From contig NZ_AXVL01000023.1 of the NCBI RefSeq assembly GCF_000482505.1, positions 1 to 60,789 on the forward strand: a DNA stretch of 60,789 nt. Direction: 5' to 3'. The notes beneath the pieces were generated by a model. It did not search any database, was not told where the DNA came from, and saw nothing but the letters and a program-made list of their open reading frames with translations. This document shows positions 1 to 60,789 of this stretch, in pieces (the stretch's first letter is position 1; every line of letters begins with the position of its first letter). Source of the stretch: Leptotrichia trevisanii DSM 22070 (GTDB taxonomy: Bacteria; Fusobacteriota; Fusobacteriia; Fusobacteriales; Leptotrichiaceae). The position numbers and the translations under genes are program-made.

Positions 1-501
1 AAGGAAATATCAAAAAATCTTTACAGGTGGCTTGAGAAAGATAACTTTGCAGAACTTGAAAACTTTTATGAAAATTTCAAGGAAAAGGAGAATGTAAGTC
101 AGAGAAGAAAAGACCAGACGAAGATGCTGCTTAACCAGTATGAGAAGATAAGAAGGATATATACTGAAGAGGATTACATAGGCTCAAGGACGGAAGCCCT
201 AGTATCCCACGAATGCTCAAGATTTCTATCAAGCAGGCCGAAAGCGTTTTCAAGAAGGAAGATAAAGGCAAGAGCGTTATATCACACCTTTTTTGCAAAC
301 TATGGAAAAAACAGGGAAAAGGCGTATGAATTGTACTTTAGCGGCAAAAGAACGAGTTCACTAGAAAAGGTAATAGAGATGGAATGCTTGCCAGAAATTG
401 TTAATGAAACAGGAAAAAGCACAAATCTGCCATATTTGAGAGGAGGAGAATGTCCGATTAGGGAAGTTTTGAAAGAAATATCACAAAGCAAAATATTTTA
501 A
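1..501 (+). CDS. ISLre2-family (UPF0236) transposase, 3' part
   Basis: The reading frame is open from the first base and ends with TAA at 499-501, so this is the last ~166 codons of a longer protein. The tail resembles the C-terminus of UPF0236/ISLre2 transposases: a conserved segment rich in Ser and Arg (residues LSSRPKAFSRR) and the closing block with GGECPIREVLK. An in-frame ATG at 124 is unlikely to be the true start because the family is about 450 residues long and coding sense continues upstream. These enzymes move the element by DDE-type chemistry. The 5' end lies outside the window, so intactness cannot be judged. Confidence 0.75.
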   Translation, partial: KEISKNLYRWLEKDNFAELENFYENFKEKENVSQRRKDQTKMLLNQYEKIRRIYTEEDYIGSRTEALVSHECSRFLSSRPKAFSRRKIKARALYHTFFANYGKNREKAYELYFSGKRTSSLEKVIEMECLPEIVNETGKSTNLPYLRGGECPIREVLKEISQSKIF

Positions 502-548
502 AAAAAGCAGTCAAAAAAGATTTGTTGCGGTATTTAATGACTGCCCCT
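1..548 (+). mobile_element. Right end of an ISLre2-like insertion sequence
   Basis: The transposase tail is followed by about 45 non-coding bases, then immediately by the broken end of a methyltransferase gene on the other strand. Arms gcagtca (507-513) and tgactgc (538-544) form an inverted repeat just after the transposase stop, either a terminator or part of the element end. The exact boundary near 545-548 is inferred, because the left end and any target duplication are outside the window. Confidence 0.5.
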
Positions 549-555
549 ATATTTT

Positions 556-741
556 TTACTCTGTCTCAATTTTTGTTAAATCTCCATAATTTCTATTATC
601 TTTAAAAAACTTTTCATACGTTTCAGAAGTTTTTTTATCTATTTCACTATGTCCAATACATTCCAATCCTGCTGATTCCATTCCGATCCTTCCTCCACCA
701 ATTCCAGAACAAAAATCAAAAAATGTTAATTTTTCTTTCAT
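556..741 (-). pseudogene. C5 cytosine DNA methyltransferase, N-terminal fragment
   Basis: About 61 residues survive. They begin with methyltransferase motif I (FFDFCSGIGGGRIG, SAM-binding) and continue into the motif II-III region (HSEIDKKTSETYEKFF ... GDLTKI), then stop at TAA. The catalytic Pro-Cys motif IV, the target-recognition domain and motifs VI-X are absent, so the product cannot methylate DNA. The start at 741 is set by a strong AAAGGGGG ribosome site; an upstream in-frame start at 783 would overlap the previous gene. The reading ends exactly where the ISLre2 end begins, which suggests the insertion cut the gene. The rest may lie beyond the element. Confidence 0.75.
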
Positions 742-757
742 TTTTACCCCCTTTAGC

Positions 758-2401
758 TTATAAACTATTTTGATAATACTCAATCACATACTCCGCACAC
801 TTTATCCCATCAACTGCCGCCGACATAATTCCCCCAGCATATCCTGCACCTTCCCCGCAAGGCATAAGTCCTTCGATATTTGAGAAAAATCTTTCATTTC
901 TAGGAATTTTTACTGGAGAGGAACTACGGCTTTCCACACCTGAAAGAATTGCATCATAGCTGGCAAATCCTTTTATTTTCTTATCCATTAAAGTTATTCC
1001 TTCTTTTATGGAATCATTTATGAATTGCGGAAAAATTTCATTTAAGTTTGCAAATTTGTAGCCTGCCAGATAGCTTGGTTTCACTTTTCCTAATTTTGTT
1101 GAAGTTTTATTATTTAAAAAGTCGCCAAATAACTGAATAGGGGCTTTGTAATCTTTTCCGCCAAGTTCAAATGCTTTTTCTTCCAGTTTTCTTTGAAACT
1201 CTACTCCAGCCAGAACGCTTTCGCCTGGAAAATCTTCTGGAAAGACATTTACTAAAATTGCAGAGTTTGCATTTTCCAAATCTCTTTGTGAATAGCTCAT
1301 TCCGTTTACAACAAGCCTCCTAACTTCACTTGAAGATGGCACAACAACACCGCCAGGACACATACAAAACGTGTAGACTCCACGTCCATTGCTTGTTTTT
1401 ACATTTAATTTATATTCTGCAGCTGGCAATTTATCAGCAAATTTCCCGTATTGCGAGTAATTTATCATACTTTGAAGATGTTCAATCCTAACTCCGACAG
1501 AAAAAGTTTTTCGTTCCATTGCAACATTTTCTTCATTTAACATAAAGAAAGTGTCCCTTGCACTATGCCCAATTGCCATAACCAGAATATTAACTGGAAT
1601 TTCATAAATTTTATTTTCATCAGAATTTTCAACATTTTCGACTAAGATGCTTTTTATTTTATTATTTTCAGAATCAGATTTTTCATAATTTATTTTTGTT
1701 AATTTTGTGCTAAATCTGTATTCTCCCCCAAGACTTTCGATTTTATGCCTAATTTTACGCATTATTTCAATTAATTTATCAGTTCCAATGTGGGGTTTTG
1801 ACATATAATTTATTTTGGGATCAGCCCCAGCGAGAATTAATTCATCATAAACTTTCTGAATCCGAAAATTATTTGTATTCGTATTTAATTTCCCATCTGA
1901 AAATGTTCCAGCTCCCCCTTCTCCAAACTGCACATTTGAATATTTATCGAGTTTTCCAGTTTTGAAAAAATTATAAACATCCTTTTCACGCTCATCCACA
2001 TTTTTTCCTTGCTCAATGATAATTGGCTTTAATCCAGCTTCAGCAAGCACAAGTCCAGCAAAAATTCCAGCAGGACCGCTTCCGACAATAACAGGGCGTT
2101 TCACATTTTCATTTTCTGTAAAGTTCTCAATTTTTTCCGTAGAATAAGGTTTTTTTTCAATTTTTCGCACATTTTTCACATTTTCAAATCTTTTCTTTTC
2201 CGTTTCCTCGTCAAACTTAAAAGAAATATCCACCGCATAAACAAATAAGACATTATCCTTTTTTCTCGCATCAATTGACTGTCCTGCAATCTCAAATGAC
2301 TTTACTTCATTTTCGTTGATTTTATAAAGTTTGTAAACCGTTTTTTTTAAATCATTTTCGTTGTGTTTTACAGGCATTTTTATATTATTTATTCTAATCA
2401 T
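758..2401 (-). CDS. FAD-dependent dehydrogenase, COG2509 type
   Basis: This 547-residue flavoprotein has a Rossmann dinucleotide site VIVGSGPAGIFAGLVLAEAG near residue 103, after an N-terminal ~95-residue domain with no cofactor motif. Further family marks are QFGEGGAGTFSDGKL near residue 160 and a C-terminal CGEGAGYAGGIMSAAVDG that closes the FAD pocket. Length and motif order match the uncharacterised FAD-dependent dehydrogenases of COG2509; the substrate is unknown. The ATG at 2401 follows AAAGGAG at good spacing. The truncated methyltransferase gene starts 16 bases downstream on the same strand, so the two may once have been cotranscribed. Confidence 0.8.
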   Translation of the reverse strand: MIRINNIKMPVKHNENDLKKTVYKLYKINENEVKSFEIAGQSIDARKKDNVLFVYAVDISFKFDEETEKKRFENVKNVRKIEKKPYSTEKIENFTENENVKRPVIVGSGPAGIFAGLVLAEAGLKPIIIEQGKNVDEREKDVYNFFKTGKLDKYSNVQFGEGGAGTFSDGKLNTNTNNFRIQKVYDELILAGADPKINYMSKPHIGTDKLIEIMRKIRHKIESLGGEYRFSTKLTKINYEKSDSENNKIKSILVENVENSDENKIYEIPVNILVMAIGHSARDTFFMLNEENVAMERKTFSVGVRIEHLQSMINYSQYGKFADKLPAAEYKLNVKTSNGRGVYTFCMCPGGVVVPSSSEVRRLVVNGMSYSQRDLENANSAILVNVFPEDFPGESVLAGVEFQRKLEEKAFELGGKDYKAPIQLFGDFLNNKTSTKLGKVKPSYLAGYKFANLNEIFPQFINDSIKEGITLMDKKIKGFASYDAILSGVESRSSSPVKIPRNERFFSNIEGLMPCGEGAGYAGGIMSAAVDGIKCAEYVIEYYQNSL

Positions 2402-2556
2402 TTTTCTCCTTTGAGTTATAATTTTAGTTATTTGTAAAAGTTAATAAAATCTTAGTTAATACAGGATTTAACCCTTTCTGAAAATATTTCTATCTACTGT
2501 GAAAAAAATATTATGGTTATTATTTTACAACTTCTTAACTCCAATTTTATAATTTT

Positions 2557-3792
2557 TTAAATATTTTTTCCTAAAAAATATCCCGATGTCCAAGCCCATT
2601 GCAAGTTAAATCCTCCGCATTCACCGTAAACATCCAGTATTTCCCCAGCAAAATACAGATTTTTAACTTTTTTTGATTCCAAATTTTCCAAATTTATTTC
2701 GCTTAATGGAATTCCTCCAGCGGTAACTTGAGCTGCCTTAAAGCCATTTGTATCGATAATTTTTATTTTGTATTTTTTTAAAGTTGTACAGATTTTACGA
2801 ATTTCATTGTCTGTAAGTTCATTTATACTTTTTGACAACTTTTCTATTCCTGCCGTTTTTGTCAAAAATTGTCCAAGTTTCTTATTGACAACTCCATTAG
2901 AAAATTGTTCCATTGTAAAATCCTTTAATATTGTCCGACGTTTTTTCAAAATTTCAAAAATTTCATTATAAGTAAATTTTGGCATAAAGTCAATTTCAAA
3001 TTCCACATTTTTATAAATTGGAAAAACATATGAAATATTAAAAACCACATTTCCAGAAATCCCAAAATCTGTAAACAATAATTCTCCATCATAAGTGCAA
3101 ATTTTTATTTTCTCTCCACTTCCATTTTCTCCCAAAGCTGTAATTTCCACATCCAACTTAATTCCTTTTAATCCCTTTATTTTTTCTTTTTCTGCCTTCA
3201 GCTGCACAATAACAGGCGTTAATTTCGTAACTGTATGCCCAAAGCTCTTTGCAAGTTCATAGCCACTTCCATTTGAGCCAAGTTCAGGATATGACTTTCC
3301 ACCAGTTGCAAGCACTACCTTTTTGGCAATTATCTGCCTTTTATCTTCGGAAATTATCTTAAATTCAAACATTTCCTTCTCAATTTTTGTAACATAAAAG
3401 TTTGTAATTATCTCTATCCCAAGACTCTGTGCATAAAACCTAAGCCCATCCACAATTGAAGCCGCCTGTCCGCTAAGCGGATAAACTTTCCCACGATTTT
3501 CCTCATTGCAAATAATCCCAACTTCATCTTCAAAAAATCTCATCGCATCCTGTGAAGTAAAACTTTCCAAAATTTCTTCAATCGGCTGTTTCATCTTCTC
3601 AATCCCAAAATAGTTCCGATTTGAAGCATTCACATTTGTCAAATTACATCGCCCATTTCCAGTAGTCAGCACCTTTTTCAAAACTCTGTCCTTTCTCTCC
3701 AGAATGACAACATCTTTATTATTTTTCTTTGCAGTAATCGCTGTTAGAAAACCCGATGCACCGCCACCAATTATCGCTATTTCTTTTTTCAT
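2557..3792 (-). CDS. NAD(P)/FAD-dependent flavoprotein, BaiN/HI0933-like
   Basis: The 411-residue protein belongs to the HI0933/YhiN/BaiN flavoprotein family (COG2081). It has an N-terminal FAD site IAIIGGGASGFLTAI, the hallmark TTGNGRCNLTN at about residues 43-53, a middle ATGGKSYPELGSNGSGY motif and a C-terminal FAGEILDVYGECGGFNLQWAWTSG. Family members are flavin oxidoreductases. BaiN itself acts on bile-acid intermediates, but most homologues have no proven substrate, so that role should not be transferred here. A small RNA with its own terminator lies 165 bases upstream and separates this gene from the EEP gene. Confidence 0.8.
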   Translation of the reverse strand: MKKEIAIIGGGASGFLTAITAKKNNKDVVILERKDRVLKKVLTTGNGRCNLTNVNASNRNYFGIEKMKQPIEEILESFTSQDAMRFFEDEVGIICNEENRGKVYPLSGQAASIVDGLRFYAQSLGIEIITNFYVTKIEKEMFEFKIISEDKRQIIAKKVVLATGGKSYPELGSNGSGYELAKSFGHTVTKLTPVIVQLKAEKEKIKGLKGIKLDVEITALGENGSGEKIKICTYDGELLFTDFGISGNVVFNISYVFPIYKNVEFEIDFMPKFTYNEIFEILKKRRTILKDFTMEQFSNGVVNKKLGQFLTKTAGIEKLSKSINELTDNEIRKICTTLKKYKIKIIDTNGFKAAQVTAGGIPLSEINLENLESKKVKNLYFAGEILDVYGECGGFNLQWAWTSGYFLGKNI

Positions 3793-3954
3793 CCTGTAAT
3801 CCTGTTCTCCTAAATATTTATCATAAATTTCAAAACTATAATCAATCCACTTAAAAATTGGAGTAAAAACATGTAAAAAGCAATGGATAGCTTCTACTCC
3901 CGTTTTAAACTAGAATTGCTATATTATTAATTCCCCGTTCAAAAGCTTGTTTAT

Positions 3955-4031
3955 AAAACAAAAACGAGCCGTGTGCTCGTTTTTTTGTATGAAAGAAGTC
4001 TAAATGTAGAGATGGGGCGTCTCTATTAGAC
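3955..4031 (-). ncRNA. Candidate small RNA, two stem-loops, ~75 nt
   Basis: Downstream of a consensus promoter, the minus strand gives a first hairpin (outer arms 4026-4031/3998-4003, inner arms 4020-4024/4008-4012) whose loop reads CGCCCCA. A short A-rich linker follows, then a second hairpin ACGAGC-ACACG-GCTCGT (3980-3975 and 3969-3964) with the U-rich tail TTTTGTTTT. This is the layout of an independent small RNA ending at an intrinsic terminator. The C-rich loop could pair with GGGG-type ribosome sites, which occur in this window, but that is inference. It might instead be a terminated 5' leader of the flavoprotein gene that starts at 3792. Confidence 0.6.
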
Positions 4032-4036
4032 AGTTA

Positions 4037-4065
4037 TTTATATCACATATCGCATTATTTGTCAA
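4037..4065 (-). promoter_or_regulatory. Sigma70-type promoter of the candidate small RNA
   Basis: On the minus strand TTGACA (4060-4065) is followed after exactly 17 bases by TATAAA (4037-4042). This is a near-perfect vegetative promoter placing transcription start near 4029-4031, right at the first hairpin. Confidence 0.7.
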
Positions 4066-4138
4066 TATTCTAAAAAAATTCAAAAAATAAATCCATATTT
4101 TTAATTTTTTTATAGTCTTGTAATCTTTAAATCCTAAT

Positions 4139-4897
4139 TTACAAAGTTTTATTTTTTGAGAAATCAGGTACAATTTCAAAATCAACTAATATCGGTAAAT
4201 GATCCGATAACTGAGTTTGTATAACTTTATAACTATTTACTTTTATTTCTTGGGAACAAAGTATGAAGTCAAGTTCACGTTTAGGATTCCAGCTCGGAAA
4301 AGTCGGATCTTTTCTTGTATTTACATTTTTTAGATTTGAAGCCTGCAAAAACATCTCAATTTCCTCTTCGCCCCAAAAAACGTTAAAATCACCAGCTACT
4401 ATAACTGGTTTCTTACAATTTTTCACTAGATTATAAAGCTGCACAATTTGTTTTTGCCGTGTTTTTCCTACAAGTGCCAAATGCACAAGAAATACAATCA
4501 CATCCTTTGTTTCCACCTCAATAATCAATTTTTTCATTCCAACATCCAGATAGTGAAATTCCTCTCTTACAATTGGATTTTTACAAAGTAGGGCATTCCC
4601 TTGTTTTCTAACCATTGGAAATTTCATATAATTAGAATCTTCTTCATATTTGTACTGATAAACATTATTATTTCTAGTAATTCTTCCAAGAAGTGTAGCC
4701 TGATTTCTACTGTACATTCTAAAAGAGCCAAGATCAACTTCTACAAGTCCCACAATATCAGGCTTATATTTGTTAATAAATTTCCCAATCCGATAAATAT
4801 GCCTTACCGAACGCCCTAAATATCCTCTTATATGCTTAAACGGCTGATTCAAATATTTTCCAGTCCCATATCGAATATTATACAAAAGAAATTTCAT
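4139..4897 (-). CDS. Endonuclease/exonuclease/phosphatase family protein
   Basis: This is a 252-residue member of the EEP (DNase I-like) fold. The N-terminus MKFLLYNIRYGTG carries the metal-site Asn. Further motifs are the acid-bearing PDIVGLVEVD near residue 50, the core VAGDFNVFW near 170 and the terminal SDHLPILVDF with the catalytic Asp-His pair. Such enzymes cleave phosphodiester or phosphomonoester bonds in nucleic acids, lipids or sugars, and the sequence does not show which. No signal peptide is visible, so it is probably cytoplasmic. The start follows a GAAGTGAG ribosome site. Confidence 0.75.
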   Translation of the reverse strand: MKFLLYNIRYGTGKYLNQPFKHIRGYLGRSVRHIYRIGKFINKYKPDIVGLVEVDLGSFRMYSRNQATLLGRITRNNNVYQYKYEEDSNYMKFPMVRKQGNALLCKNPIVREEFHYLDVGMKKLIIEVETKDVIVFLVHLALVGKTRQKQIVQLYNLVKNCKKPVIVAGDFNVFWGEEEIEMFLQASNLKNVNTRKDPTFPSWNPKRELDFILCSQEIKVNSYKVIQTQLSDHLPILVDFEIVPDFSKNKTL

Positions 4898-5047
4898 TTT
4901 TTCTCACTTCTCTTTCCTATCATCATTATAAAATTATTTATTTAAATCAATTTTTATCAAATTGACAAAAATTAGATAATTCTAAATTTTTCAATATTTA
5001 ACCATTTTACTATGATTTTTGAATGTCAAATAAAAAATCGTAAGAAT

Positions 5048-5692
5048 TTATTTTTTTACTATTCCAACGCCATCTCCAAACGGTAATAACACAAAATTAT
5101 ATTCTTCGTTTAATTTTTCTATAAATTCTCCAAGTCTTTTTACAATCGTCTTATATCTTTTCGGAACTTCTTCCTCTTGCACAGCAACTAATCCACGAAA
5201 CATTAAATTATCAATAAAAATAATTCCATTTTCACTGAGAAGTTCATAACTCATTTCAAAAAACTTCAAATATTGCCCTTTCGACGCATCAATAAAAATA
5301 AAATCATATTTTAGATTTTTATCAAGTTTCGGAATCTGCTCCAAAGCATCTCCTAAAATCATTTTATTTTTTTCAAATAATCCTAATTTTTTAAAATTTT
5401 CTACAGCTTTATTATAACGTTTTTCATCAATTTCCATAGTTGTTAAAAATCCACCATTTTCATTAGCAATCTGTGCCAAAAATAGCCCTGAATATCCTGT
5501 TGCAGTCCCAATTTCCAAAATGTTCCCTGCTTTCATATTTCTAGCTGTAAAAATCATATAATTTAGCACTTCATCAGTAATAATTGGCACATTTTCATCT
5601 AAACTTTCTTTTTTTATATTCTGTATAATTTCATTCTCTATTTTAAACAAATTTTGCGTATATTTTGATGATTCTATAAAATTTTCTATCAT
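5048..5692 (-). CDS. O-methyltransferase, class I SAM-dependent
   Basis: The 214-residue protein has the SAM-binding motif LEIGTATGYSGLFLA near residue 59, the metal-binding acidic motif FIFIDASKGQYLKFFE near 131 and FIDNLMFRGLV near 160. This is the order seen in the caffeoyl-CoA/catechol O-methyltransferase family. Bacterial members include TrmR (YrrM), which methylates 5-hydroxyuridine in tRNA; that role is possible but not shown by the sequence. The gene stands alone, with AT-rich gaps of 150 and 455 bases on either side. Confidence 0.75.
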   Translation of the reverse strand: MIENFIESSKYTQNLFKIENEIIQNIKKESLDENVPIITDEVLNYMIFTARNMKAGNILEIGTATGYSGLFLAQIANENGGFLTTMEIDEKRYNKAVENFKKLGLFEKNKMILGDALEQIPKLDKNLKYDFIFIDASKGQYLKFFEMSYELLSENGIIFIDNLMFRGLVAVQEEEVPKRYKTIVKRLGEFIEKLNEEYNFVLLPFGDGVGIVKK

Positions 5693-6147
5693 AAATTTCC
5701 CTTTTTTCTTTTATTGTATATTAACATCCATTTAAAATTAAATCTATAAAATTTGAATAGCATACTCATAACTTCTAAGTCCAATTTTAAACTATTTTTG
5801 ATATAATTCAAATTATTTTAGACAAACTAAACAATTTATTTTCCTTTTTAAAAACATATTGGCCATTTGTAAAAGTTTGAAATTTCTAATAATTACAATG
5901 TTTTTACAGTTTTAATTTTTACCATTTGTCTCCAGTACTTTCTACTGTAAAACTTTAATATTTTAGATAAAAACTCTGTATTTATTAAGTTTTTATATTA
6001 TTACTTTTACAATTACCTAAAAAACATATATTATATTTTATTTATTCGCTTATAGGTAGGCCTCCCTTTTACTAAGAATAGAATTATTTGTGTTAAATCT
6101 AAAATTCTAATTTCCAACTTTAATTTCTTATATTTTCCATTTAATAT
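5693..6147. other. Intergenic stretch, nothing recognised
   Basis: About 455 very AT-rich bases lie between the O-methyltransferase start and the pilus platform gene end. There is no convincing reading frame with a ribosome site, no RNA fold and no strong terminator. A small GC-richer patch at 6054-6068 has no match I can name. Confidence 0.5.
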
Positions 6148-7191
6148 TTACAGCATTTCTCCCATTTTAAAAATCGGCAACATAACTGAAAATACAATAA
6201 GTCCAATAATTACTCCAATAAAAATTATTGAAATCGGCTCAAACATTTTCAAAAACCATTTTATTTTTTCACTCACTTTTTCATAATAAATTTCATTCAA
6301 ATTAAAAAAAGATATTTTCATTTCTCCTGTTTTTTCTCCAACTGTGAGAAAACTAATGTATTCATTATCAAAGAAAGTTGTGTTTTTAAAAGATTTTTGA
6401 ATGCTTTCCCCTTTTTCTATTTTTAAAATAATTTTTTTCAGTTCCTCATTTAAAATATAACTTTTGGAATTTGTACACATTTTTAGAGATTGAATCAATG
6501 GAACATTGGCATCTGTCAGAGAATACATATTTCTAGTAAAATTCAATATGCAAATATTTTTGTACATTTGTCCAGTCATTTTTGTTTTTAAAAAAATTTT
6601 TTCAAAATTCTTTTCATTCTGTCTTTTCCAGTTCTTTAGCCCAAAAAATAAAAAAATTATGGCAATTAAAACAAAAATACCATATTTATCAGTTATTTTA
6701 CTGACATTTATCACAATTTGTGTAACTTTTGGCAATTCCTGTCCAATGTCAGAATAAATCAGTACAAATTTAGGCACAACAAATTTTAGCAGTATAAATA
6801 CAATGACTAATGCCGTAATTATAACTGTTAATGGATAAATACTCAAATTTTTCACATCTTTTTTTATTTTCTGATTAAACTCATATTTCTCATACAGATT
6901 TTTAAAAACTATTTCCAGATTCCCTGTTTCTTCTCCAATCTTAACCATTTCCATAAATTCTTTATTTGCAGTAATCTTTGAAAAAGCCCTGTGAAGCGAA
7001 ACTCCCTTTTCAATCTGCTGTTTTGTGTGAATTATTTTATTTTTTAACTCCTCATCATAATTCTGTGCAACAATTTCAAGTGTATCAATTAGCGAAATTT
7101 TACCATTTAATAAATAATACACACTCTTGGTAAATGATAATAAATCCTTTTCATTAATTTCATTTTTTCCATCTTTTACAATGCTTCTCAT
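6148..7191 (-). CDS. Type II secretion/type IV pilus inner-membrane platform, GspF/PilC family
   Basis: This 347-residue protein contains two copies of the T2SF domain. The first has KGVSLHRAFSK and the family mark MVKIGEETGNLEIVFKNLYEKYE near residues 80-100. The second has KGESIQKSFKNT and FLTVGEKTGEMKISFFNLNEIY near 260-285. Three transmembrane spans are visible, near 130-150, 172-190 and at the C-terminus near 315-340. The platform couples the cytoplasmic ATPase to pseudopilin assembly. It is separated from the rest of the locus by two sugar-kinase genes. The start follows GGGGGAG. Confidence 0.85.
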   Translation of the reverse strand: MRSIVKDGKNEINEKDLLSFTKSVYYLLNGKISLIDTLEIVAQNYDEELKNKIIHTKQQIEKGVSLHRAFSKITANKEFMEMVKIGEETGNLEIVFKNLYEKYEFNQKIKKDVKNLSIYPLTVIITALVIVFILLKFVVPKFVLIYSDIGQELPKVTQIVINVSKITDKYGIFVLIAIIFLFFGLKNWKRQNEKNFEKIFLKTKMTGQMYKNICILNFTRNMYSLTDANVPLIQSLKMCTNSKSYILNEELKKIILKIEKGESIQKSFKNTTFFDNEYISFLTVGEKTGEMKISFFNLNEIYYEKVSEKIKWFLKMFEPISIIFIGVIIGLIVFSVMLPIFKMGEML

Positions 7192-7246
7192 TTTAATTAA
7201 TCTCCCCCTTTTTGATTAACTGTCAGATACTTTTTTTCTTTAATTG

Positions 7247-8134
7247 TTACCTTTTACTGTTTTCCAACGCAATTTTTCCCAATGCAATCGCACCAACAAA
7301 TCCCGCTTCATCTCCAAGTCCTGGGTAAACAATGTAATTATCAATTTTTTCTAAGATTTCCTCTTTTTGAACATAACCATTTAAAAATTCCAATGTATAT
7401 TTTCTAATTAATGGGAATAGTTGTTTTTGCTTCATAACTCCTCCACCCATAATTATTTTTTGAGGTGATAAAATCAAAGTATAGTTTACCACAGCTTGAG
7501 CCAAGTAATATGCCTCCATATCCCAAACTTCAGCTCTGTCAGCAAGTTCATATCCCTTTTTACCCCATCTGTCTTCTATCGCAGGCCCTGCTGCCATTCC
7601 TTCCATACAATCCCCATGGAAAGGGCATCTTCCTTCAAATTTATCATCTTTATGTCTTTTCAGAAATATGTGTCCCATTTCAGGATGAGTCAATCCTTGA
7701 AGCATTTTTCCATCAACAACTGCTCCAGCTCCAATTCCAGTCCCAACAGTAATATACATGACATTTTTAAGATTTTCTCCAGCACCCCACCAGCTTTCAG
7801 CAAGAGCCGCACCATTTACATCTGTATCAAATTCCATCGGAACATCATAATGTTTTTTCAATTCTCCAATTAAGTCATAATCGCTCCAATAAGGTTTTGG
7901 AGTTTTTGTGATATATCCATAAGTTTTAGAGCCTTTCACAGGATCAATTGGCCCGAAGCTCCCAACACCCATTACATCGAATTCCTTGTCTTTGAAATAT
8001 TCAATAACTTGTGCCATTGTTTCCTCAGGAGTTGTAGTTGGAATACTTACCCTGTCAATGATTTTCCCATCTTCAGTCCCCAATCCACAGATAAATTTCG
8101 TTCCCCCAGCTTCAACTGCCGCAATAATTGCCAT
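7247..8134 (-). CDS. ROK-family sugar kinase, probable fructokinase
   Basis: The 295-residue protein shows the N-terminal phosphate loop AAVEAGGTKFICGLG, the substrate/catalytic region FDTDVNGAALAESWWGAG near residue 100, the glycine-rich GTGIGAGAVVDG, and the zinc-binding run GHIFLKRHKDD ... GRCPFHGDCMEGMAAGPAIE typical of ROK fructokinases (ScrK/GmuE-like). It would phosphorylate a hexose with ATP in the cytoplasm; fructose is the best guess. It follows the heptose kinase gene after 76 bases on the same strand, and both interrupt the pilus locus. Confidence 0.8.
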   Translation of the reverse strand: MAIIAAVEAGGTKFICGLGTEDGKIIDRVSIPTTTPEETMAQVIEYFKDKEFDVMGVGSFGPIDPVKGSKTYGYITKTPKPYWSDYDLIGELKKHYDVPMEFDTDVNGAALAESWWGAGENLKNVMYITVGTGIGAGAVVDGKMLQGLTHPEMGHIFLKRHKDDKFEGRCPFHGDCMEGMAAGPAIEDRWGKKGYELADRAEVWDMEAYYLAQAVVNYTLILSPQKIIMGGGVMKQKQLFPLIRKYTLEFLNGYVQKEEILEKIDNYIVYPGLGDEAGFVGAIALGKIALENSKR

Positions 8135-8210
8135 AATTTCACTTCCCTTTCCTTTAAAATCTTATTTATTTTTATTTTATAAATTCTTTAAATTTGATAA
8201 TAAACAATTT

Positions 8211-9212
8211 TTATATATTTTTCAACACATTGTCATTATCTTTGTAAAATTCCAGTATTTCATCTTGTGTTGCAGTAGCAGTCCCTATTTTTGCCACTAC
8301 AATTCCAGATGCCATATTTGCAATTACCCCAGCCTCATATAAATCTGCTCCAGCACATATCGAAAGTAAAAATGTCGATATAAATGTGTCCCCGGCACCT
8401 GTCACATCATACACTTCCCTTGCCACAGTCGGTATTCTCTTATGTTTAGTCCTAAATAACGAAACTCCCTCTTCACTTCGAGTAAGCACAACGTTGTCCA
8501 GTTCAAGCTCTTTCTTTAATTGTGCCATTTTTTCAGCGATTTCTTCCTCACTCGTAAATTTTTTCATTCCAAAATAATCCAAAATTTCTTTTCTATTTGG
8601 AGTCATTGAAGTTGCCCCAATATAATTTTTAAAGTTTTGTGGCTTTGGATCAACCATTACTTTTTTATTATGCTTTTTGGCTATTTCAATCACTTTTTCT
8701 GACAAATATTTTGTAAGGAGTCCCTTGTTATAATCAGAAAGCAGCACCGCATCAATATTTTCAATATTTTTTTCAAAATTTTCTAAAAGCTGTTTCTGAA
8801 TATCTTCTGAAATATCAGTATCCTTTTCCCAGTCCAGCCTAAGCAGCTGCTGCCCTTGCGATAAAACCCTGCTCTTAATAATCGTTGGACGTGTTTCATC
8901 TTTCACAATTCCAGCAGGATTCACATTCTTATTCTCAAGCTCCTTTATAAATTTCTCTCCATTCGCATCATTTCCAATTACTCCGTAAACAAAAACTTTC
9001 CCTTCAAGTGAAGTTAAGTTATTTGCCACATTTGAAGCTCCTCCCAGCACAAACCTTTCCTCCTCAATATTCACAATCGGAACTGGTGCCTCTGGAGAAA
9101 TTCTATTAACTTTCCCGATTAGATACTCATCTAGCATCATATCGCCAATTACAGCAATTCTAACACTATTAAACTTTTTTATTATTTCTTCAAGCCTTTG
9201 AATTGAAATCAT
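8211..9212 (-). CDS. rfaE1: D-glycero-beta-D-manno-heptose-7-phosphate kinase
   Basis: This is a PfkB-type kinase of 333 residues. It has the N-terminal block IGDMMLDEYLIGKVNRISPEAP, the GGASNVANNL signature near residue 57 and the C-terminal DVTGAGDTFISTF motif with the catalytic Asp. These match the HldE N-terminal domain (RfaE domain I), which phosphorylates heptose-7-phosphate at C1 to make ADP-heptose for LPS inner core. The nucleotidyltransferase half of HldE is absent, so a separate enzyme must exist elsewhere. The gene is direct evidence for a heptose-containing outer membrane. Confidence 0.85.
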   Translation of the reverse strand: MISIQRLEEIIKKFNSVRIAVIGDMMLDEYLIGKVNRISPEAPVPIVNIEEERFVLGGASNVANNLTSLEGKVFVYGVIGNDANGEKFIKELENKNVNPAGIVKDETRPTIIKSRVLSQGQQLLRLDWEKDTDISEDIQKQLLENFEKNIENIDAVLLSDYNKGLLTKYLSEKVIEIAKKHNKKVMVDPKPQNFKNYIGATSMTPNRKEILDYFGMKKFTSEEEIAEKMAQLKKELELDNVVLTRSEEGVSLFRTKHKRIPTVAREVYDVTGAGDTFISTFLLSICAGADLYEAGVIANMASGIVVAKIGTATATQDEILEFYKDNDNVLKNI

Positions 9213-9376
9213 TTTTTTCCTTTCCTTAATTCAAATTCATTAATTTACAATTTTCAATTATATTTTTTAATTTTAAGTCTTTATTTGATATTATACTACA
9301 TATTTTTGAAATTTGCAGTATAATTTATAAATTTTTTCATTTGAAGTGTAAAAAGTTTAGAATGATTGTTTTTCAA

Positions 9377-10561
9377 TTAAGTTTTATCTTGAATAACCGC
9401 TTCAATTTCAATATAAATATCCCGCATTTCCCTATTAGTACGGCGATACTTAAACAGTGGCCCAATTATAGGGATTTTTGATAAAATTGGAATCCTTCTT
9501 ACAGTTTCCTTGCTCACATCCTGCTTTAATCCTCCAATAAATGTCGAGCCGCCATTATTCAATGTAATTGTTGTCTTAGTCTGATTCTTCTGTTTAGCTC
9601 CAGAAGAGGCATTATAGCTTGAAGTCAGCTTAAAGTTGCTTATTTCTGTATCAATTTTAAGCAATATTTTCTTTACTCCGTTAATTTTCCTGATTTCAGG
9701 GTTTATCCTAAAGACAATTCCGGCTTCCGAAAAAATTGGCTCCACATATTCAGTATCATTTTTTGTTGTCTTCTTTTCCCCAACCAATACTTCCTCTGTA
9801 ACCTTCAGTTCCCCTTCCTCATTTTCCATAATCATAAGTGTCGGCATAGCTTCAATCCGTATATCTCCATTTTCCTTCAGCAAGTTAAAATCTATTCCTA
9901 AAAATCGTCCTCCTTTTGAAAAAATTGATGCAACCGAAACTTCTCCATTCAAAAATTTTGCCACCAGATTATCCTTAGTCGCATTAGAGTTATTGCTATT
10001 TATGCTCCAGTCGATTCCAAGACGCTCAAACAGATTTGAACTTGTGTCAATTATAGTGCCCTTTATTATAACTTGCTCCTTTTCCTTATCCAGCGACTTT
10101 ATGATTCTCCTCATTTCCTCAACTTTGCTCTCATCTCCACTAAAAATTACCTTATTATCAATTCCAATCACTTCAAATCCAAAAAATCCATTAAGTGCCT
10201 CCGTAATATCCTTCACATTCCTGTATTCCAAGTCAACTTCCCCAGTTTTCTTTTTAACTTCCTTTACAGTCTGCTGTACATTATTCTTATTCTGCCCCTG
10301 GTTCTTATTTTCCTCTTTTCTATTTGCAGAATTATTATTTTTATTATCCTGCTTATTATTGCTTTTTCCTTTATTATCACTATTTTCCTTTTTTTCCGTC
10401 TGCACTTTCTTTGGGACTTCATAAATAAATATTTTTTTAGCGTTTTCCACATCACTCTTATTTACATAATCAGCCGTTTTCGCTCCAAAAATATTGCTCC
10501 AAGCAAACAAAATAACTAAAAACAAAATAATCGACAATCTAAAACCTCTCTTTTTTCCCAA
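9377..10561 (-). CDS. Secretin, GspD/PilQ family (short form)
   Basis: This is an outer-membrane secretin of about 394 residues. From a TTG start at 10561 (GGGGG ribosome site ~10 bases before) it reads MGKKRGFRLS and then a hydrophobic signal peptide. A long low-complexity Lys/Asn/Gln-rich linker (residues ~45-105) follows, then one N1-like domain and the secretin core with GSTFIGGLKQD and IPIIGPLFKYRRT near the end. Most secretins have several N-domains and exceed 600 residues, so this is a reduced form. An upstream in-frame TTG at 10582 is possible but poorly spaced. It is the last gene of the main pilus block. Confidence 0.8.
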   Translation of the reverse strand: MGKKRGFRLSIILFLVILFAWSNIFGAKTADYVNKSDVENAKKIFIYEVPKKVQTEKKENSDNKGKSNNKQDNKNNNSANRKEENKNQGQNKNNVQQTVKEVKKKTGEVDLEYRNVKDITEALNGFFGFEVIGIDNKVIFSGDESKVEEMRRIIKSLDKEKEQVIIKGTIIDTSSNLFERLGIDWSINSNNSNATKDNLVAKFLNGEVSVASIFSKGGRFLGIDFNLLKENGDIRIEAMPTLMIMENEEGELKVTEEVLVGEKKTTKNDTEYVEPIFSEAGIVFRINPEIRKINGVKKILLKIDTEISNFKLTSSYNASSGAKQKNQTKTTITLNNGGSTFIGGLKQDVSKETVRRIPILSKIPIIGPLFKYRRTNREMRDIYIEIEAVIQDKT

Positions 10562-10590
10562 AACCGCAATTCCCCCTTTCAAACATTAAT

Positions 10591-11157
10591 CTATACAATT
10601 TTCTTCCTATTTTCAACACTAATCTTCCTTTTATCTGAAACCTTTTCTATAAAGCCAAGTGAAATTTTAAATCCATCACTCGTAAGCTCCATAAACATTT
10701 TAGAAGTATCAATATATTTCCTGCTTTTATTCACAAAATAAATAAATTTCCCAAAATCATTAAGGCTTCCGTACATTGTAAAATGAATATATTTAAGTCT
10801 GTACCCATTCCGTTCCCAGACATTTTCCGACTTTGAAATTTCCTTCATTTTCAGTCCACTGTCATGCGAAAACACATAAATCATCTTTTTAAATTCAGAT
10901 TCATTTTTTATCGACAAAAACGATAATCTTTGCGTCAATGCCAATATTTGATTATACTCCCCCATAATTCTTTCTTTCTCTGAATTTTTCTCCTCAACCA
11001 CATCCACAATCTTACTTTCCAGATTCCTTTTACTCTCAATCAAAATTTTCCTGTTATTCAAAACTTCCTTATACTTTCCATACTTTTTATTAATATTCAC
11101 CATCATAAAAACAATCCCAGCCAAAAGTATTAATATTTTTAAATTCAATTTTATCAT
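10591..11157 (-). CDS. PilO/GspM-like inner-membrane alignment protein
   Basis: The 188-residue protein has one N-terminal transmembrane helix (residues ~5-22), then a charged coiled-coil-like segment (25-80) and a small alpha/beta domain. That is the layout of PilO/GspM. Sequence identity to known members is not obvious, so the call rests on architecture and on its place between the PilN/GspL-like gene and the secretin gene. In pilus and type II systems this subunit links the inner-membrane platform to the secretin. The secretin start is 29 bases downstream, so the two are probably cotranscribed. Confidence 0.55.
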   Translation of the reverse strand: MIKLNLKILILLAGIVFMMVNINKKYGKYKEVLNNRKILIESKRNLESKIVDVVEEKNSEKERIMGEYNQILALTQRLSFLSIKNESEFKKMIYVFSHDSGLKMKEISKSENVWERNGYRLKYIHFTMYGSLNDFGKFIYFVNKSRKYIDTSKMFMELTSDGFKISLGFIEKVSDKRKISVENRKKIV

Positions 11158-11254
11158 TTTATTTCTTCCTATTTTTTTTATTCAATCAAAAAAACTTCAA
11201 GTTTCGATTATTTATCTAAAATCCTAAATCTACTTAATTTTTACACATTTCATT

Positions 11255-12676
11255 TTAAAAAGATTCAACCACATATTCAAAAACAGTCGCTGTATCATTA
11301 TCCTTCAAATACCCCAATTCAGAACTTGGATATTTTCTCAAAATATTATTCTCAAATCTCTCAAAATTATTAAAATTCTCCATCTCCCCTTGCACAGTCC
11401 ACTTTGCATTCTCATAATTAATTTTTGTATAATCAATACCATTTTTACTATTTTCAACTAAAAATTTTATAACCGAATAATATTCTCTCCTTTTTATCGC
11501 TCCATCAATTTCACGAAGTGTGACAAGCTCCTTCGAATAATCTGGAATTTCCTCAGCCTTTTTCTTCAAATAATCCTTTTCCAGCGTTTTTATCTCCTTC
11601 TGAATAATCTCATTTTCCACAGTTTTTTTCTGAAGCGGAATCGAATTATAAATCAAAAAATATGCAATGATAAAAATTCCAACAATAACAACATCCGAAA
11701 GTTTTATATTTTTTACACTCTCCTTATCAAAAATCGCCATTTTCTTCATAAAATCAGGATTATCCGAAAGCTCCGCCCCTGCAAATACAACTTTTACATC
11801 ATTTTCCCCACTTCCAACAACCGTCATATCTCCAAAATCAAAGTTTTCAACATCATCCACATCCTCAATTTTCAGTTCAATTTTTTCCAGCTCGACAATT
11901 TTCTCATCCGCAATCAAGATTCTAAGGCTACTTTCTTCCCCAATCTGCAAAATCTCAATTCTATCGCCTTTATTCCCTGATTTTACACCATTGTCAAAAA
12001 ATCCCCAATTATCGCTACTCTTCTCATTTATATCAATTTCCTCTATTTCACCAAAATTTCTATCTATATTTGAATTTTTTATAATTCCTGTTTCCTGAAC
12101 ACCTTCCACAGCTCCTGTCGCATTCTGAAAATTTTCTTGATGTTTAAAAAAATCATCGTTATTTTCAAAATTTTTATCAAAGTTTTCATTCTGACTAATT
12201 TCAAAAGTTCTATCCCTATAATAACTGTAAACAGCATCAAAATCTATTTTTAATTCCGAAATAACCATCTGATATTTTTTTAAACAATTCTTTACTTTAG
12301 TAATTTCCCTTTTATCCAAATAAATATCCAAAAACTGATTTTCCAAATGATTTATAACCAATTTTCTATTCACAAAACTAATCTTTTTCTTAAAAATTTC
12401 CGAAATATCTTCCAATTTTATAGATTTTTTTCCTAAATTTTCAACATCATTTTCCTTTTTATCAGATTTTTCCACATTTTCTCCAAAATTACCAAATAAA
12501 AAATATGAAAAATGTAAAATCACAGCCGCTTTCATATTTTTTTCAAACTGATTTTCCTCAAAAAACGACTCTAAAGCCATTTCCAGTTCCTGATTTTCAA
12601 AAAAATATATTTCTTCGTTAAAATATATATAAATTTTATTTTTACTTCTTATATATATTTTTATTTTTTCTCCCAT
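11255..12676 (-). CDS. GspL/PilM-PilN-like assembly protein
   Basis: The protein has ~473 residues: a long cytoplasmic part rich in Glu, Asp and Asn, one transmembrane helix near residues 325-348 (VVIVGIFIIAYFLIYN) and a C-terminal coiled coil plus small domain of PilN type (WTVQGEMENFNNFERFENN). This matches GspL, or a PilM-like domain fused to PilN. The cytoplasmic half is poorly conserved and no clear ATPase motif is visible. The ATG at 12676 is preferred over the adjacent GTG because of spacing from AAAGGGGG. A role as the cytoplasmic bridge to the missing ATPase is inferred. Confidence 0.55.
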   Translation of the reverse strand: MGEKIKIYIRSKNKIYIYFNEEIYFFENQELEMALESFFEENQFEKNMKAAVILHFSYFLFGNFGENVEKSDKKENDVENLGKKSIKLEDISEIFKKKISFVNRKLVINHLENQFLDIYLDKREITKVKNCLKKYQMVISELKIDFDAVYSYYRDRTFEISQNENFDKNFENNDDFFKHQENFQNATGAVEGVQETGIIKNSNIDRNFGEIEEIDINEKSSDNWGFFDNGVKSGNKGDRIEILQIGEESSLRILIADEKIVELEKIELKIEDVDDVENFDFGDMTVVGSGENDVKVVFAGAELSDNPDFMKKMAIFDKESVKNIKLSDVVIVGIFIIAYFLIYNSIPLQKKTVENEIIQKEIKTLEKDYLKKKAEEIPDYSKELVTLREIDGAIKRREYYSVIKFLVENSKNGIDYTKINYENAKWTVQGEMENFNNFERFENNILRKYPSSELGYLKDNDTATVFEYVVESF

Positions 12677-12728
12677 CACTCCCCCTTTATTATTTTATTT
12701 TATTTCTAATATTCCATTTTGAACAGTT

Positions 12729-13328
12729 TTATAAAAAACCTGATTCCAAAACCCTCATTTCTATTTCCAGCGGACTCAATCTCCCAAACTCTATCTTTTC
12801 CTGAAACAATATCTCTTCATTCAAAATTTTCCTTGCAAAAATAACTTTCAATTCACTATAAACCTTATTTTCTTCAAGTGGTAATGAATATTCATTATCA
12901 CTGCTATCCCTTATTAACTTAACCTTGTAATTCCCAACACTTTCAGTATCTTTTGCTAAAAAAATCAAATTTTTTATCTCAACAGCTTGCCCATTTTTTT
13001 TTAAAGCACTATCAAAATATCGCTCTCTCCTATCTAACGAAACCGTATTCCCATCAAATAAAATCCCTTTATTCAAAATTCGTTCTACATTCTGATTTTC
13101 CTTCTGTATCAAAAATTTCTTCTCAACATTATTTTCCTTTTGGCTTTTCAAAAACACCATTTCCTTTTTTTGTCGCACATAGTAAGCAAAATTAATTGAA
13201 AATGCTGAAATTATTGACAAAATTACCAAAACATAAACAAGGCTAGCTCCCTCATTTCTTTTTTTTATATTCTTATTTTTTCCTCCAAGTTTTATATTTT
13301 TCAATAACCTAAAATATCTATTTCTCAT
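12729..13328 (-). CDS. Minor pseudopilin, GspK/PilX-like
   Basis: A long basic leader ends KKRNEG, followed by the hydrophobic helix ASLVYVLVILSIISAFSINFAYYV. Cleavage would occur after the Gly. Position +5 is Tyr instead of Glu, which is the usual state for GspK, the tip subunit of type II pseudopili. The rest (~160 residues) has no recognised domain. The ATG at 13328 has GAGG nine bases before it; an earlier TTG at 13343 is also in frame. Only a single base separates the ORF end of the next upstream pseudopilin gene from that TTG. Confidence 0.65.
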   Translation of the reverse strand: MRNRYFRLLKNIKLGGKNKNIKKRNEGASLVYVLVILSIISAFSINFAYYVRQKKEMVFLKSQKENNVEKKFLIQKENQNVERILNKGILFDGNTVSLDRRERYFDSALKKNGQAVEIKNLIFLAKDTESVGNYKVKLIRDSSDNEYSLPLEENKVYSELKVIFARKILNEEILFQEKIEFGRLSPLEIEMRVLESGFL

Positions 13329-13344
13329 TATCCAAAACCTCAAT

Positions 13345-13803
13345 TTAAATTCTCACAGCCCTAACACTATCATTTCTATTACTATTTAACTTAATAATCA
13401 GTAATTCCCCCACTTTCTCAAACCTTGCCTCACGAAATTTCCCAACTTCAACCCTGCTTCCAAACTTTCTTAAATTTTCAGCATCTGAAATATATAATTT
13501 TCCTTTATCAAATTCAATTTTGTAAAAAATCTCATTCAATTTAAAAACTATTTTATTTTCTTTAACAAAAATGTTATTATTCTCTCCCTCATAAGAAAAT
13601 CCCTGAATATCTCTATTCTTTATATCCAAAACAATTTTATCCATTGAAAAATATATTTTCTCATACATTTTCTGATTATCCTTCTTTGCCTTTTCCACAA
13701 TAACTGCACGTTTTAAGAACACAGAAACTATGAATACAAGAACAGAAAATATAAACATACTTATTAATATTTCGACTAATAAATATCCTTCTCTTTTTTT
13801 CAT
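13345..13803 (-). CDS. Minor pseudopilin, GspJ/PilW-like
   Basis: The 152-residue protein starts MKKREG followed by YLLVEILISMFIFSVLVFIVSVF. This is a classic class III prepilin signal with Gly at -1 and Glu at +5. The mature region (~146 residues) has no named domain. Its position second among three minor pseudopilins, and the DKIVLDIKN segment after the helix, fit GspJ/PilW. Prepilin peptidase, encoded three genes upstream, would remove the six-residue leader at the inner membrane. It lies in a tight operon with its neighbours. Confidence 0.7.
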   Translation of the reverse strand: MKKREGYLLVEILISMFIFSVLVFIVSVFLKRAVIVEKAKKDNQKMYEKIYFSMDKIVLDIKNRDIQGFSYEGENNNIFVKENKIVFKLNEIFYKIEFDKGKLYISDAENLRKFGSRVEVGKFREARFEKVGELLIIKLNSNRNDSVRAVRI

Positions 13804-13829
13804 TTATTTTCCTCCTACAAACTAATTTT

Positions 13830-14288
13830 TTAACTGCTTTCATCAATATTTGGAAAATAATAATCCTTTATTTTATCAATATTTATTTCAAAAATATATT
13901 CTTTCTGTCCAAACTCATTCATAAAATACCCATCCGTCCTCTTTATTTCCACATTTATTTTATCTTCCTGAAACTTTCCCCTTTTATCTCGTTTTTGTTC
14001 CAAATTTTTTAAAACTTGATATTTTTTCTCAACTGCAAATCTATTATAAAAATCCTCCACTTTTGAAATCTCATATTTCCCAATAAAATTTACAATTTCA
14101 ATATATTTTTTTGCCTTTAATATTTCAGCCATATTTTCAATATTTACATTCTTTTCATTTAAATTATCGACTTTAATATCTGTTTTAAATGTCTGTAAAA
14201 ATAAATTTGCAACTGACACAATGATAACTGTTACAAAAAACATCGAAATCAAACTCTCAATTAATGTTTCTCCACTATTCCTTCTCAT
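13830..14288 (-). CDS. Minor pseudopilin, GspI/PilV-like
   Basis: The 152-residue protein begins MRRNSG followed by ETLIESLISMFFVTVIIVSVANLFLQ, a prepilin signal with Gly at -1 and Glu at +5. Short leaders of this type are typical of GspI/PilV. The mature part is polar and ends close to the start of the next pseudopilin gene (26-base gap). The gene begins 14 bases after the prepilin peptidase stop, so it is part of the same transcript. Confidence 0.7.
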   Translation of the reverse strand: MRRNSGETLIESLISMFFVTVIIVSVANLFLQTFKTDIKVDNLNEKNVNIENMAEILKAKKYIEIVNFIGKYEISKVEDFYNRFAVEKKYQVLKNLEQKRDKRGKFQEDKINVEIKRTDGYFMNEFGQKEYIFEINIDKIKDYYFPNIDESS

Positions 14289-14302
14289 TTTTTCCCCAAC
14301 TT

Positions 14303-14749
14303 TTATTTGCCAAAAATCTCAAAAACAACATAACTTACGATGATAAACGGTGCAAATGGTATATATTCGTACTTTTTCCACTTTTTCAAAAATAAAAATA
14401 AAAAAGCAACTATTCCAGAAAAGATATACAAAATCATATAAAAATTTACAATCTTCTCCACTCCAAAATATCCCAAAATACCACCAATCCCCATCATCAG
14501 CTTCACATCCCCAAAGCCTATCAGCGTTTTTCCAAAATAATCTTCCAGAATATAAAGCACTATCATTGGCATTGAATAAGCACAAATTCCCAAATAATAA
14601 CCTTCTAAATTGGTATTTTCAATTGCTGATATTAATCCTAATACAAGTAAAATAACAAAACTTTCTTCAGGAATAATCCTTTTTTTCAAATCAATCCAGA
14701 TAATTCTAAAAAAAATACAATATTTCACAATTTCAAGCACAATATTCAT
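14303..14749 (-). CDS. Prepilin peptidase (A24 aspartic protease), minimal form
   Basis: This 148-residue polytopic membrane protease shows both catalytic aspartates: one in RIIWIDLKKRIIP near residue 20 and one in the GxGD-type motif LIGFGDVKLMMGIGG near 75. Standard PilD/GspO enzymes have ~250-290 residues and an N-terminal domain that N-methylates the pilin. That domain is absent, so this enzyme probably only cleaves, as in archaeal and some Gram-positive A24 proteases. Its ATG shares one base with the pilin stop (TAATG), a sign of translational coupling. Confidence 0.85.
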   Translation of the reverse strand: MNIVLEIVKYCIFFRIIWIDLKKRIIPEESFVILLVLGLISAIENTNLEGYYLGICAYSMPMIVLYILEDYFGKTLIGFGDVKLMMGIGGILGYFGVEKIVNFYMILYIFSGIVAFLFLFLKKWKKYEYIPFAPFIIVSYVVFEIFGK

Positions 14750-15198
14750 TATTTCCTAATTTCTTCCCCCGCAAATGCCTTACTTCCTGCAGATACTTTG
14801 GCAAAAACCTCTCCATCCTGATAAACTACATTTCCTTCAATATTTCCAATCTTAAATTTCCCGTTGCTGTCCAACCCTATTCCAAGTTTATTGAGATTTC
14901 CATGCTCTGTTAAAATATCCTGTAAATTCTTAGGTGCATCTCCGCCATGATCAATGCTCCAAGAAGTTGTAGTATTATTAAGTTCCGCAACTGCTCCAAT
15001 TACCTTGCTTCTATTCGCCTTATTTAAATACTTCCCAACTTGTGGCACTGCAATTGCCGATATTATTGTAATAATTGCTACTACCAGTATCACCTCTACG
15101 AGCGTAAACCCTTTTTCCCTATCCTTTAATTCTTTGATTTTCTCCTTTCTTTTCATTTTTTCAATTTTACTTTTTTCTTTTTTTGAAACCTTATCCAT
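14749..15198 (-). CDS. Major pseudopilin, GspG/PilA-like, long leader
   Basis: The 149-residue protein has a 30-residue Lys/Glu-rich leader ending REKG, then FTLVEVILVVAIITIISAIAVPQVGKY with Glu at +5, the N-terminal helix of type IV pilins and GspG. The mature part (~119 residues) carries ELNNTTTSWSIDHGGDAPKNLQDIL, the usual GspG-like spacing after the helix. The leader is unusually long, but the ATG at 15198 has a well-placed GAGGTGG site and is the best start. This is the first gene of the pilus operon, behind a strong promoter at 15237-15265. Confidence 0.85.
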   Translation of the reverse strand: MDKVSKKEKSKIEKMKRKEKIKELKDREKGFTLVEVILVVAIITIISAIAVPQVGKYLNKANRSKVIGAVAELNNTTTSWSIDHGGDAPKNLQDILTEHGNLNKLGIGLDSNGKFKIGNIEGNVVYQDGEVFAKVSAGSKAFAGEEIRK

Positions 15199-15236
15199 AA
15201 TTACCCACCTCTTTTTATTTAATTTTTATTTAATAA

Positions 15237-15265
15237 TTTATACTATATTTTTAAATAAAAGTCAA
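15237..15265 (-). promoter_or_regulatory. Promoter of the pilus/secretion operon
   Basis: On the minus strand TTGACT (15260-15265) precedes TATAAA (15237-15242) with 17 bases between. Start of transcription would be near 15230, about 30 bases before the pseudopilin ATG. Confidence 0.65.
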
Positions 15266-15326
15266 TACATAAATTAAATTATTTTAAAAAAATATTAAAT
15301 TTTTTATAAGTTATAGTTTTTTTGCA

Positions 15327-15372
15327 TAAAAAAAGACTGTATTTAGAAATTTACTTCCAAGCCAGCCTTTTC
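15327..15372 (-). terminator. Intrinsic terminator, copy 1 of a repeated hairpin
   Basis: The minus strand has a hairpin made by AAAGGCTGGC and a complementary arm ending AGTCTTTTTTT. It follows the small lipoprotein gene at 15400. About 45 bases are almost identical to the terminator at 15934-15980, including the loop, so the unit has been duplicated. Confidence 0.6.
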
Positions 15373-15399
15373 ACATTCACATACTATATTTTTTAATCT

Positions 15400-15549
15400 T
15401 TACCTATTATAATGATAACCTGAATATTCACAATGATTTCTTTCATCGCAAATTTTTCTATTCCCTACAGTATTTGATAACTCAACGCACCCGACAATAA
15501 ATAATAGAAATATTACTGTGATAATTAAAAATTTAATAATATTTTTCAT
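15400..15549 (-). CDS. Small lipoprotein, 49 residues
   Basis: A short gene starts with ATG at 15549, seven bases after GGAGA. The product has a basic MKNIIK start, a hydrophobic stretch and the lipobox FIVGC with Cys at residue 21, so it is a predicted lipoprotein. The mature peptide is only 29 residues and holds two further cysteines (in RKICDERNHCEYS), which could form a disulfide. It resembles the next gene upstream in size class and cysteine spacing. Function is unknown; the pair could be bacteriocin-release or entericidin-like peptides, but nothing proves it. Confidence 0.65.
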   Translation of the reverse strand: MKNIIKFLIITVIFLLFIVGCVELSNTVGNRKICDERNHCEYSGYHYNR

Positions 15550-15578
15550 AAAATTCTCCTTTTTTATTTGTAATATAA

Positions 15579-15806
15579 TTAATAAGGTTTTTCACTACAT
15601 TCTACAATTTCTCCACTTGAATCTCTTATACAATGTGGTCTTTTATCATAACATTTATAATTACCGTATCTATCGTAATCACAAGTACGCCCTCTTAACT
15701 CCCTACCTCTATTATATTTTGCCCATTCCTTTGGACTAAAAAGTTCACACGAAGCCACACTCAACATTAAAGAACCTAAGAACAACACTTTGAGTAAATT
15801 TTTCAT
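15579..15806 (-). CDS. Small cysteine-rich lipoprotein, 75 residues
   Basis: The product begins MKNLLKVLFLGSLMLSVASC, a clean lipoprotein signal with the lipidated Cys at residue 20. The mature part is short, basic and aromatic, with four more cysteines (TCDYDRYGNYKCYDKRPHCIRD ... VECSE spans residues ~41-71). The Tyr/Arg/Cys-rich body suggests a compact disulfide-bonded periplasmic peptide. AGGAGGAATTGGT precedes the ATG. It lies 29 bases upstream of the 49-residue lipoprotein gene, so the two form a small operon. I recognise no family. Confidence 0.7.
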   Translation of the reverse strand: MKNLLKVLFLGSLMLSVASCELFSPKEWAKYNRGRELRGRTCDYDRYGNYKCYDKRPHCIRDSSGEIVECSEKPY

Positions 15807-15933
15807 ACCAATTCCTCCTAAAGTTTATAAAATTTTTATATTTTTCTTTTATTATAGTGTAACTTATATTTTTGATATTCTGATTTTAATTTCCTTATCT
15901 ATTTTTTTTTTTTTTTTGATTAGAAGTTCATTA

Positions 15934-15980
15934 TAAAAAAAGACTGTACCTAGAAATTTACTTCCAAGTCAGTCTTTTTC
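15934..15980 (-). terminator. Intrinsic terminator, copy 2 of a repeated hairpin
   Basis: On the minus strand AAAAAGACTG and CAGTCTTTTTT form a stem around a ~25-base loop, with a run of U after it. It is placed 76 bases after the fabD stop. It is nearly the same sequence as 15327-15372. Confidence 0.7.
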
Positions 15981-16055
15981 ACCCTTTTCTTATTTTTAAA
16001 ATTTTAATTTTTTTATATTTACAAAACAAAGTTTTTCTAAAAGAAAAAGTATTTA

Positions 16056-16967
16056 TTAATCTATTAAATCTGATAAATTTTCAACATTTTCAATATTAAT
16101 AACTTCAATTTCTTTATTAATTTTCTTAATTAGTCCTGCTAATACTTTTCCAGGTCCGATTTCATAAATTTTTGTAACCCCATTTTCAGCTAGTTTATTT
16201 ATCGTGTCAACCCATTTTACTGGTCCAAATGTCTGATTATACAGTTCATTTTGAATTTCATCAGCAGAATTTAAAATGTTTGATGTGGTATTTGCAACAA
16301 TCGGAGTTACTGGATTATTCCAAGTGTAATTTTCAAATTCTTTTTTCAAAATTTCTGCAACAGGTTTCATCAATGATGAATGAAAAGGCCCTGAAACTGC
16401 TAGAGGCAATGCTCTTCTTGCTCCTTTTTCCTTAAACAGTTCAAGATTTTTTTCAATTACTTCTTTCTCTCCGGCAATAACAGTCTGTTTTGGCTCATTA
16501 TAATTTACTGCTTCCACAATTCCATCAATTTCACCACATATATTTTCCACATCTTCTGCACTAAGCCCCAATATTGCAGCCATTCCACCGTCAATATTGG
16601 CACTGCTCATTATTTCCCCTCTTTTTGAAATCAATTTTAATGTGTCAATTTCACTTAAAACTCCAGCTGCATATAAAGAGCTGTATTCTCCCAAACTGTG
16701 TCCAGCCACAAAATCAGCATTTATACCTTTTTCTTTCAATAATTTTGTTAAAACAACTGAAAATAGTGCAATCGCAGGCTGTGCATATTTCGTATTTTTC
16801 AGTTCCTCATCAGTTCCTTCAAAAATAACTTTTTTCACATCTTCATTATTTTTAAAAATCTCGTCAATTAATTTTTTATTCTCATCAGTCAATTCATCAT
16901 ATAATTTTTTCCCCATTCCAGCATATTGAGTCCCTTGCCCTGGGAATACAAAAGCAATTTTTGACAT
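16056..16967 (-). CDS. fabD: Malonyl-CoA:ACP transacylase
   Basis: The 303-residue enzyme loads malonyl groups from CoA onto acyl carrier protein for fatty-acid synthesis. It shows the N-terminal FPGQGTQYAGMG, the nucleophile elbow GHSLGEYSSL (Ser near residue 92) and the catalytic His in SGPFHSSLM near residue 200. Length is usual for FabD. It lies in the fabD - membrane protein - fabH - rpmF cluster on one strand. A terminator follows, so acpP and fabG are not immediately downstream as they often are. Confidence 0.92.
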   Translation of the reverse strand: MSKIAFVFPGQGTQYAGMGKKLYDELTDENKKLIDEIFKNNEDVKKVIFEGTDEELKNTKYAQPAIALFSVVLTKLLKEKGINADFVAGHSLGEYSSLYAAGVLSEIDTLKLISKRGEIMSSANIDGGMAAILGLSAEDVENICGEIDGIVEAVNYNEPKQTVIAGEKEVIEKNLELFKEKGARRALPLAVSGPFHSSLMKPVAEILKKEFENYTWNNPVTPIVANTTSNILNSADEIQNELYNQTFGPVKWVDTINKLAENGVTKIYEIGPGKVLAGLIKKINKEIEVINIENVENLSDLID

Positions 16968-17132
16968 AAAATTCTCCTCTTATTTTCATATTTTTTAATA
17001 TAATAAAATCATTCATTCCAATTTTACTTAATCCTTAAAATTAACTTATTTTAATTTTGAAAAAATTCAAGTAATCTCAAAATTTTGTATCAAAATTTTA
17101 ATTAAAATCTATAATTTCAAATTCTAAAATAT

Positions 17133-17498
17133 TTATTTTTTTATTTCTTCGGCATCTACTATTTCTTCATCTTTTGATTCTTTAGTTTTTTTACTGTTAA
17201 ATTTAGTTAATTGCTTCTTATCAACAACTTCCTTTATTCCAAGTCCAACAACAGCCAGTCCAAAAATTAATGGAAGTACAAATAATGGTAATCCTTCCCA
17301 CACATAACTTGTAACATACAGATAAACTCCTACGCAAAGAAAAATCCAACCATGTTTTTTCTTCTTAACAAGAAAATAAGCTCCCACAAGAATCATTACA
17401 ACCTGATAATTAACAATATATTTCATAATATCCTCAGGTATAAATTTAAATAAACTTAAAACAACTATTACCAGTCCCCAAAATATTTTTGAATTCAT
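17133..17498 (-). CDS. Small membrane protein, LiaF-TM-like
   Basis: The 121-residue protein has about four transmembrane helices (near 5-18, 28-44, 49-66 and 70-88) and a charged Lys/Glu-rich cytoplasmic tail. The helix pattern with short loops resembles the transmembrane part of LiaF/LiaI-type or DUF5668 proteins, but no signature is decisive. It sits between fabH and fabD, separated from them by gaps of 108 and 165 bases, so cotranscription is possible. Function is unknown. Confidence 0.55.
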   Translation of the reverse strand: MNSKIFWGLVIVVLSLFKFIPEDIMKYIVNYQVVMILVGAYFLVKKKKHGWIFLCVGVYLYVTSYVWEGLPLFVLPLIFGLAVVGLGIKEVVDKKQLTKFNSKKTKESKDEEIVDAEEIKK

Positions 17499-17606
17499 AA
17501 TTTTCCTCCTATAATTTTATATTTTTAATTTTTTTATTCTTCTTGCCTTTCTCAATTTTTTTTACAAAAAATTTTAACTTTCAGCTATACAAATTTAATT
17601 TTACAA

Positions 17607-18584
17607 CTATTTAGACAATTCCACCAAAATTGATCCATAAGTCAGTCCACCACCAAATCCAGTAGCAACAAACTTATCGCCTTTTTTAAGTTTTCCTTCC
17701 TTTATCGCCTCATCAAGTGCTATCGGAATTGATCCCGCCGAAGTATTTCCGTACTTATCCAAATTTACGAAAAATTTATCTAGCGGCTGCTTAAATCTTT
17801 TTGCAATTGACTCAATAATTCTGATATTTGCCTGATGCGGAATAAATAAATCAACATCATCAGCAGTTATTCCAGCCTGAGCCAATACATCTTCTACAGT
17901 TTCTGGGAACACTCTTACTGCAAATTTAAAAATTTCTCTCCCATTCATTTTCAGATAAATATCCTTATTATCAATTTTTTCTTTAGATACAGGCTCTTTA
18001 GTACCTCCTGCAGGCACTAATAATTCACATGCTCCAGAACCGTCAGCTACAAGATGGCTTGCTAAGTATCCTCCAGTTTCTACTTCTCCAATCACAACAG
18101 CTCCTGCACCATCTCCAAATAGAATACAAGTTCCCCTGTCAGTCCAGTCAACTACTCTTGACATTGCTTCTGCACCGATAACCAATACTTTCTTATAAAT
18201 TCCAGCCTTAACAAAACTATGTCCAGCAGAGTAAGCGTAAACAAACCCAGTACAAGCTGCACTTAAGTCAAACGCTGCTGTGTTTATCCCCAATTTATCC
18301 TGAACAAGTGCTGCAGTCGATGGAGTTCCATAATCAGATGTCATAGTTGCAACAATAATTAAGTCAATTTCATTTTTATCAATTCCTGCATCCTCAATTG
18401 CTTTTTGTGCAGCCCTAAATGCCAAATCTGATGTTCCTTCATTCTCATCTATAATTCTTCTTTCCTTGATACCAGTTCTAACTGTTATCCACTCATCATT
18501 TGTATCCACAATTTTTGCCAAATCATCATTTGTCATTATCTTTTCAGGCACATAAGATCCTGTTCCTAAAATTCCAACTTTCAT
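17607..18584 (-). CDS. fabH: Beta-ketoacyl-ACP synthase III
   Basis: The 325-residue condensing enzyme starts fatty-acid synthesis by joining acetyl-CoA to malonyl-ACP. The catalytic triad is visible: Cys in DLSAACTGFVYA near residue 113, His in PHQANIRIIESIAKR near 250, and Asn in NLDKYGNTSAGSIPIAL near 280. The start ATG follows GAGGTGAG. Upstream lies rpmF with its own terminator. The plsX gene that usually stands between rpmF and fabH is absent here. Confidence 0.92.
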   Translation of the reverse strand: MKVGILGTGSYVPEKIMTNDDLAKIVDTNDEWITVRTGIKERRIIDENEGTSDLAFRAAQKAIEDAGIDKNEIDLIIVATMTSDYGTPSTAALVQDKLGINTAAFDLSAACTGFVYAYSAGHSFVKAGIYKKVLVIGAEAMSRVVDWTDRGTCILFGDGAGAVVIGEVETGGYLASHLVADGSGACELLVPAGGTKEPVSKEKIDNKDIYLKMNGREIFKFAVRVFPETVEDVLAQAGITADDVDLFIPHQANIRIIESIAKRFKQPLDKFFVNLDKYGNTSAGSIPIALDEAIKEGKLKKGDKFVATGFGGGLTYGSILVELSK

Positions 18585-18742
18585 ATCTCACCTCAGATTT
18601 TATTTTTTATTCTCTCATCTTTATTTATTTCCTTATAATTTTATACCAATTCCAGTTTAAAAATTATCTACTAAAGTCTATCATAATTCTATTAAAAATA
18701 CAACTAAAAACATTCAAATTGAAAAATAATAAAAGTAAAAAA

Positions 18743-18766
18743 AAAGCAAGACATAAATCCTGCTTT
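18743..18766 (-). terminator. Intrinsic terminator after rpmF
   Basis: On the minus strand a 9-bp stem (AAAGCAGGA with TCTTGCTTT, one G-U pair) is followed by eight or nine U. It lies just after the rpmF stop and should limit read-through into fabH. Confidence 0.75.
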
Positions 18767-18772
18767 GACAAA

Positions 18773-18964
18773 CTATTCAGCATCAGTTGCTTCATTACCT
18801 GCCAACACTTGTCTACCTCTGTAAACTCCTGTTTCCAAGTTTAATCTGTGTGGTCTTCTTATTGATCCATCAGCTTCTACAACAATGTTTGGAGCTTTGA
18901 TAGAATCGTGTGATCTTCTCATATTTCTTTTTGCTTTAGAGGTTCTTTTCTTAGGTACTGCCAT
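18773..18964 (-). CDS. rpmF: 50S ribosomal protein L32
   Basis: The 63-residue basic protein starts [20 protein letters not shown], diagnostic for bacterial L32. It lacks the CxxC zinc-ribbon cysteines found in many L32 proteins, so it is the zinc-free type. The ATG has a GAAAGGAG site nine bases before. It begins the fatty-acid cluster, in the conserved rpmF-fab neighbourhood, and is followed by its own terminator. Confidence 0.95.
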
Positions 18965-19184
18965 TATTTATCGACTCCTTTCTAATTTTTATATCATTAA
19001 TTTTTTAATTCAATGTTGTAAAATAATTATAAAAAATCATAATTTTTTCACATTTATACAAACTATTATAATAAATATAAAGCCATTTGTCAAGGCTTTA
19101 ATCTATTTTTTCCATTTATTCACAAGATTTTTTATTTTTTTTCTAACTTTTATTGAATTTCTGTTACTTTAATTTTTCAAAAAT

Positions 19185-20483
19185 TTATTTTTGATTCTCT
19201 TCAGATAATGTATTAACTTTTTCTTGCTTATTTTTTTCAATAATAATTTGATATTTTTTCTCAGTATCAAATTCAATATTTTTTATCTTTTCAGAAACTT
19301 CATCTGTCATTGTTTCATTCCCAACAACTAAAACAACAAAGTTTTCATTATTATTTGCATCTATTAATTTTCCAATTTTAACTTCTCTAATATTATTTGA
19401 AAAATTTTTATATAAAATATTTTCAACAGTTTTTAAATCATTCTCCAAAATTGTTTGATTTTCATTTTTTAGTGGTAATGTAATATCTTCCGCATTTTCT
19501 TTTATTTTTTCTTCGTTCAGATATTTTGATAAGTCCTGTGCTGTTAAATACTTTTCATTGGATAACTGCTGTATTTTTAATTTATAGTTTTTCAATTTAT
19601 ATTTTTCCAGTTTTTTTTCTAATTTCTCAATATCCTGTTTTTTAAAGGCATCTCCTACAATTTTTAAAGTAACAGTTTTATCTTTTTTATTAATAGAATT
19701 ATCAAAAACATAATGAGTTTTTAATTCCCTTGAAATAAATTTTTTTAATGAATTTTCTCTCGCTATATCTTGAACTAAAGTTGTTGCTGTATATATACTT
19801 GGAATAATTATGATTAAACTTCCTATATAAAATATTATTTGTTTTTTTATTGAAATTTTATTTCTTGCTTCAAAAATATTTCCAGAATAAACTATCAAGC
19901 CAACTAATGTTGCTATCATTATAAAAAATACATTTATTATAAACAAATATCCTGCTCCAAGAAAAATTTTCAGATTCCCATGAGCAATCCCAAATCCTAC
20001 TACACATAAAGGCGGCATTAATGCTGTTGCAATAGCTACTCCAGGAACTACATTTCCACCATCTTCTTTAGTTTTTCCAATTACTCCTGCAATTCCACCA
20101 AAAATTGCGATTAAAACGTCCCATAAAGTAGGATAAGTTCTTGCTAGTATCTGTGGTGTTGCATCATTTATAGGGCTTACTAAAAAATAAAAAGTGGAAC
20201 TTACTACACTTATTAATATAAAAATTCCCAATCTAAAAAGTGATACATAAACTCTTTTTAAATTTCCATTTGATAATCCCAATCCTAGCGACTGAATTGG
20301 TGACATTAGTGGCGAAATCAACATTGCTCCAATAATTACTGCAACAGAGTTTGTATTTAATCCTATTGACGCTATAATCATTGCACAAATCAGAATAAAC
20401 ATTGTTTCCTTCGTAAAATCAGAATCTTCCATAATATTTCTTTTTAAAATCTTGTATTTCTCATGTTTTATTTTTTCTATCAT
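19185..20483 (-). CDS. DUF389 family membrane protein
   Basis: This 432-residue protein has an N-terminal half of about six transmembrane helices with the family marks NSVAVIIGAMLISPLMSPIQSLGLGL (residues ~45-70) and GVAIATALMPPLCVVGFGIA near 150-170. These identify DUF389 (TIGR00341/TIGR00271-like). The C-terminal ~200 residues are soluble, charged and repeat-like, probably a sensory or binding domain. No transport function is proven for the family. The gene is next to the GNAT-CDF fusion (63-base gap) on the same strand. Confidence 0.75.
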   Translation of the reverse strand: MIEKIKHEKYKILKRNIMEDSDFTKETMFILICAMIIASIGLNTNSVAVIIGAMLISPLMSPIQSLGLGLSNGNLKRVYVSLFRLGIFILISVVSSTFYFLVSPINDATPQILARTYPTLWDVLIAIFGGIAGVIGKTKEDGGNVVPGVAIATALMPPLCVVGFGIAHGNLKIFLGAGYLFIINVFFIMIATLVGLIVYSGNIFEARNKISIKKQIIFYIGSLIIIIPSIYTATTLVQDIARENSLKKFISRELKTHYVFDNSINKKDKTVTLKIVGDAFKKQDIEKLEKKLEKYKLKNYKLKIQQLSNEKYLTAQDLSKYLNEEKIKENAEDITLPLKNENQTILENDLKTVENILYKNFSNNIREVKIGKLIDANNNENFVVLVVGNETMTDEVSEKIKNIEFDTEKKYQIIIEKNKQEKVNTLSEENQK

Positions 20484-20546
20484 TTTACTATATCTCCTTT
20501 ATATTTTTATAAATTAGTAACTTATTTAATTTCTATTTCAAAAAAT

Positions 20547-21794
20547 TTAATCATCTTCATAAACAGGCTCTATATGAATCAAAAGTCTTTTTATATTTTT
20601 ATATTTATGTTTAATCTTTTTAGAAATTTTATTCGTAATATCGTGTGCCTCTTCAATCGTTTTATTCTTATCCATTCTCACATCTACGAACATATAAATG
20701 TCTTTTCCAGAAGTTGTCATGCGAAAATCATGTGCATTTTCAATTTCTTCAAATTGCAGTATTTCTGAACGTATTTTCTCAATTAGCTCATCATCTTGTG
20801 AATCCATCAATATTAACGAATTTTCCTTTATCAGTTCATAACCGCTCTTTATAATGTAAATTGACACAATAAATCCTACAATCGTATCAAATATAGGATG
20901 AATCCTTGATAAAAGCAACCCAAACAAAACAGAACTGGAAATAACAATATCAGTATTGTAATCTGCAAGTAGGGAATTTATCAAGGCATTATTATATTTC
21001 TTTGCCTTTTCCTTCATAAAAGTCAATTGAAAAATTTTTATCAATATTGCCAAAACAGTTATAACTATTGGAATAAGTGTAATATTCACATTATTTTCAT
21101 TACTAAAAGAAGTTAATTTTGAAAAATTATCTTTTATCAGCTCAAAAGCCGTTATCATTATAAACGTCCCTATTATCACACTAAAAACCGATTCTATCTT
21201 TCCATGCCCAAACGGATGCTCCTTATCCTCAGGATTACTTCCAACCTTTAGCCCCACAATAACCAGCACATTTGTAATCAAATCCGAAAGTGAATTTAAT
21301 CCGTCAGAAAGTAGCGACATGCTGTAAAAAATTTTCCCAGCTATAATTTTTAATAAAGCAAGGACAATATTTACACAAATTGCAAACTTGGAAATAGATA
21401 GCATATTTTTTTTCTGCCTTTTAGCTTCTGCCAGATTATTTAATATGTATCCATCCTCTGTTTTTATAAATCGCTGTTTTTCAAGAAAATTGTTCATTTT
21501 TTTGTGATTAGTTAGGATTAGTGAGTCAAAATTTTTATTTGTAAGCCAATTAATCATATGCTTTAAAAAAAACGTTCCATATCCATTATTTCTCAATTTT
21601 GGCAAAATAAATATTTTTTTTAATTCTGCAATATCATTTAAAACTAGAATTGCATAACCATACAATTCTTCATCATTATATAAAAAAAATATATCATCCT
21701 TTTCCTTATCAAAAGAAAATTTTGGATCTAACTCCAATACATCTATTAAAATTTTACTGATGTTCTCTTTTCTATCCCATTCGACTACTCTCAA
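20547..21794 (-). CDS. GNAT acetyltransferase fused to a CDF cation efflux transporter
   Basis: The N-terminal ~125 residues form a GNAT domain, with the acetyl-CoA loop LPKLRNNGYGTFFLKHMINWL after strand 4. The remaining ~290 residues are a complete cation diffusion facilitator: TM2 with SLLSDGLNSLSD, the loop HPFGHGKIES, TM5 with SLLADYNTDIVISS, and a cytoplasmic C-terminal domain with VDVRMDKNKTIEEAHDI. CDF proteins export Zn, Fe, Mn or Co against protons. TTG at 21794, eight bases after GGAGG, is the best start; an ATG at 21809 overlaps that site. The gene follows the SRP RNA. Confidence 0.8.
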   Translation of the reverse strand: MRVVEWDRKENISKILIDVLELDPKFSFDKEKDDIFFLYNDEELYGYAILVLNDIAELKKIFILPKLRNNGYGTFFLKHMINWLTNKNFDSLILTNHKKMNNFLEKQRFIKTEDGYILNNLAEAKRQKKNMLSISKFAICVNIVLALLKIIAGKIFYSMSLLSDGLNSLSDLITNVLVIVGLKVGSNPEDKEHPFGHGKIESVFSVIIGTFIMITAFELIKDNFSKLTSFSNENNVNITLIPIVITVLAILIKIFQLTFMKEKAKKYNNALINSLLADYNTDIVISSSVLFGLLLSRIHPIFDTIVGFIVSIYIIKSGYELIKENSLILMDSQDDELIEKIRSEILQFEEIENAHDFRMTTSGKDIYMFVDVRMDKNKTIEEAHDITNKISKKIKHKYKNIKRLLIHIEPVYEDD

Positions 21795-21831
21795 TTGTGA
21801 AACCTCCATTCGTAGCAAAAGAAACTAAAAA

Positions 21832-22106
21832 TAAAAAGTCATACATCAAATTCTCGAAAATATTCTACCATCCGTTTCTTAAGACAAAAGCTCAAAAATA
21901 GCTACCCCGTAAACCTAAAGAAACTAACTTAGTGCTGCTTCGTTCCCAACCTGACACATTTCGCTAACTCTCTACAATACAGGACTATTTTCTCAACACT
22001 TTTAAAAATAAGACGTTGACACTAAAATTTCCCTCAAATTTGACATCACCTCTACTAAAGCGGGTTGTAGATACAGGGCACCGCTAACTCCCCGGCTAGT
22101 ATGACT
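21832..22106 (-). ncRNA. ffs: Signal recognition particle RNA, long form with Alu domain
   Basis: This ~275-nt RNA scaffolds Ffh for cotranslational membrane targeting. The minus strand contains the SRP core GTCAGGTTGGGAACGAAGCAGC (split here as GTCAGGTTGGG and AACGAAGCAGC) near 21942-21965. The 5' Alu-type segment GGGGAGTTAGCGGTGCCCTG is followed by CAACCCGCT, closely matching the Bacillus scRNA 5' domain. The termini AGTCATAC (22106-22099) and GTATGACT (21844-21837) pair and are followed by TTTTTATTTTT, the intrinsic terminator. Length matches the Bacillus/Clostridium ~270-nt type, not the 4.5S type. Confidence 0.92.
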
Positions 22107-22111
22107 AGATT

Positions 22112-22140
22112 AGTATATCACTTTTTCCAAAGGTTGTCAA
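22112..22140 (-). promoter_or_regulatory. Strong promoter of the SRP RNA
   Basis: The minus strand has TTGACA (22135-22140), exactly 17 bases, then TATACT (22112-22117). Start would fall about six bases downstream, at the paired 5' end of the RNA. Confidence 0.85.
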
Positions 22141-22219
22141 TGTTATAAAAATTTCTTTTTTTGTAAGTATTATAATCCAAATTCCTGAAATTTTTAAAAT
22201 CTTTTATTAAAGCAATATT

Positions 22220-25200
22220 CTATTTATCAAAACTCAAAAGCTTCATCAATTCCTTTTCATCCATCTCAAAAATTTCTTTCGCTTCTTTATCACCATTTTT
22301 ATTATTTTTTTCCAAAATATTTTCGCTCAAAGTTCGTTTCTTTTCCTGAATTTTTATTATTTTTTCCTCAATTGTGCCTTCTGTTATTAATTTTATAACT
22401 TGGACGCTTTTTTTCTGTCCAATTCTGTGAGCTCTGTCACTTGCCTGAGTTTCCACAGCAAAATTCCACCATGGATCGTAGTGGATTACGACATCTGCTC
22501 CGACTAGATTTAGCCCCGTTCCTCCAGCTTTTAATGAAATTAACACAACTTGCCCTTCTCCTGAATTGAATTTTTTGGAAATTTCCATACGTTCCTTTGA
22601 CTTTATGCTTCCATCTATGTAAAAATATTTGACATTTTCCTTTTCCAACTCTGCTTTTATTTCTTCCAGCGTTCCTAGAAATTGTGAAAATATAAGCATT
22701 CTATGGTTATTTCTCAAAATATCAGGCATTAGTTCCTTTAATAATTCAATTTTGGCAACTTCACCTGTGTAATTTTCATCAAATAACTGTGGAGAATTAC
22801 AGATTTGACGTAACTTTGTCAAAATTGCCAACACTTTCAAATTATTATTTTCTTCCTTTTTAAATCCTCTAAGTTCCTTTTTTGCCTGTTTCACATATGC
22901 CATGTATAATTTTTTCTGCTCTTCACTTAATTCGACAATCATGTTGTTTTCCACTTTTTCAGGCAGTTCCGTCAGCACTTCACCTTTTGTTCTTCGTAAA
23001 ATGAATGGAGAAACTATATTTTTCAGGTTAAATATTTTTTTAGAATCTGGATTGTTTAATGAATTTTTGTATTTTTTTCTGAATTTTGTTATGTTGTCAA
23101 GATAGCTTGGCAGAATAAAATCAAAGATTGACCAGAGTTCCATGAGGCTGTTTTCGATTGGAGTTCCTGTAAGGGCAAAATTTACAGAACTATTTAATTT
23201 ATTTGTTGCCTTTTTTACAAGCGATGATACATTTTTAATATTTTGTGCCTCATCCAATATTGCCACATCGAATTTTTTATTTTTATAATTTTTCACATCG
23301 TTTCTGAAAGTTTGATAAGTTGTTATCAAAATCCCTTTTTCAGCTTTTTCAATCAATTCTTTTCTTACATCAGCTGTCCCTTCTACAAGAATTGGCTTTA
23401 TATCCGAAAATTTATAAAATTCCTCCTTCCAATTGTGCAAAAGCGAAGTTGGAACAATAATTATTCCAAACAAATCCTTATTTTCCAGCTGAATTTCCGA
23501 AATAAGCGAAATTGCCTGCAAAGTTTTTCCAAGCCCCATATCATCCGCCAAAATTCCTCCAAAGCCAATGTCATACATATTTTTTAACCAGTTGAAGCCA
23601 ATTTGCTGATAAGGAAACAGTTTTACCTTTATATTTGACGGCTCCTTACTTTCACGTTTTTTTATTTTTTGGAAAAGCTGCTTAAATTCCTCCATTTCAT
23701 TTAGTTCCTCATTGATACTGCCAGAAATTTGTGCCAGCTGCAAAGCCTTTATTTTGGAAATTTTATTTTCTCCAATTCGTAAATCAGTCATTATATCGAC
23801 AATTCCAACCATCTCTTCTGAACTTCTATTGGCAATTTTTACAAGTTCTCCACTTGACAGCGTAATAAATTTCTCCTCATTCCTTACTGATTCCAAAACT
23901 GTTTCCACATCTTTTTCATCAATTCCCTCAATATTGAAATTTACGCTAAAAAGTTCATTTCCAACAGACTTTATATTTATTTCCACACCAACTCTACGAA
24001 TTTTTTTTATTTTATCACTCACATTAATATTGACATTTTCAGAATATTTTTCATCAATAATATCCGCCATCGCAAGAAACTCGTTTTTGTCAATTTCCAG
24101 TACAATGTCAGTTGATTTAAGATGTTTTGGCATATTATAAAATCCATATCCCAAATAGTTATCAATAATCTTTGCATCTGCATATTTTTGAAAATTTTCA
24201 GAAATTTCTTTTTGTAACTTTTCATTTTTTTTCGGAATAAAATAACCATCATTTGTTCTAATACTTTCCTCAAGGCAAGAAATCGTTACCTGAAGTTTAT
24301 TTTTACCATACCCTTCTTCCACAAAAATATTTACCTTCCCATATTCTTCTATAATTTTGGCAACTGGAATTTCGTATTTTGAAAGCACTTCTTTTATTTC
24401 ATTAATCAATTTTCCAGATATTTCGTTTAGATATTCTGTTCCTTTCTTAGTTCCATCTGTAAGAGTATCCATTATCTCCCATTCCACATCTCTCATTTTA
24501 TGAAATTTTTCAATGTTTGATATGCCGTTTCTCAAGCTAAAATAACGGCTTGTAGATGATAAAACTATAAAATCTCTTAGAATTATTTTTTCTTTTCCTC
24601 GTTTATCCTTTTGAAATGCGAATATTGGCTCGTATTCCCCTGTAACATAAAGTGTCTTGCCTTCAGATTTTATTGTCTTTTTATTTTCTATGGCTGAAAA
24701 TATCTGTTCTGCCAGCAACGGATTCATTGGCTCGCCCTGCGGCTTTCCATAATAATTGCTAAAATGCATTCCAAATCCCTGTTTTTTCTTAAAATAATCG
24801 TCCAAATTTTTTATTATTTTTTTATCTGTTTCATTGAAATAATGCAAATCTGGATTATAAACATTTCTTGATGTAACTTCATAAGACTGCCCTTTTTCTA
24901 TTGAATAGATGAAAGATTCCAAATCCTTTACATAATTTAAACTCTTTTCCCCTGCCTTTACCCTCAGAGCTGATAATGTGGATACCACTTGACTTATTTC
25001 AAGTTCCAGCTTGTACTCATTTTTTTCTGAATCTGGAATTTTATCTTTGTCAATCCTATTTTTCAAATCCAGCAGTTTTTCCTTAAACTTTTCAATCGCC
25101 TCTTTTTCAATATCTACATGTGCATCTTTTTTAGTAAATGCTTTTTTTATTTCCAAATCTCTTTGAAGCGTTTCTAAAGCCTCTTCTTCTTCCCTTTTAA

Positions 25201-25543
25201 ATTCCCTATTTTCCTTAAAATAAATATTTCCAGCCTCAATTTCCTTGTCAGCCGCCATCCCTGTTGCAATAATATGTTTACACGGTTTTCCAGTATCAGA
25301 AAAATTTGGACAGTTGCATTCATACACTATGTTTTCATCCTGTTTTCTATTACCTGCAAAATAAGTTATATCCACATAATAACTGTTCCCATAACTTCCC
25401 ACAACTCTCGATTCAACAGTTATCTTATCTCCTGTTTTTATAAGTGTAGTCAACTCCACTTTTTTCTTATTAAAATATCTACTTCCTCTATCCACGATAG
25501 ATAAACTTGTCAATTTTTTTAATTTATCAAATAATTTCTCCAA
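22220..25543 (-). CDS. Snf2-family DNA helicase/ATPase with SWIM zinc finger
   Basis: The protein has 1107 residues. A SWIM zinc finger (Cys76, Cys78, Cys88, His90) lies near the N-terminus, followed by a long bacterial SNF2-associated region. The two-lobed SF2 motor shows Walker A DDMGLGKT near residue 665, Walker B LDEAQ near 763, FALTGTPIEN (motif III) and QASDRAHRIGQ (motif VI) near 1035. Such proteins translocate on double-stranded DNA; bacterial members (HepA/RapA-like or SWIM-SNF2) are linked to transcription or DNA repair. The start codon is TTG. It stands alone upstream of the SRP RNA. Confidence 0.85.
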   Translation of the reverse strand: MEKLFDKLKKLTSLSIVDRGSRYFNKKKVELTTLIKTGDKITVESRVVGSYGNSYYVDITYFAGNRKQDENIVYECNCPNFSDTGKPCKHIIATGMAADKEIEAGNIYFKENREFKREEEEALETLQRDLEIKKAFTKKDAHVDIEKEAIEKFKEKLLDLKNRIDKDKIPDSEKNEYKLELEISQVVSTLSALRVKAGEKSLNYVKDLESFIYSIEKGQSYEVTSRNVYNPDLHYFNETDKKIIKNLDDYFKKKQGFGMHFSNYYGKPQGEPMNPLLAEQIFSAIENKKTIKSEGKTLYVTGEYEPIFAFQKDKRGKEKIILRDFIVLSSTSRYFSLRNGISNIEKFHKMRDVEWEIMDTLTDGTKKGTEYLNEISGKLINEIKEVLSKYEIPVAKIIEEYGKVNIFVEEGYGKNKLQVTISCLEESIRTNDGYFIPKKNEKLQKEISENFQKYADAKIIDNYLGYGFYNMPKHLKSTDIVLEIDKNEFLAMADIIDEKYSENVNINVSDKIKKIRRVGVEINIKSVGNELFSVNFNIEGIDEKDVETVLESVRNEEKFITLSSGELVKIANRSSEEMVGIVDIMTDLRIGENKISKIKALQLAQISGSINEELNEMEEFKQLFQKIKKRESKEPSNIKVKLFPYQQIGFNWLKNMYDIGFGGILADDMGLGKTLQAISLISEIQLENKDLFGIIIVPTSLLHNWKEEFYKFSDIKPILVEGTADVRKELIEKAEKGILITTYQTFRNDVKNYKNKKFDVAILDEAQNIKNVSSLVKKATNKLNSSVNFALTGTPIENSLMELWSIFDFILPSYLDNITKFRKKYKNSLNNPDSKKIFNLKNIVSPFILRRTKGEVLTELPEKVENNMIVELSEEQKKLYMAYVKQAKKELRGFKKEENNNLKVLAILTKLRQICNSPQLFDENYTGEVAKIELLKELMPDILRNNHRMLIFSQFLGTLEEIKAELEKENVKYFYIDGSIKSKERMEISKKFNSGEGQVVLISLKAGGTGLNLVGADVVIHYDPWWNFAVETQASDRAHRIGQKKSVQVIKLITEGTIEEKIIKIQEKKRTLSENILEKNNKNGDKEAKEIFEMDEKELMKLLSFDK

Positions 25544-25675
25544 TTTTGTATTTTCCTTCCTAAAAAGTATCTCATATTTAATCTTATCAAAGAAATCTGA
25601 AAATTACAACTTTATTTCAAAAAAATACAGCGAAATCTAAATTCCACTGTAATTTTAACTTATTCTGTTATTCAA

Positions 25676-26203
25676 TTAAGTCTGAACAAATAACTTCCCA
25701 TTTTTTATAAACATATTTTTTACTTTAACTTTCTTCTTGTCATCCTGTTCATATTTATAAACTGGATTTGTTTCCAGATAATTTGTTATTATTGCCTTCA
25801 TTGATCTTGCAGCAGGTGTTGCCACAACATCTTTTCCATTTTTATCCAGAATTCTTTCCACTTGCATATCCACCAGATAAAGCTGCTCCGTTTTTTCATC
25901 AAACTTAATTTCACTATTTAGTTCAATAACTCCCTCTGATCTGTCCGCCAGCAATGAAGCATCATAATCAGTTGTAAGGTAAATTCTGTTATCCTTAAAT
26001 GAAATCTTAGGATTTTTTACAGTAATTTTTCCTACCAGAAAGTTTTTTGTAATCGGAAATTTTTCCTTAGTCTTTGCCTCAATTACCGACTTTGGCACAC
26101 GAATTGTCTTATTTGCCAAAAAATCGCAGGAAATTACTCCAAACATCATTATCAGCATTAATAACGCCGTTTTTAAAAATGAATTTTTACTTTTCATAAC
26201 CAA
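25676..26203 (-). CDS. DUF1439-like lipoprotein
   Basis: A lipoprotein signal (LLMLIMMFGVISC) places the lipidated Cys near residue 26. The mature ~150 residues have the pattern PKSVIEAKTKEKFPITKN ... VKNPKISFKDNRIYLTTDYDAS of the YceB/DUF1439 family, a periplasmic lipid-binding-like fold of unknown role. The TTG at 26203 is spaced seven bases from GGAG, better than the ATG two codons later. A paralogue with the same layout lies at 38538-39053. It is 141 bases downstream of uvrA. Confidence 0.7.
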   Translation of the reverse strand: MVMKSKNSFLKTALLMLIMMFGVISCDFLANKTIRVPKSVIEAKTKEKFPITKNFLVGKITVKNPKISFKDNRIYLTTDYDASLLADRSEGVIELNSEIKFDEKTEQLYLVDMQVERILDKNGKDVVATPAARSMKAIITNYLETNPVYKYEQDDKKKVKVKNMFIKNGKLFVQT

Positions 26204-26344
26204 TCTTATTCTCCTTTTCTTTGCTACAACTTACCTGATTTTATTTTAAAATAGTTTTATCAGGTATTTGCTTGCCCTAATAATACAAAATATTATTTAT
26301 TATTTCATATTTTTAAAGTTAGTTTTGTCTTTCAATGTAAAATT

Positions 26345-29173
26345 TTACTTCAGATATTTTTTCAAAAATTTCGCCGTGTGTGATTTTCGAGATTTTATTA
26401 TTTCCTCTGGAGTTCCCTTTGCAATAATCTGTCCGCCCTTATGCCCGCCTTCAGGCCCTATATCTATTATATAGTCAGCATATTTTATAACATCAAGGTT
26501 ATGCTCGATTACAAGCACTGTATTCCCTTTTTCCACAAGCCGATTTAACACTTCCAGCAGTTTTCTAATATCTTCAAAATGAAGTCCCGTCGTCGGTTCA
26601 TCCAGCACGTAAATCGTTTTCCCTCGTGAAATTTTAGAAAGTTCTGTAGCAAGTTTTATTCTTTGGGCTTCCCCTCCAGAAAGAGTTGTAGCAGGCTGTC
26701 CTAGCTGAATATAGTTCATTCCCACGTCAATCAATGTCTGCAATTTTCTCTCAAGCGTCGGAATATTCTTGAAAAATTCGTATGCTTCCTCAACCGTCAT
26801 ATCCAGCACATCTGAGATACTTTTTCCCTTGTAATGCACTTCCAGCGTTTCCCTGTTATAACGTTTTCCCTTACAAACTTCACATTCCACATAAACATCT
26901 GGCAAGAAATTCATCTCAATTTTATTAATTCCAGCACCACCACAGGCTTCACATCGCCCACCTTTTACATTGAACGAAAATCTTCCTTTGTTATACCCTC
27001 TCACTTTTGCATCATTTGTCTGAGCAAATAAATCTCTTATATCGTCAAATAATTTTGTATAAGTTGCAGTATTTGAACGAGGTGTTCTTCCAATCGGCGA
27101 CTGATTTATGTCAATAACCTTTTCCAAATGTTCAAGCCCGTCTATTCCGCCATTTTCCAGTGGATACAATTTTCCTTTATTCAGCCTGTTGTGAAGTTCT
27201 GGATAAAGTGTCTGATTTATCAATGTCGATTTTCCACTTCCAGAAACTCCTGTAACTACGGTAAATACTTCCAAAGGAATGTGTACTGTAACATTTTTCA
27301 GATTATTTCCCTTCGCATTTTTTAAAACGATTTCCTTAGTGGCTTTTCTTCTATTTTCAGGTACTTCTATTTTTATTTTTCCATTCAAATATTGTGCAGT
27401 CAATGATTTTTTATTTTTCATAACTTGCTTCGGAGTCCCTTCTGCAACGATTTCTCCACCATTAATTCCAGCTCCCGGCCCTATATCAATCAGATAATCA
27501 GCTTCCCTCATCGTATCCTCATCATGCTCAACCACAATCAGGCTATTCCCAATGTCACGTAAATCCTTCAATGTTGCAAGCAATTTATCATTATCCCTCT
27601 GATGAAGTCCAATACTAGGCTCATCCAGCACATAAATTACGCCCGTAAGCCTACTTCCAATCTGAGTTGCCAGCCTTATTCTCTGCGATTCCCCACCAGA
27701 TAGGGTTTTTGTCATTCTAGAAAGGCTCAAATAATCAAGCCCCACATTTATCATAAATTTCAGCCGCTCTTTTATTTCCTTCAGTATTTCAGCTGCAATT
27801 TGCATCTGCTTTTCAGTAAGCGTAATATTTTCATAAAATTTCAATGCATCAACAACACTTACTTCCGTCAAGTCAATGATGCTTTTATCGTTTACAGTTA
27901 TCGCCAATACAACGTCTTTCAGCCTTTTCCCCTTACAAGTCTTACAAGTTCTTTCCGTCATATATTTTGCTTCAATTTCTTCCTTTGCAGACTCAGAAGC
28001 AGTTTCCCTATACCGACGCTCAATACCATTCACAATTCCTTCAAAATCCCTATTTCCATTATAACTAAAGCTATCTCCGCTCCAAGAAAACTTAAACTTC
28101 TTATTACTTCCGTAAAAAATTATATCCTTCTCTTTTCGAGTCAATTCAGACACCTTTTTATCCAAGTCGATTTTATGTGCTTTTGCCATTGCCGTAAATA
28201 AATCCCAGTTCCACCCCTTTTTTGTAGTCGCTCCTGGAAAAACAATTCCACCTTCATTAATTGACAAATTTTCATCTACAATCAATTTGTTCTCATCCAC
28301 TTCCAGCCTTGAACCAAGCCCGTTACAAACTTCACAAGCCCCATAAGGTGCATTAAACGAAAACAGTCTTGGCACAACATCTGGAAAAATCACATCAGGA
28401 TGATTTGGACAGGAAAAATTTTCACTATACTTGTTATCTTCTCCATTCACATTTGCAATAATTTTTCCATTGGAAAGCTCACTTGCCGTTTCGATAGCTT
28501 CTGTCATTCTGCTCAAAAATTCCTTGTCATCTTTTTTTACAACAAGTCTATCCACAACAACTTCAATATTATGTCTTTTATTCTTATCTAAGTCAATTGT
28601 ATCATTCAAATCCAAAATATCACCATTTACCCGAACTCTCTGAAACCCTCTTTTTTGCAAATTCAAAAACAGATTTTTATGAGTCCCCTTTTTATCAATA
28701 ACAACAGGCGATAACACTATCAATTTGTCCTTTTCATTCCGTCCATTCACAAGATTATCTACAATTTCCTGAATCGACTGCTTTTCCACCTTCTGATGAC
28801 AAATCGGACAATGCGCCTCTCCAATGTGTGCCCATAAAAGCCTCATATAATCATAAATTTCCGTAGTTGTCCCAACAGTTGAACGTGGATTCTTAGAAAC
28901 ACTTTTCTGCTCAATCGAAATCGCAGGCGAAAGCCCCTCAATACTATCCAGTTCAGGCTTCTGCATTTGCCCAATGAACATTCTCGCATAAGCAGACAAA
29001 CTCTCCACATACCTTCTCTGCCCTTCCGAATATATCGTATCAAACGCAAGCGAAGACTTCCCACTCCCCGAAACACCTGTAATTACTACAAGCTCATTCT
29101 TAGGAATCTCAATATCAATATTCTTCAAATTATGCTCTCTTGCTCCAATAATTTTTATCTTGTTGTCTTTCAT
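26345..29173 (-). CDS. uvrA: Excinuclease ABC subunit A
   Basis: This 942-residue DNA-damage sensor for nucleotide excision repair carries two ABC ATPase modules, each with Walker A GVSGSGKS (near residues 33 and 640) and signature LSGGE (near 490 and 830). It has zinc-finger cysteines CPICHQKVE, CEVCNGLG, CKTCKGKR, CEACGGAG and CEVCKGKR. Length is standard for UvrA. uvrC is in the same window at 35560 but not in the same operon; uvrB is not present. The distance from GAGAGG to the ATG is slightly long. Confidence 0.96.
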   Translation of the reverse strand: MKDNKIKIIGAREHNLKNIDIEIPKNELVVITGVSGSGKSSLAFDTIYSEGQRRYVESLSAYARMFIGQMQKPELDSIEGLSPAISIEQKSVSKNPRSTVGTTTEIYDYMRLLWAHIGEAHCPICHQKVEKQSIQEIVDNLVNGRNEKDKLIVLSPVVIDKKGTHKNLFLNLQKRGFQRVRVNGDILDLNDTIDLDKNKRHNIEVVVDRLVVKKDDKEFLSRMTEAIETASELSNGKIIANVNGEDNKYSENFSCPNHPDVIFPDVVPRLFSFNAPYGACEVCNGLGSRLEVDENKLIVDENLSINEGGIVFPGATTKKGWNWDLFTAMAKAHKIDLDKKVSELTRKEKDIIFYGSNKKFKFSWSGDSFSYNGNRDFEGIVNGIERRYRETASESAKEEIEAKYMTERTCKTCKGKRLKDVVLAITVNDKSIIDLTEVSVVDALKFYENITLTEKQMQIAAEILKEIKERLKFMINVGLDYLSLSRMTKTLSGGESQRIRLATQIGSRLTGVIYVLDEPSIGLHQRDNDKLLATLKDLRDIGNSLIVVEHDEDTMREADYLIDIGPGAGINGGEIVAEGTPKQVMKNKKSLTAQYLNGKIKIEVPENRRKATKEIVLKNAKGNNLKNVTVHIPLEVFTVVTGVSGSGKSTLINQTLYPELHNRLNKGKLYPLENGGIDGLEHLEKVIDINQSPIGRTPRSNTATYTKLFDDIRDLFAQTNDAKVRGYNKGRFSFNVKGGRCEACGGAGINKIEMNFLPDVYVECEVCKGKRYNRETLEVHYKGKSISDVLDMTVEEAYEFFKNIPTLERKLQTLIDVGMNYIQLGQPATTLSGGEAQRIKLATELSKISRGKTIYVLDEPTTGLHFEDIRKLLEVLNRLVEKGNTVLVIEHNLDVIKYADYIIDIGPEGGHKGGQIIAKGTPEEIIKSRKSHTAKFLKKYLK

Positions 29174-29363
29174 TCTTTTCGATGTTCCTCTCTCCTAAAA
29201 TTCCCCTCAATAAACCAATCATTTTTTTATTTTTTACTCAAAATAATTAATAACTCAAGTTTTACTTTTAAAAATTTATAATAATGCTTTCACTTAAATT
29301 TTTTTAAGTAAATTATATTAAATCAATATTTTTGTATATCTTATATGTTTTTTACTTTTTTAC

Positions 29364-29710
29364 GTAAAGGGGATCAATCGCCATCCCCTTTACAATCCTG
29401 GCTCGTCTAAGCATTTTTTTGAAATAAAAAGGAAACTCGCTACGTAAAACTTCGCTCAAACAATCGTTTTCATTCCCAAAAAAATCACGACAACTTTCAT
29501 TTAGCTACAATAAAATTATTTAACTAAAACAAAAATCAAGCAAAATTTCGTTAAGAGAAAAAGAACTGTCTGAGCTTTTGAAAAACTTTTAAATAATATT
29601 TGCCTATTTGAAATAAATAAATTTTTATTCAAAAGCGAGTTTTCTTTTTTTCTTATAAGAAAGTTTTGCGTAAAGCGGGAGTGCAGAGGCATGGCGTCTG
29701 ATGCCTCTGC
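29364..29710. repeat. Gene-free segment bounded by two GC-rich hairpins; possible non-autonomous element
   Basis: Between uvrA and the methyltransferase gene lie ~780 bases without a supported gene. A perfect 10-bp stem (gtaaagggga/tcccctttac, 29364-29393) and another (gcagaggcat/atgcctctgc, 29683-29710) bound ~290 AT-rich bases. Inside are inverted copies of aaactcgct (29433-29441) and agcgagttt (29634-29642), and a 14-bp palindrome at 29649-29662. Hairpins near both ends suggest an IS200/IS605-derived palindromic unit or another dispersed repeat. A 76-codon frame on the minus strand (29516-29746) lacks a ribosome site and is not called. Confidence 0.4.
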
Positions 29711-29887
29711 GTTAAAATAACTTAATATAAATAGACTCGACTCCATTAAAAAAAACTATTAAAATAGTATAAATTTAGAGTTTGAGTTCAGTTTTAAAGC
29801 AATTTTACTATATATCCCAAACTTTATTATATTCTTCATCATCTAATATTACCATTTTTTTATACTCCAGTCTACAAAAATTTTTAC

Positions 29888-29915
29888 AAAAAAAAAGACT
29901 GCTTCATAAGTCAGT
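29888..29915 (-). terminator. Intrinsic terminator of the ABC transporter/methyltransferase operon
   Basis: On the minus strand ACTG-A-CTT pairs with AAG-CAGT (29915-29898, one bulged A) and nine U follow. It lies 36 bases after the methyltransferase stop. Confidence 0.7.
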
Positions 29916-29951
29916 TATTTTTGAAAAACTTATAAAACAGCTTTTTCATTT

Positions 29952-30707
29952 TTATTCTTTTATTGCTCTTGTCGCCACAAAACTTGCAATATTAAGTTCA
30001 TGCAACCTTCCAAATCCATTTGTATCATCGTAAATATCTGTTAGTCTAAATCCAGCTTTTAACTGTCCGCCTATCTGTTCTGATATTGTGTGAGAAAATT
30101 GAACTCCACAGTCCTGTTCTTCCAGCTGTTTTCTTTGCTCTTCATTGACTAATGGGTTGAATGGAAGACTATTGATGATTTTTTCTTCCTTTTCATCTAC
30201 AGTATAATTTGTTCCAATATCCAGTCCGCACAATAAAATTCCACCTTTTTTCAAGATTCGGTAGCATTCTTTAAATACCGGTTCAACTTTTTCGATATAG
30301 GAGTTGCTTACTGGATGAAAAATTATGTCAAAACTGTTATCTGCAAATGGTAATTTTTTTGTCATATCAGCTTTGATAATTTCTATTTCATATTTTTCAC
30401 GTTCTGCAACCATTTTTTCAGCTTCCAGCTGTTTATCTGAATAATCCAAAATAGTGCAGTTTGCACCCAAAGCAACAAATATAGGCATTTGCTGTCCACC
30501 ACCAGAAGCCAGTCCTAATATTTTTTTATCTTTTAAGTTTCCAAACCATTCGTGCGGTACAGGATTGACTGGTGTCAAGAGAACATTCCAATCGCCATTC
30601 TTAGCATTCAAATAAGTTTCGTGGCTAATTGGCTGTCCCCATTCCCAGCCTTCTTCAATCCAGCGATTAATTGTTTCTGCATTTATTTCCTGATAAGATT
30701 TTGTCAT
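29952..30707 (-). CDS. Class I SAM-dependent methyltransferase
   Basis: The 251-residue protein has the SAM motif ILGLASGGGQQMPIFVALGANCTILDYS near residue 65 and the motif IV-like NSFDIIFHPVSNSYIEKV near 125, followed by the methyltransferase 11-like RILKKGGILLCGLDIG. The N-terminal TINRWIEEGWEWGQPISHETYLNAK block is typical of a widespread family of small-molecule methyltransferases of unknown substrate. It follows the nupQ-like permease gene by 28 bases and ends at the operon terminator, so it is probably cotranscribed with the nucleoside transporter. A methylated nucleoside substrate is only a guess. Confidence 0.75.
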   Translation of the reverse strand: MTKSYQEINAETINRWIEEGWEWGQPISHETYLNAKNGDWNVLLTPVNPVPHEWFGNLKDKKILGLASGGGQQMPIFVALGANCTILDYSDKQLEAEKMVAEREKYEIEIIKADMTKKLPFADNSFDIIFHPVSNSYIEKVEPVFKECYRILKKGGILLCGLDIGTNYTVDEKEEKIINSLPFNPLVNEEQRKQLEEQDCGVQFSHTISEQIGGQLKAGFRLTDIYDDTNGFGRLHELNIASFVATRAIKE

Positions 30708-30735
30708 TTTTATTCCTTTTTTTAATTATCAAATT

Positions 30736-31605
30736 TTATTTTTCATATGGCAATCCTGATGCCTTCGGTGCTTTCGATTTTCCTACAAATCCAACTAAGG
30801 CCAACAATGTCAAAATATATGGTATCATTGTCAAAAATTGCTGAGATATTGGGAGTCCTATTGTTTTGGAAATGTCGGCGAATGCTTGTCCAAAAGCGAA
30901 TAATAAACTTGCTAAAATTGCTCCTATCGGATTCCATTTCCCAAAAATCATTGCTGCCAAGGCGATATATCCACGCCCTGCTGACATGTTGTTTGAAAAA
31001 GACGGAAGCAGTACAGCTGTAAGATAAGCCCCACCAAGTCCTGCTAATGCACCTGATATAAGCACAGCAATGTACCTTGTCTTATAAACACTTATTCCAA
31101 CTGTATCGGCCGCTAACGGATGTTCTCCAACGGAACGAATTCTCAATCCTAAAACTGTTTTATATAAGAAGAAATACATTGCTATGGCAATTGCATAGAT
31201 TATGATTATCATTAATGGACGATTTGCCAATGACTTTGCCAATGGAGTACTTCCAGCAGTTTTATAGATGGCTTTTATAGAATATGAAGTTATCGCAGCT
31301 GCAAATAAATTTATTGCAACTCCACTTATAATTTGATTTCCTTTAAGATTAATACTTATTACTGCATGAATTAGTGAAATTAAAACTCCCACTATCATTC
31401 CAGAAATTATTCCTAAATATGGATTCCCTGTAGTTATATTAGCAACTGCTGTTGCAAATGCTGAACTTAGCATAATTCCTTCAAGTCCAATATTAACAAT
31501 TCCACTTCTTTCAGAAATACATGCTCCTACGGCTGTTATAAGAATTGGAGGTGCGATTATTATTGTCTGCTGCAATAAATTAAATATTTGTTGTAATATA
31601 TTCAT
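30736..31605 (-). CDS. Nucleoside ABC transporter permease 2 (NupQ-like)
   Basis: The 289-residue permease has about eight transmembrane helices and the BPD_transp_2 family marks ERSGIVNIGLEGIMLSSAF near residue 31 and GLRIRSVGEHPLAADTVGI near 150. Together with the gene upstream it forms the channel of a BMP-type nucleoside importer (NupOPQ, YufOPQ-like). The substrate class is inferred from the family; guanosine or other purine nucleosides are usual. The gap to the upstream permease is 46 bases. Confidence 0.85.
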   Translation of the reverse strand: MNILQQIFNLLQQTIIIAPPILITAVGACISERSGIVNIGLEGIMLSSAFATAVANITTGNPYLGIISGMIVGVLISLIHAVISINLKGNQIISGVAINLFAAAITSYSIKAIYKTAGSTPLAKSLANRPLMIIIIYAIAIAMYFFLYKTVLGLRIRSVGEHPLAADTVGISVYKTRYIAVLISGALAGLGGAYLTAVLLPSFSNNMSAGRGYIALAAMIFGKWNPIGAILASLLFAFGQAFADISKTIGLPISQQFLTMIPYILTLLALVGFVGKSKAPKASGLPYEK

Positions 31606-31651
31606 TTTATTTTTCCTTTCTGACTCAATATTTTTTATTTAATAATTAAAT

Positions 31652-32719
31652 TTATGCTGCTTTCTTTTTATTAAGCATAAATTTAAATAAATTTTCTGAT
31701 GCTACAAAAATTATGATTAACGCTTGTACAATAAATACAATATCCTTGTCAATCTGATATCTTTGTTGTAACATTTGTCCCCCAACTTCAAGTGCCGCAT
31801 AAAATATAGCCGCAACTAATATTCCAAATGGGTTATTTTTTCCAAGAAGTGCTACTGCAAGTCCTGTAAATCCATAATCTCCCATTATAAGTTCTGTATA
31901 TGTGTATTGAGAAGCTCCACCTAAAACACGTTCAGCTCCTCCAAGTCCAGCACACGCTCCAGCAATTCCCATTGCCAAAAACATAATATGTCTTGGATTG
32001 ATTCCTGCATTTTCAGCAACTGTATCACTTTGCCCAACTGCTTTTATTTCATATCCTTTTTTGAAATATTTGAAAAAGAAATAAACTCCTATTGTCAGAA
32101 GAATTGCTATTATAAAACCGAAATTTAAGTTCTGTTTTGTAATCTTTGCAAAAAGTAATGGCAATCTTGCCCCTTCAAAAACACGTGGAGATTGTGTATT
32201 TTGTGAAGTAGGATCCTTTAAAGGCCCATTTAACAAGAAATTTTGTACTTCAATTATAATGTAGTTTAACATAATCGTACTGATTACTTCACTTACTCCA
32301 AATTTTGCACGTAACAGTCCAGCTATTCCAGCCCACAAAAACCCTGCAATTATAGCCACAGCTATTACAACAAATACATTCCCAAAAACATAATTTCTAA
32401 ATGTGATTGCCCAGAAAGTAGCAGCAAGCCCTCCTGCAATCATTTGCCCCTGCATTCCTATGTTAAATAATCCCGCTTTAAAGGCTACCATTGTGGCAAG
32501 TGCCGAAAATATTAATGGTGTCGCAATAAATAATGTCTTTGCAAGTCCGCTGAATAACGGAGATCTCGGAGAAGTTTGATAAAAAGCTGCTCGCATCATA
32601 TCAATGTAGGCTGTAAATGGATTTACGCCTTTTGTTATCATTATCATTCCACCAATAATTAATGCGATTAATACTGCAATTATAGATGGTAGAAAATCCT
32701 TTATCTTATTTTTAATCAT
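31652..32719 (-). CDS. Nucleoside ABC transporter permease 1 (NupP-like)
   Basis: The 355-residue inner-membrane permease of the BPD_transp_2 family has the marks FKAGLFNIGMQGQMIAGGL near residue 84 and GYEIKAVGQSDTVAENAGI near 220. It has about ten helices. It overlaps the ATPase gene by eight bases, so the two are translationally coupled. It pairs with the second permease as a heterodimeric channel. Confidence 0.85.
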   Translation of the reverse strand: MIKNKIKDFLPSIIAVLIALIIGGMIMITKGVNPFTAYIDMMRAAFYQTSPRSPLFSGLAKTLFIATPLIFSALATMVAFKAGLFNIGMQGQMIAGGLAATFWAITFRNYVFGNVFVVIAVAIIAGFLWAGIAGLLRAKFGVSEVISTIMLNYIIIEVQNFLLNGPLKDPTSQNTQSPRVFEGARLPLLFAKITKQNLNFGFIIAILLTIGVYFFFKYFKKGYEIKAVGQSDTVAENAGINPRHIMFLAMGIAGACAGLGGAERVLGGASQYTYTELIMGDYGFTGLAVALLGKNNPFGILVAAIFYAALEVGGQMLQQRYQIDKDIVFIVQALIIIFVASENLFKFMLNKKKAA

Positions 32720-34229
32720 CTATTTTCCCTCCTGCCATTAATATTCCTAATTTTTCTGTTGTTGCGTCTTTTCTATCCAAAATTCCTACAATTCTTCCTG
32801 AATACATTACCGCAATTCTGTCACTTAACGCCATTATTTCTGATAACTCTGCCGAAACAAGCATTATCGCCTTTTTCTGAGTTTTTTCATTCAAAATCGT
32901 ATTGTGTATCATCTCAATTGCACCAATATCGACTCCCCTTGTAGGCTGTGCCGCAATAATAAATTTATTTTCACGCTCCAGCTCCCTTGCTACAACAACT
33001 TTCTGCTGATTTCCACCAGACAGTCCGCCAAACTTGATTTTTCCATCCGTTGGCCTAATATCATATTTTTCTATGTATTCATCAGTTTTTTTCTCAATTT
33101 CGTTATAATCCAGCAATACTCCCTTAGAATACTGATCCTGAAGTCCCAAAGCCATATTTTCTTCCATTGTAAAATCATCAATAGTCGCCCTTTTATGTCT
33201 GTCTTCAGGTATGTGGGAAAGTCCTTTTTCCTTAATAAGTTTTGGTGTCTTGTTTTCCAGCTCATCGTTATCTATAAAATATGTTCCACTATCAACTTTT
33301 GCAAGTCCTGCCAAAGCCTCAATAAGTTCAGTCTGTCCATTTCCCTGTACTCCGGCTATTCCCAGCACTTCACCTTCACGGATTTCAAATGAAACATCCT
33401 TAACTTTCTCAATGCCTCCACTTTTTATTGTCAAATTCTCAACTTTTACAACTACATCCCCAAGTTTTACATCTGGACGTTTCACTTCGAACAGCACAAC
33501 ACGTCCAACCATAAGATTGGCAATTTTTTCCTTTGTAGCTTCCACAGTTTTTAGTTCCCCAACGTCGCTTCCACGACGAATAACTGTAATATTATCTGAT
33601 AAATCAAGCACTTCCTGTAATTTATGTGAAATAAAAATAATCGTTTTTCCCTCTTTTATAAGATTTCTCATAATCTCATAAAGTTCCTTTACTTCCTGTG
33701 GTGTAAGCACCGCACTCGGCTCATCAAATACCAGTAATTCAGCACCTTTAAACAATATTTTCAAAATTTCAATTCTTTGATGGATCCCAACTGACAAATC
33801 CGATACTTTTGCATCTGGATCAATATTCAGCCCATACTTTTCAGAAACTTCCCTAACTTGCTTTCTCGCAGTATTCAAGTCAAAAAAAACTCCACCCTTT
33901 TTAGGTTCAAATCCCAGAACCATATTTTCAGCAACCGTCAAGGTATCAATTAGCATAAAATGCTGATAAACCATCCCAATTCCCAAATTTGCCGCAGTTG
34001 TAGGACTGTCAATGTCAATTTTCTCCCCCTTGTAAAAAATCTCGCCAGAAGTCGGAGAATATAGTCCGTTCAAAATCTTCATAAGTGTAGATTTTCCAGC
34101 TCCATTTTCTCCAACAATCGCATGAATCTCCCCTTTTTTCACCTTCAGCGTAATATCATCATTTGCGACAATTTTTCCACCCAAAAATTCTTTTCGTATA
34201 TTTTTCATTTCCAAAATATATTCACTCAT
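32712..34229 (-). CDS. Nucleoside ABC transporter ATP-binding protein (NupO-like)
   Basis: The 505-residue protein has two tandem ABC domains. The first has Walker A GENGAGKST near residue 39 and signature LSVGIHQR near 145. The second has a degenerate Walker A GVQGNGQTE near 290 (Lys replaced by Gln) and LSGGNQQK near 405. This asymmetry is normal for the sugar/nucleoside (RbsA/NupO) class. It energises import by the two permeases downstream. No BMP-type substrate-binding lipoprotein gene is adjacent, which is unusual. Its promoter carries an inverted repeat at 34349-34365. Confidence 0.88.
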   Translation of the reverse strand: MSEYILEMKNIRKEFLGGKIVANDDITLKVKKGEIHAIVGENGAGKSTLMKILNGLYSPTSGEIFYKGEKIDIDSPTTAANLGIGMVYQHFMLIDTLTVAENMVLGFEPKKGGVFFDLNTARKQVREVSEKYGLNIDPDAKVSDLSVGIHQRIEILKILFKGAELLVFDEPSAVLTPQEVKELYEIMRNLIKEGKTIIFISHKLQEVLDLSDNITVIRRGSDVGELKTVEATKEKIANLMVGRVVLFEVKRPDVKLGDVVVKVENLTIKSGGIEKVKDVSFEIREGEVLGIAGVQGNGQTELIEALAGLAKVDSGTYFIDNDELENKTPKLIKEKGLSHIPEDRHKRATIDDFTMEENMALGLQDQYSKGVLLDYNEIEKKTDEYIEKYDIRPTDGKIKFGGLSGGNQQKVVVARELERENKFIIAAQPTRGVDIGAIEMIHNTILNEKTQKKAIMLVSAELSEIMALSDRIAVMYSGRIVGILDRKDATTEKLGILMAGGKIDD

Positions 34230-34333
34230 TCGACTTTCCCTTTCTGATTTTATTTTTTCATTTTTTAATTCACTAAATTACAGATATTTCAAATTATACT
34301 CCACCTTTTATTTAATATTTCTCCCTTATTTTT

Positions 34334-34365
34334 ATTGTACCATAGCAAGTCTTGATATACAAGAC
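34334..34365 (-). promoter_or_regulatory. nup operon promoter with overlapping operator-like repeat
   Basis: On the minus strand TTGTAT (34357-34362), 17 bases, then TACAAT (34334-34339). A perfect inverted repeat gtcttg-atata-caagac (34349-34365) covers the -35 box, the position of a repressor site. The regulator is not known. Confidence 0.6.
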
Positions 34366-34386
34366 AAATAATTAACTAATATTTAT

Positions 34387-35403
34387 CTAAAAAAAATCTG
34401 ACACATAATAATTAGAGCTTGTTTTTAACAAATTAAGCACTTCTATCGGTTTTTTAACTACATTTATCTTATAATCCTTGTAATAATACTTAGGATTTTC
34501 TCCTCCTATAAACACCACTGTATTGTTTTCATTATAAGTATAGCCGTGATATTCGCTATTTTCAAGCAATAATGGTGTTCTTTTCAATTTTAACTGATTT
34601 TTAGCAAGTTTTTCAATAATTTCATCAGGAAAACCTGTTAAATAAACATTTCTCTGAAGTTCCGGCAATACCGCCTGATCCTCCAACTTATCGGAAATCA
34701 CAATATCCCTGTCAAATTTATATACAGAATCATCTTTAAATTTATTTAATCCTGAATTTTCATAAGTTTCCTTTATAAAAAATTCTACATTTGATTTTTC
34801 AAAGTTTTCCACAACTTCCTTTCGATGATTTCTCAATTCTTCAATTAAAAATTCCTTATCTAATTCAGAATAAACATTTGTTGGTTTGAAATTAGACTTA
34901 TTCAGAAGTTCATAAAGTACATAAATCTGTCTATTTAAATATTCCTGATCCGTCCCAATGTATTCTGTCAAATTAGCACCACTTGACATTGCAACCATCT
35001 GCTGTCTATAATATTCATCCAAAGAAGATGCAGGTAGTTCTAATATTTTTTCCTCTTCTGAAAGCTGATCAATTTTTATATCCTGCATTTCCTGATAAAA
35101 TCTATTTTCCAGAAGCAATGAATACTTCTTCCCTTTTTTTATATTTTTCAAAAAAGTATTAAATTCATTATAAAATCTATTTTTCCCAAATAAATCAGTT
35201 GGATACGTAATTTCAAACAATTTTATCTCATATCGCCCTGGTATAACCTTTCGCATTTTCTCTTCCCCATCAATCATCACTTTTACCTGATTAAATCGTG
35301 GCTTTTCTTCTTCCTTCCATTTTATCTCCTTTTTTATTTTATCAAAAAGAGCAAAACTCGTCATACTGCATCCAAGCAACATCAAAATTATTAATTTTTT
35401 CAA
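34387..35403 (-). CDS. Secreted protein of unknown function
   Basis: The 338-residue protein starts from TTG, six bases after GGAGG. It begins MKKLIILMLLGCSMTSFALFDK, a signal peptide that could be cut after SFA, or at the Cys of LLGC if it is a lipoprotein with a short signal. The body is rich in Lys, Glu, Tyr and Asn, with a long charged helical middle and no domain I recognise. It is periplasmic or surface-exposed by prediction. The nup promoter lies directly after its stop, so it is probably a separate unit. Confidence 0.65.
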   Translation of the reverse strand: MKKLIILMLLGCSMTSFALFDKIKKEIKWKEEEKPRFNQVKVMIDGEEKMRKVIPGRYEIKLFEITYPTDLFGKNRFYNEFNTFLKNIKKGKKYSLLLENRFYQEMQDIKIDQLSEEEKILELPASSLDEYYRQQMVAMSSGANLTEYIGTDQEYLNRQIYVLYELLNKSNFKPTNVYSELDKEFLIEELRNHRKEVVENFEKSNVEFFIKETYENSGLNKFKDDSVYKFDRDIVISDKLEDQAVLPELQRNVYLTGFPDEIIEKLAKNQLKLKRTPLLLENSEYHGYTYNENNTVVFIGGENPKYYYKDYKINVVKKPIEVLNLLKTSSNYYVSDFF

Positions 35404-35559
35404 GTTTTTCCTCCTGTATAATCTTTATCTTCAATTTTCAGTATTTAAATTAACGATTTTTTATTACAATTTATTTTAACTGATAAATATTTTTTCCTTA
35501 ACTTCAAATTGTTTTTTTTAATTAAATTTTATAAAAAAAAGCTTATTTTAAATATTTAA

Positions 35560-37344
35560 TTACAAATTTTCTTTTATTGAAATAGCAATATTTTCTGGAA
35601 CGATTTCCATCAGTTCCTCCAATGTTGCATTCCGTATATTTTTTATCAATCCAAATTTTTTTATTAATTCCTTTTTACGTTTTGGCCCAATTCCTGCAAT
35701 ATCATCCAATGCACTTTTTACATTCCGTTTACTTCTTAACTTTCTATGATGTGTAATTCCAAATCTGTGGGCTTCATCCCGTAATCTTTGCAAAATTTTC
35801 AATGTTTCATCCGTTTTTTCAAATAAATACGGCTCACTTTCATAACTTTTGAAAATTTCCTCTTCCCTTTTTGCAATTCCAATCACATCGGTATGCTCTA
35901 TTTTTCCAAGTTTTTCCAGTACATCCACAGCCACTCCAAGCTGCCCTTTTCCACCGTCAATTAAAATTAAATTAGGCATTTTATCATTTTCTATTTTTGA
36001 ATATCTTCGTGTCAATGCTTCCCTCATCATTAAAAAGTCATCTGGCGTATCTTTTACAGTAATCTTAAAATGTCTATATTCCTTTGGCGTTGTTTCTCCA
36101 TCGAGTGCCACCGTCATCGCTGCAACCGCATCTTTTCCCTGAATATTCGAAATATCAAAACATTCAATTCTGTAAGGCAGGCTTTTTAATCGCAGTTCTT
36201 TTTTCAAGTTATGCAGCCCTTCCTGAACCATACGACGTTTTCTGTAATATTTATCCACTTCTTCACGCAGGTTTAAATATCCCATTTCCAGAAGCTGCAA
36301 TCTTCGGCTGTTTATTTTTGGAAAATGAAATTTTATTTCCTTATGCTTTTCAATTTTTGCCCATTCTTTTATCAAAAGTTCGCTTTGCGCAAATCGTTCA
36401 TCACAAATAATATGCTTTGGAATATTCCTCTTTTCATAATATGAAGTAATTAGCCGCTCGAACAGGTTTTCCTCCTGACTTCTCTCCAGCGAGATTATTA
36501 TATGATTTTTATTAATAACTTTCCCTTCCCGAATATTCAGCACGCACAAAAACACATTTTCCCTTTTTTCCTCAAACACAAACACGTCTTCATCAATTTC
36601 CTTGCTATATTCAATAATCTGTGTTTCCAGCATTTTTTTCATCACAGCCAGCTTTTCTCGCTCGTTAATTGCACGCTCAAATTCCATTTCATCACTAAAC
36701 TTTTTCATTCGGCTTTCCAGCATTTCAATAACCCTGTCAGAATGTCCCTTCAAAAAATTTTTGAAATTTTTTACATTTGTACTGTACTCATCTTCAATAT
36801 CCTTGTATTTACAGGGAGCAGGACAAGTTTTCATATAATATTTTAAACAAGGTTTTGTAATTTTGTCCATATTTCGATTGCAGTCCCGCACGGGAAATAT
36901 CTTAATAAGCGATTTCATTGCAAAAAATATCCCCATCGGATAAGGCCCGAAATATTCCGCATCTTCATTTAATTTTTTCGTGCTTCTCACAATTTCCACT
37001 TTAGGAAATTTTTCCTTTGTAAATTTTATATATGGATAAGTTTTTTCATCTTTTAATAAAATATTGTATTTTGGCTTATTCTTCTTTATAAGATTATTTT
37101 CCAGAATAAGCGCCTCAACTTCCGATTTACAGATAAAAAATTCAATATCCCTAATGTTTTTAACCAATTCCAGCGTTTTCTGATTATGCGAATTTACATT
37201 CATAAAATAAGACTTTACCCTATTTTGCAAATTTTTCGCCTTTCCCACATAAATAATCTTTCCACGCTCATTTTTCATCAGATAAACTCCTGGATGGGTG
37301 GGAATATCCTTGTATTTAATTGGTGACTTTATTTCTTCTTCCAT
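35560..37344 (-). CDS. uvrC: Excinuclease ABC subunit C
   Basis: This is the dual-incision nuclease of nucleotide excision repair, 594 residues. Domains in order: GIY-YIG nuclease (HPGVYLMKNERGKIIYVGKAKNLQNRV, residues 17-43), a Cys motif CLKYYMKTCPAPC (~165-177), the UvrB-binding UVR motif near 215, the RNase H-like endonuclease with FDISNIQGKDAVAAMTV near 400 and LILIDGGKGQL near 470, and C-terminal helix-hairpin-helix repeats (IAGIGPKRKKELIKKFG). The gene begins nine bases after rapZ ends, so the two form an operon. Confidence 0.96.
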   Translation of the reverse strand: MEEEIKSPIKYKDIPTHPGVYLMKNERGKIIYVGKAKNLQNRVKSYFMNVNSHNQKTLELVKNIRDIEFFICKSEVEALILENNLIKKNKPKYNILLKDEKTYPYIKFTKEKFPKVEIVRSTKKLNEDAEYFGPYPMGIFFAMKSLIKIFPVRDCNRNMDKITKPCLKYYMKTCPAPCKYKDIEDEYSTNVKNFKNFLKGHSDRVIEMLESRMKKFSDEMEFERAINEREKLAVMKKMLETQIIEYSKEIDEDVFVFEEKRENVFLCVLNIREGKVINKNHIIISLERSQEENLFERLITSYYEKRNIPKHIICDERFAQSELLIKEWAKIEKHKEIKFHFPKINSRRLQLLEMGYLNLREEVDKYYRKRRMVQEGLHNLKKELRLKSLPYRIECFDISNIQGKDAVAAMTVALDGETTPKEYRHFKITVKDTPDDFLMMREALTRRYSKIENDKMPNLILIDGGKGQLGVAVDVLEKLGKIEHTDVIGIAKREEEIFKSYESEPYLFEKTDETLKILQRLRDEAHRFGITHHRKLRSKRNVKSALDDIAGIGPKRKKELIKKFGLIKNIRNATLEELMEIVPENIAISIKENL

Positions 37345-37353
37345 TTTGCCTTT

Positions 37354-38235
37354 TTATACCTCCGTTTTATCACCTATTTCCCTATGGAATTTTGTTATCT
37401 TGTATTCCAGCCTTTCGGACAAATCTTTATGCAGCATATTTACAAAAGTTGCAGATCTGTGCTGCCCTCCTGAACATCCTATTCCTATACGCAAATGTGA
37501 CTTCCCGTCTTTCTCATACTTTGGTATCAGATATTCAAGCATATCAAGAAGCATTTTATAAAATTCCCTGCTTTCTTCAAGCCCCATTACATAATCCATA
37601 ACGTCCTTATGATTTCCTGTTTTATGCTTTAAATCTTCGATGTAATAAGGATTTGGCAAAAATCTCAAGTCAAACATCAAATGCAAATCCAGCGGGATTC
37701 CGTTCTTAAAACCAAAAGAAGTTAGATTTACACTTAATTTTGCTTTTTTCCCTGAATATTCCTTTTCCAGTATTTTCTGAAGTTCCTTTACAGACGTTTT
37801 AGTCGTGTCTATAACCAAATCCGCCTTTAACATAAAGTCCTTAATTATTTTCCTTTCAGCCTCTATATTTTCAAGCAGCGTATCATATAAATTTAAAGGG
37901 TGTTTTCTTCTGGAAAGCTCATATCTACTAAGAAGTACGTTGGTTCTGGCATCAAGATATATAATCTCATAGTCTATTCTGTTTTTATCCAGAAATTCAA
38001 GCTGCTTTAAAAACTGCTCTATAAATTCCTGATTTCTTATATCTATTGCAACTGCAACTTTATTTCTTTTTTTGTTACTTAGAAATATTTCATTCAGATA
38101 TTGAAACAAACTTATTGGAAAATTATCAATACAGAAATATTCCCTGTCCTCAAAAAAATTCATTGTTTCTGATTTTCCTGCACCACTCATCCCTGTTATT
38201 ATAACAAGCTCTTTTTTTTCTCCTTCATCTTCCAT
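37354..38235 (-). CDS. rapZ: RNase adapter/nucleotide-binding protein RapZ
   Basis: The ~293-residue protein has P-loop GMSGAGKSE near residue 15 and the conserved C-terminal GIGCSGGQHRSATFVN. Both define the RapZ/YvcJ family. In enterobacteria RapZ guides RNase E to GlmZ RNA to control amino-sugar synthesis; in other phyla the role is less clear. ATG at 38235 has AGAGGGAG before it and is preferred to an ATG at 38256, which lacks a ribosome site. It is in an operon with uvrC, with an extended -10 promoter at 38296-38304. Confidence 0.88.
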   Translation of the reverse strand: MEDEGEKKELVIITGMSGAGKSETMNFFEDREYFCIDNFPISLFQYLNEIFLSNKKRNKVAVAIDIRNQEFIEQFLKQLEFLDKNRIDYEIIYLDARTNVLLSRYELSRRKHPLNLYDTLLENIEAERKIIKDFMLKADLVIDTTKTSVKELQKILEKEYSGKKAKLSVNLTSFGFKNGIPLDLHLMFDLRFLPNPYYIEDLKHKTGNHKDVMDYVMGLEESREFYKMLLDMLEYLIPKYEKDGKSHLRIGIGCSGGQHRSATFVNMLHKDLSERLEYKITKFHREIGDKTEV

Positions 38236-38295
38236 TATTGTCTTGCTCCCTCTCATTTTATTATTATCCCATTTTTTTAATATTTTCCTTTGTTA

Positions 38296-38304
38296 ATTAT
38301 ACCA
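38296..38304 (-). promoter_or_regulatory. Extended -10 promoter for rapZ-uvrC
   Basis: The minus strand reads TGGTATAAT, an extended -10 element (TGn plus TATAAT). No clear -35 box is seen. Start would be ~55 bases before the chosen rapZ ATG. Confidence 0.5.
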
Positions 38305-38537
38305 TAAATTTCTCATTTAGATAAATTATTTTTAAAATATTTTAGCAACAATTATTATATTTTTTAAATGCCTATTCTAAGTCCTTTAAAAGCCTTCTAT
38401 GATACATTATTTATAATAAAATTACTTAAAATTGAACTCAAAAGTTACGACTATTCTACTCAAATCTAAAATTTGCCTAATCTTCATTAGTTCAAATTTA
38501 AAGGATTCAAATATAATCTAAAAACGGAGGAAATAAC

Positions 38538-39053
38538 ATGAAAAAATCTATCAATTTTATAATTTTAGGAGCCATTCTTTCCATAATTGCCATCAGCACC
38601 TGCATATTTACACAAAACAAAGCAGAGATTCCACAAAAAATGATAATTTCTGCTGTCAAAACATATTTTCCTATTGAAAAATCAATGTACACACTCGGAG
38701 ATATGAAACTTTCCAATCCAACAGTCTACTTTGAAAACGACAAACTCGTAATTGACTCGGATTATGAATTTCTAGGTATAGGTGCTACCAAACTAATCAC
38801 TGGAAAAGCAAGATTTGAAAGTGATTTAGACTATAAAAACTCAAACCTCTATCTTTGGAATTTCAATCTAAAAAAATTAACAACAAAGGACGGGCAAAAT
38901 ATTGAACCAGATAAATATGCTATTACTATTATAGGCACTATATCCTACGAACTGCAATACAAAAAGTCTTTATTCTATCTAGGCAATAATAAAAAATTTA
39001 AATCCATAAAAAGTGTTAAAATTAAAAATAATAAGGTTTTAGGAGAGAAATAG
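38538..39053 (+). CDS. DUF1439-like exported protein
   Basis: The 171-residue protein has a hydrophobic N-terminus (residues 6-24) with Cys in AISTC, a possible lipobox. The body follows the same layout as the lipoprotein at 25676-26203: PQKMIISAVKTYFPIEKS ... LSNPTVYFENDKLVIDSDYEF, then a strand-rich core and a final KIKNNKVLGEK. They are diverged paralogues of YceB/DUF1439 type. GGAGG precedes the ATG and TATAAT stands at 38512-38517. It is divergent from rapZ and closes with its own terminator, so it is monocistronic. Confidence 0.65.
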   Translation: MKKSINFIILGAILSIIAISTCIFTQNKAEIPQKMIISAVKTYFPIEKSMYTLGDMKLSNPTVYFENDKLVIDSDYEFLGIGATKLITGKARFESDLDYKNSNLYLWNFNLKKLTTKDGQNIEPDKYAITIIGTISYELQYKKSLFYLGNNKKFKSIKSVKIKNNKVLGEK

Positions 39054-39074
39054 AAAATCTGTTTCTCTTTTTTT
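39044..39074 (+). terminator. Terminator of the DUF1439-like gene
   Basis: Arms agagaaa (39044-39050) and tttctct (39062-39068) flank an 11-base loop that includes the stop codon; seven T follow. Confidence 0.7.
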
Positions 39075-39082
39075 GTAGCAAA

Positions 39083-39126
39083 TAAAAATAAGACTGCCTA
39101 AATTTTGTATTTTTAAGAAGTCTTAT
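39083..39126 (-). terminator. Terminator of the membrane-HTH gene
   Basis: On the minus strand ATAAGACT (39126-39119) pairs with AGTCTTAT (39095-39088), then U-rich TTTTATTT. It lies 81 bases beyond the stop at 39207. Confidence 0.6.
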
Positions 39127-39206
39127 ATATTTGTTTATTTTTTATTTTACTTCCTAATTTCAATAAGAATTTATCAAAATTAAAGTTTTTAATTTTATCT
39201 ATTTTT

Positions 39207-40730
39207 TTACTCATTACTGACAATCTTACGAAGATGTGTTTCTATTTTACTTTCAGATAAATTATATTTTTTTATAATTTTGCTATAATTAGAATCATTA
39301 ATTATCTCAATAACCAGAATATCTTTTTTTATTTTGTGTAAATATTTTTTTATTTTACTTCTAGACAAGTTATATTTTTTTACAATCTGACTATATTTTG
39401 GCTCATTAAATATTTCAGCAGTAAAAACCTCATTTTTTAATCTTTTCTCAATTTGATTAAGACGTCTTTTTATTTCATTAAATTCAAAACCTATACATCC
39501 AACAAAAAATTTTTCTTTTGACCAATTCTCTTTCCTTTCTCCCATGTAATTGCAAATAGAAGAATATTTTACTTTTTGAGAAAAATTTAAAGTAAAACGT
39601 TTCATACATATTTTTAGCAAATAATTTCTAAAAAAATAGATATCTGAATAAAAATTTCCATATTTTTTTTCAAAAAATTTTCTTAAGCTTCTTGTATAAC
39701 ATATCGTATAAATAACAGAAAAAAAATATACTCTAATAAAATTTTCTCTTCCATACAAAATTCCTAAAGATCTAATTAAACTAATTTCCATATGACTAAT
39801 TTCTAACCATTCTTTTAATTGTCTATTTAAAAATTTATAAAAATTGTTTCTTGTTTTAGAGTCTTTTAATTTCTTTTTACATAAAAATTTATAAATAATC
39901 TCATAATATTCATAATTTTTTTCTTTATCAAATTTATCCATCCATTCAAAAAAGCTAATATCGTATATACATTCTGAAGGAAAAATATATTCATTCGTTT
40001 TTACTGGAGAAGGTAAATATTTAAAAAGTTCCATAATTTTTCTTATTTTAAAATCTCCACTAAAAATTATCAAAATTCCAATAAAAAGAAGAGAAATACT
40101 AACTAAAACATTTTTGTCTTTTATTATACAATAATAATATATTAACGACGAATAAAGAAAAACTACAGCATAACAAATAAACAAATCCCATAAATAATAT
40201 TTAAAAAAAGTATAATTGTTTAATTTTGAACCAAATAATCCAAATATTTTTTTTAAACAATCAAATGGAAAAACATACGATATAACATCTTTCAGTTTTA
40301 GGTTAAATACTTTAATTAAACCATTTAAAATAAAAAAAATTGAAAAAATCATGATAATTTCATTTCTAATTTCTAGAATAACTACAGAAAATATTATATA
40401 AATAACTCCATACTGCGACAACATTATAAAAATATAATCTATTATTTTATATAAAATGTTTGTAATTAATGATAATTTAGGAACATCAAAGGTCAAAATT
40501 TCTAAAGAAAGAAAAGTTACAATGACAAGTAAACCAAGAATATATACAACTGAAATCTTTTCATTTAACATATATTTTTGATATATGGCAGAAAACCAAA
40601 ACATAATATAAAAAATTGAGATTCTCTGTGTTTCAGAAAAATCTTTATACAACATAACAGGAAGAAAAGTTGTCATAAAAAAAAACTTTTCAGAATTAAA
40701 GAGATTAATTAAATTTTTTAAACTTTCCAT
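39207..40730 (-). CDS. Polytopic membrane protein with two C-terminal HTH-like repeats
   Basis: I recognise no family for this 507-residue protein. Residues 1-235 hold about six or seven transmembrane helices rich in Ile, Phe and Tyr. The middle (240-420) is charged with scattered aromatic residues. Residues 443-507 hold two copies of a ~36-residue unit, YSQIVKKYNLSRSKIKKYL and YSKIIKKYNLSESKIETHL (Tyr446 and Tyr482), which look like helix-turn-helix motifs. If cytoplasmic, they could bind DNA or protein. A LuxR-like regulator anchored in the membrane is one reading; the evidence is only the repeat. Confidence 0.6.
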   Translation of the reverse strand: MESLKNLINLFNSEKFFFMTTFLPVMLYKDFSETQRISIFYIMFWFSAIYQKYMLNEKISVVYILGLLVIVTFLSLEILTFDVPKLSLITNILYKIIDYIFIMLSQYGVIYIIFSVVILEIRNEIIMIFSIFFILNGLIKVFNLKLKDVISYVFPFDCLKKIFGLFGSKLNNYTFFKYYLWDLFICYAVVFLYSSLIYYYCIIKDKNVLVSISLLFIGILIIFSGDFKIRKIMELFKYLPSPVKTNEYIFPSECIYDISFFEWMDKFDKEKNYEYYEIIYKFLCKKKLKDSKTRNNFYKFLNRQLKEWLEISHMEISLIRSLGILYGRENFIRVYFFSVIYTICYTRSLRKFFEKKYGNFYSDIYFFRNYLLKICMKRFTLNFSQKVKYSSICNYMGERKENWSKEKFFVGCIGFEFNEIKRRLNQIEKRLKNEVFTAEIFNEPKYSQIVKKYNLSRSKIKKYLHKIKKDILVIEIINDSNYSKIIKKYNLSESKIETHLRKIVSNE

Positions 40731-41020
40731 CTTTAAAATCCTTTCATAAAATTTACTAAACTTTTTTTATTTTTAAACATCAATCATCATTTTCTTATAA
40801 CTACATAGTTAATTATTCATTTTATATTTTCTTAGATTAATTTTAAAAAAAACAATATTTTCAAATTAAAAATAATTTTTTTCTAAACAATTAATATAAA
40901 ATTCTTTCTTTTAACTTTTATTTTAAAATGTTTTCGTTATGAGTATACCTTATAAATTAACAAAAATCAATTTTCTTACATAAGATTATCTCAAATTATA
41001 AAAAAATTATTAAAAAATAT
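40731..41020. other. Intergenic stretch, nothing recognised
   Basis: Very AT-rich DNA between the divergent membrane-HTH and adhP genes. No reading frame with a ribosome site and no RNA fold was found. Confidence 0.5.
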
Positions 41021-41049
41021 TTGACTTTTTTAATTTTATGGGGTATACA
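41021..41049 (+). promoter_or_regulatory. adhP promoter
   Basis: TTGACT (41021-41026), exactly 17 bases, then TATACA (41044-41049). Start would fall near 41056, inside the palindrome that follows. Confidence 0.75.
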
Positions 41050-41051
41050 TT

Positions 41052-41077
41052 ATTATGTGAACAGTTATTCACATAAT
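41052..41077 (+). promoter_or_regulatory. 26-bp palindromic operator at the adhP start
   Basis: Perfect 10-bp arms attatgtgaa (41052-41061) and ttcacataat (41068-41077) surround cagtta, directly after the -10 box. The TGTGA/TCACA core recalls Rex and CRP sites, but its central spacing is 8 bases where those have 6, so the regulator is unknown. Confidence 0.65.
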
Positions 41078-41115
41078 GGAATATAAAAATTTAAATGTAG
41101 AAAGGAAATAATATA

Positions 41116-42159
41116 ATGAAAGCAGTAGTAGTTAATAAAGAAGGAACTGGAATAGAAGTTGTAGAAAAAGAATTAAGAGGGTTAAAAGCGGGAGAAGCGT
41201 TAGTTGATGTGGAATATTGCGGTGTTTGCCATACTGATTTACATGTGGCTCATGGAGATTTTGGAAAAGTTCCAGGAAGAGTTTTGGGACATGAAGGAAT
41301 TGGAATTGTAAGAGAAGTTGCTGATGGTGTGACATCTTTGAAACCTGGAGATAGAGTAAGTATTGCCTGGTTCTTTGAAGGATGTGGAAAATGTGAATAC
41401 TGTATCAATGGACAGGAAACATTGTGTAGAGATGTAATAAATGCAGGATATTCTGCTGATGGAGGAATGGCTGAACAATGTATCGTTACAGCTGATTATG
41501 CGGTAAAAGTTCCAGAAGAATTGGATCCAGCTCAAGCCAGCAGTATCACTTGTGCAGGAGTTACAACTTATAAGGCAATAAAAGTTGGAAAACCTCAACC
41601 AGGACAATGGGTAGTAATTTACGGTGCTGGAGGATTAGGAAACTTGGCAGTTCAATATGCTAAAAAAGTATTTAATACTCATGTAATCGCTGTTGATATA
41701 AACGATGATAAATTAGCACTTGCTAAAGAAGTTGGAGCTGACTATATAATAAATGGTGCAAAAGAAGATCCTGTTGCAAAAATTAAGGAATTAAGTGGGC
41801 TTGGAGCTCATATTGCTGTAGTTACTGCTGTATCAAAAGTTGCATTTAATCAAGGTATTGATTCAGTAAGAGCCGCTGGAAAAGTTGTTGCAGTTGGACT
41901 TCCATCAGAAACTATGGACTTGCCAATCGTAAAAACAGTATTAGATGGTATCGAAGTAATCGGATCGCTTGTTGGAACAAGGGAAGACTTAAGAGAAGCA
42001 TTCCAATTTGGAGCAGAAGGATTGGTTGTTCCAGTAGTTCAAACAAGAAATATCGACGAAGCTCCTGAAATTTTTAAAGAAATGGAAGAAGGAACAATTC
42101 AGGGACGTATGGTAATCGATATGCACTCACATTCTTGTGGTTGTGGACACAAACACTAA
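41116..42159 (+). CDS. adhP: Zinc-dependent alcohol dehydrogenase
   Basis: The 347-residue medium-chain dehydrogenase interconverts alcohols and aldehydes with NAD(H). Catalytic zinc ligands are in [11 protein letters not shown] and GHEGIGIV. The structural zinc site is [16 protein letters not shown] (residues ~92-107) and the NAD loop is [12 protein letters not shown] near 175. The body matches AdhP. The C-terminus extends beyond the usual end into [12 protein letters not shown], a Cys/His-rich tail that could bind metal. Ribosome site AAAGGAAA precedes the ATG. Base composition is less AT-biased than its neighbours, as for a highly expressed gene. Confidence 0.92.
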
Positions 42160-42190
42160 TTTCATTTAAATTCATCTAAATAAATAAAAA

Positions 42191-42226
42191 AATGTAATTA
42201 ACTTGATTGTTAGTTACATTTTTTAT
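42191..42226 (+). terminator. Terminator of adhP
   Basis: Stem aatgtaattaac/gttagttacatt (42191-42202 and 42209-42220) with one pair that is U-G on the plus strand but a mismatch on the minus strand, then six T. The wobble shows the plus-strand direction. Confidence 0.75.
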
Positions 42227-42435
42227 TATTTATACTTAAATTTTATTTAGCGAGAAATTAAAACTTAACATAATTTCTATTTTCTAAATAAGATTTAGTA
42301 TTAGATTATTTTGTTTAATAACAGTAAAATTATATTTAACTATTTGGAAACACTAACTTTTTATCTTTTGTTAAAAAAGTTTATAATAAATTTGTTATTT
42401 TAATGGGATTTAGTATTAATTTTGAAAAATTAAAT

Positions 42436-42933
42436 TTAAAATTTCAATCTCATTTCATACCAGACAGCACCGCCATGAACAGACTCTGAAACTCCTTCAT
42501 TTTCAAAACCAAATTTTGAATAATATGAAACAAGTTTATCTTTACAAGTTAAGACTACCCCTTTTCTGCCTTTACTTTTTGCCTCAAAAATAAGCTCATT
42601 GATTAATTTTTCAGCATATCCTCTCTTTCTATATTCAGGCAGCGTATTCACTCCAAAAATTATTTGCCAATTTCCTTTTTCGTTATGTAAATTAGGATTT
42701 TCATACATTTCATCTGACAAATTTGGACTATCTGTTGCCATTCCATTCACAAAACTTACAATTTTTTTATTTCCATCTTTTCCTTCATCTTCAAGAATCC
42801 AGAAATAATCAGGATAAACAGCCAATCTTCCTTCAAAAGATTCCCTAGTTGCAGCTTCACTTGCTGGAAAACACGTCGCTTCTATTGCCGTTATCTCATC
42901 CAAATCTTCTATTTTTGCCTTTCTAATGTTCAT
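42436..42933 (-). CDS. GNAT-family N-acetyltransferase
   Basis: The 165-residue protein opens MNIRKAKIEDLDEITAIEATCFP and has the acetyl-CoA site FGVNTLPEYRKRGYAEKLINELI near residue 100, with Arg-x-x-Gly. It transfers acetyl from CoA to an amine of unknown identity. The C-terminal YYSKFGFENEGVSES is a usual GNAT strand/loop. The start follows GAAGGGAAA. It stands 83 bases after the secreted-protein gene on the same strand. Confidence 0.8.
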   Translation of the reverse strand: MNIRKAKIEDLDEITAIEATCFPASEAATRESFEGRLAVYPDYFWILEDEGKDGNKKIVSFVNGMATDSPNLSDEMYENPNLHNEKGNWQIIFGVNTLPEYRKRGYAEKLINELIFEAKSKGRKGVVLTCKDKLVSYYSKFGFENEGVSESVHGGAVWYEMRLKF

Positions 42934-43016
42934 AATTTATTTTCCCTTCAACTTTTTGTTATTAAATTATAACATTTCATAGAACACAAATCTAGTTATT
43001 AATTTATTATTTTCGA

Positions 43017-43616
43017 TTAATAGGACACCTGTCTATCATTTATAAAAATTCTTGGATTTGCTGAACTAAACAAGGGGTAACCCTTATTATTCAATCTTGC
43101 ATCATATACCGCTATTTTTTGCACATTAATTTCATTTTTCCAAATATATTTTGCTAATTTGTCGTCTAAATAAATTTTTCTTCCAGAAACTTTTCTTTTA
43201 TATTCATTTTCTCTCTTTTTATAACACTCTTCCACTCCTGAACCAATTTCATACACAGGAAATTTAGCGTATCCATAAAATGTTCTAAATCCTATTATTG
43301 ACAAAAAATCTCTTGAATTTATCGTACATTCATAATAAAAAGTTTTGCTCGTTGAACTTTCAAAATTTCTATATAAACTTTCCGAATATGCTTTTTCATC
43401 ATTCATTTTTTCTACTAATCTGTATTCTCTTTTATCTTTCGGATTTATCACTTTTCCATCTACAATATTTTCATCTCTTGAGCTTGAACTCGAACTTGAG
43501 TAACTGTTACCGCCTATAAAAGCATCTCTTAATTTAGACCAAAAATCGGCTTTCACTTGTTGTGTTATTACTGTAAATACCAATAGAACCAGTAAAAGAA
43601 CTTTTTTTCTTTTCAT
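43017..43616 (-). CDS. Secreted protein of unknown function, next to the pseudo-subtilisin autotransporter
   Basis: The 199-residue protein has a signal peptide (MKRKKVLLLVLLVFTVITQQVKA, cut before DFWSK). A Ser-rich linker (residues ~40-47) comes next, followed by a ~150-residue domain with two cysteines, in FYYECTINS and VEECYKK, that could form a disulfide. I recognise no family. The gene starts 41 bases after the autotransporter stop, so the two are probably cotranscribed and this protein may work in the periplasm or at the surface with it. TAGGAG precedes the ATG. Confidence 0.65.
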   Translation of the reverse strand: MKRKKVLLLVLLVFTVITQQVKADFWSKLRDAFIGGNSYSSSSSSSRDENIVDGKVINPKDKREYRLVEKMNDEKAYSESLYRNFESSTSKTFYYECTINSRDFLSIIGFRTFYGYAKFPVYEIGSGVEECYKKRENEYKRKVSGRKIYLDDKLAKYIWKNEINVQKIAVYDARLNNKGYPLFSSANPRIFINDRQVSY

Positions 43617-43657
43617 AAAAAATCATCTCCTAAAATTTCTTGCTTCTTTGCAAAATG

Positions 43658-46300
43658 TTAAAAATTTACTCTAATTCCTGTAGTAAACACATTATTTCTT
43701 GCTTTTTTATCAATTTTTCCATCATAATTCAAGTACCACGCAAAATTTGGCGTAACTTCATTTAAAACTCCAGCTCCTACCCAAGTCTGATTTTTTGAAA
43801 GCCCAATTCCTTTCACTTTAAATTTCGCATTTGGCAATCCCGAATATGACGCTTCAAAACTTAAATCTTCGTTATTTAATGCTCTTTGATGAGTTACATA
43901 TCCTTGCACTGTAGCTTTTGAGCCATTTTTAAAGTTAAAACTTTGGCTAACTCTAATTCCAGCAAGCCCGCTTGTCTGATTATAAGTTTTTTTGTCTGCT
44001 TTTAATCCAAATTGACTACTTTCTTCATTAAATGCACCTCTTTGAACTGTATCGTGTGAAATTCCAACAAATGGTGTAAACACAAAATCTCCTTTTTTAA
44101 CATCATAACCTGTTTCCAAGTATCCTGAAATTACTTTATCATTATGCTCAATTTTGGCTCTTGAAATATCATTTGCAGACAAAATAATATCTCTTTTGAC
44201 TTCACTGTTTACAAAACCAATTCCAATTCTTCCTTGCACATACAATGGATTATCATTATTTCCAGCTCTTCCATAAAGTGAAATTCCAAAATTGTCTGAA
44301 TCTGATTTCCCGCCATGTCTATTAAATTTCACATTTCCTTTTGAATAGGACAACACCGTTCCTAAAATCAAGCTTTCTCCAAATTTCTTATCAATTCCAA
44401 CTTGCCCGCCATAAACTTTAGTCTTTCCTTCGGCATACCCGTCTTGTTTCAACTTTCCACTTGCGCCAATTCCAGAAATCCACAATCCGAACTTATCTCC
44501 AACGTTGTCGAGTGTTCCAAGCATTACAAGTCTATTCGACAAATCCTTATTTACAGTTTGTGACTGCTGAAATGTCAAAGCCTGAGCTAAAGCATAAATT
44601 TGCCCTGACAAACTGTCCAGTGCACTTGAACTCGAAGATAATGAATTTTTTTGCAGTTTTGCCGCACTTAAAGCAAACTTAGAAACATCTGCATTTCCTT
44701 CTTCAATTTTTTTATCCAGTTCCTTAAAGGAAACTTCCACATTTTTAGCTGTATTTTTTTGCATTTCATCACTATCACTTAAATTATTAACGTAGTCTTC
44801 CACATTTTTTCTGCTAATTGTAGCTTTAATTGAATTTTCAGTATTTTCCACTTTTCCATTAATCAGTTCATCTGTTTCCACTTTTTCAAATTTTCCTTCT
44901 ATTCCTTTTTCAGCTTCAATAACTGTCGCTGTTGTTGGCGCTGCTGTAATATAATTATTATTCAGGACTCTCAAAGTGCTGCCCAAAGTCTGATTTCTCT
45001 CTCTTCCATCAATTTTTACAGTTCCCTTTACTATCAATTTCGTTCCAATTTCAGCTTCTGTTACCGAACCGTATTCTGCTGTGTAATTTCCTTCTATAAT
45101 AGCACCTTTTCCAACATTTTTAAGTATTCCTTTATTAATTACATCTTTTCCTATTTTTGTATTTGAATTTGTTATTAATGTTCCAGCACTTCCTATTTTA
45201 ATACCAGATGAATGGCGTCCTCTAATATCAAGTATTCCTCCATTAATCTCTGTATTCTGCCAAGAATAAAAACCAGCATCACCTTTTAAAATTAATTTTC
45301 CAGCTCCTTCTTTTTCTAATCTGCCACCTCGAATATAATTACTAAACTCCCAAGTCGTAAAAGCAGGAACAAAAATTTTGTCATTTATATAAACTGGCCC
45401 TCCCAATGCTTTTGCACCATTTAATAATCCTGTTCCAAATATATCATCCGTACCCGTTGCTCCAATGTCAGTAGCTGTTGAAAGTATTATTTGTCTAATC
45501 ATTTCCATTTTCATTCCAGGAAATTTTTCATACAATTGTCCTGCAACTGTTGCAACATTTTCTGCCGCTTTAGCCGATGTCCCATTCTCACTTACCGCCG
45601 TTATTGTCCAAGATTTCGCCACTCCCGCATTTGAAAGCGGTTCCAGATTCTTCCATTCCAATCCTGTTGTTCCTGGTTTATTTGCAAGTGCAACAACATT
45701 TATCCAGGATTTTTCTAAACTATTTTCAAAATATGGCAATCCTCCCTGAAGCGATGGATTCTTGTTCCCCTTAGCGTCACCTGCTGGCCAGATATATAAA
45801 TTATCTCCTACATATGAATTTACCCTTGCAATGTATTCATCCATTAACTCTGCGCCGATTGCCGCTCTATAGCTGTTTGAGTCAGCTAAATCTGAACTAA
45901 AATCTGTAACTTGCTGCGCTGTCCCGGAATTATGCACAAATATTTTTCTGCTCATAGGAACTCCCGCTGAAACCTCATAATCCTGTTTTGTTATTGGTGT
46001 TCCAGCTGTACTTGGAATTTTTTTCACTGCATCTGATGTTATAGAATTATTTATTCTGTTGGGATTTTCAGGCAAATACTGAAAATACTTTTCTCTAATT
46101 ACAATAGCATTATCATAATAAACATCATTATTGCCTATTATCGGCTCTGATGGTATTAATGGTGTAGGTGGCGTTGATGGCTTTGGACGGCTTGGTGTTG
46201 GTGATGTTGATGAACCGCCTGATTTTGAGCCACCGCTTCCACAGCTTAATAAAACCAATAGTAAAGTACAAACATACATATTTTTAATTTTTCTTTTCAT
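43658..46300 (-). CDS. Lipoprotein autotransporter with degenerate subtilisin (S8) passenger
   Basis: The ~880-residue protein has a lipoprotein signal (VLLSC, Cys20), a Ser/Gly/Pro linker to ~55, an S8-like passenger, a beta-helical stem (~300-480), a coiled region and a C-terminal beta-barrel (~610-880) ending VNF. The passenger keeps the Ser block GTSAKAAENV (Ser242). It lacks the segments that carry the catalytic Asp (DSG) and His (HGTxVAG), and the oxyanion Asn is Asp in WPAGDAKG. So it is probably not a protease. Related intact proteins include NalP and SphB1. ATG at 46300 has AGGAG nine bases before it. Confidence 0.85.
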   Translation of the reverse strand: MKRKIKNMYVCTLLLVLLSCGSGGSKSGGSSTSPTPSRPKPSTPPTPLIPSEPIIGNNDVYYDNAIVIREKYFQYLPENPNRINNSITSDAVKKIPSTAGTPITKQDYEVSAGVPMSRKIFVHNSGTAQQVTDFSSDLADSNSYRAAIGAELMDEYIARVNSYVGDNLYIWPAGDAKGNKNPSLQGGLPYFENSLEKSWINVVALANKPGTTGLEWKNLEPLSNAGVAKSWTITAVSENGTSAKAAENVATVAGQLYEKFPGMKMEMIRQIILSTATDIGATGTDDIFGTGLLNGAKALGGPVYINDKIFVPAFTTWEFSNYIRGGRLEKEGAGKLILKGDAGFYSWQNTEINGGILDIRGRHSSGIKIGSAGTLITNSNTKIGKDVINKGILKNVGKGAIIEGNYTAEYGSVTEAEIGTKLIVKGTVKIDGRERNQTLGSTLRVLNNNYITAAPTTATVIEAEKGIEGKFEKVETDELINGKVENTENSIKATISRKNVEDYVNNLSDSDEMQKNTAKNVEVSFKELDKKIEEGNADVSKFALSAAKLQKNSLSSSSSALDSLSGQIYALAQALTFQQSQTVNKDLSNRLVMLGTLDNVGDKFGLWISGIGASGKLKQDGYAEGKTKVYGGQVGIDKKFGESLILGTVLSYSKGNVKFNRHGGKSDSDNFGISLYGRAGNNDNPLYVQGRIGIGFVNSEVKRDIILSANDISRAKIEHNDKVISGYLETGYDVKKGDFVFTPFVGISHDTVQRGAFNEESSQFGLKADKKTYNQTSGLAGIRVSQSFNFKNGSKATVQGYVTHQRALNNEDLSFEASYSGLPNAKFKVKGIGLSKNQTWVGAGVLNEVTPNFAWYLNYDGKIDKKARNNVFTTGIRVNF

Positions 46301-46456
46301 TTTAACCAACTCCTGTTATAATTTGATTTGACATTGATTTGATTTAATTCAATTATAATACCTTAACATTAAAGAAAAATGAGAAAACCTTATTAATTTT
46401 AAGTATATTCAAAATATTTTTACACAAATTTTAAAAAGTCTATTCTAAGAAATTTA

Positions 46457-46485
46457 TTGACAATAACTGCTTTGTCTGATAAAAT
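46457..46485 (+). promoter_or_regulatory. mgtE promoter
   Basis: TTGACA (46457-46462), 17 bases, TAAAAT (46480-46485). Start near 46492 leaves a leader of about 240 bases before the first mgtE. Confidence 0.7.
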
Positions 46486-46590
46486 TTTATGGACATAAAG
46501 TTATTTTTAAGTTAGGTATTATAAAGGTGTTTTAACTTTGAAATAAATTTTTTATTTATGTTAATTTTATACTTTGTGGAGGTGAATGTT

Positions 46591-46656
46591 TTGAACGAGG
46601 AAGTCCCGAGTAAGAAACTGAATAATTTAGATTTTACAAATATATGCAATGGATAA
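46591..46656 (+). CDS. Possible 21-residue leader peptide upstream of mgtE
   Basis: A TTG start eight bases after the strong ribosome site GGAGG opens a 21-codon frame whose product begins MNEEVPSKKLNN and ends with TAA at 46654-46656. It lies inside the mgtE leader and its stop falls in the hairpin 46643-46704. Leader peptides control Mg transport genes in other bacteria, but this peptide matches none that I know. It may be a chance frame. Confidence 0.35.
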   Translation: MNEEVPSKKLNNLDFTNICNG

Positions 46657-46704
46657 GGGGGAATCTCTTCGTTACTGTTATTCTTCTTATTTTGAAATTG
46701 CATA
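46643..46704 (+). promoter_or_regulatory. Long imperfect hairpin in the mgtE leader
   Basis: Arms TATGCAAT (46643-46650) and ATTGCATA (46697-46704) enclose further pairs ATAAG/CTTAT and GAAT/ATTC. It ends 13 bases before the AGGAAGGAG ribosome site of mgtE. No M-box signature (GTTAGGTGAGGC, GTGCTAAA) is present, so a known Mg riboswitch is not supported. Confidence 0.45.
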
Positions 46705-46732
46705 AAAAAAGTACAAGAGGAAGGAGATAACA

Positions 46733-48079
46733 GTGGAAAATAACACTATTCAAACACTTATAAATGAAAAAAAATATTTTGAAATTAGAAAATATTTAAA
46801 TGACTTAAATACCATTGAAGTTTCGGAACTGCTAAATCAGTTTGAGGCTTCGGAATTAATAATGATTTTTAGGCTGCTTTCCAAAAATAGGGCAGCGGAT
46901 GTATTTTCATATCTGGATACAGAGCATCAGGAAATGATTATTAACACTATGACTGATGTGGAAACGAAAAATATATTTGATGAGCTTTATTTTGATGATA
47001 TTGTCGATATTATTGAGGAAATGCCATCAAATGTAGTAAAAAAGATTTTAAAAAATACTGATGCTAAAGACAGGCATACAATAAATCTTTTGCTGAAGTA
47101 TCCTGACAATTCAGCCGGAAGCATTATGACAACTGAATATATGGATTTGAAAAAGGATATGAAGGTATCCCAGGCAATCGCTAAAATCAGGAACACTGTG
47201 GAAGATATGGAAAATGTCTATACTTGTTATGTCATTAGTGAGGACAGAAAGCTGGAAGGTGTTATTTCACTAAAGGAATTAATTACAAATGAAGATGACA
47301 CGGTTGTGAAAAATATAATGAACCGTAATTTTGTAAGCGTTCACACAAATGACGATCAGGAACATGTTGCTGAAATAATTAAAAAGTATAATTTGATTGT
47401 GCTTCCAGTTACAGATATAGAGAACAGGCTTCTTGGGATAATTACAATTGACGATATAATGGACGTTGTAGAACAGGAAGCGACAGAGGATTTCCACAAA
47501 ATGGCGGGAATTTCACCAGTTGAAGAATCTTACCTAAAGACAAGTGCTTTTACTATGGCAAGACAGAGAATCAGCTGGCTTGTTGTACTTATGATTTCTG
47601 CAACTTTTACAGGAAGAATTATAAAAAGTTATGAAGATGTGCTACAATCGGTAGTTATTTTATCTTCATTCATCCCAATGCTAATGGATACTGGAGGAAA
47701 TGCAGGAGCTCAATCTTCTACAATTGTTATCCGTGCCTTGGCACTAGGTGAGGTAAATCCAAAAGATACTTTTAAAATATTAAAAAAAGAATTTTCTATT
47801 TCATTTATCGTGGCAGTCGTTCTGGCGGGAATTAATTATTTACGGCTTATAACTTTGACAAAAACGCCTTTAAATGTTGCTTTGACTGTTTCGATTACCC
47901 TTATTTTCGTAGTTATGATTTCCAAAATAATAGGTGCATTTTTACCTGTTGTTGCAAAAACATTTAAAATGGATCCCGCAATTATGGCAGGGCCTCTAAT
48001 AACTACAATTTTAGATGCTTTGACTCTTTCTATCTATTTTAAATTTGCAACTATATTTTTGAGTAATATTATAAAGTAG
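46733..48079 (+). CDS. mgtE: Magnesium transporter MgtE, copy 1
   Basis: The 448-residue Mg channel/transporter has a GTG start seven bases after AAGGAG. An N-terminal MgtE-N domain (residues ~15-125, with AADVFSYL and FDDIVDIIEEMP) leads to paired CBS domains (~130-255) that sense Mg, a plug helix, and five transmembrane helices (~280-448) with the selectivity region PMLMDTGGNAGAQSSTIVIRALALGE. The conserved GGN and the acidic residue of the TM5 Mg site (MDPAIMAGPLITTILDA) are present. It is followed after seven bases by a paralogue of the same length. Confidence 0.92.
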   Translation: MENNTIQTLINEKKYFEIRKYLNDLNTIEVSELLNQFEASELIMIFRLLSKNRAADVFSYLDTEHQEMIINTMTDVETKNIFDELYFDDIVDIIEEMPSNVVKKILKNTDAKDRHTINLLLKYPDNSAGSIMTTEYMDLKKDMKVSQAIAKIRNTVEDMENVYTCYVISEDRKLEGVISLKELITNEDDTVVKNIMNRNFVSVHTNDDQEHVAEIIKKYNLIVLPVTDIENRLLGIITIDDIMDVVEQEATEDFHKMAGISPVEESYLKTSAFTMARQRISWLVVLMISATFTGRIIKSYEDVLQSVVILSSFIPMLMDTGGNAGAQSSTIVIRALALGEVNPKDTFKILKKEFSISFIVAVVLAGINYLRLITLTKTPLNVALTVSITLIFVVMISKIIGAFLPVVAKTFKMDPAIMAGPLITTILDALTLSIYFKFATIFLSNIIK

Positions 48080-48089
48080 GGAGGGAATG

Positions 48090-49436
48090 ATGAAAGAACT
48101 AATTGAAACTCTTTTAAAAGAAAAAAAATATTTTGAAATAAAAAGTGAATTAAATGAATTGAATGCAGTCGAAATTTCTGATGTATTAAATCAGTTTAAG
48201 TTGCCTGAACTTGTAATAATGATTTTTAGACTGCTGAAAAAAGATAAGGCGGCAGATGTATTTCCATATTTGGACTCGGAACATCAGGAAATGATTATTC
48301 ACGCTTCAACAGATATTGAAACACGTGAAATTTTTGATGAGCTGTACTTTGACGATATTGTCGATATTATTGAAGAAATGCCTTCAAATATTGTAAAAAA
48401 AATATTGAAAAATACTGACAAAAAAGATAGACATCTGATAAATCAGTTGTTAAAATATCCTGATAATTCAGCTGGAAGTATTATGACAACTGAGTATGTG
48501 GATTTACAAAAAAATATGAAAGTATCGGAAGCTATCGAAGAAATTAGAAAAACTGGAAAAGATAAGGAAAATATCTATACTTGTTACGTTACAGAAAAAA
48601 ATGGAAAATTAGAAGGGGTGCTTTCACTCAAGGAATTAATCGCCAAAAAGGATAGTACCGAAATTGAAGATATTATGAACAAAAACTTTGTAAGTGTCAA
48701 TACGAACGACGATCAGGAAATTGTAGCTGATTTGTTCAAAAAATATGATTTTATCGTTATGCCCGTTGTTGATCACGAAAATAGAATTTTAGGAATAATT
48801 ACAGTAGATGATGTGATGGATGTAGTGGATCAGGAAGTTACGGAAGATTTTCATAAAATGGCAGGGATTACTTCTCCCACTGATGACTCCTACTTAAAGA
48901 CAAATGTCTTTACAATGGCAAAACAGAGAATTGGATGGCTTGCCGTACTTATGATTTCTGATACAATTTCTGGAAATATTATTCAGGGTTATGAAAAAGT
49001 GCTGGCTAAATCCATCATTTTGACAGCTTTCATCCCAATGCTGATGTCAAGTGGAGGAAACGTCGGTTCCCAATCATCAACAGTTGTAATTCGTTCCTTA
49101 GCACTAGGTGAAATTTCTCCAAAGGATGCTTTCAAAGTTATAAAAAAAGAATTTTTTATTGGTACAATGGTTTCCATTGTCTTATCAGTCTTAAATTTTA
49201 TAAGATTGATTACACTGGAAAAAACTGATCCGACAATCGCCCTTATTGTTTCATTAACCCTTGTATTCACAATAATAATTTCAAAGCTGGTAGGAGCATT
49301 ACTGCCACTAGGAGCAAAAATCGTAAAAGCCGATCCAGCTGTTATGGCAACTCCTCTGATAACAACAATTTCAGATGCTGTAACACTTGTTATTTACTTT
49401 ACTTTTGCAACAACGCTTTTAAATAGTCTTAAATAA
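48090..49436 (+). CDS. mgtE: Magnesium transporter MgtE, copy 2
   Basis: A ~448-residue paralogue of the gene before it, with the same order: N domain, CBS pair and five-helix channel with PMLMSSGGNVGSQSSTVVIRSLALGE and the TM5 block KADPAVMATPLITTISDA. The two proteins match along their whole length, so this is a tandem duplication that has since diverged. The second of two adjacent ATG codons (48090) has the better spacing from GGGAGG. It is translated from the same message as copy 1. A different Mg affinity or ion preference is possible but cannot be read here. Confidence 0.9.
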   Translation: MKELIETLLKEKKYFEIKSELNELNAVEISDVLNQFKLPELVIMIFRLLKKDKAADVFPYLDSEHQEMIIHASTDIETREIFDELYFDDIVDIIEEMPSNIVKKILKNTDKKDRHLINQLLKYPDNSAGSIMTTEYVDLQKNMKVSEAIEEIRKTGKDKENIYTCYVTEKNGKLEGVLSLKELIAKKDSTEIEDIMNKNFVSVNTNDDQEIVADLFKKYDFIVMPVVDHENRILGIITVDDVMDVVDQEVTEDFHKMAGITSPTDDSYLKTNVFTMAKQRIGWLAVLMISDTISGNIIQGYEKVLAKSIILTAFIPMLMSSGGNVGSQSSTVVIRSLALGEISPKDAFKVIKKEFFIGTMVSIVLSVLNFIRLITLEKTDPTIALIVSLTLVFTIIISKLVGALLPLGAKIVKADPAVMATPLITTISDAVTLVIYFTFATTLLNSLK

Positions 49437-49511
49437 TACAAATCTAATGAAATACTGTCTATAAAATTATGCAACTATAGTATAATTTAGAAAAAATTGA
49501 AGGAGAAATTT

Positions 49512-50042
49512 ATGAAGGCAAAAATTTTAATTTTATTAAGCATACTTTTATTTGTAGTAAGCTGTGGAACTCATCCTGCACAAAAGGATTTTGAGGAAAA
49601 AATGAAAATAATCCAATCAGGAGATATGTCAAAATTTGGTAAGGCTGAAGGAAATATTAATGTAATTTTAGAAAACTTCAGTAAAGTATATGGCGAAGGA
49701 ATGAAAAAAATAACTTATAAAGTTAATAAAGTTGAGTCAAAAGGAAACGCTGCTACAATAAATGTTACTGTAAAAGCCCCTAATTTAACTTCATATGTCG
49801 GTGAACTTCAAACTAGGCTTTCTGAAAAAATGTCTAAATCTATGCCAAAAAACAATGAAGATCTACAAAAGGAAGTTATGCAAGTCGGAAAAGAATTCTT
49901 TAACGAAAAATTTAACAGTAAAGACTTAAAATATTCAGAAAAAACATTGGATGTAAAATATGTGAAAAATGGTAAAGACTGGGTAATAAGTGATGAAAAT
50001 GAAGAGTTTTTCAAAATGATTACTTTCGGACTTTCCAACTAA
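49512..50042 (+). CDS. Lipoprotein, DUF4878/DUF5105-like
   Basis: The ~176-residue protein has a lipoprotein signal ILLFVVSC (Cys near 18), then an alpha+beta domain. The pattern SKVYGEGMKKITYKVNKVESKGNAATINVTVKAPN resembles NTF2-like periplasmic lipoproteins (DUF4878/DUF5105), a fold that often binds small ligands, but the match is from memory only. The ATG at 49512 is seven bases after AGGAG. TATAAT at 49481-49486 suggests its own promoter after the mgtE pair. An intrinsic terminator follows. Confidence 0.65.
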   Translation: MKAKILILLSILLFVVSCGTHPAQKDFEEKMKIIQSGDMSKFGKAEGNINVILENFSKVYGEGMKKITYKVNKVESKGNAATINVTVKAPNLTSYVGELQTRLSEKMSKSMPKNNEDLQKEVMQVGKEFFNEKFNSKDLKYSEKTLDVKYVKNGKDWVISDENEEFFKMITFGLSN

Positions 50043-50066
50043 AATATCGATTTTCTTATAATTATA

Positions 50067-50100
50067 AATACTCTAATTTTAATTAATTGGAGTATTTTTT
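50067..50100 (+). terminator. Terminator of the mgtE/lipoprotein region
   Basis: 12-base arms (50067-50078 and 50085-50096, one U-G pair) read aatactctaatt/aattggagtatt and end in T-rich sequence. It faces the terminator of the giant autotransporter. Confidence 0.75.
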
Positions 50101-50135
50101 TATTATTTTCTTTAAATACATTTCTCAATTAACCT

Positions 50136-50170
50136 AAAAAAGAAGCTATTATCTATAGTGATATAACTTC
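50136..50170 (-). terminator. Terminator of the giant autotransporter
   Basis: On the minus strand GAAGTTAT (50170-50163) pairs with ATAGCTTC (50149-50142), one G-U pair, then six U (50141-50136). The wobble is a mismatch on the plus strand, so direction is minus. Confidence 0.65.
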
Positions 50171-50269
50171 CTTTTTATCTACTTATGATTTTTTTACTTA
50201 AAATATACTCAAACCCCAATTTTTTATTTAATTTTAAAGGGGTTGAAAAAATTTTAAATATTTTTATTG

Positions 50270-53200
50270 TTAGTAAATGACTCTAAATCCGATTCCACCT
50301 CTTGCATTCTTACCTTTAGTGTCATATCCGCCATTTACAGTTATTCCAAATTTTGTATTATCTAAGCCAATATTCAAGTCAAATTTACCATTTCCATGTC
50401 TATCGTCTTTTTCACCTCTTATACCAAACCAGTTTGCTGTTGTATATCCCACTCTTCCTCTGTTATTAGTATCTCCAACTTTTCCTAGTTCATTTTCATA
50501 AGCGGCTGCCAATCCTACTGAGAAGTTTGCCTTTTCTGCTACTGGCTGAACATACTTAAATTCTATTCCAACTTCAGGTTTTATTGAATAATAGTTGTTT
50601 CCATCAACTTCAAGTCTTACCTGTCCTCTGTCCTCTTTTATGTCATTAAATCTTCCGTATTCCATTTTTAATGCTCCATAAGGACGTAAGTGTGTTCTTT
50701 CACTCATTCTGATATCATAGCTTAAATTTGTTTTTAGTGCAGCTCCATAAGAATGATAATCTGATTTTGCCTCGAATATGTCATCTACCACCAAATATCT
50801 ACGTTTCATATTATTAATTCCAGCAAATACATCTCCTGCGATTGTCCATCTCAATGAACCATTATGATCATTAGCTGGTGCCATTGTTTTAAAGATACCT
50901 GCCTTTATCATATTTTGATTTTCTATTGATTTACCAATATCTTTAAATTTGAATCTATTTGTTACAATTCCTGTGTACCATCCGCTTGAATTTCCAAGTT
51001 TAATTTTTTCATCTTCGTGAACATATGCCACACCATAGGAATTACTTGTATAATCAATGATTCCAGCTGTATCAGTTCTATATTCATCTTTTGAACCAAA
51101 AACTTTAATTTTATTGTTTTGCTTAGTAGGGTTTCTCCATTCATTTCTTAAATATGAGAATTCCTTATCAAGTATATTTCCTGTTGAATTAATTCTTTGC
51201 TGAGTATTTCCATATTGATGTCCCATCATTTCGTCAATTGCCTGATAAAATAATACCTGTTCATTTTTACCAATGCTGTTTAACTTGTTAAATACTTGTT
51301 TTTCCCTTGAATTAAGAGTATTTTTATCATATCTTTGTTCCAGCCCATCCAAGAAATTATAAGCATTATCAGATTTTGTTGTAAATGAAGTATATGGTAT
51401 TTTTGCCATTGCTACTCCAACTATTTGATCATTAGAGTCTAATACTGGTGTTGCCATCCAAGTTAAAGAACCCGCAATAGATTTTAATTTATAATTACTT
51501 CCTTGAACTTGATTCAGGAACGGCTTTATTACATCGTCTTTTACAAACCAATATTTTGAGTTTGTACGTTCAGAATATTCAGTTCCTATGATTAACTGAC
51601 TGTTTATTGGAGGAACTGCTCCATCAATATTTATTGGTTTTGTTCTACCTAGAGTATCTATGTAGAAACCTATATCAGATAAACCTAAATTAGAACCTTT
51701 TCCAATAATTTTACTTATCTGCTCAACTTCACTATCCGATACAGGAACCCCATTTCTCATAAACACAGGTTTTCCGTCTTTTATTGCAATATTTACTCCA
51801 CCGATACCTTTATCTGTTCCTGTTGATCCTCTTAATTCCTGTCCTTGTGGATCCGAAGTAAGTTTACTGTTAATTTGATTTTCCAATTCCTTTATCTGTT
51901 CTGGCGTTACATCTTTCCAGCTGATTCCATAAGTTCCTGTACCACGAACTTTTATTTCTCCATAGTTTTTAATAACTGCATAATTTACAGTTCCATCAGA
52001 ATTTACTTTTCCACGAATGATGACTCCATAACTATTATCTGCATCTATCAGTATTTTTCCGCTTGCCTCATTAATCAATGTAGAACCGTTCATAACAGCT
52101 ACTCCAGTAAGTCCGCTGACATTTGGATTTACTTTACCATCTCTTCCTGCATAAGAGTCTGTAGTCTGTATTGTACCTCTATTAACAAATTTGGCACCAT
52201 TATCCACATAAACTCCTGTCATTCCCTGAATTTTATTAGTATCTGTCGCACGGCTTCCATCTAACAGTATTTTTCCGTTATTTTCTACAACTGTACCATT
52301 GCCTGAACCATACATTCCGATGGATTTATTTCCATATAGTCTTATTTCCCCATCATTTTTTATACTTCCACCATTATCAGCAGCCATTCCAATTCCATAA
52401 ACAACTTTTGAAAAATCAGAATATAGATTTCCGGCAGAATCTCTATCATCTGTTGCTCCTACCATAATTTTTCCAGTACCTGAGTTTACTGCCACTGAAT
52501 TAGGTGCATAAATTCCAATGTTCCCCTTTCCAGTTGAAAAATCAAGTATTCCATTATTTACAAAATTTCCTCTTCCGCTGTTATTGCCTTTTATGTAAAA
52601 TCCTATTAAATGATCGGCATTATTTGAATTAATGCTACGGTTATTAACAACATTTGCCCTTCCTGTCGAATATAAATATGTGCTGTCGCTGGCAAGACTT
52701 ACTGTACCGGCATTTGTATTAGTGTACGTATTTACTTTTGATGGATCACTGTTACTTAAAATAAATCCATATGATTTTTCTCCAATTGAAACTTTTGAAG
52801 CATAATCATTTACAGTTGTCCCATTAACTCCGTATACCGCTACCGGCTCTGTATCTTTAACTGTTGAAACGTGGCTATCCACAGCAAGTTCACCATTGAC
52901 TGTTACCGTTCCACCTTTTTTATAAATTCCAATTGCTTCATCTTTTACATGAATTTTTCCACCATTTATAGACACGCCTGAATCATTTACCGAGTATATT
53001 CCAAGCGATTTTTTCCCAACTTCAATATTTCCGCTGTTATGATTGATTGTAGAAAGCCCTTCAGTCGTATAAACTCCAATTGTTGGCTCAAGTGAATTTG
53101 CAGAATCTCCCAATGTTAAATCGGCGTTATTCGTAAATGTCTGATCTCCTTTTAAAAATACTCCTAGAGTTTTTGATCCTGATAATGTCATAGGTGCATT

Positions 53201-56200
53201 ATTAATTATATTTTTGGGTGATGTTGCATTAGAATAAATTCCGATAGAATTATTTCCGCTTAAAGAAATTTTACTATTATTTGTTAAATCTGTATTCATA
53301 GCCAAAATTCCTCTTGCATTTTCCCTTGTGCTTAAAATTTCCTCAGCCGTCATTGTAAAAATAGCATTTTTCAAATAGAATCCATTGGAATTTCTACCTA
53401 GACGAACTGTCTTTAATCCACTTATTTCAGAATTCCCTTCAACATATGCTCCAGTATAGTCATCTGCCACAGTCATATCCACTTTCGTTCCTGCTCCAGC
53501 CAGATTAGCCTTACTGTCCTTCAAATAAAGCATCGTATTTTGAGTAGCACCTAAATTTCCTAAATATGAAGTAAATTCAGAACTTTCCAGATAAGCCAAT
53601 ACTCCCTTATTATTGAAATTAGCAATCCCTTTTGCAGTAATATTGGCATGCTTACCATAAAATGCGATTCCGTCTTCTCCGACAGTAACGTTTGAATCAT
53701 TTTCCAAGTTTGTATTTTCTGCGTAAATTCCAACTGATGGAGAACCGGTTAATTTTTTCTCGACAGTTATATTTCCTGTATTTGTTACTATGTTTCTATC
53801 ACCTGCCACAGTCCCCTTACCTTTGCTGTAAATTCCAACCGAGCCATCTCCCAATGTGATATTCGCCTTGCTATCCATTACTAACTTCTTATCAGCATTT
53901 GTTGTATAAATACCAACATTTTTTTCTGAACCAGCGGCACTTTCGATGCTTCCACCAAGATTAGTAACTTTTTCAGCATCTTTAAGATACATTCCAACTG
54001 AATTTTTATTCAAACTTATTTTTGAGTTGGCAGTTGTTTCCACTTCCACTTTATTCAAAGTAACTCCATCAAATTTTCTCGTATTTGCATCATAGAATCC
54101 ATAAATTCCAGTTGAATTTTCCCCAACTTTAATTTCTCCATCATTCAGAACTCTTGCCGAGTTTGCATAAATTCCAGTTGATTTTTTTGCTGCCGATAAA
54201 TCAAGTGTTCCATAATTTTCTATTTCAAAATTAACATTCTTCCAAGTAAGTGTGCCTGGAGCTGTTGGATTTTTCATCCCTTCTGCCATAAGTCCAATAT
54301 TCTGTTCAGGCTGAATTGCACCATCCGCTACTGATTTTACAGTTTTTCCAGCCGTTAAATAAGTTTCTCCATTTATTACATGACTTAACACCATTTTAGG
54401 TTTTAAATCCTTATCACCAGAAATTACAGACTGTCCTTCTTCCAATCTCACTTCTTCGGCTTCATTTCCGTGATTGTTAAAAGTCCAGCTATCCACATTA
54501 ACTTTGGAACCTTTTTTACCAAATACCCCAATTCCTGATTTAGTCATTTCAATAGTAGATGTTCCTCCATTAAATTCAGAATTTTCAGCAGCATAGGCAA
54601 CAACTCCACCATTCATGGAAATAGTATTATTTGTCAATTCCACTTTTCCATTTTCAGCAATGAAAAATCCTGTACCTTCTTCGCCCATGTTCATATTACC
54701 AGTATATTTTATATTACTTTTGTTATCTACAAAAATTCCAACTCCCTTTTTACCGGCAGTAACATTTGCAGCAATGTCGTATACTGTTGCAGGTGAATCT
54801 GTTGTACCTTGTCCATCAGCATAAATTCCTATTGCATATTTAGGATTTGCTCCCTCTACTGTATCTCCGACTTTAATATCATTACTGTATGCTGAAATAT
54901 CAGTCGTACCTTTTAAATAAAGTCCAACTATACCGTTTCCTTTTGTACTTCCAGTTGTAAAATCAAGTTTAGGTGAAGTTCCAGTCAATTTTGCAGTATC
55001 TCCAGAAACTTTTGTATCTCCTTCCAGATATACTCCAACTCCATAACCTGATACAGTTCCAATATTGGCTCCTTCCAGAGAAGTATCCTTATTTTTAACA
55101 TAATAAGCAATATTAGCTCCCGATGTCCCCAAATTAATCGTTCCAGTAGAAGTATCGCTCACTTTTCCACCTTTTGAAACATAAACACCGACAGATTTAT
55201 TCACAGAATCCCCAATTGTAACAGTTCCTACTTTTTCAACAGTCGATTTTGGAGCATAAATCCCAATCGATTCTTCTCCTTCCAATGTTATCGTTCCACC
55301 TTCATTTTTAACTTTCAAGTTACTAGCTGCTGATGTTCCGTTTTTAGCAAAAATTCCAACTGAACCTTTTCCTTTTGTATTAATATCTTTTTTATTTTCA
55401 ATGTTCAAAGTATTTGTTCCATCAATTTCCCCATACATTCCAGCCGATTTTTCTTTTTCCATTGTAATAGTACCGCTATTTTCAAAATTAGAAATATTTT
55501 TTCCAAACATTCCAACAGCTTCTTTACCTTTCATTGTAATAGCTGCATTTCCTGCATTAATCGCCTTACTATTGTTATCAGCCGCATATATTCCAATTCC
55601 GCCTTTATCCGTTGCAGCCACTGGTTCTCTAGTTGATATAATATTTCCCTCATTTGTTGCAGTTGAACCTCCAACAGCCGCCAAAGCTACATTTGTATTC
55701 GTTTTCAATGTTTTCCCGCTCGAAACACTTACTTCCGAATCATCAGAACCTAATAATGCAATCGTAGAATTCGCACCACCTTTTGTAATGTCAAAATCTT
55801 CATTCAATACAGCTTTTGCTTTGTTTCTAGCATAAACTAAGCTCGAACTTTCCCCCATTGCAGTCAAATTTATTCCTTTTATTCCATTATTAAGGAAACT
55901 TCCCATATTAACTGTAACATCAGTTGAATCACCATCTAAATACGCAAATGTTGATTTTTTACCTAAACTTACATTCATTCGCCCTTTATTTACAAATGTA
56001 TTATTAAATCTACCAGCAACCGCAGAATACAAACCAACTGAATTATCCTTTATTTCCAAAGTAGAACCTTTTCCAATATTTACAGTGGCATCACCATCTG
56101 AATATATCCCAATATTTCCTGTTGCTGTAGCAGGAGAATCTACTGTAATTTTCCCAGCATTATTAAATGTCATATCCGATGTTTTTACTACAACACCATG

Positions 56201-58705
56201 AGCCACTTTCCCACTGGCAGAAATAGTTCCAGTATTCAAGAAAGCCCCTTTTTTTCCATAAAATCCAATACTTCCCTCAAAATTTGCAGGATTTACATTA
56301 TTTTTTGCATTTCCTTCTACTGAAATAGTTCCTGCATTGCTACCTTCCCCAGATAACAACGCATACCCAATCGACTGCTCACCTGTAACTTTAACTTCTG
56401 CCCCTTCATCAATTACTACTTTTCCAACTACATCTACATCACCTACAGTTTTTTCTCCAGTTTCAAGATTTACAAGTGTTCCTTTTTCTTTATTTTTTGC
56501 TACCGGATAAGCTCCTGCACTTTCCTTTACATATTTATCATATTTTTCACCATTAGCAACAACTCCGTAATTGTTCTTTCCACCAACATTTACTTTTCCA
56601 CCACTTTTTAAAGTAATACTACCACTTGTTTTATGAGATTCGCTTTGTCCAGTTGCTGGATTTATAAATTTTATTTCACTTGCTGCATTTCTTAATCCAT
56701 AGCTTCCTTGTGAAGAGTTATCCAACGTTACATTTGCTCCCACTTCAACTGTTTTAGTTCCAACTATACCTCCAGTTGTATTTTCTAAAGCGTGATCATC
56801 AAATTTTCCAGCCTCCACAGGCCTTGTAGCAACTTCCGTATAAACCCCAACCGAACCTTTACTTTTAATATTTACATTTCCATTAACTACAACAGATTGA
56901 ATAGAATTAAGTAATCCGACACCAACTGAATTATCTCCAGTCATAGTTATGGTTCCACTATTTTCTATTTTGCTCATATATTCTTTTTGAGCCCTACTTG
57001 CAATCTGTCCACCTTCTAATGAAGTTATTTTATACTCACTGCTGTAATTTCTTGAATTAGCTAAGGCTTTAGAGTTAGGATTTGTTTCATATACTGTTAA
57101 ATTTTTATTTTTAACTGTTAAAATTCCAAAACTTCCAGAACCATTTAAAGTAATTGTTCCACTATTTTCTCCAGTCATCATATTTAATCCTTGTTTTTCA
57201 CTTGAATTACCTGATGATTCTGGATCTTCAGGACGTAATTGAATACCTGCACTTTCAGGAGCATTTAGTGTGATAGTTCCTCCATCGTTTATCATTTGCG
57301 TTCTTGTATTATTACTGGAAGTATCAAAATTATTAAATCCAAATGCAACTTGATTTTTTATTCCAGCACCGCTATTTCCTATTATAGTTCCTTGGTTAAT
57401 AACTTTTATATTTGCTACACTTGATACAGAGCTATATCCAGGATTTACAGCACTGTTTACACTATAATCTGTATGTGTACCTTGTACATCTATTCCCACA
57501 TTTTTAGATTTATTTAAGTTTATAGTTCCTGTATATCTAAATGGTTTTATTTCAGTATCATCATCTCTAATCCCTTCATCTATCATAAAAGCTCTAGTAT
57601 CTTCTCCATTTACATTTACACTTGTATCTACACCATCCAAACCTTTTACTCTCCCCCAAGTTGAAATATAATCTTTTCCATGATATGTAGAATCTTTAGT
57701 TACAGTTACTGTGGTATTATTTATATTATATTGATTTTGACTATCCCTATGAAAATTATATTTCTCACTTAAACCACTAGGTGATAGCATAAAATCAACT
57801 GGTTTCACTTCTCCTGGATTTACAGTTATATTTCCCACTTTATTAACCTGCAACGTATTAATACTCGGATTTATGTTTAACTCAGGCTCTCCTGGAATTG
57901 CTAAATTCGGCCTTTTTGGTAAATTTATTTTTGGTGGTTGCGATGGCTCATTCACTTGTGGATTTATTACAGGTGCTGATACATCGTTTATTACGGGTTC
58001 TGAAATTTGTAGAGGGGTTACTTGTTTTGTTACTTCTTTTGGTGAAATATGTGCCAAGATTTCCACTTCATTTATCGGTTCCTGAATTTTTAATGGACTT
58101 ACAAATCCCCAAAAATCTCTGTTATTTACAGAAGACCAGACAGATGTATTTTTTTCAATGCCTGCTCTTCCTGTCATTAATCCTCTGCTTCTCCAATTTG
58201 CCAAAGAATCATTCCCTGGCGTGATTGGAGCTCCTTTTGCATTATTTTCAGTTGCTGGATCCAATGCGTTTCTAACTTTCCAATTAGGCCTTTGGAATAA
58301 CGTATTATAATAGTATTTTGCCTGTTTATCCCCACGCCCTTTATAAACTCCATTCCATTCACTATAATAAAAATTAATTCCATATTGCCAGTTACTCCAA
58401 GGTGATTTTACAACGTGATCCCCCTGCTCCATTAACTGAACCAGTTCCAAATTCAATTCTTCCAGTGTTTCTTCATTTTCTTTTCTCGTTTTCTTAATTG
58501 CAGCACGTGATCTGTCTGCTGACATTATTAACTCTTTATTTGTTTTTTCATAAAGTACGTCAGAAGATGTGTTCATTCCCACAGAAAACGTTACCATCCC
58601 TGTCATCAAATACGAAAACAACAGTGATTCAGAATACTTTATATCTTTAGTTTTCTTTGCAAAGGCTTTTAAATCTTTTTTAGCCTGCTTTAAATTGTTA
58701 TTCAT
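50270..58705 (-). CDS. Giant autotransporter adhesin (2811 residues), fusobacterial N-terminal type
   Basis: This surface protein is secreted by a type V mechanism. Residues 1-45 are an extended charged signal region followed by a hydrophobic helix (SYLMTGMVTFSVGM), as in the autotransporter-associated N-terminal domain of Fusobacteria. A coiled segment (60-90) and a Pro-rich linker (~195-290) follow. Then come some 2200 residues of beta-helical repeats (variants of NSGTITM, GSVGIYAKNG, KSVGVY). The C-terminal ~270 residues form the beta-barrel (start near NEWRNPTKQNN) and end GIGFRVIY. A role in adhesion is inferred from RadD/Fap2-like architecture. AAAAGGAG precedes the ATG. Confidence 0.9.
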   Translation of the reverse strand: MNNNLKQAKKDLKAFAKKTKDIKYSESLLFSYLMTGMVTFSVGMNTSSDVLYEKTNKELIMSADRSRAAIKKTRKENEETLEELNLELVQLMEQGDHVVKSPWSNWQYGINFYYSEWNGVYKGRGDKQAKYYYNTLFQRPNWKVRNALDPATENNAKGAPITPGNDSLANWRSRGLMTGRAGIEKNTSVWSSVNNRDFWGFVSPLKIQEPINEVEILAHISPKEVTKQVTPLQISEPVINDVSAPVINPQVNEPSQPPKINLPKRPNLAIPGEPELNINPSINTLQVNKVGNITVNPGEVKPVDFMLSPSGLSEKYNFHRDSQNQYNINNTTVTVTKDSTYHGKDYISTWGRVKGLDGVDTSVNVNGEDTRAFMIDEGIRDDDTEIKPFRYTGTINLNKSKNVGIDVQGTHTDYSVNSAVNPGYSSVSSVANIKVINQGTIIGNSGAGIKNQVAFGFNNFDTSSNNTRTQMINDGGTITLNAPESAGIQLRPEDPESSGNSSEKQGLNMMTGENSGTITLNGSGSFGILTVKNKNLTVYETNPNSKALANSRNYSSEYKITSLEGGQIASRAQKEYMSKIENSGTITMTGDNSVGVGLLNSIQSVVVNGNVNIKSKGSVGVYTEVATRPVEAGKFDDHALENTTGGIVGTKTVEVGANVTLDNSSQGSYGLRNAASEIKFINPATGQSESHKTSGSITLKSGGKVNVGGKNNYGVVANGEKYDKYVKESAGAYPVAKNKEKGTLVNLETGEKTVGDVDVVGKVVIDEGAEVKVTGEQSIGYALLSGEGSNAGTISVEGNAKNNVNPANFEGSIGFYGKKGAFLNTGTISASGKVAHGVVVKTSDMTFNNAGKITVDSPATATGNIGIYSDGDATVNIGKGSTLEIKDNSVGLYSAVAGRFNNTFVNKGRMNVSLGKKSTFAYLDGDSTDVTVNMGSFLNNGIKGINLTAMGESSSLVYARNKAKAVLNEDFDITKGGANSTIALLGSDDSEVSVSSGKTLKTNTNVALAAVGGSTATNEGNIISTREPVAATDKGGIGIYAADNNSKAINAGNAAITMKGKEAVGMFGKNISNFENSGTITMEKEKSAGMYGEIDGTNTLNIENKKDINTKGKGSVGIFAKNGTSAASNLKVKNEGGTITLEGEESIGIYAPKSTVEKVGTVTIGDSVNKSVGVYVSKGGKVSDTSTGTINLGTSGANIAYYVKNKDTSLEGANIGTVSGYGVGVYLEGDTKVSGDTAKLTGTSPKLDFTTGSTKGNGIVGLYLKGTTDISAYSNDIKVGDTVEGANPKYAIGIYADGQGTTDSPATVYDIAANVTAGKKGVGIFVDNKSNIKYTGNMNMGEEGTGFFIAENGKVELTNNTISMNGGVVAYAAENSEFNGGTSTIEMTKSGIGVFGKKGSKVNVDSWTFNNHGNEAEEVRLEEGQSVISGDKDLKPKMVLSHVINGETYLTAGKTVKSVADGAIQPEQNIGLMAEGMKNPTAPGTLTWKNVNFEIENYGTLDLSAAKKSTGIYANSARVLNDGEIKVGENSTGIYGFYDANTRKFDGVTLNKVEVETTANSKISLNKNSVGMYLKDAEKVTNLGGSIESAAGSEKNVGIYTTNADKKLVMDSKANITLGDGSVGIYSKGKGTVAGDRNIVTNTGNITVEKKLTGSPSVGIYAENTNLENDSNVTVGEDGIAFYGKHANITAKGIANFNNKGVLAYLESSEFTSYLGNLGATQNTMLYLKDSKANLAGAGTKVDMTVADDYTGAYVEGNSEISGLKTVRLGRNSNGFYLKNAIFTMTAEEILSTRENARGILAMNTDLTNNSKISLSGNNSIGIYSNATSPKNIINNAPMTLSGSKTLGVFLKGDQTFTNNADLTLGDSANSLEPTIGVYTTEGLSTINHNSGNIEVGKKSLGIYSVNDSGVSINGGKIHVKDEAIGIYKKGGTVTVNGELAVDSHVSTVKDTEPVAVYGVNGTTVNDYASKVSIGEKSYGFILSNSDPSKVNTYTNTNAGTVSLASDSTYLYSTGRANVVNNRSINSNNADHLIGFYIKGNNSGRGNFVNNGILDFSTGKGNIGIYAPNSVAVNSGTGKIMVGATDDRDSAGNLYSDFSKVVYGIGMAADNGGSIKNDGEIRLYGNKSIGMYGSGNGTVVENNGKILLDGSRATDTNKIQGMTGVYVDNGAKFVNRGTIQTTDSYAGRDGKVNPNVSGLTGVAVMNGSTLINEASGKILIDADNSYGVIIRGKVNSDGTVNYAVIKNYGEIKVRGTGTYGISWKDVTPEQIKELENQINSKLTSDPQGQELRGSTGTDKGIGGVNIAIKDGKPVFMRNGVPVSDSEVEQISKIIGKGSNLGLSDIGFYIDTLGRTKPINIDGAVPPINSQLIIGTEYSERTNSKYWFVKDDVIKPFLNQVQGSNYKLKSIAGSLTWMATPVLDSNDQIVGVAMAKIPYTSFTTKSDNAYNFLDGLEQRYDKNTLNSREKQVFNKLNSIGKNEQVLFYQAIDEMMGHQYGNTQQRINSTGNILDKEFSYLRNEWRNPTKQNNKIKVFGSKDEYRTDTAGIIDYTSNSYGVAYVHEDEKIKLGNSSGWYTGIVTNRFKFKDIGKSIENQNMIKAGIFKTMAPANDHNGSLRWTIAGDVFAGINNMKRRYLVVDDIFEAKSDYHSYGAALKTNLSYDIRMSERTHLRPYGALKMEYGRFNDIKEDRGQVRLEVDGNNYYSIKPEVGIEFKYVQPVAEKANFSVGLAAAYENELGKVGDTNNRGRVGYTTANWFGIRGEKDDRHGNGKFDLNIGLDNTKFGITVNGGYDTKGKNARGGIGFRVIY

Positions 58706-58751
58706 TCATTCTCCTTTTTATGAATATTTTAAATATTCTAATTTTATAGTA

Positions 58752-58766
58752 AAGTTAGTTTAACTT
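58752..58766 (-). promoter_or_regulatory. 15-bp palindrome at the giant autotransporter start site
   Basis: Arms aagtta/taactt with a 3-base centre lie just downstream of the -10 box, at the expected transcript start. It could be an operator; no regulator family matches clearly. Confidence 0.45.
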
Positions 58767-58774
58767 ACCTATCT

Positions 58775-58803
58775 ATTGTACCTAACTATGTACCAAATGT
58801 CAA
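58775..58803 (-). promoter_or_regulatory. Promoter of the giant autotransporter
   Basis: On the minus strand TTGACA (58798-58803), exactly 17 bases, then TACAAT (58775-58780). The spacer contains a near-repeat of ggtacatagttaggtac. Confidence 0.75.
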
Positions 58804-59006
58804 TTTTTTTATTTATTAAATTTCAAAAAAATAGAGAGATTGTTAATATCCCTCCATTTCTATATTAATATCTTATCAAAACTAATACTAACCCCCATTT
58901 AAATAACGAATTTATTATAAACTTTTCTAATAAAAGATACAAACCTAATATTTTCAAATAATTAAAATATAATTTTCATTTTTTAAACATAGACTAACCA
59001 TAAGTT

Positions 59007-59035
59007 GTAGGATTTGCGGCAATGAACAATCCTAC
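59007..59035. repeat. Inverted repeat without U-tract
   Basis: Perfect 8-bp arms gtaggatt (59007-59014) and aatcctac (59028-59035) enclose a 13-base GC-richer loop. Neither strand has a U-run after it, so a standard terminator is unlikely. It lies in the 377-base gap between the giant autotransporter and the reductase; nothing else was found in that gap apart from the autotransporter promoter and its palindrome. Confidence 0.4.
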
Positions 59036-59082
59036 TAAAATAAAAAAGAAAAAACATAGTAATATGAAAAAATAAATTTATT

Positions 59083-60066
59083 TTAATATTTTGTAATCAA
59101 ATACTCGAATGCTCCAAGTGCCGCTTTTGCACCTTCCCCCATTGCGATAATTATTTGTTTTTGTCTGATGTTTGTAACATCTCCAGCGGCAAAGATTCCA
59201 GCTACAGAAGTTGAATTATTTTCGGGATTAATTACAATTTCCCAAATTTTATTTGTTTCAACCAAATCTTTTACAACTTCACTTCTAGGCGACAATCCTA
59301 CTTCCACAAACATTCCTTCCACATTTAACGTTCTTTCTTCATTATTTTCTCTATTTTTGTAAACAATGCTTTCCACAAATTCGCTTCCATTCACTTTAGT
59401 TGTTGCAGAATTTAAGATTATTTTTATATTTGACTGTTCAGCCAATTTTTCCTGTAAAACTTTATCTGCCTTTAATTCTGGCATAAATTCAATTAATGTA
59501 ACCGATTTTGCAATTCCAGACAAGTCAAGTGCTGCTTCCACACCCGAATTTCCCCCACCAATTACAGCCACATCCAGCCCTTTATAAAAAGGCCCATCAC
59601 AAGTCGAACAGTAATGCACTCCTTTACCAACATATTCAGCTTCTCCAGGAATATTCAAGCTTCTAGGTTTTGCTCCAGTTGCTACAATAACTGTTTTTGT
59701 CTTATAACTTTTTCCATCATCAGTTACCAAAATCTTATCTTTTCCATCTTCCTTAATCTCTTTTACCAAATGCCCTTCTTTAAACGCAATTTTATGTTCT
59801 TTTAAATGTTTTTCCAATGTTTCAGCAAATTTAGCTCCAGTTGTTGAAACAGTCCCAATAATATTCTCAATTTCATTCGTATCAAGAACCTGTCCACCAA
59901 TCTTCACTCCAACCATTGCTACATTAAGCCCTTTTCTAGCCGCATAAATCGCCGCAGAAACAGCCGCAGGCCCAGATCCAACTACAGTCACATCATAAAG
60001 TTTATTCTCATCAATTTTTACTAATTTCCCTTCATCTAAAGCACCAAGATTCAAGCTAAAACCCAT
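59083..60066 (-). CDS. Thioredoxin reductase-like flavoprotein, AhpF C-terminal type
   Basis: This is a 327-residue FAD/NAD(P)H disulfide reductase. The FAD site is VVGSGPAAVSAAIYAARKG near residue 30, the redox pair is Cys-x-x-Cys in HYCSTCDGPFYKG near 150, the NAD(P)H site is VIGGGNSGVEAALDLSGIAK near 170 and the closing FAD motif is GIFAAGDVT near 288. The VTLIEFMPELKADKVLQEKL and KQIIIAMGEGAKAALGAFEYL blocks are closer to the C-terminal half of AhpF than to classic TrxB. The N-terminal thioredoxin domains of AhpF are missing. It may reduce thioredoxin or a peroxiredoxin. A PerR-like box in its promoter supports a role in peroxide defence. Confidence 0.85.
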   Translation of the reverse strand: MGFSLNLGALDEGKLVKIDENKLYDVTVVGSGPAAVSAAIYAARKGLNVAMVGVKIGGQVLDTNEIENIIGTVSTTGAKFAETLEKHLKEHKIAFKEGHLVKEIKEDGKDKILVTDDGKSYKTKTVIVATGAKPRSLNIPGEAEYVGKGVHYCSTCDGPFYKGLDVAVIGGGNSGVEAALDLSGIAKSVTLIEFMPELKADKVLQEKLAEQSNIKIILNSATTKVNGSEFVESIVYKNRENNEERTLNVEGMFVEVGLSPRSEVVKDLVETNKIWEIVINPENNSTSVAGIFAAGDVTNIRQKQIIIAMGEGAKAALGAFEYLITKY

Positions 60067-60119
60067 TTTCCATACCTCCGAATTTAATTTTTATTTATTT
60101 TATAATAATTTATTTAATT

Positions 60120-60134
60120 TTGTAATCATTACAA
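60120..60134 (-). promoter_or_regulatory. PerR-box-like operator
   Basis: A perfect palindrome ttgtaat-c-attacaa differs from the PerR consensus ttataatnattataa at only two symmetrical positions. It lies just downstream of the -10 box of the reductase gene, where a repressor would block transcription. Confidence 0.65.
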
Positions 60135-60137
60135 TTT

Positions 60138-60166
60138 ATTTTAATATAATTTTCCAAAATTGTCAA
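60138..60166 (-). promoter_or_regulatory. Promoter of the AhpF/TrxB-like reductase
   Basis: On the minus strand TTGACA (60161-60166), 17 bases, then TAAAAT (60138-60143). Start would be in the PerR-like box. Confidence 0.7.
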
Positions 60167-60254
60167 TATTTAAATTTTAACTTTAATAAATGTCATATTT
60201 ATTTTATCAACAATTTCCAATATTTTCTTACCTATTAAAAAATTAAAAACAAAA

Positions 60255-60280
60255 CCCACCAGTTATAAATAACCAGTGGG
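60255..60280 (-). terminator. Terminator of the membrane-peptide gene
   Basis: On the minus strand a 12-bp stem with two G-U pairs and a 2-base loop is followed by TTTTGTTTTT. On the plus strand the same two positions are C-A mismatches, so the RNA comes from the minus strand. Confidence 0.75.
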
Positions 60281-60310
60281 CAAAGGTAGGAGGAGATTAA
60301 TTCAAGCCGA

Positions 60311-60382
60311 CTATCTTTGACGGCTAAAAATCAAGAAAAAAATGATTATAGCCAATAAAACAGTCCAGTCTTGATTAATCAT
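60311..60382 (-). CDS. 23-residue single-span membrane peptide, type I toxin-like
   Basis: The ATG at 60382 has an almost perfect extended ribosome site, GGGGGTGGTC, five bases before it. The product opens MINQDWT, has a hydrophobic stretch VLLAIIIFFLIF and ends SRQR. A short polar start, one membrane span and a basic tail are the shape of type I toxin-antitoxin toxins (Ibs, TisB, Fst-like), but I recognise no specific family and see no clear antisense RNA promoter. The gene has a promoter, a structured leader and a terminator of its own, so it is a deliberate small gene. It lies beside an IS91-type element. Confidence 0.65.
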   Translation of the reverse strand: MINQDWTVLLAIIIFFLIFSRQR

Positions 60383-60412
60383 CTTGACCACCCCCAATCT
60401 ATATGCTTTGTT

Positions 60413-60455
60413 GTCGTTTAAGTTTGCGGATCTTAATCGACAGAATATTATATCA
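60413..60455 (-). promoter_or_regulatory. Promoter and leader hairpin of the membrane-peptide gene
   Basis: The minus strand shows an extended -10 TGATATAAT (60455-60447). The leader then forms a hairpin, GTCG-A-TTAAG with CTTAA-A-CGAC (60441-60432 and 60422-60413). Structured leaders of this kind delay translation in type I toxin mRNAs. Confidence 0.5.
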
Positions 60456-60463
60456 TAAAAAAA

Positions 60464-60491
60464 GCCGAATAGAAATTCGGCTGATTTTTTT
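60464..60491 (+). terminator. Bidirectional hairpin between the peptide gene and the IS91 gene
   Basis: Perfect 7-bp arms gccgaat (60464-60470) and attcggc (60475-60481) with loop agaa. A-run before and T-run after allow termination on either strand. The -35 regions of both flanking promoters fall in it. Confidence 0.55.
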
Positions 60492-60504
60492 GTATAATAT
60501 ATTT

Positions 60505-60789
60505 ATGATAAACATTACACAAAATAAACTGAAATATATTTTCAGTAACAACAATATTTTACTAGATTCCTTAAAATTTTGCAAGAAAAATAATATTGGC
60601 GACAGTCACCTTGAACATATTAAACTTTCCATTGATAAATTTCTTGCCTGCAGGGATATTTCAAAAGGTTTTGTCAAGTTCAAATGTCCTCACTGTCCCG
60701 TTACACACCTGTTCCCTATTACTTGTAAGTCTAAGCTCTGTCCTTCTTGTGGTTACAAGTACTCTAGGACATGGACTGAAAATATTCAA
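60505..60789 (+). CDS. IS91-family transposase, 5' part
   Basis: The first 95 codons are present and the frame runs off the window. The zinc-binding N-terminal domain of IS91 transposases is clear: FKCPHCPVTHLFPITC followed by KLCPSCGYKYSRTW, with paired cysteines near residues 65-88. The catalytic HUH/Y2 region would follow outside. These enzymes move by rolling-circle transposition. TATAAT at 60493-60498 lies only six bases before the ATG and no ribosome site is seen, so translation may be leaderless or the real control is elsewhere. Confidence 0.8.
   Translation, partial: MINITQNKLKYIFSNNNILLDSLKFCKKNNIGDSHLEHIKLSIDKFLACRDISKGFVKFKCPHCPVTHLFPITCKSKLCPSCGYKYSRTWTENIQ

What the first reader, a model, noticed from the sequence alone, without database searches (positions are those of the whole stretch)
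3955..4065. Free-standing ~75-nt small RNA with a C-rich loop
A consensus promoter (TTGACA-17-TATAAA), a hairpin with loop CGCCCCA, an A-rich linker and an intrinsic terminator lie in order on the minus strand between two flavoprotein/EEP genes. Several ribosome sites in this window are GGGG-rich (for example AAAGGGGG), so the loop could pair with mRNA starts, as CU-rich sRNA loops do in staphylococci. It might also be a terminated leader of the gene at 3792.
Basis: partly seen in the sequence, partly recalled or inferred. Interest (0 to 1): 0.75.

Follow-up and report, generated by a model that had tools for sequence, protein, structure and literature searches.

The report
Ultraconserved Leptotrichia small RNA, targets unknown
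A roughly 74-letter RNA gene with its own promoter and terminator is kept almost letter for letter in all 19 sampled genomes of Leptotrichia and its nearest genera, in several different chromosomal settings, so it is very probably a real regulatory small RNA that has not been described, although what it controls is still unknown.

Summary
On the minus strand, a TTGACA-17-TATAAA promoter with an extended -10 (TGA) precedes a hairpin with loop CGCCCCA, a linker and an intrinsic terminator; the predicted RNA is 4031->3958, 74 nt (z = -6.2). It is single-copy. The same RNA is in 19 of 33 family genomes (all 13 of the window's genus and four sister genera) and in none of 65 other Fusobacteriota; true hits score at least 100 bits, everything else below 30. 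Fourfold-degenerate sites of the neighbouring gene differ at 56-65% between genera, but the RNA differs by only 3-4 substitutions. The promoter is kept in 19/19, while the upstream gene, and in five genomes the downstream gene, differ. That excludes a general flavoprotein-leader function. There is no start codon and no Rfam match, and no genome of the family has a detectable Hfq. The best reading is a new clade-specific, Hfq-independent, constitutively transcribed sRNA, probably acting in trans by base pairing through its C-rich loop and/or invariant UC-rich linker. Target searches did not beat controls: GGGG ribosome sites are rare (about 5%), loop complements are not enriched, and candidate targets were not conserved or not better than permuted loops. 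Target and function are inferred, not shown.

The parts
4060..4065 (-). -35 hexamer TTGACA
   Evidence: identical in 19 of 19 genomes; sequence
4037..4045 (-). extended -10: TGA + TATAAA, 17 nt after the -35
   Evidence: spacer 17 and TG motif in 19/19 (two rows by eye), TATAA[A/C] in 18/19
3958..4031 (-). small RNA gene, predicted 74-nt transcript starting at G4031
   Evidence: fold z -6.2; CM hits at 100-108 bits in 19 genomes, next best below 30; start inferred from promoter spacing
3998..4031 (-). 5' hairpin: outer stem GUCUAA/UUAGAC, inner stem AGAGA/UCUCU, loop CGCCCCA (4019-4013), bulge (A)CAU; T4025-A4007 pairs only in part of the clade
   Evidence: 100% standard pairs in helices 1 and 2
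4013..4019 (-). C-rich loop CGCCCCA (UGCCCCA in three species), proposed seed
   Evidence: GCCCCA invariant in 19/19
3980..3997 (-). single-stranded linker UUCUUUCAUACAAAAAAA; UUCUUUCAUACAA invariant, A-run variable in length; second proposed seed or protein site
   Evidence: largely unpaired in the ensemble
3955..3979 (-). intrinsic terminator CGAGC-ACACG-GCUCG and U-tract
   Evidence: loop ACACG invariant in 18/19
2557..3792 (-). downstream gene, HI0933-like FAD-dependent oxidoreductase; not part of the RNA but its usual 3' neighbour
   Evidence: Pfam PF03486; immediately downstream in 14 of 19 carriers, elsewhere in 5

Best explanation
This is a stand-alone, monocistronic small RNA gene of the Leptotrichia clade. 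A strong, apparently constitutive sigma-70-type promoter makes a 74-nt RNA made of a 5' hairpin presenting a C-rich loop, an exposed UC-rich linker and an intrinsic terminator (shown as sequence and predicted structure; transcription itself is inferred). Most likely it acts in trans by short antisense pairing with mRNAs, nucleating at the GCCCCA loop and/or the UUCUUUCAU linker, which is complementary to AUGAAAGAA-type translation starts, and mainly represses translation, without Hfq (inferred). The invariant 3' strand of the hairpin and the linker suggest one continuous recognition surface shared by several targets, or a protein partner needed as well (inferred).
For: Promoter, hairpin and terminator in order, fold z -6.2. 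19 of 33 family genomes carry it at 100-108 bits, everything else is below 30 bits. 3-4 substitutions in 74 nt where fourfold sites differ at 56-65%. Promoter conserved in 19/19 with unconserved spacer and upstream sequence, so no conserved operator. Gene context changes while the RNA stays. No Rfam family reaches its gathering score. No Hfq detected in 33/33 genomes, with working positive controls. Precedent in the phylum: FoxI and FoxJ of Fusobacterium nucleatum repress fomA through a C-stretch, in FoxJ placed in a hairpin loop (PMC11005410). Variation in the hairpin stems sits in the 5' arm as A-U to G-U changes, while columns 16-48, loop through linker, have one variable column of 33.
Against: No target found: duplex energies over about 2000 translation starts do not exceed dinucleotide shuffles, loop complements are not enriched near starts, and the real loop ranks 15th of 42 permutations for its best conserved pair. 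The enrichment of linker complements at starts (TATGAAA 5.2x) is what common AUGAAA starts would give. No expression data were available. Near-total invariance including the terminator loop is more than pairing sRNAs usually show and may mean protein binding.
Confidence: 0.6

Rival explanations
1. Protein-binding RNA: the RNA binds or sequesters an RNA-binding protein, or works inside a ribonucleoprotein, rather than pairing with mRNAs.
For: Nearly every unpaired base, including the terminator loop ACACG and the linker, is invariant, and no pairing signal was found.
Against: No candidate protein was identified; the C-rich loop fits the phylum's known pairing sRNAs.
Confidence: 0.25
2. Terminated leader or attenuator of the downstream HI0933-like flavoprotein gene.
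For: It lies a short distance (about 70-260 nt from the terminator) upstream of that gene in the same direction in 14 of 19 carriers; a regulated read-through role there is not excluded.
Against: In G010, G012 and G014 the RNA is at another locus with a convergent gene downstream, and in G021 and G022 other sequence follows, yet the RNA is just as conserved; no antiterminator pairing exists.
Confidence: 0.07
3. CRISPR-linked RNA (a Leptotrichia array repeat contains a similar UAGACU and a CCC/GGGG stem).
For: Short resemblance of AUUUAGACU to the array repeat GATATAGACTACCC found in locus L281.
Against: The RNA has its own promoter and terminator, is single-copy, lies away from the array in G007, and shares only a short word with the repeat.
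Confidence: 0.02
4. No RNA function: a conserved terminator or DNA site only.
For: The terminator could also work in the other direction; in G010 and G012 a convergent gene ends beside it.
Against: Promoter and single-stranded linker are conserved too, in fixed order and spacing, in all contexts.
Confidence: 0.03
5. Small protein gene.
For: None.
Against: The window's transcript has no ATG or GTG, and TTG only in the terminal U-tract, and no ribosome site.
Confidence: 0.01

Closest known systems
FoxJ (Fusobacterium nucleatum, about 156 nt, sigma-E dependent)
   Same: Fusobacteriota sRNA with strong primary-sequence conservation; C-stretch in a hairpin loop acting as seed; F. nucleatum lacks Hfq and ProQ as stated there (PMC11005410).
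   Different: Half the length, no confident match of the model in other Fusobacteriota, sigma-70-type rather than sigma-E promoter, different locus (FoxJ lies upstream of ylmH), restricted to the Leptotrichia clade, targets unknown.
FoxI (Fusobacterium nucleatum, sigma-E dependent)
   Same: C-stretch used against fomA mRNA (PMC11005410).
   Different: C-stretch in a long linear stretch, not in a loop; sigma-E dependent; no homology seen.
Staphylococcal C-rich sRNAs (for example RsaE/RoxS), from general knowledge
   Same: C-rich unpaired motif in a low-G+C genome, pairing with G-rich ribosome sites.
   Different: No Rfam match; the G-rich ribosome-site signal is not found here.
Rfam STnc370 (RF02064) and csRNA (RF02379)
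   Same: Similar size, hairpin plus terminator; sub-threshold whole-model matches.
   Different: 27.9 and 18.0 bits against gathering scores of 54 and 57, E 0.033 and 2.6: chance level.

Membership tests
Intergenic bacterial sRNA gene (class) | own promoter and intrinsic terminator, noncoding, outside genes | tested here: met
   no start codon in the transcript
Intergenic bacterial sRNA gene (class) | conserved independently of neighbouring genes | tested here: met
Intergenic bacterial sRNA gene (class) | discrete transcript detected | not testable with these tools
   no RNA-seq data available
Trans-acting base-pairing sRNA | conserved complementarity to target mRNAs above control | tested here: inconclusive
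   no signal in a partial sample of two genomes (308 ortholog pairs); sucrose-6-phosphate hydrolase site seen in g6/g8 only
Hfq-dependent sRNA | Hfq encoded in the genome | tested here: not met
   PF17209 absent in 33/33 family genomes, five control genomes positive
FoxI/FoxJ sRNAs | sequence homology | tested here: not met
   model R1 finds no confident match in 65 other Fusobacteriota genomes; direct comparison with the FoxI/FoxJ sequences not made
FoxI/FoxJ sRNAs | sigma-E type promoter | tested here: not met
   TTGACA-17-TATAAA with TG, sigma-70 type
FoxI/FoxJ sRNAs | C-stretch seed | tested here: inconclusive
   C-rich loop present and invariant, use as seed unproven
Cis-acting leader/riboswitch of the flavoprotein gene | constant linkage to the regulated gene | tested here: not met
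   broken in 5 of 19 genomes
Cis-acting leader/riboswitch of the flavoprotein gene | antiterminator alternative to the terminator | tested here: not met
   no upstream pairing to the terminator arm above 5%
Any Rfam 15 family | score at or above gathering threshold | tested here: not met

The most novel reading that the evidence does not exclude
A Leptotrichia-clade core regulator, constitutively made and frozen in sequence from loop to linker, that works on many mRNAs at once without Hfq, using one continuous loop-to-linker surface that can pair with translation starts such as AUGAAAGAA, or that needs an undescribed RNA-binding partner which fixes the whole sequence.
Probability: 0.25. Interest if true: 0.72.

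Novelty: new member of a known kind. Interest (0 to 1): 0.52.

Why it matters
sRNA biology in the Fusobacteriota is known almost only from F. nucleatum. This RNA would be a core sRNA of another oral genus, Leptotrichia, with a defined 74-nt gene, promoter and terminator ready to probe, in bacteria without a detectable Hfq. Its near-frozen sequence makes it a good handle for finding how sRNAs work, and which protein helps them, in this phylum.

Tried and rejected
Leader of the flavoprotein gene: rejected as the general role. Small protein: no start codon. Rfam families: none. Phage or mobile origin: exact-core scan of IMG/VR found nothing; single copy. Exact-core scan of 84,980 species found only four Leptotrichiaceae records, with near-window genomes possibly left out. 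Target search by duplex energy in 2,006 predicted starts of two genomes and 308 ortholog pairs: no excess over 24 shuffles; the conserved best loop site (GH1 6-phospho-beta-glucosidase codons 8-10, sum -30.9) is ordinary among 42 permuted loops (rank 15 or 19) and is explained by a conserved Trp-Gly-Gly motif. Pattern TGGGGYG-ATG: sucrose-6-phosphate hydrolase starts carry it in G017, G020 and G021, but G011 and G003 have AAGGTGG/GAGGTGG instead. Recurrent TGGGGCGRATTATTATG proved to be inside a coding repeat. 11-13-nt linker complements exist but not at matching genes. Ancestral RNA upstream of the flavoprotein gene in non-carriers: upstream regions printed, no similar element noticed by eye. 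CRISPR link: array repeat in L281 shares only a short word. Covariation: none measurable, stems too invariant. Literature: no paper found describing it; a survey of novel ncRNAs that included L. buccalis counts 10 sRNA candidates overall, but which ones is not in its main text and its supplement could not be read, so prior listing is not excluded.

Full report
What is there. On the minus strand the window reads TTGACA (4065-4060), 17 bases, TATAAA (4042-4037) preceded by TGA, then a hairpin, a linker and a terminator. The predicted start is G4031, six bases after the -10 and the first base of the stem, and the U-tract ends near 3958, giving a 74-nt RNA. Its fold is far better than shuffles (z -6.2, 0 of 200), and partition-function analysis shows two independent hairpins, an exposed loop CGCCCCA and an unpaired linker UUCUUUCAUAC, with nothing upstream pairing to the terminator. 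The promoter scanner missed it only because it requires T as the last base of the -10. The transcript has no ATG or GTG. It is single-copy in the genome.

How far it is conserved. A DNA search of the family found strong matches in 19 of 33 genomes, all 13 of the window's genus and four other genera. A covariance model built from the 19 gave 100-108 bits for these and below 30 bits for everything else in 98 Fusobacteriota genomes. The 19 sequences have 95% mean column identity; columns 16-48, from the loop to the end of the linker, hold one variable column. Between genera the fourfold-degenerate sites of the neighbouring flavoprotein gene differ at 56-65%, while the RNA shows 3-4 substitutions. 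Named carriers include Leptotrichia hongkongensis JMUB5056 and Leptotrichia sp. oral taxon 879. No exact core is in IMG/VR and no Rfam family fits.

Structure and promoter. All 21 pairs are kept in every sequence, but changes are only A-U to G-U on one side, so there is no compensatory evidence; the stems are simply too invariant. The changes inside the 5' hairpin stems are in its 5' arm, where the U partner allows them, so the 3' arm appears constrained by more than pairing. The -35, the 17-nt spacing and the TG of the -10 are present in 19/19, whereas the spacer sequence and the region upstream vary (two genomes with a second TTGACA in the spacer were read by eye). This looks like a strong constitutive promoter without a conserved operator, an inference.

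Free-standing, not a leader. But in G010, G012 and G014 the RNA sits elsewhere, between a TetR-like gene and a convergent gene (queA-like, or a transposase-like gene in G014), in G021 an ABC-transporter substrate-binding gene follows, and in G022 an unrelated small ORF (gene names from reading the sequences). Upstream genes differ widely within the genus. The RNA is equally conserved in all, and it lacks an antiterminator. Read-through regulation in the 14 remains possible but is not what conserves the RNA.

How it may work. Hfq is not detected in any of the 33 genomes, with positive controls working. In F. nucleatum, FoxI and FoxJ repress fomA through a cytosine stretch, in FoxJ within a hairpin loop (PMC11005410). 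By analogy the GCCCCA loop, and perhaps the UC-rich linker, should pair with mRNAs. I tested this in about 2 Mb of two relatives. Duplex energies at 2,006 predicted starts do not exceed shuffles; 7-mers complementary to the loop are not enriched at starts, and linker complements are enriched only as any AUGAAA-containing word would be. The best conserved loop site, in a GH1 gene, is no better than permuted loops give. A striking TGGGGTGA ribosome site of the sucrose-6-phosphate hydrolase gene occurs in three genomes of two genera but not in G011 or G003. GGGG ribosome sites are about 5%. So the mode of action is inferred, and protein binding is a serious rival given the invariance of even the terminator loop.

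Verdict. A real, undescribed (as far as the library shows), clade-specific and exceptionally conserved sRNA gene; mechanism probably trans-acting and Hfq-independent; target unknown.

Noticed in passing
window 21839-22104 (-): Bacterial large signal recognition particle RNA (RF01854, 131 bits), the only Rfam hit of the window at the gathering threshold.
   Followed up: no
L281 about 13073 onward (G007:C1 about 793 kb): CRISPR array with repeat GATATAGACTACCCTAATATCGAAGGGGA..., resembling type VI (Cas13a) repeats of Leptotrichia as remembered.
   Followed up: partly
L312-L323 near 1500: A conserved coding repeat GGCTTATTATGG(A/G)CTTGGGGCG(G/A)ATTATTATGGTGCTGGG, two copies 1130 bases apart in G007, G008 and G010; in one frame it reads as a Tyr-Tyr-Gly rich protein segment.
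   Followed up: partly
window 3877-3918 (-): In the window's genome and G013 a further inverted repeat AGCAAT...ATTGCT lies between the sRNA terminator and the flavoprotein gene; the other carriers aligned do not show it.
   Followed up: no
L146 (G011:C1 1217775-1219805): In G011 the sRNA gene is divergent from the sucrose-6-phosphate hydrolase gene, and in several other Leptotrichia genomes that gene lies within about 8-15 kb of the sRNA.
   Followed up: partly
L134 (G010) and L136 (G014), transposase-like ORF (415 aa) beside the sRNA: IS605-type OrfB-like genes sit next to the relocated sRNA in G010 and G014, possibly related to its move; not tested.
   Followed up: no
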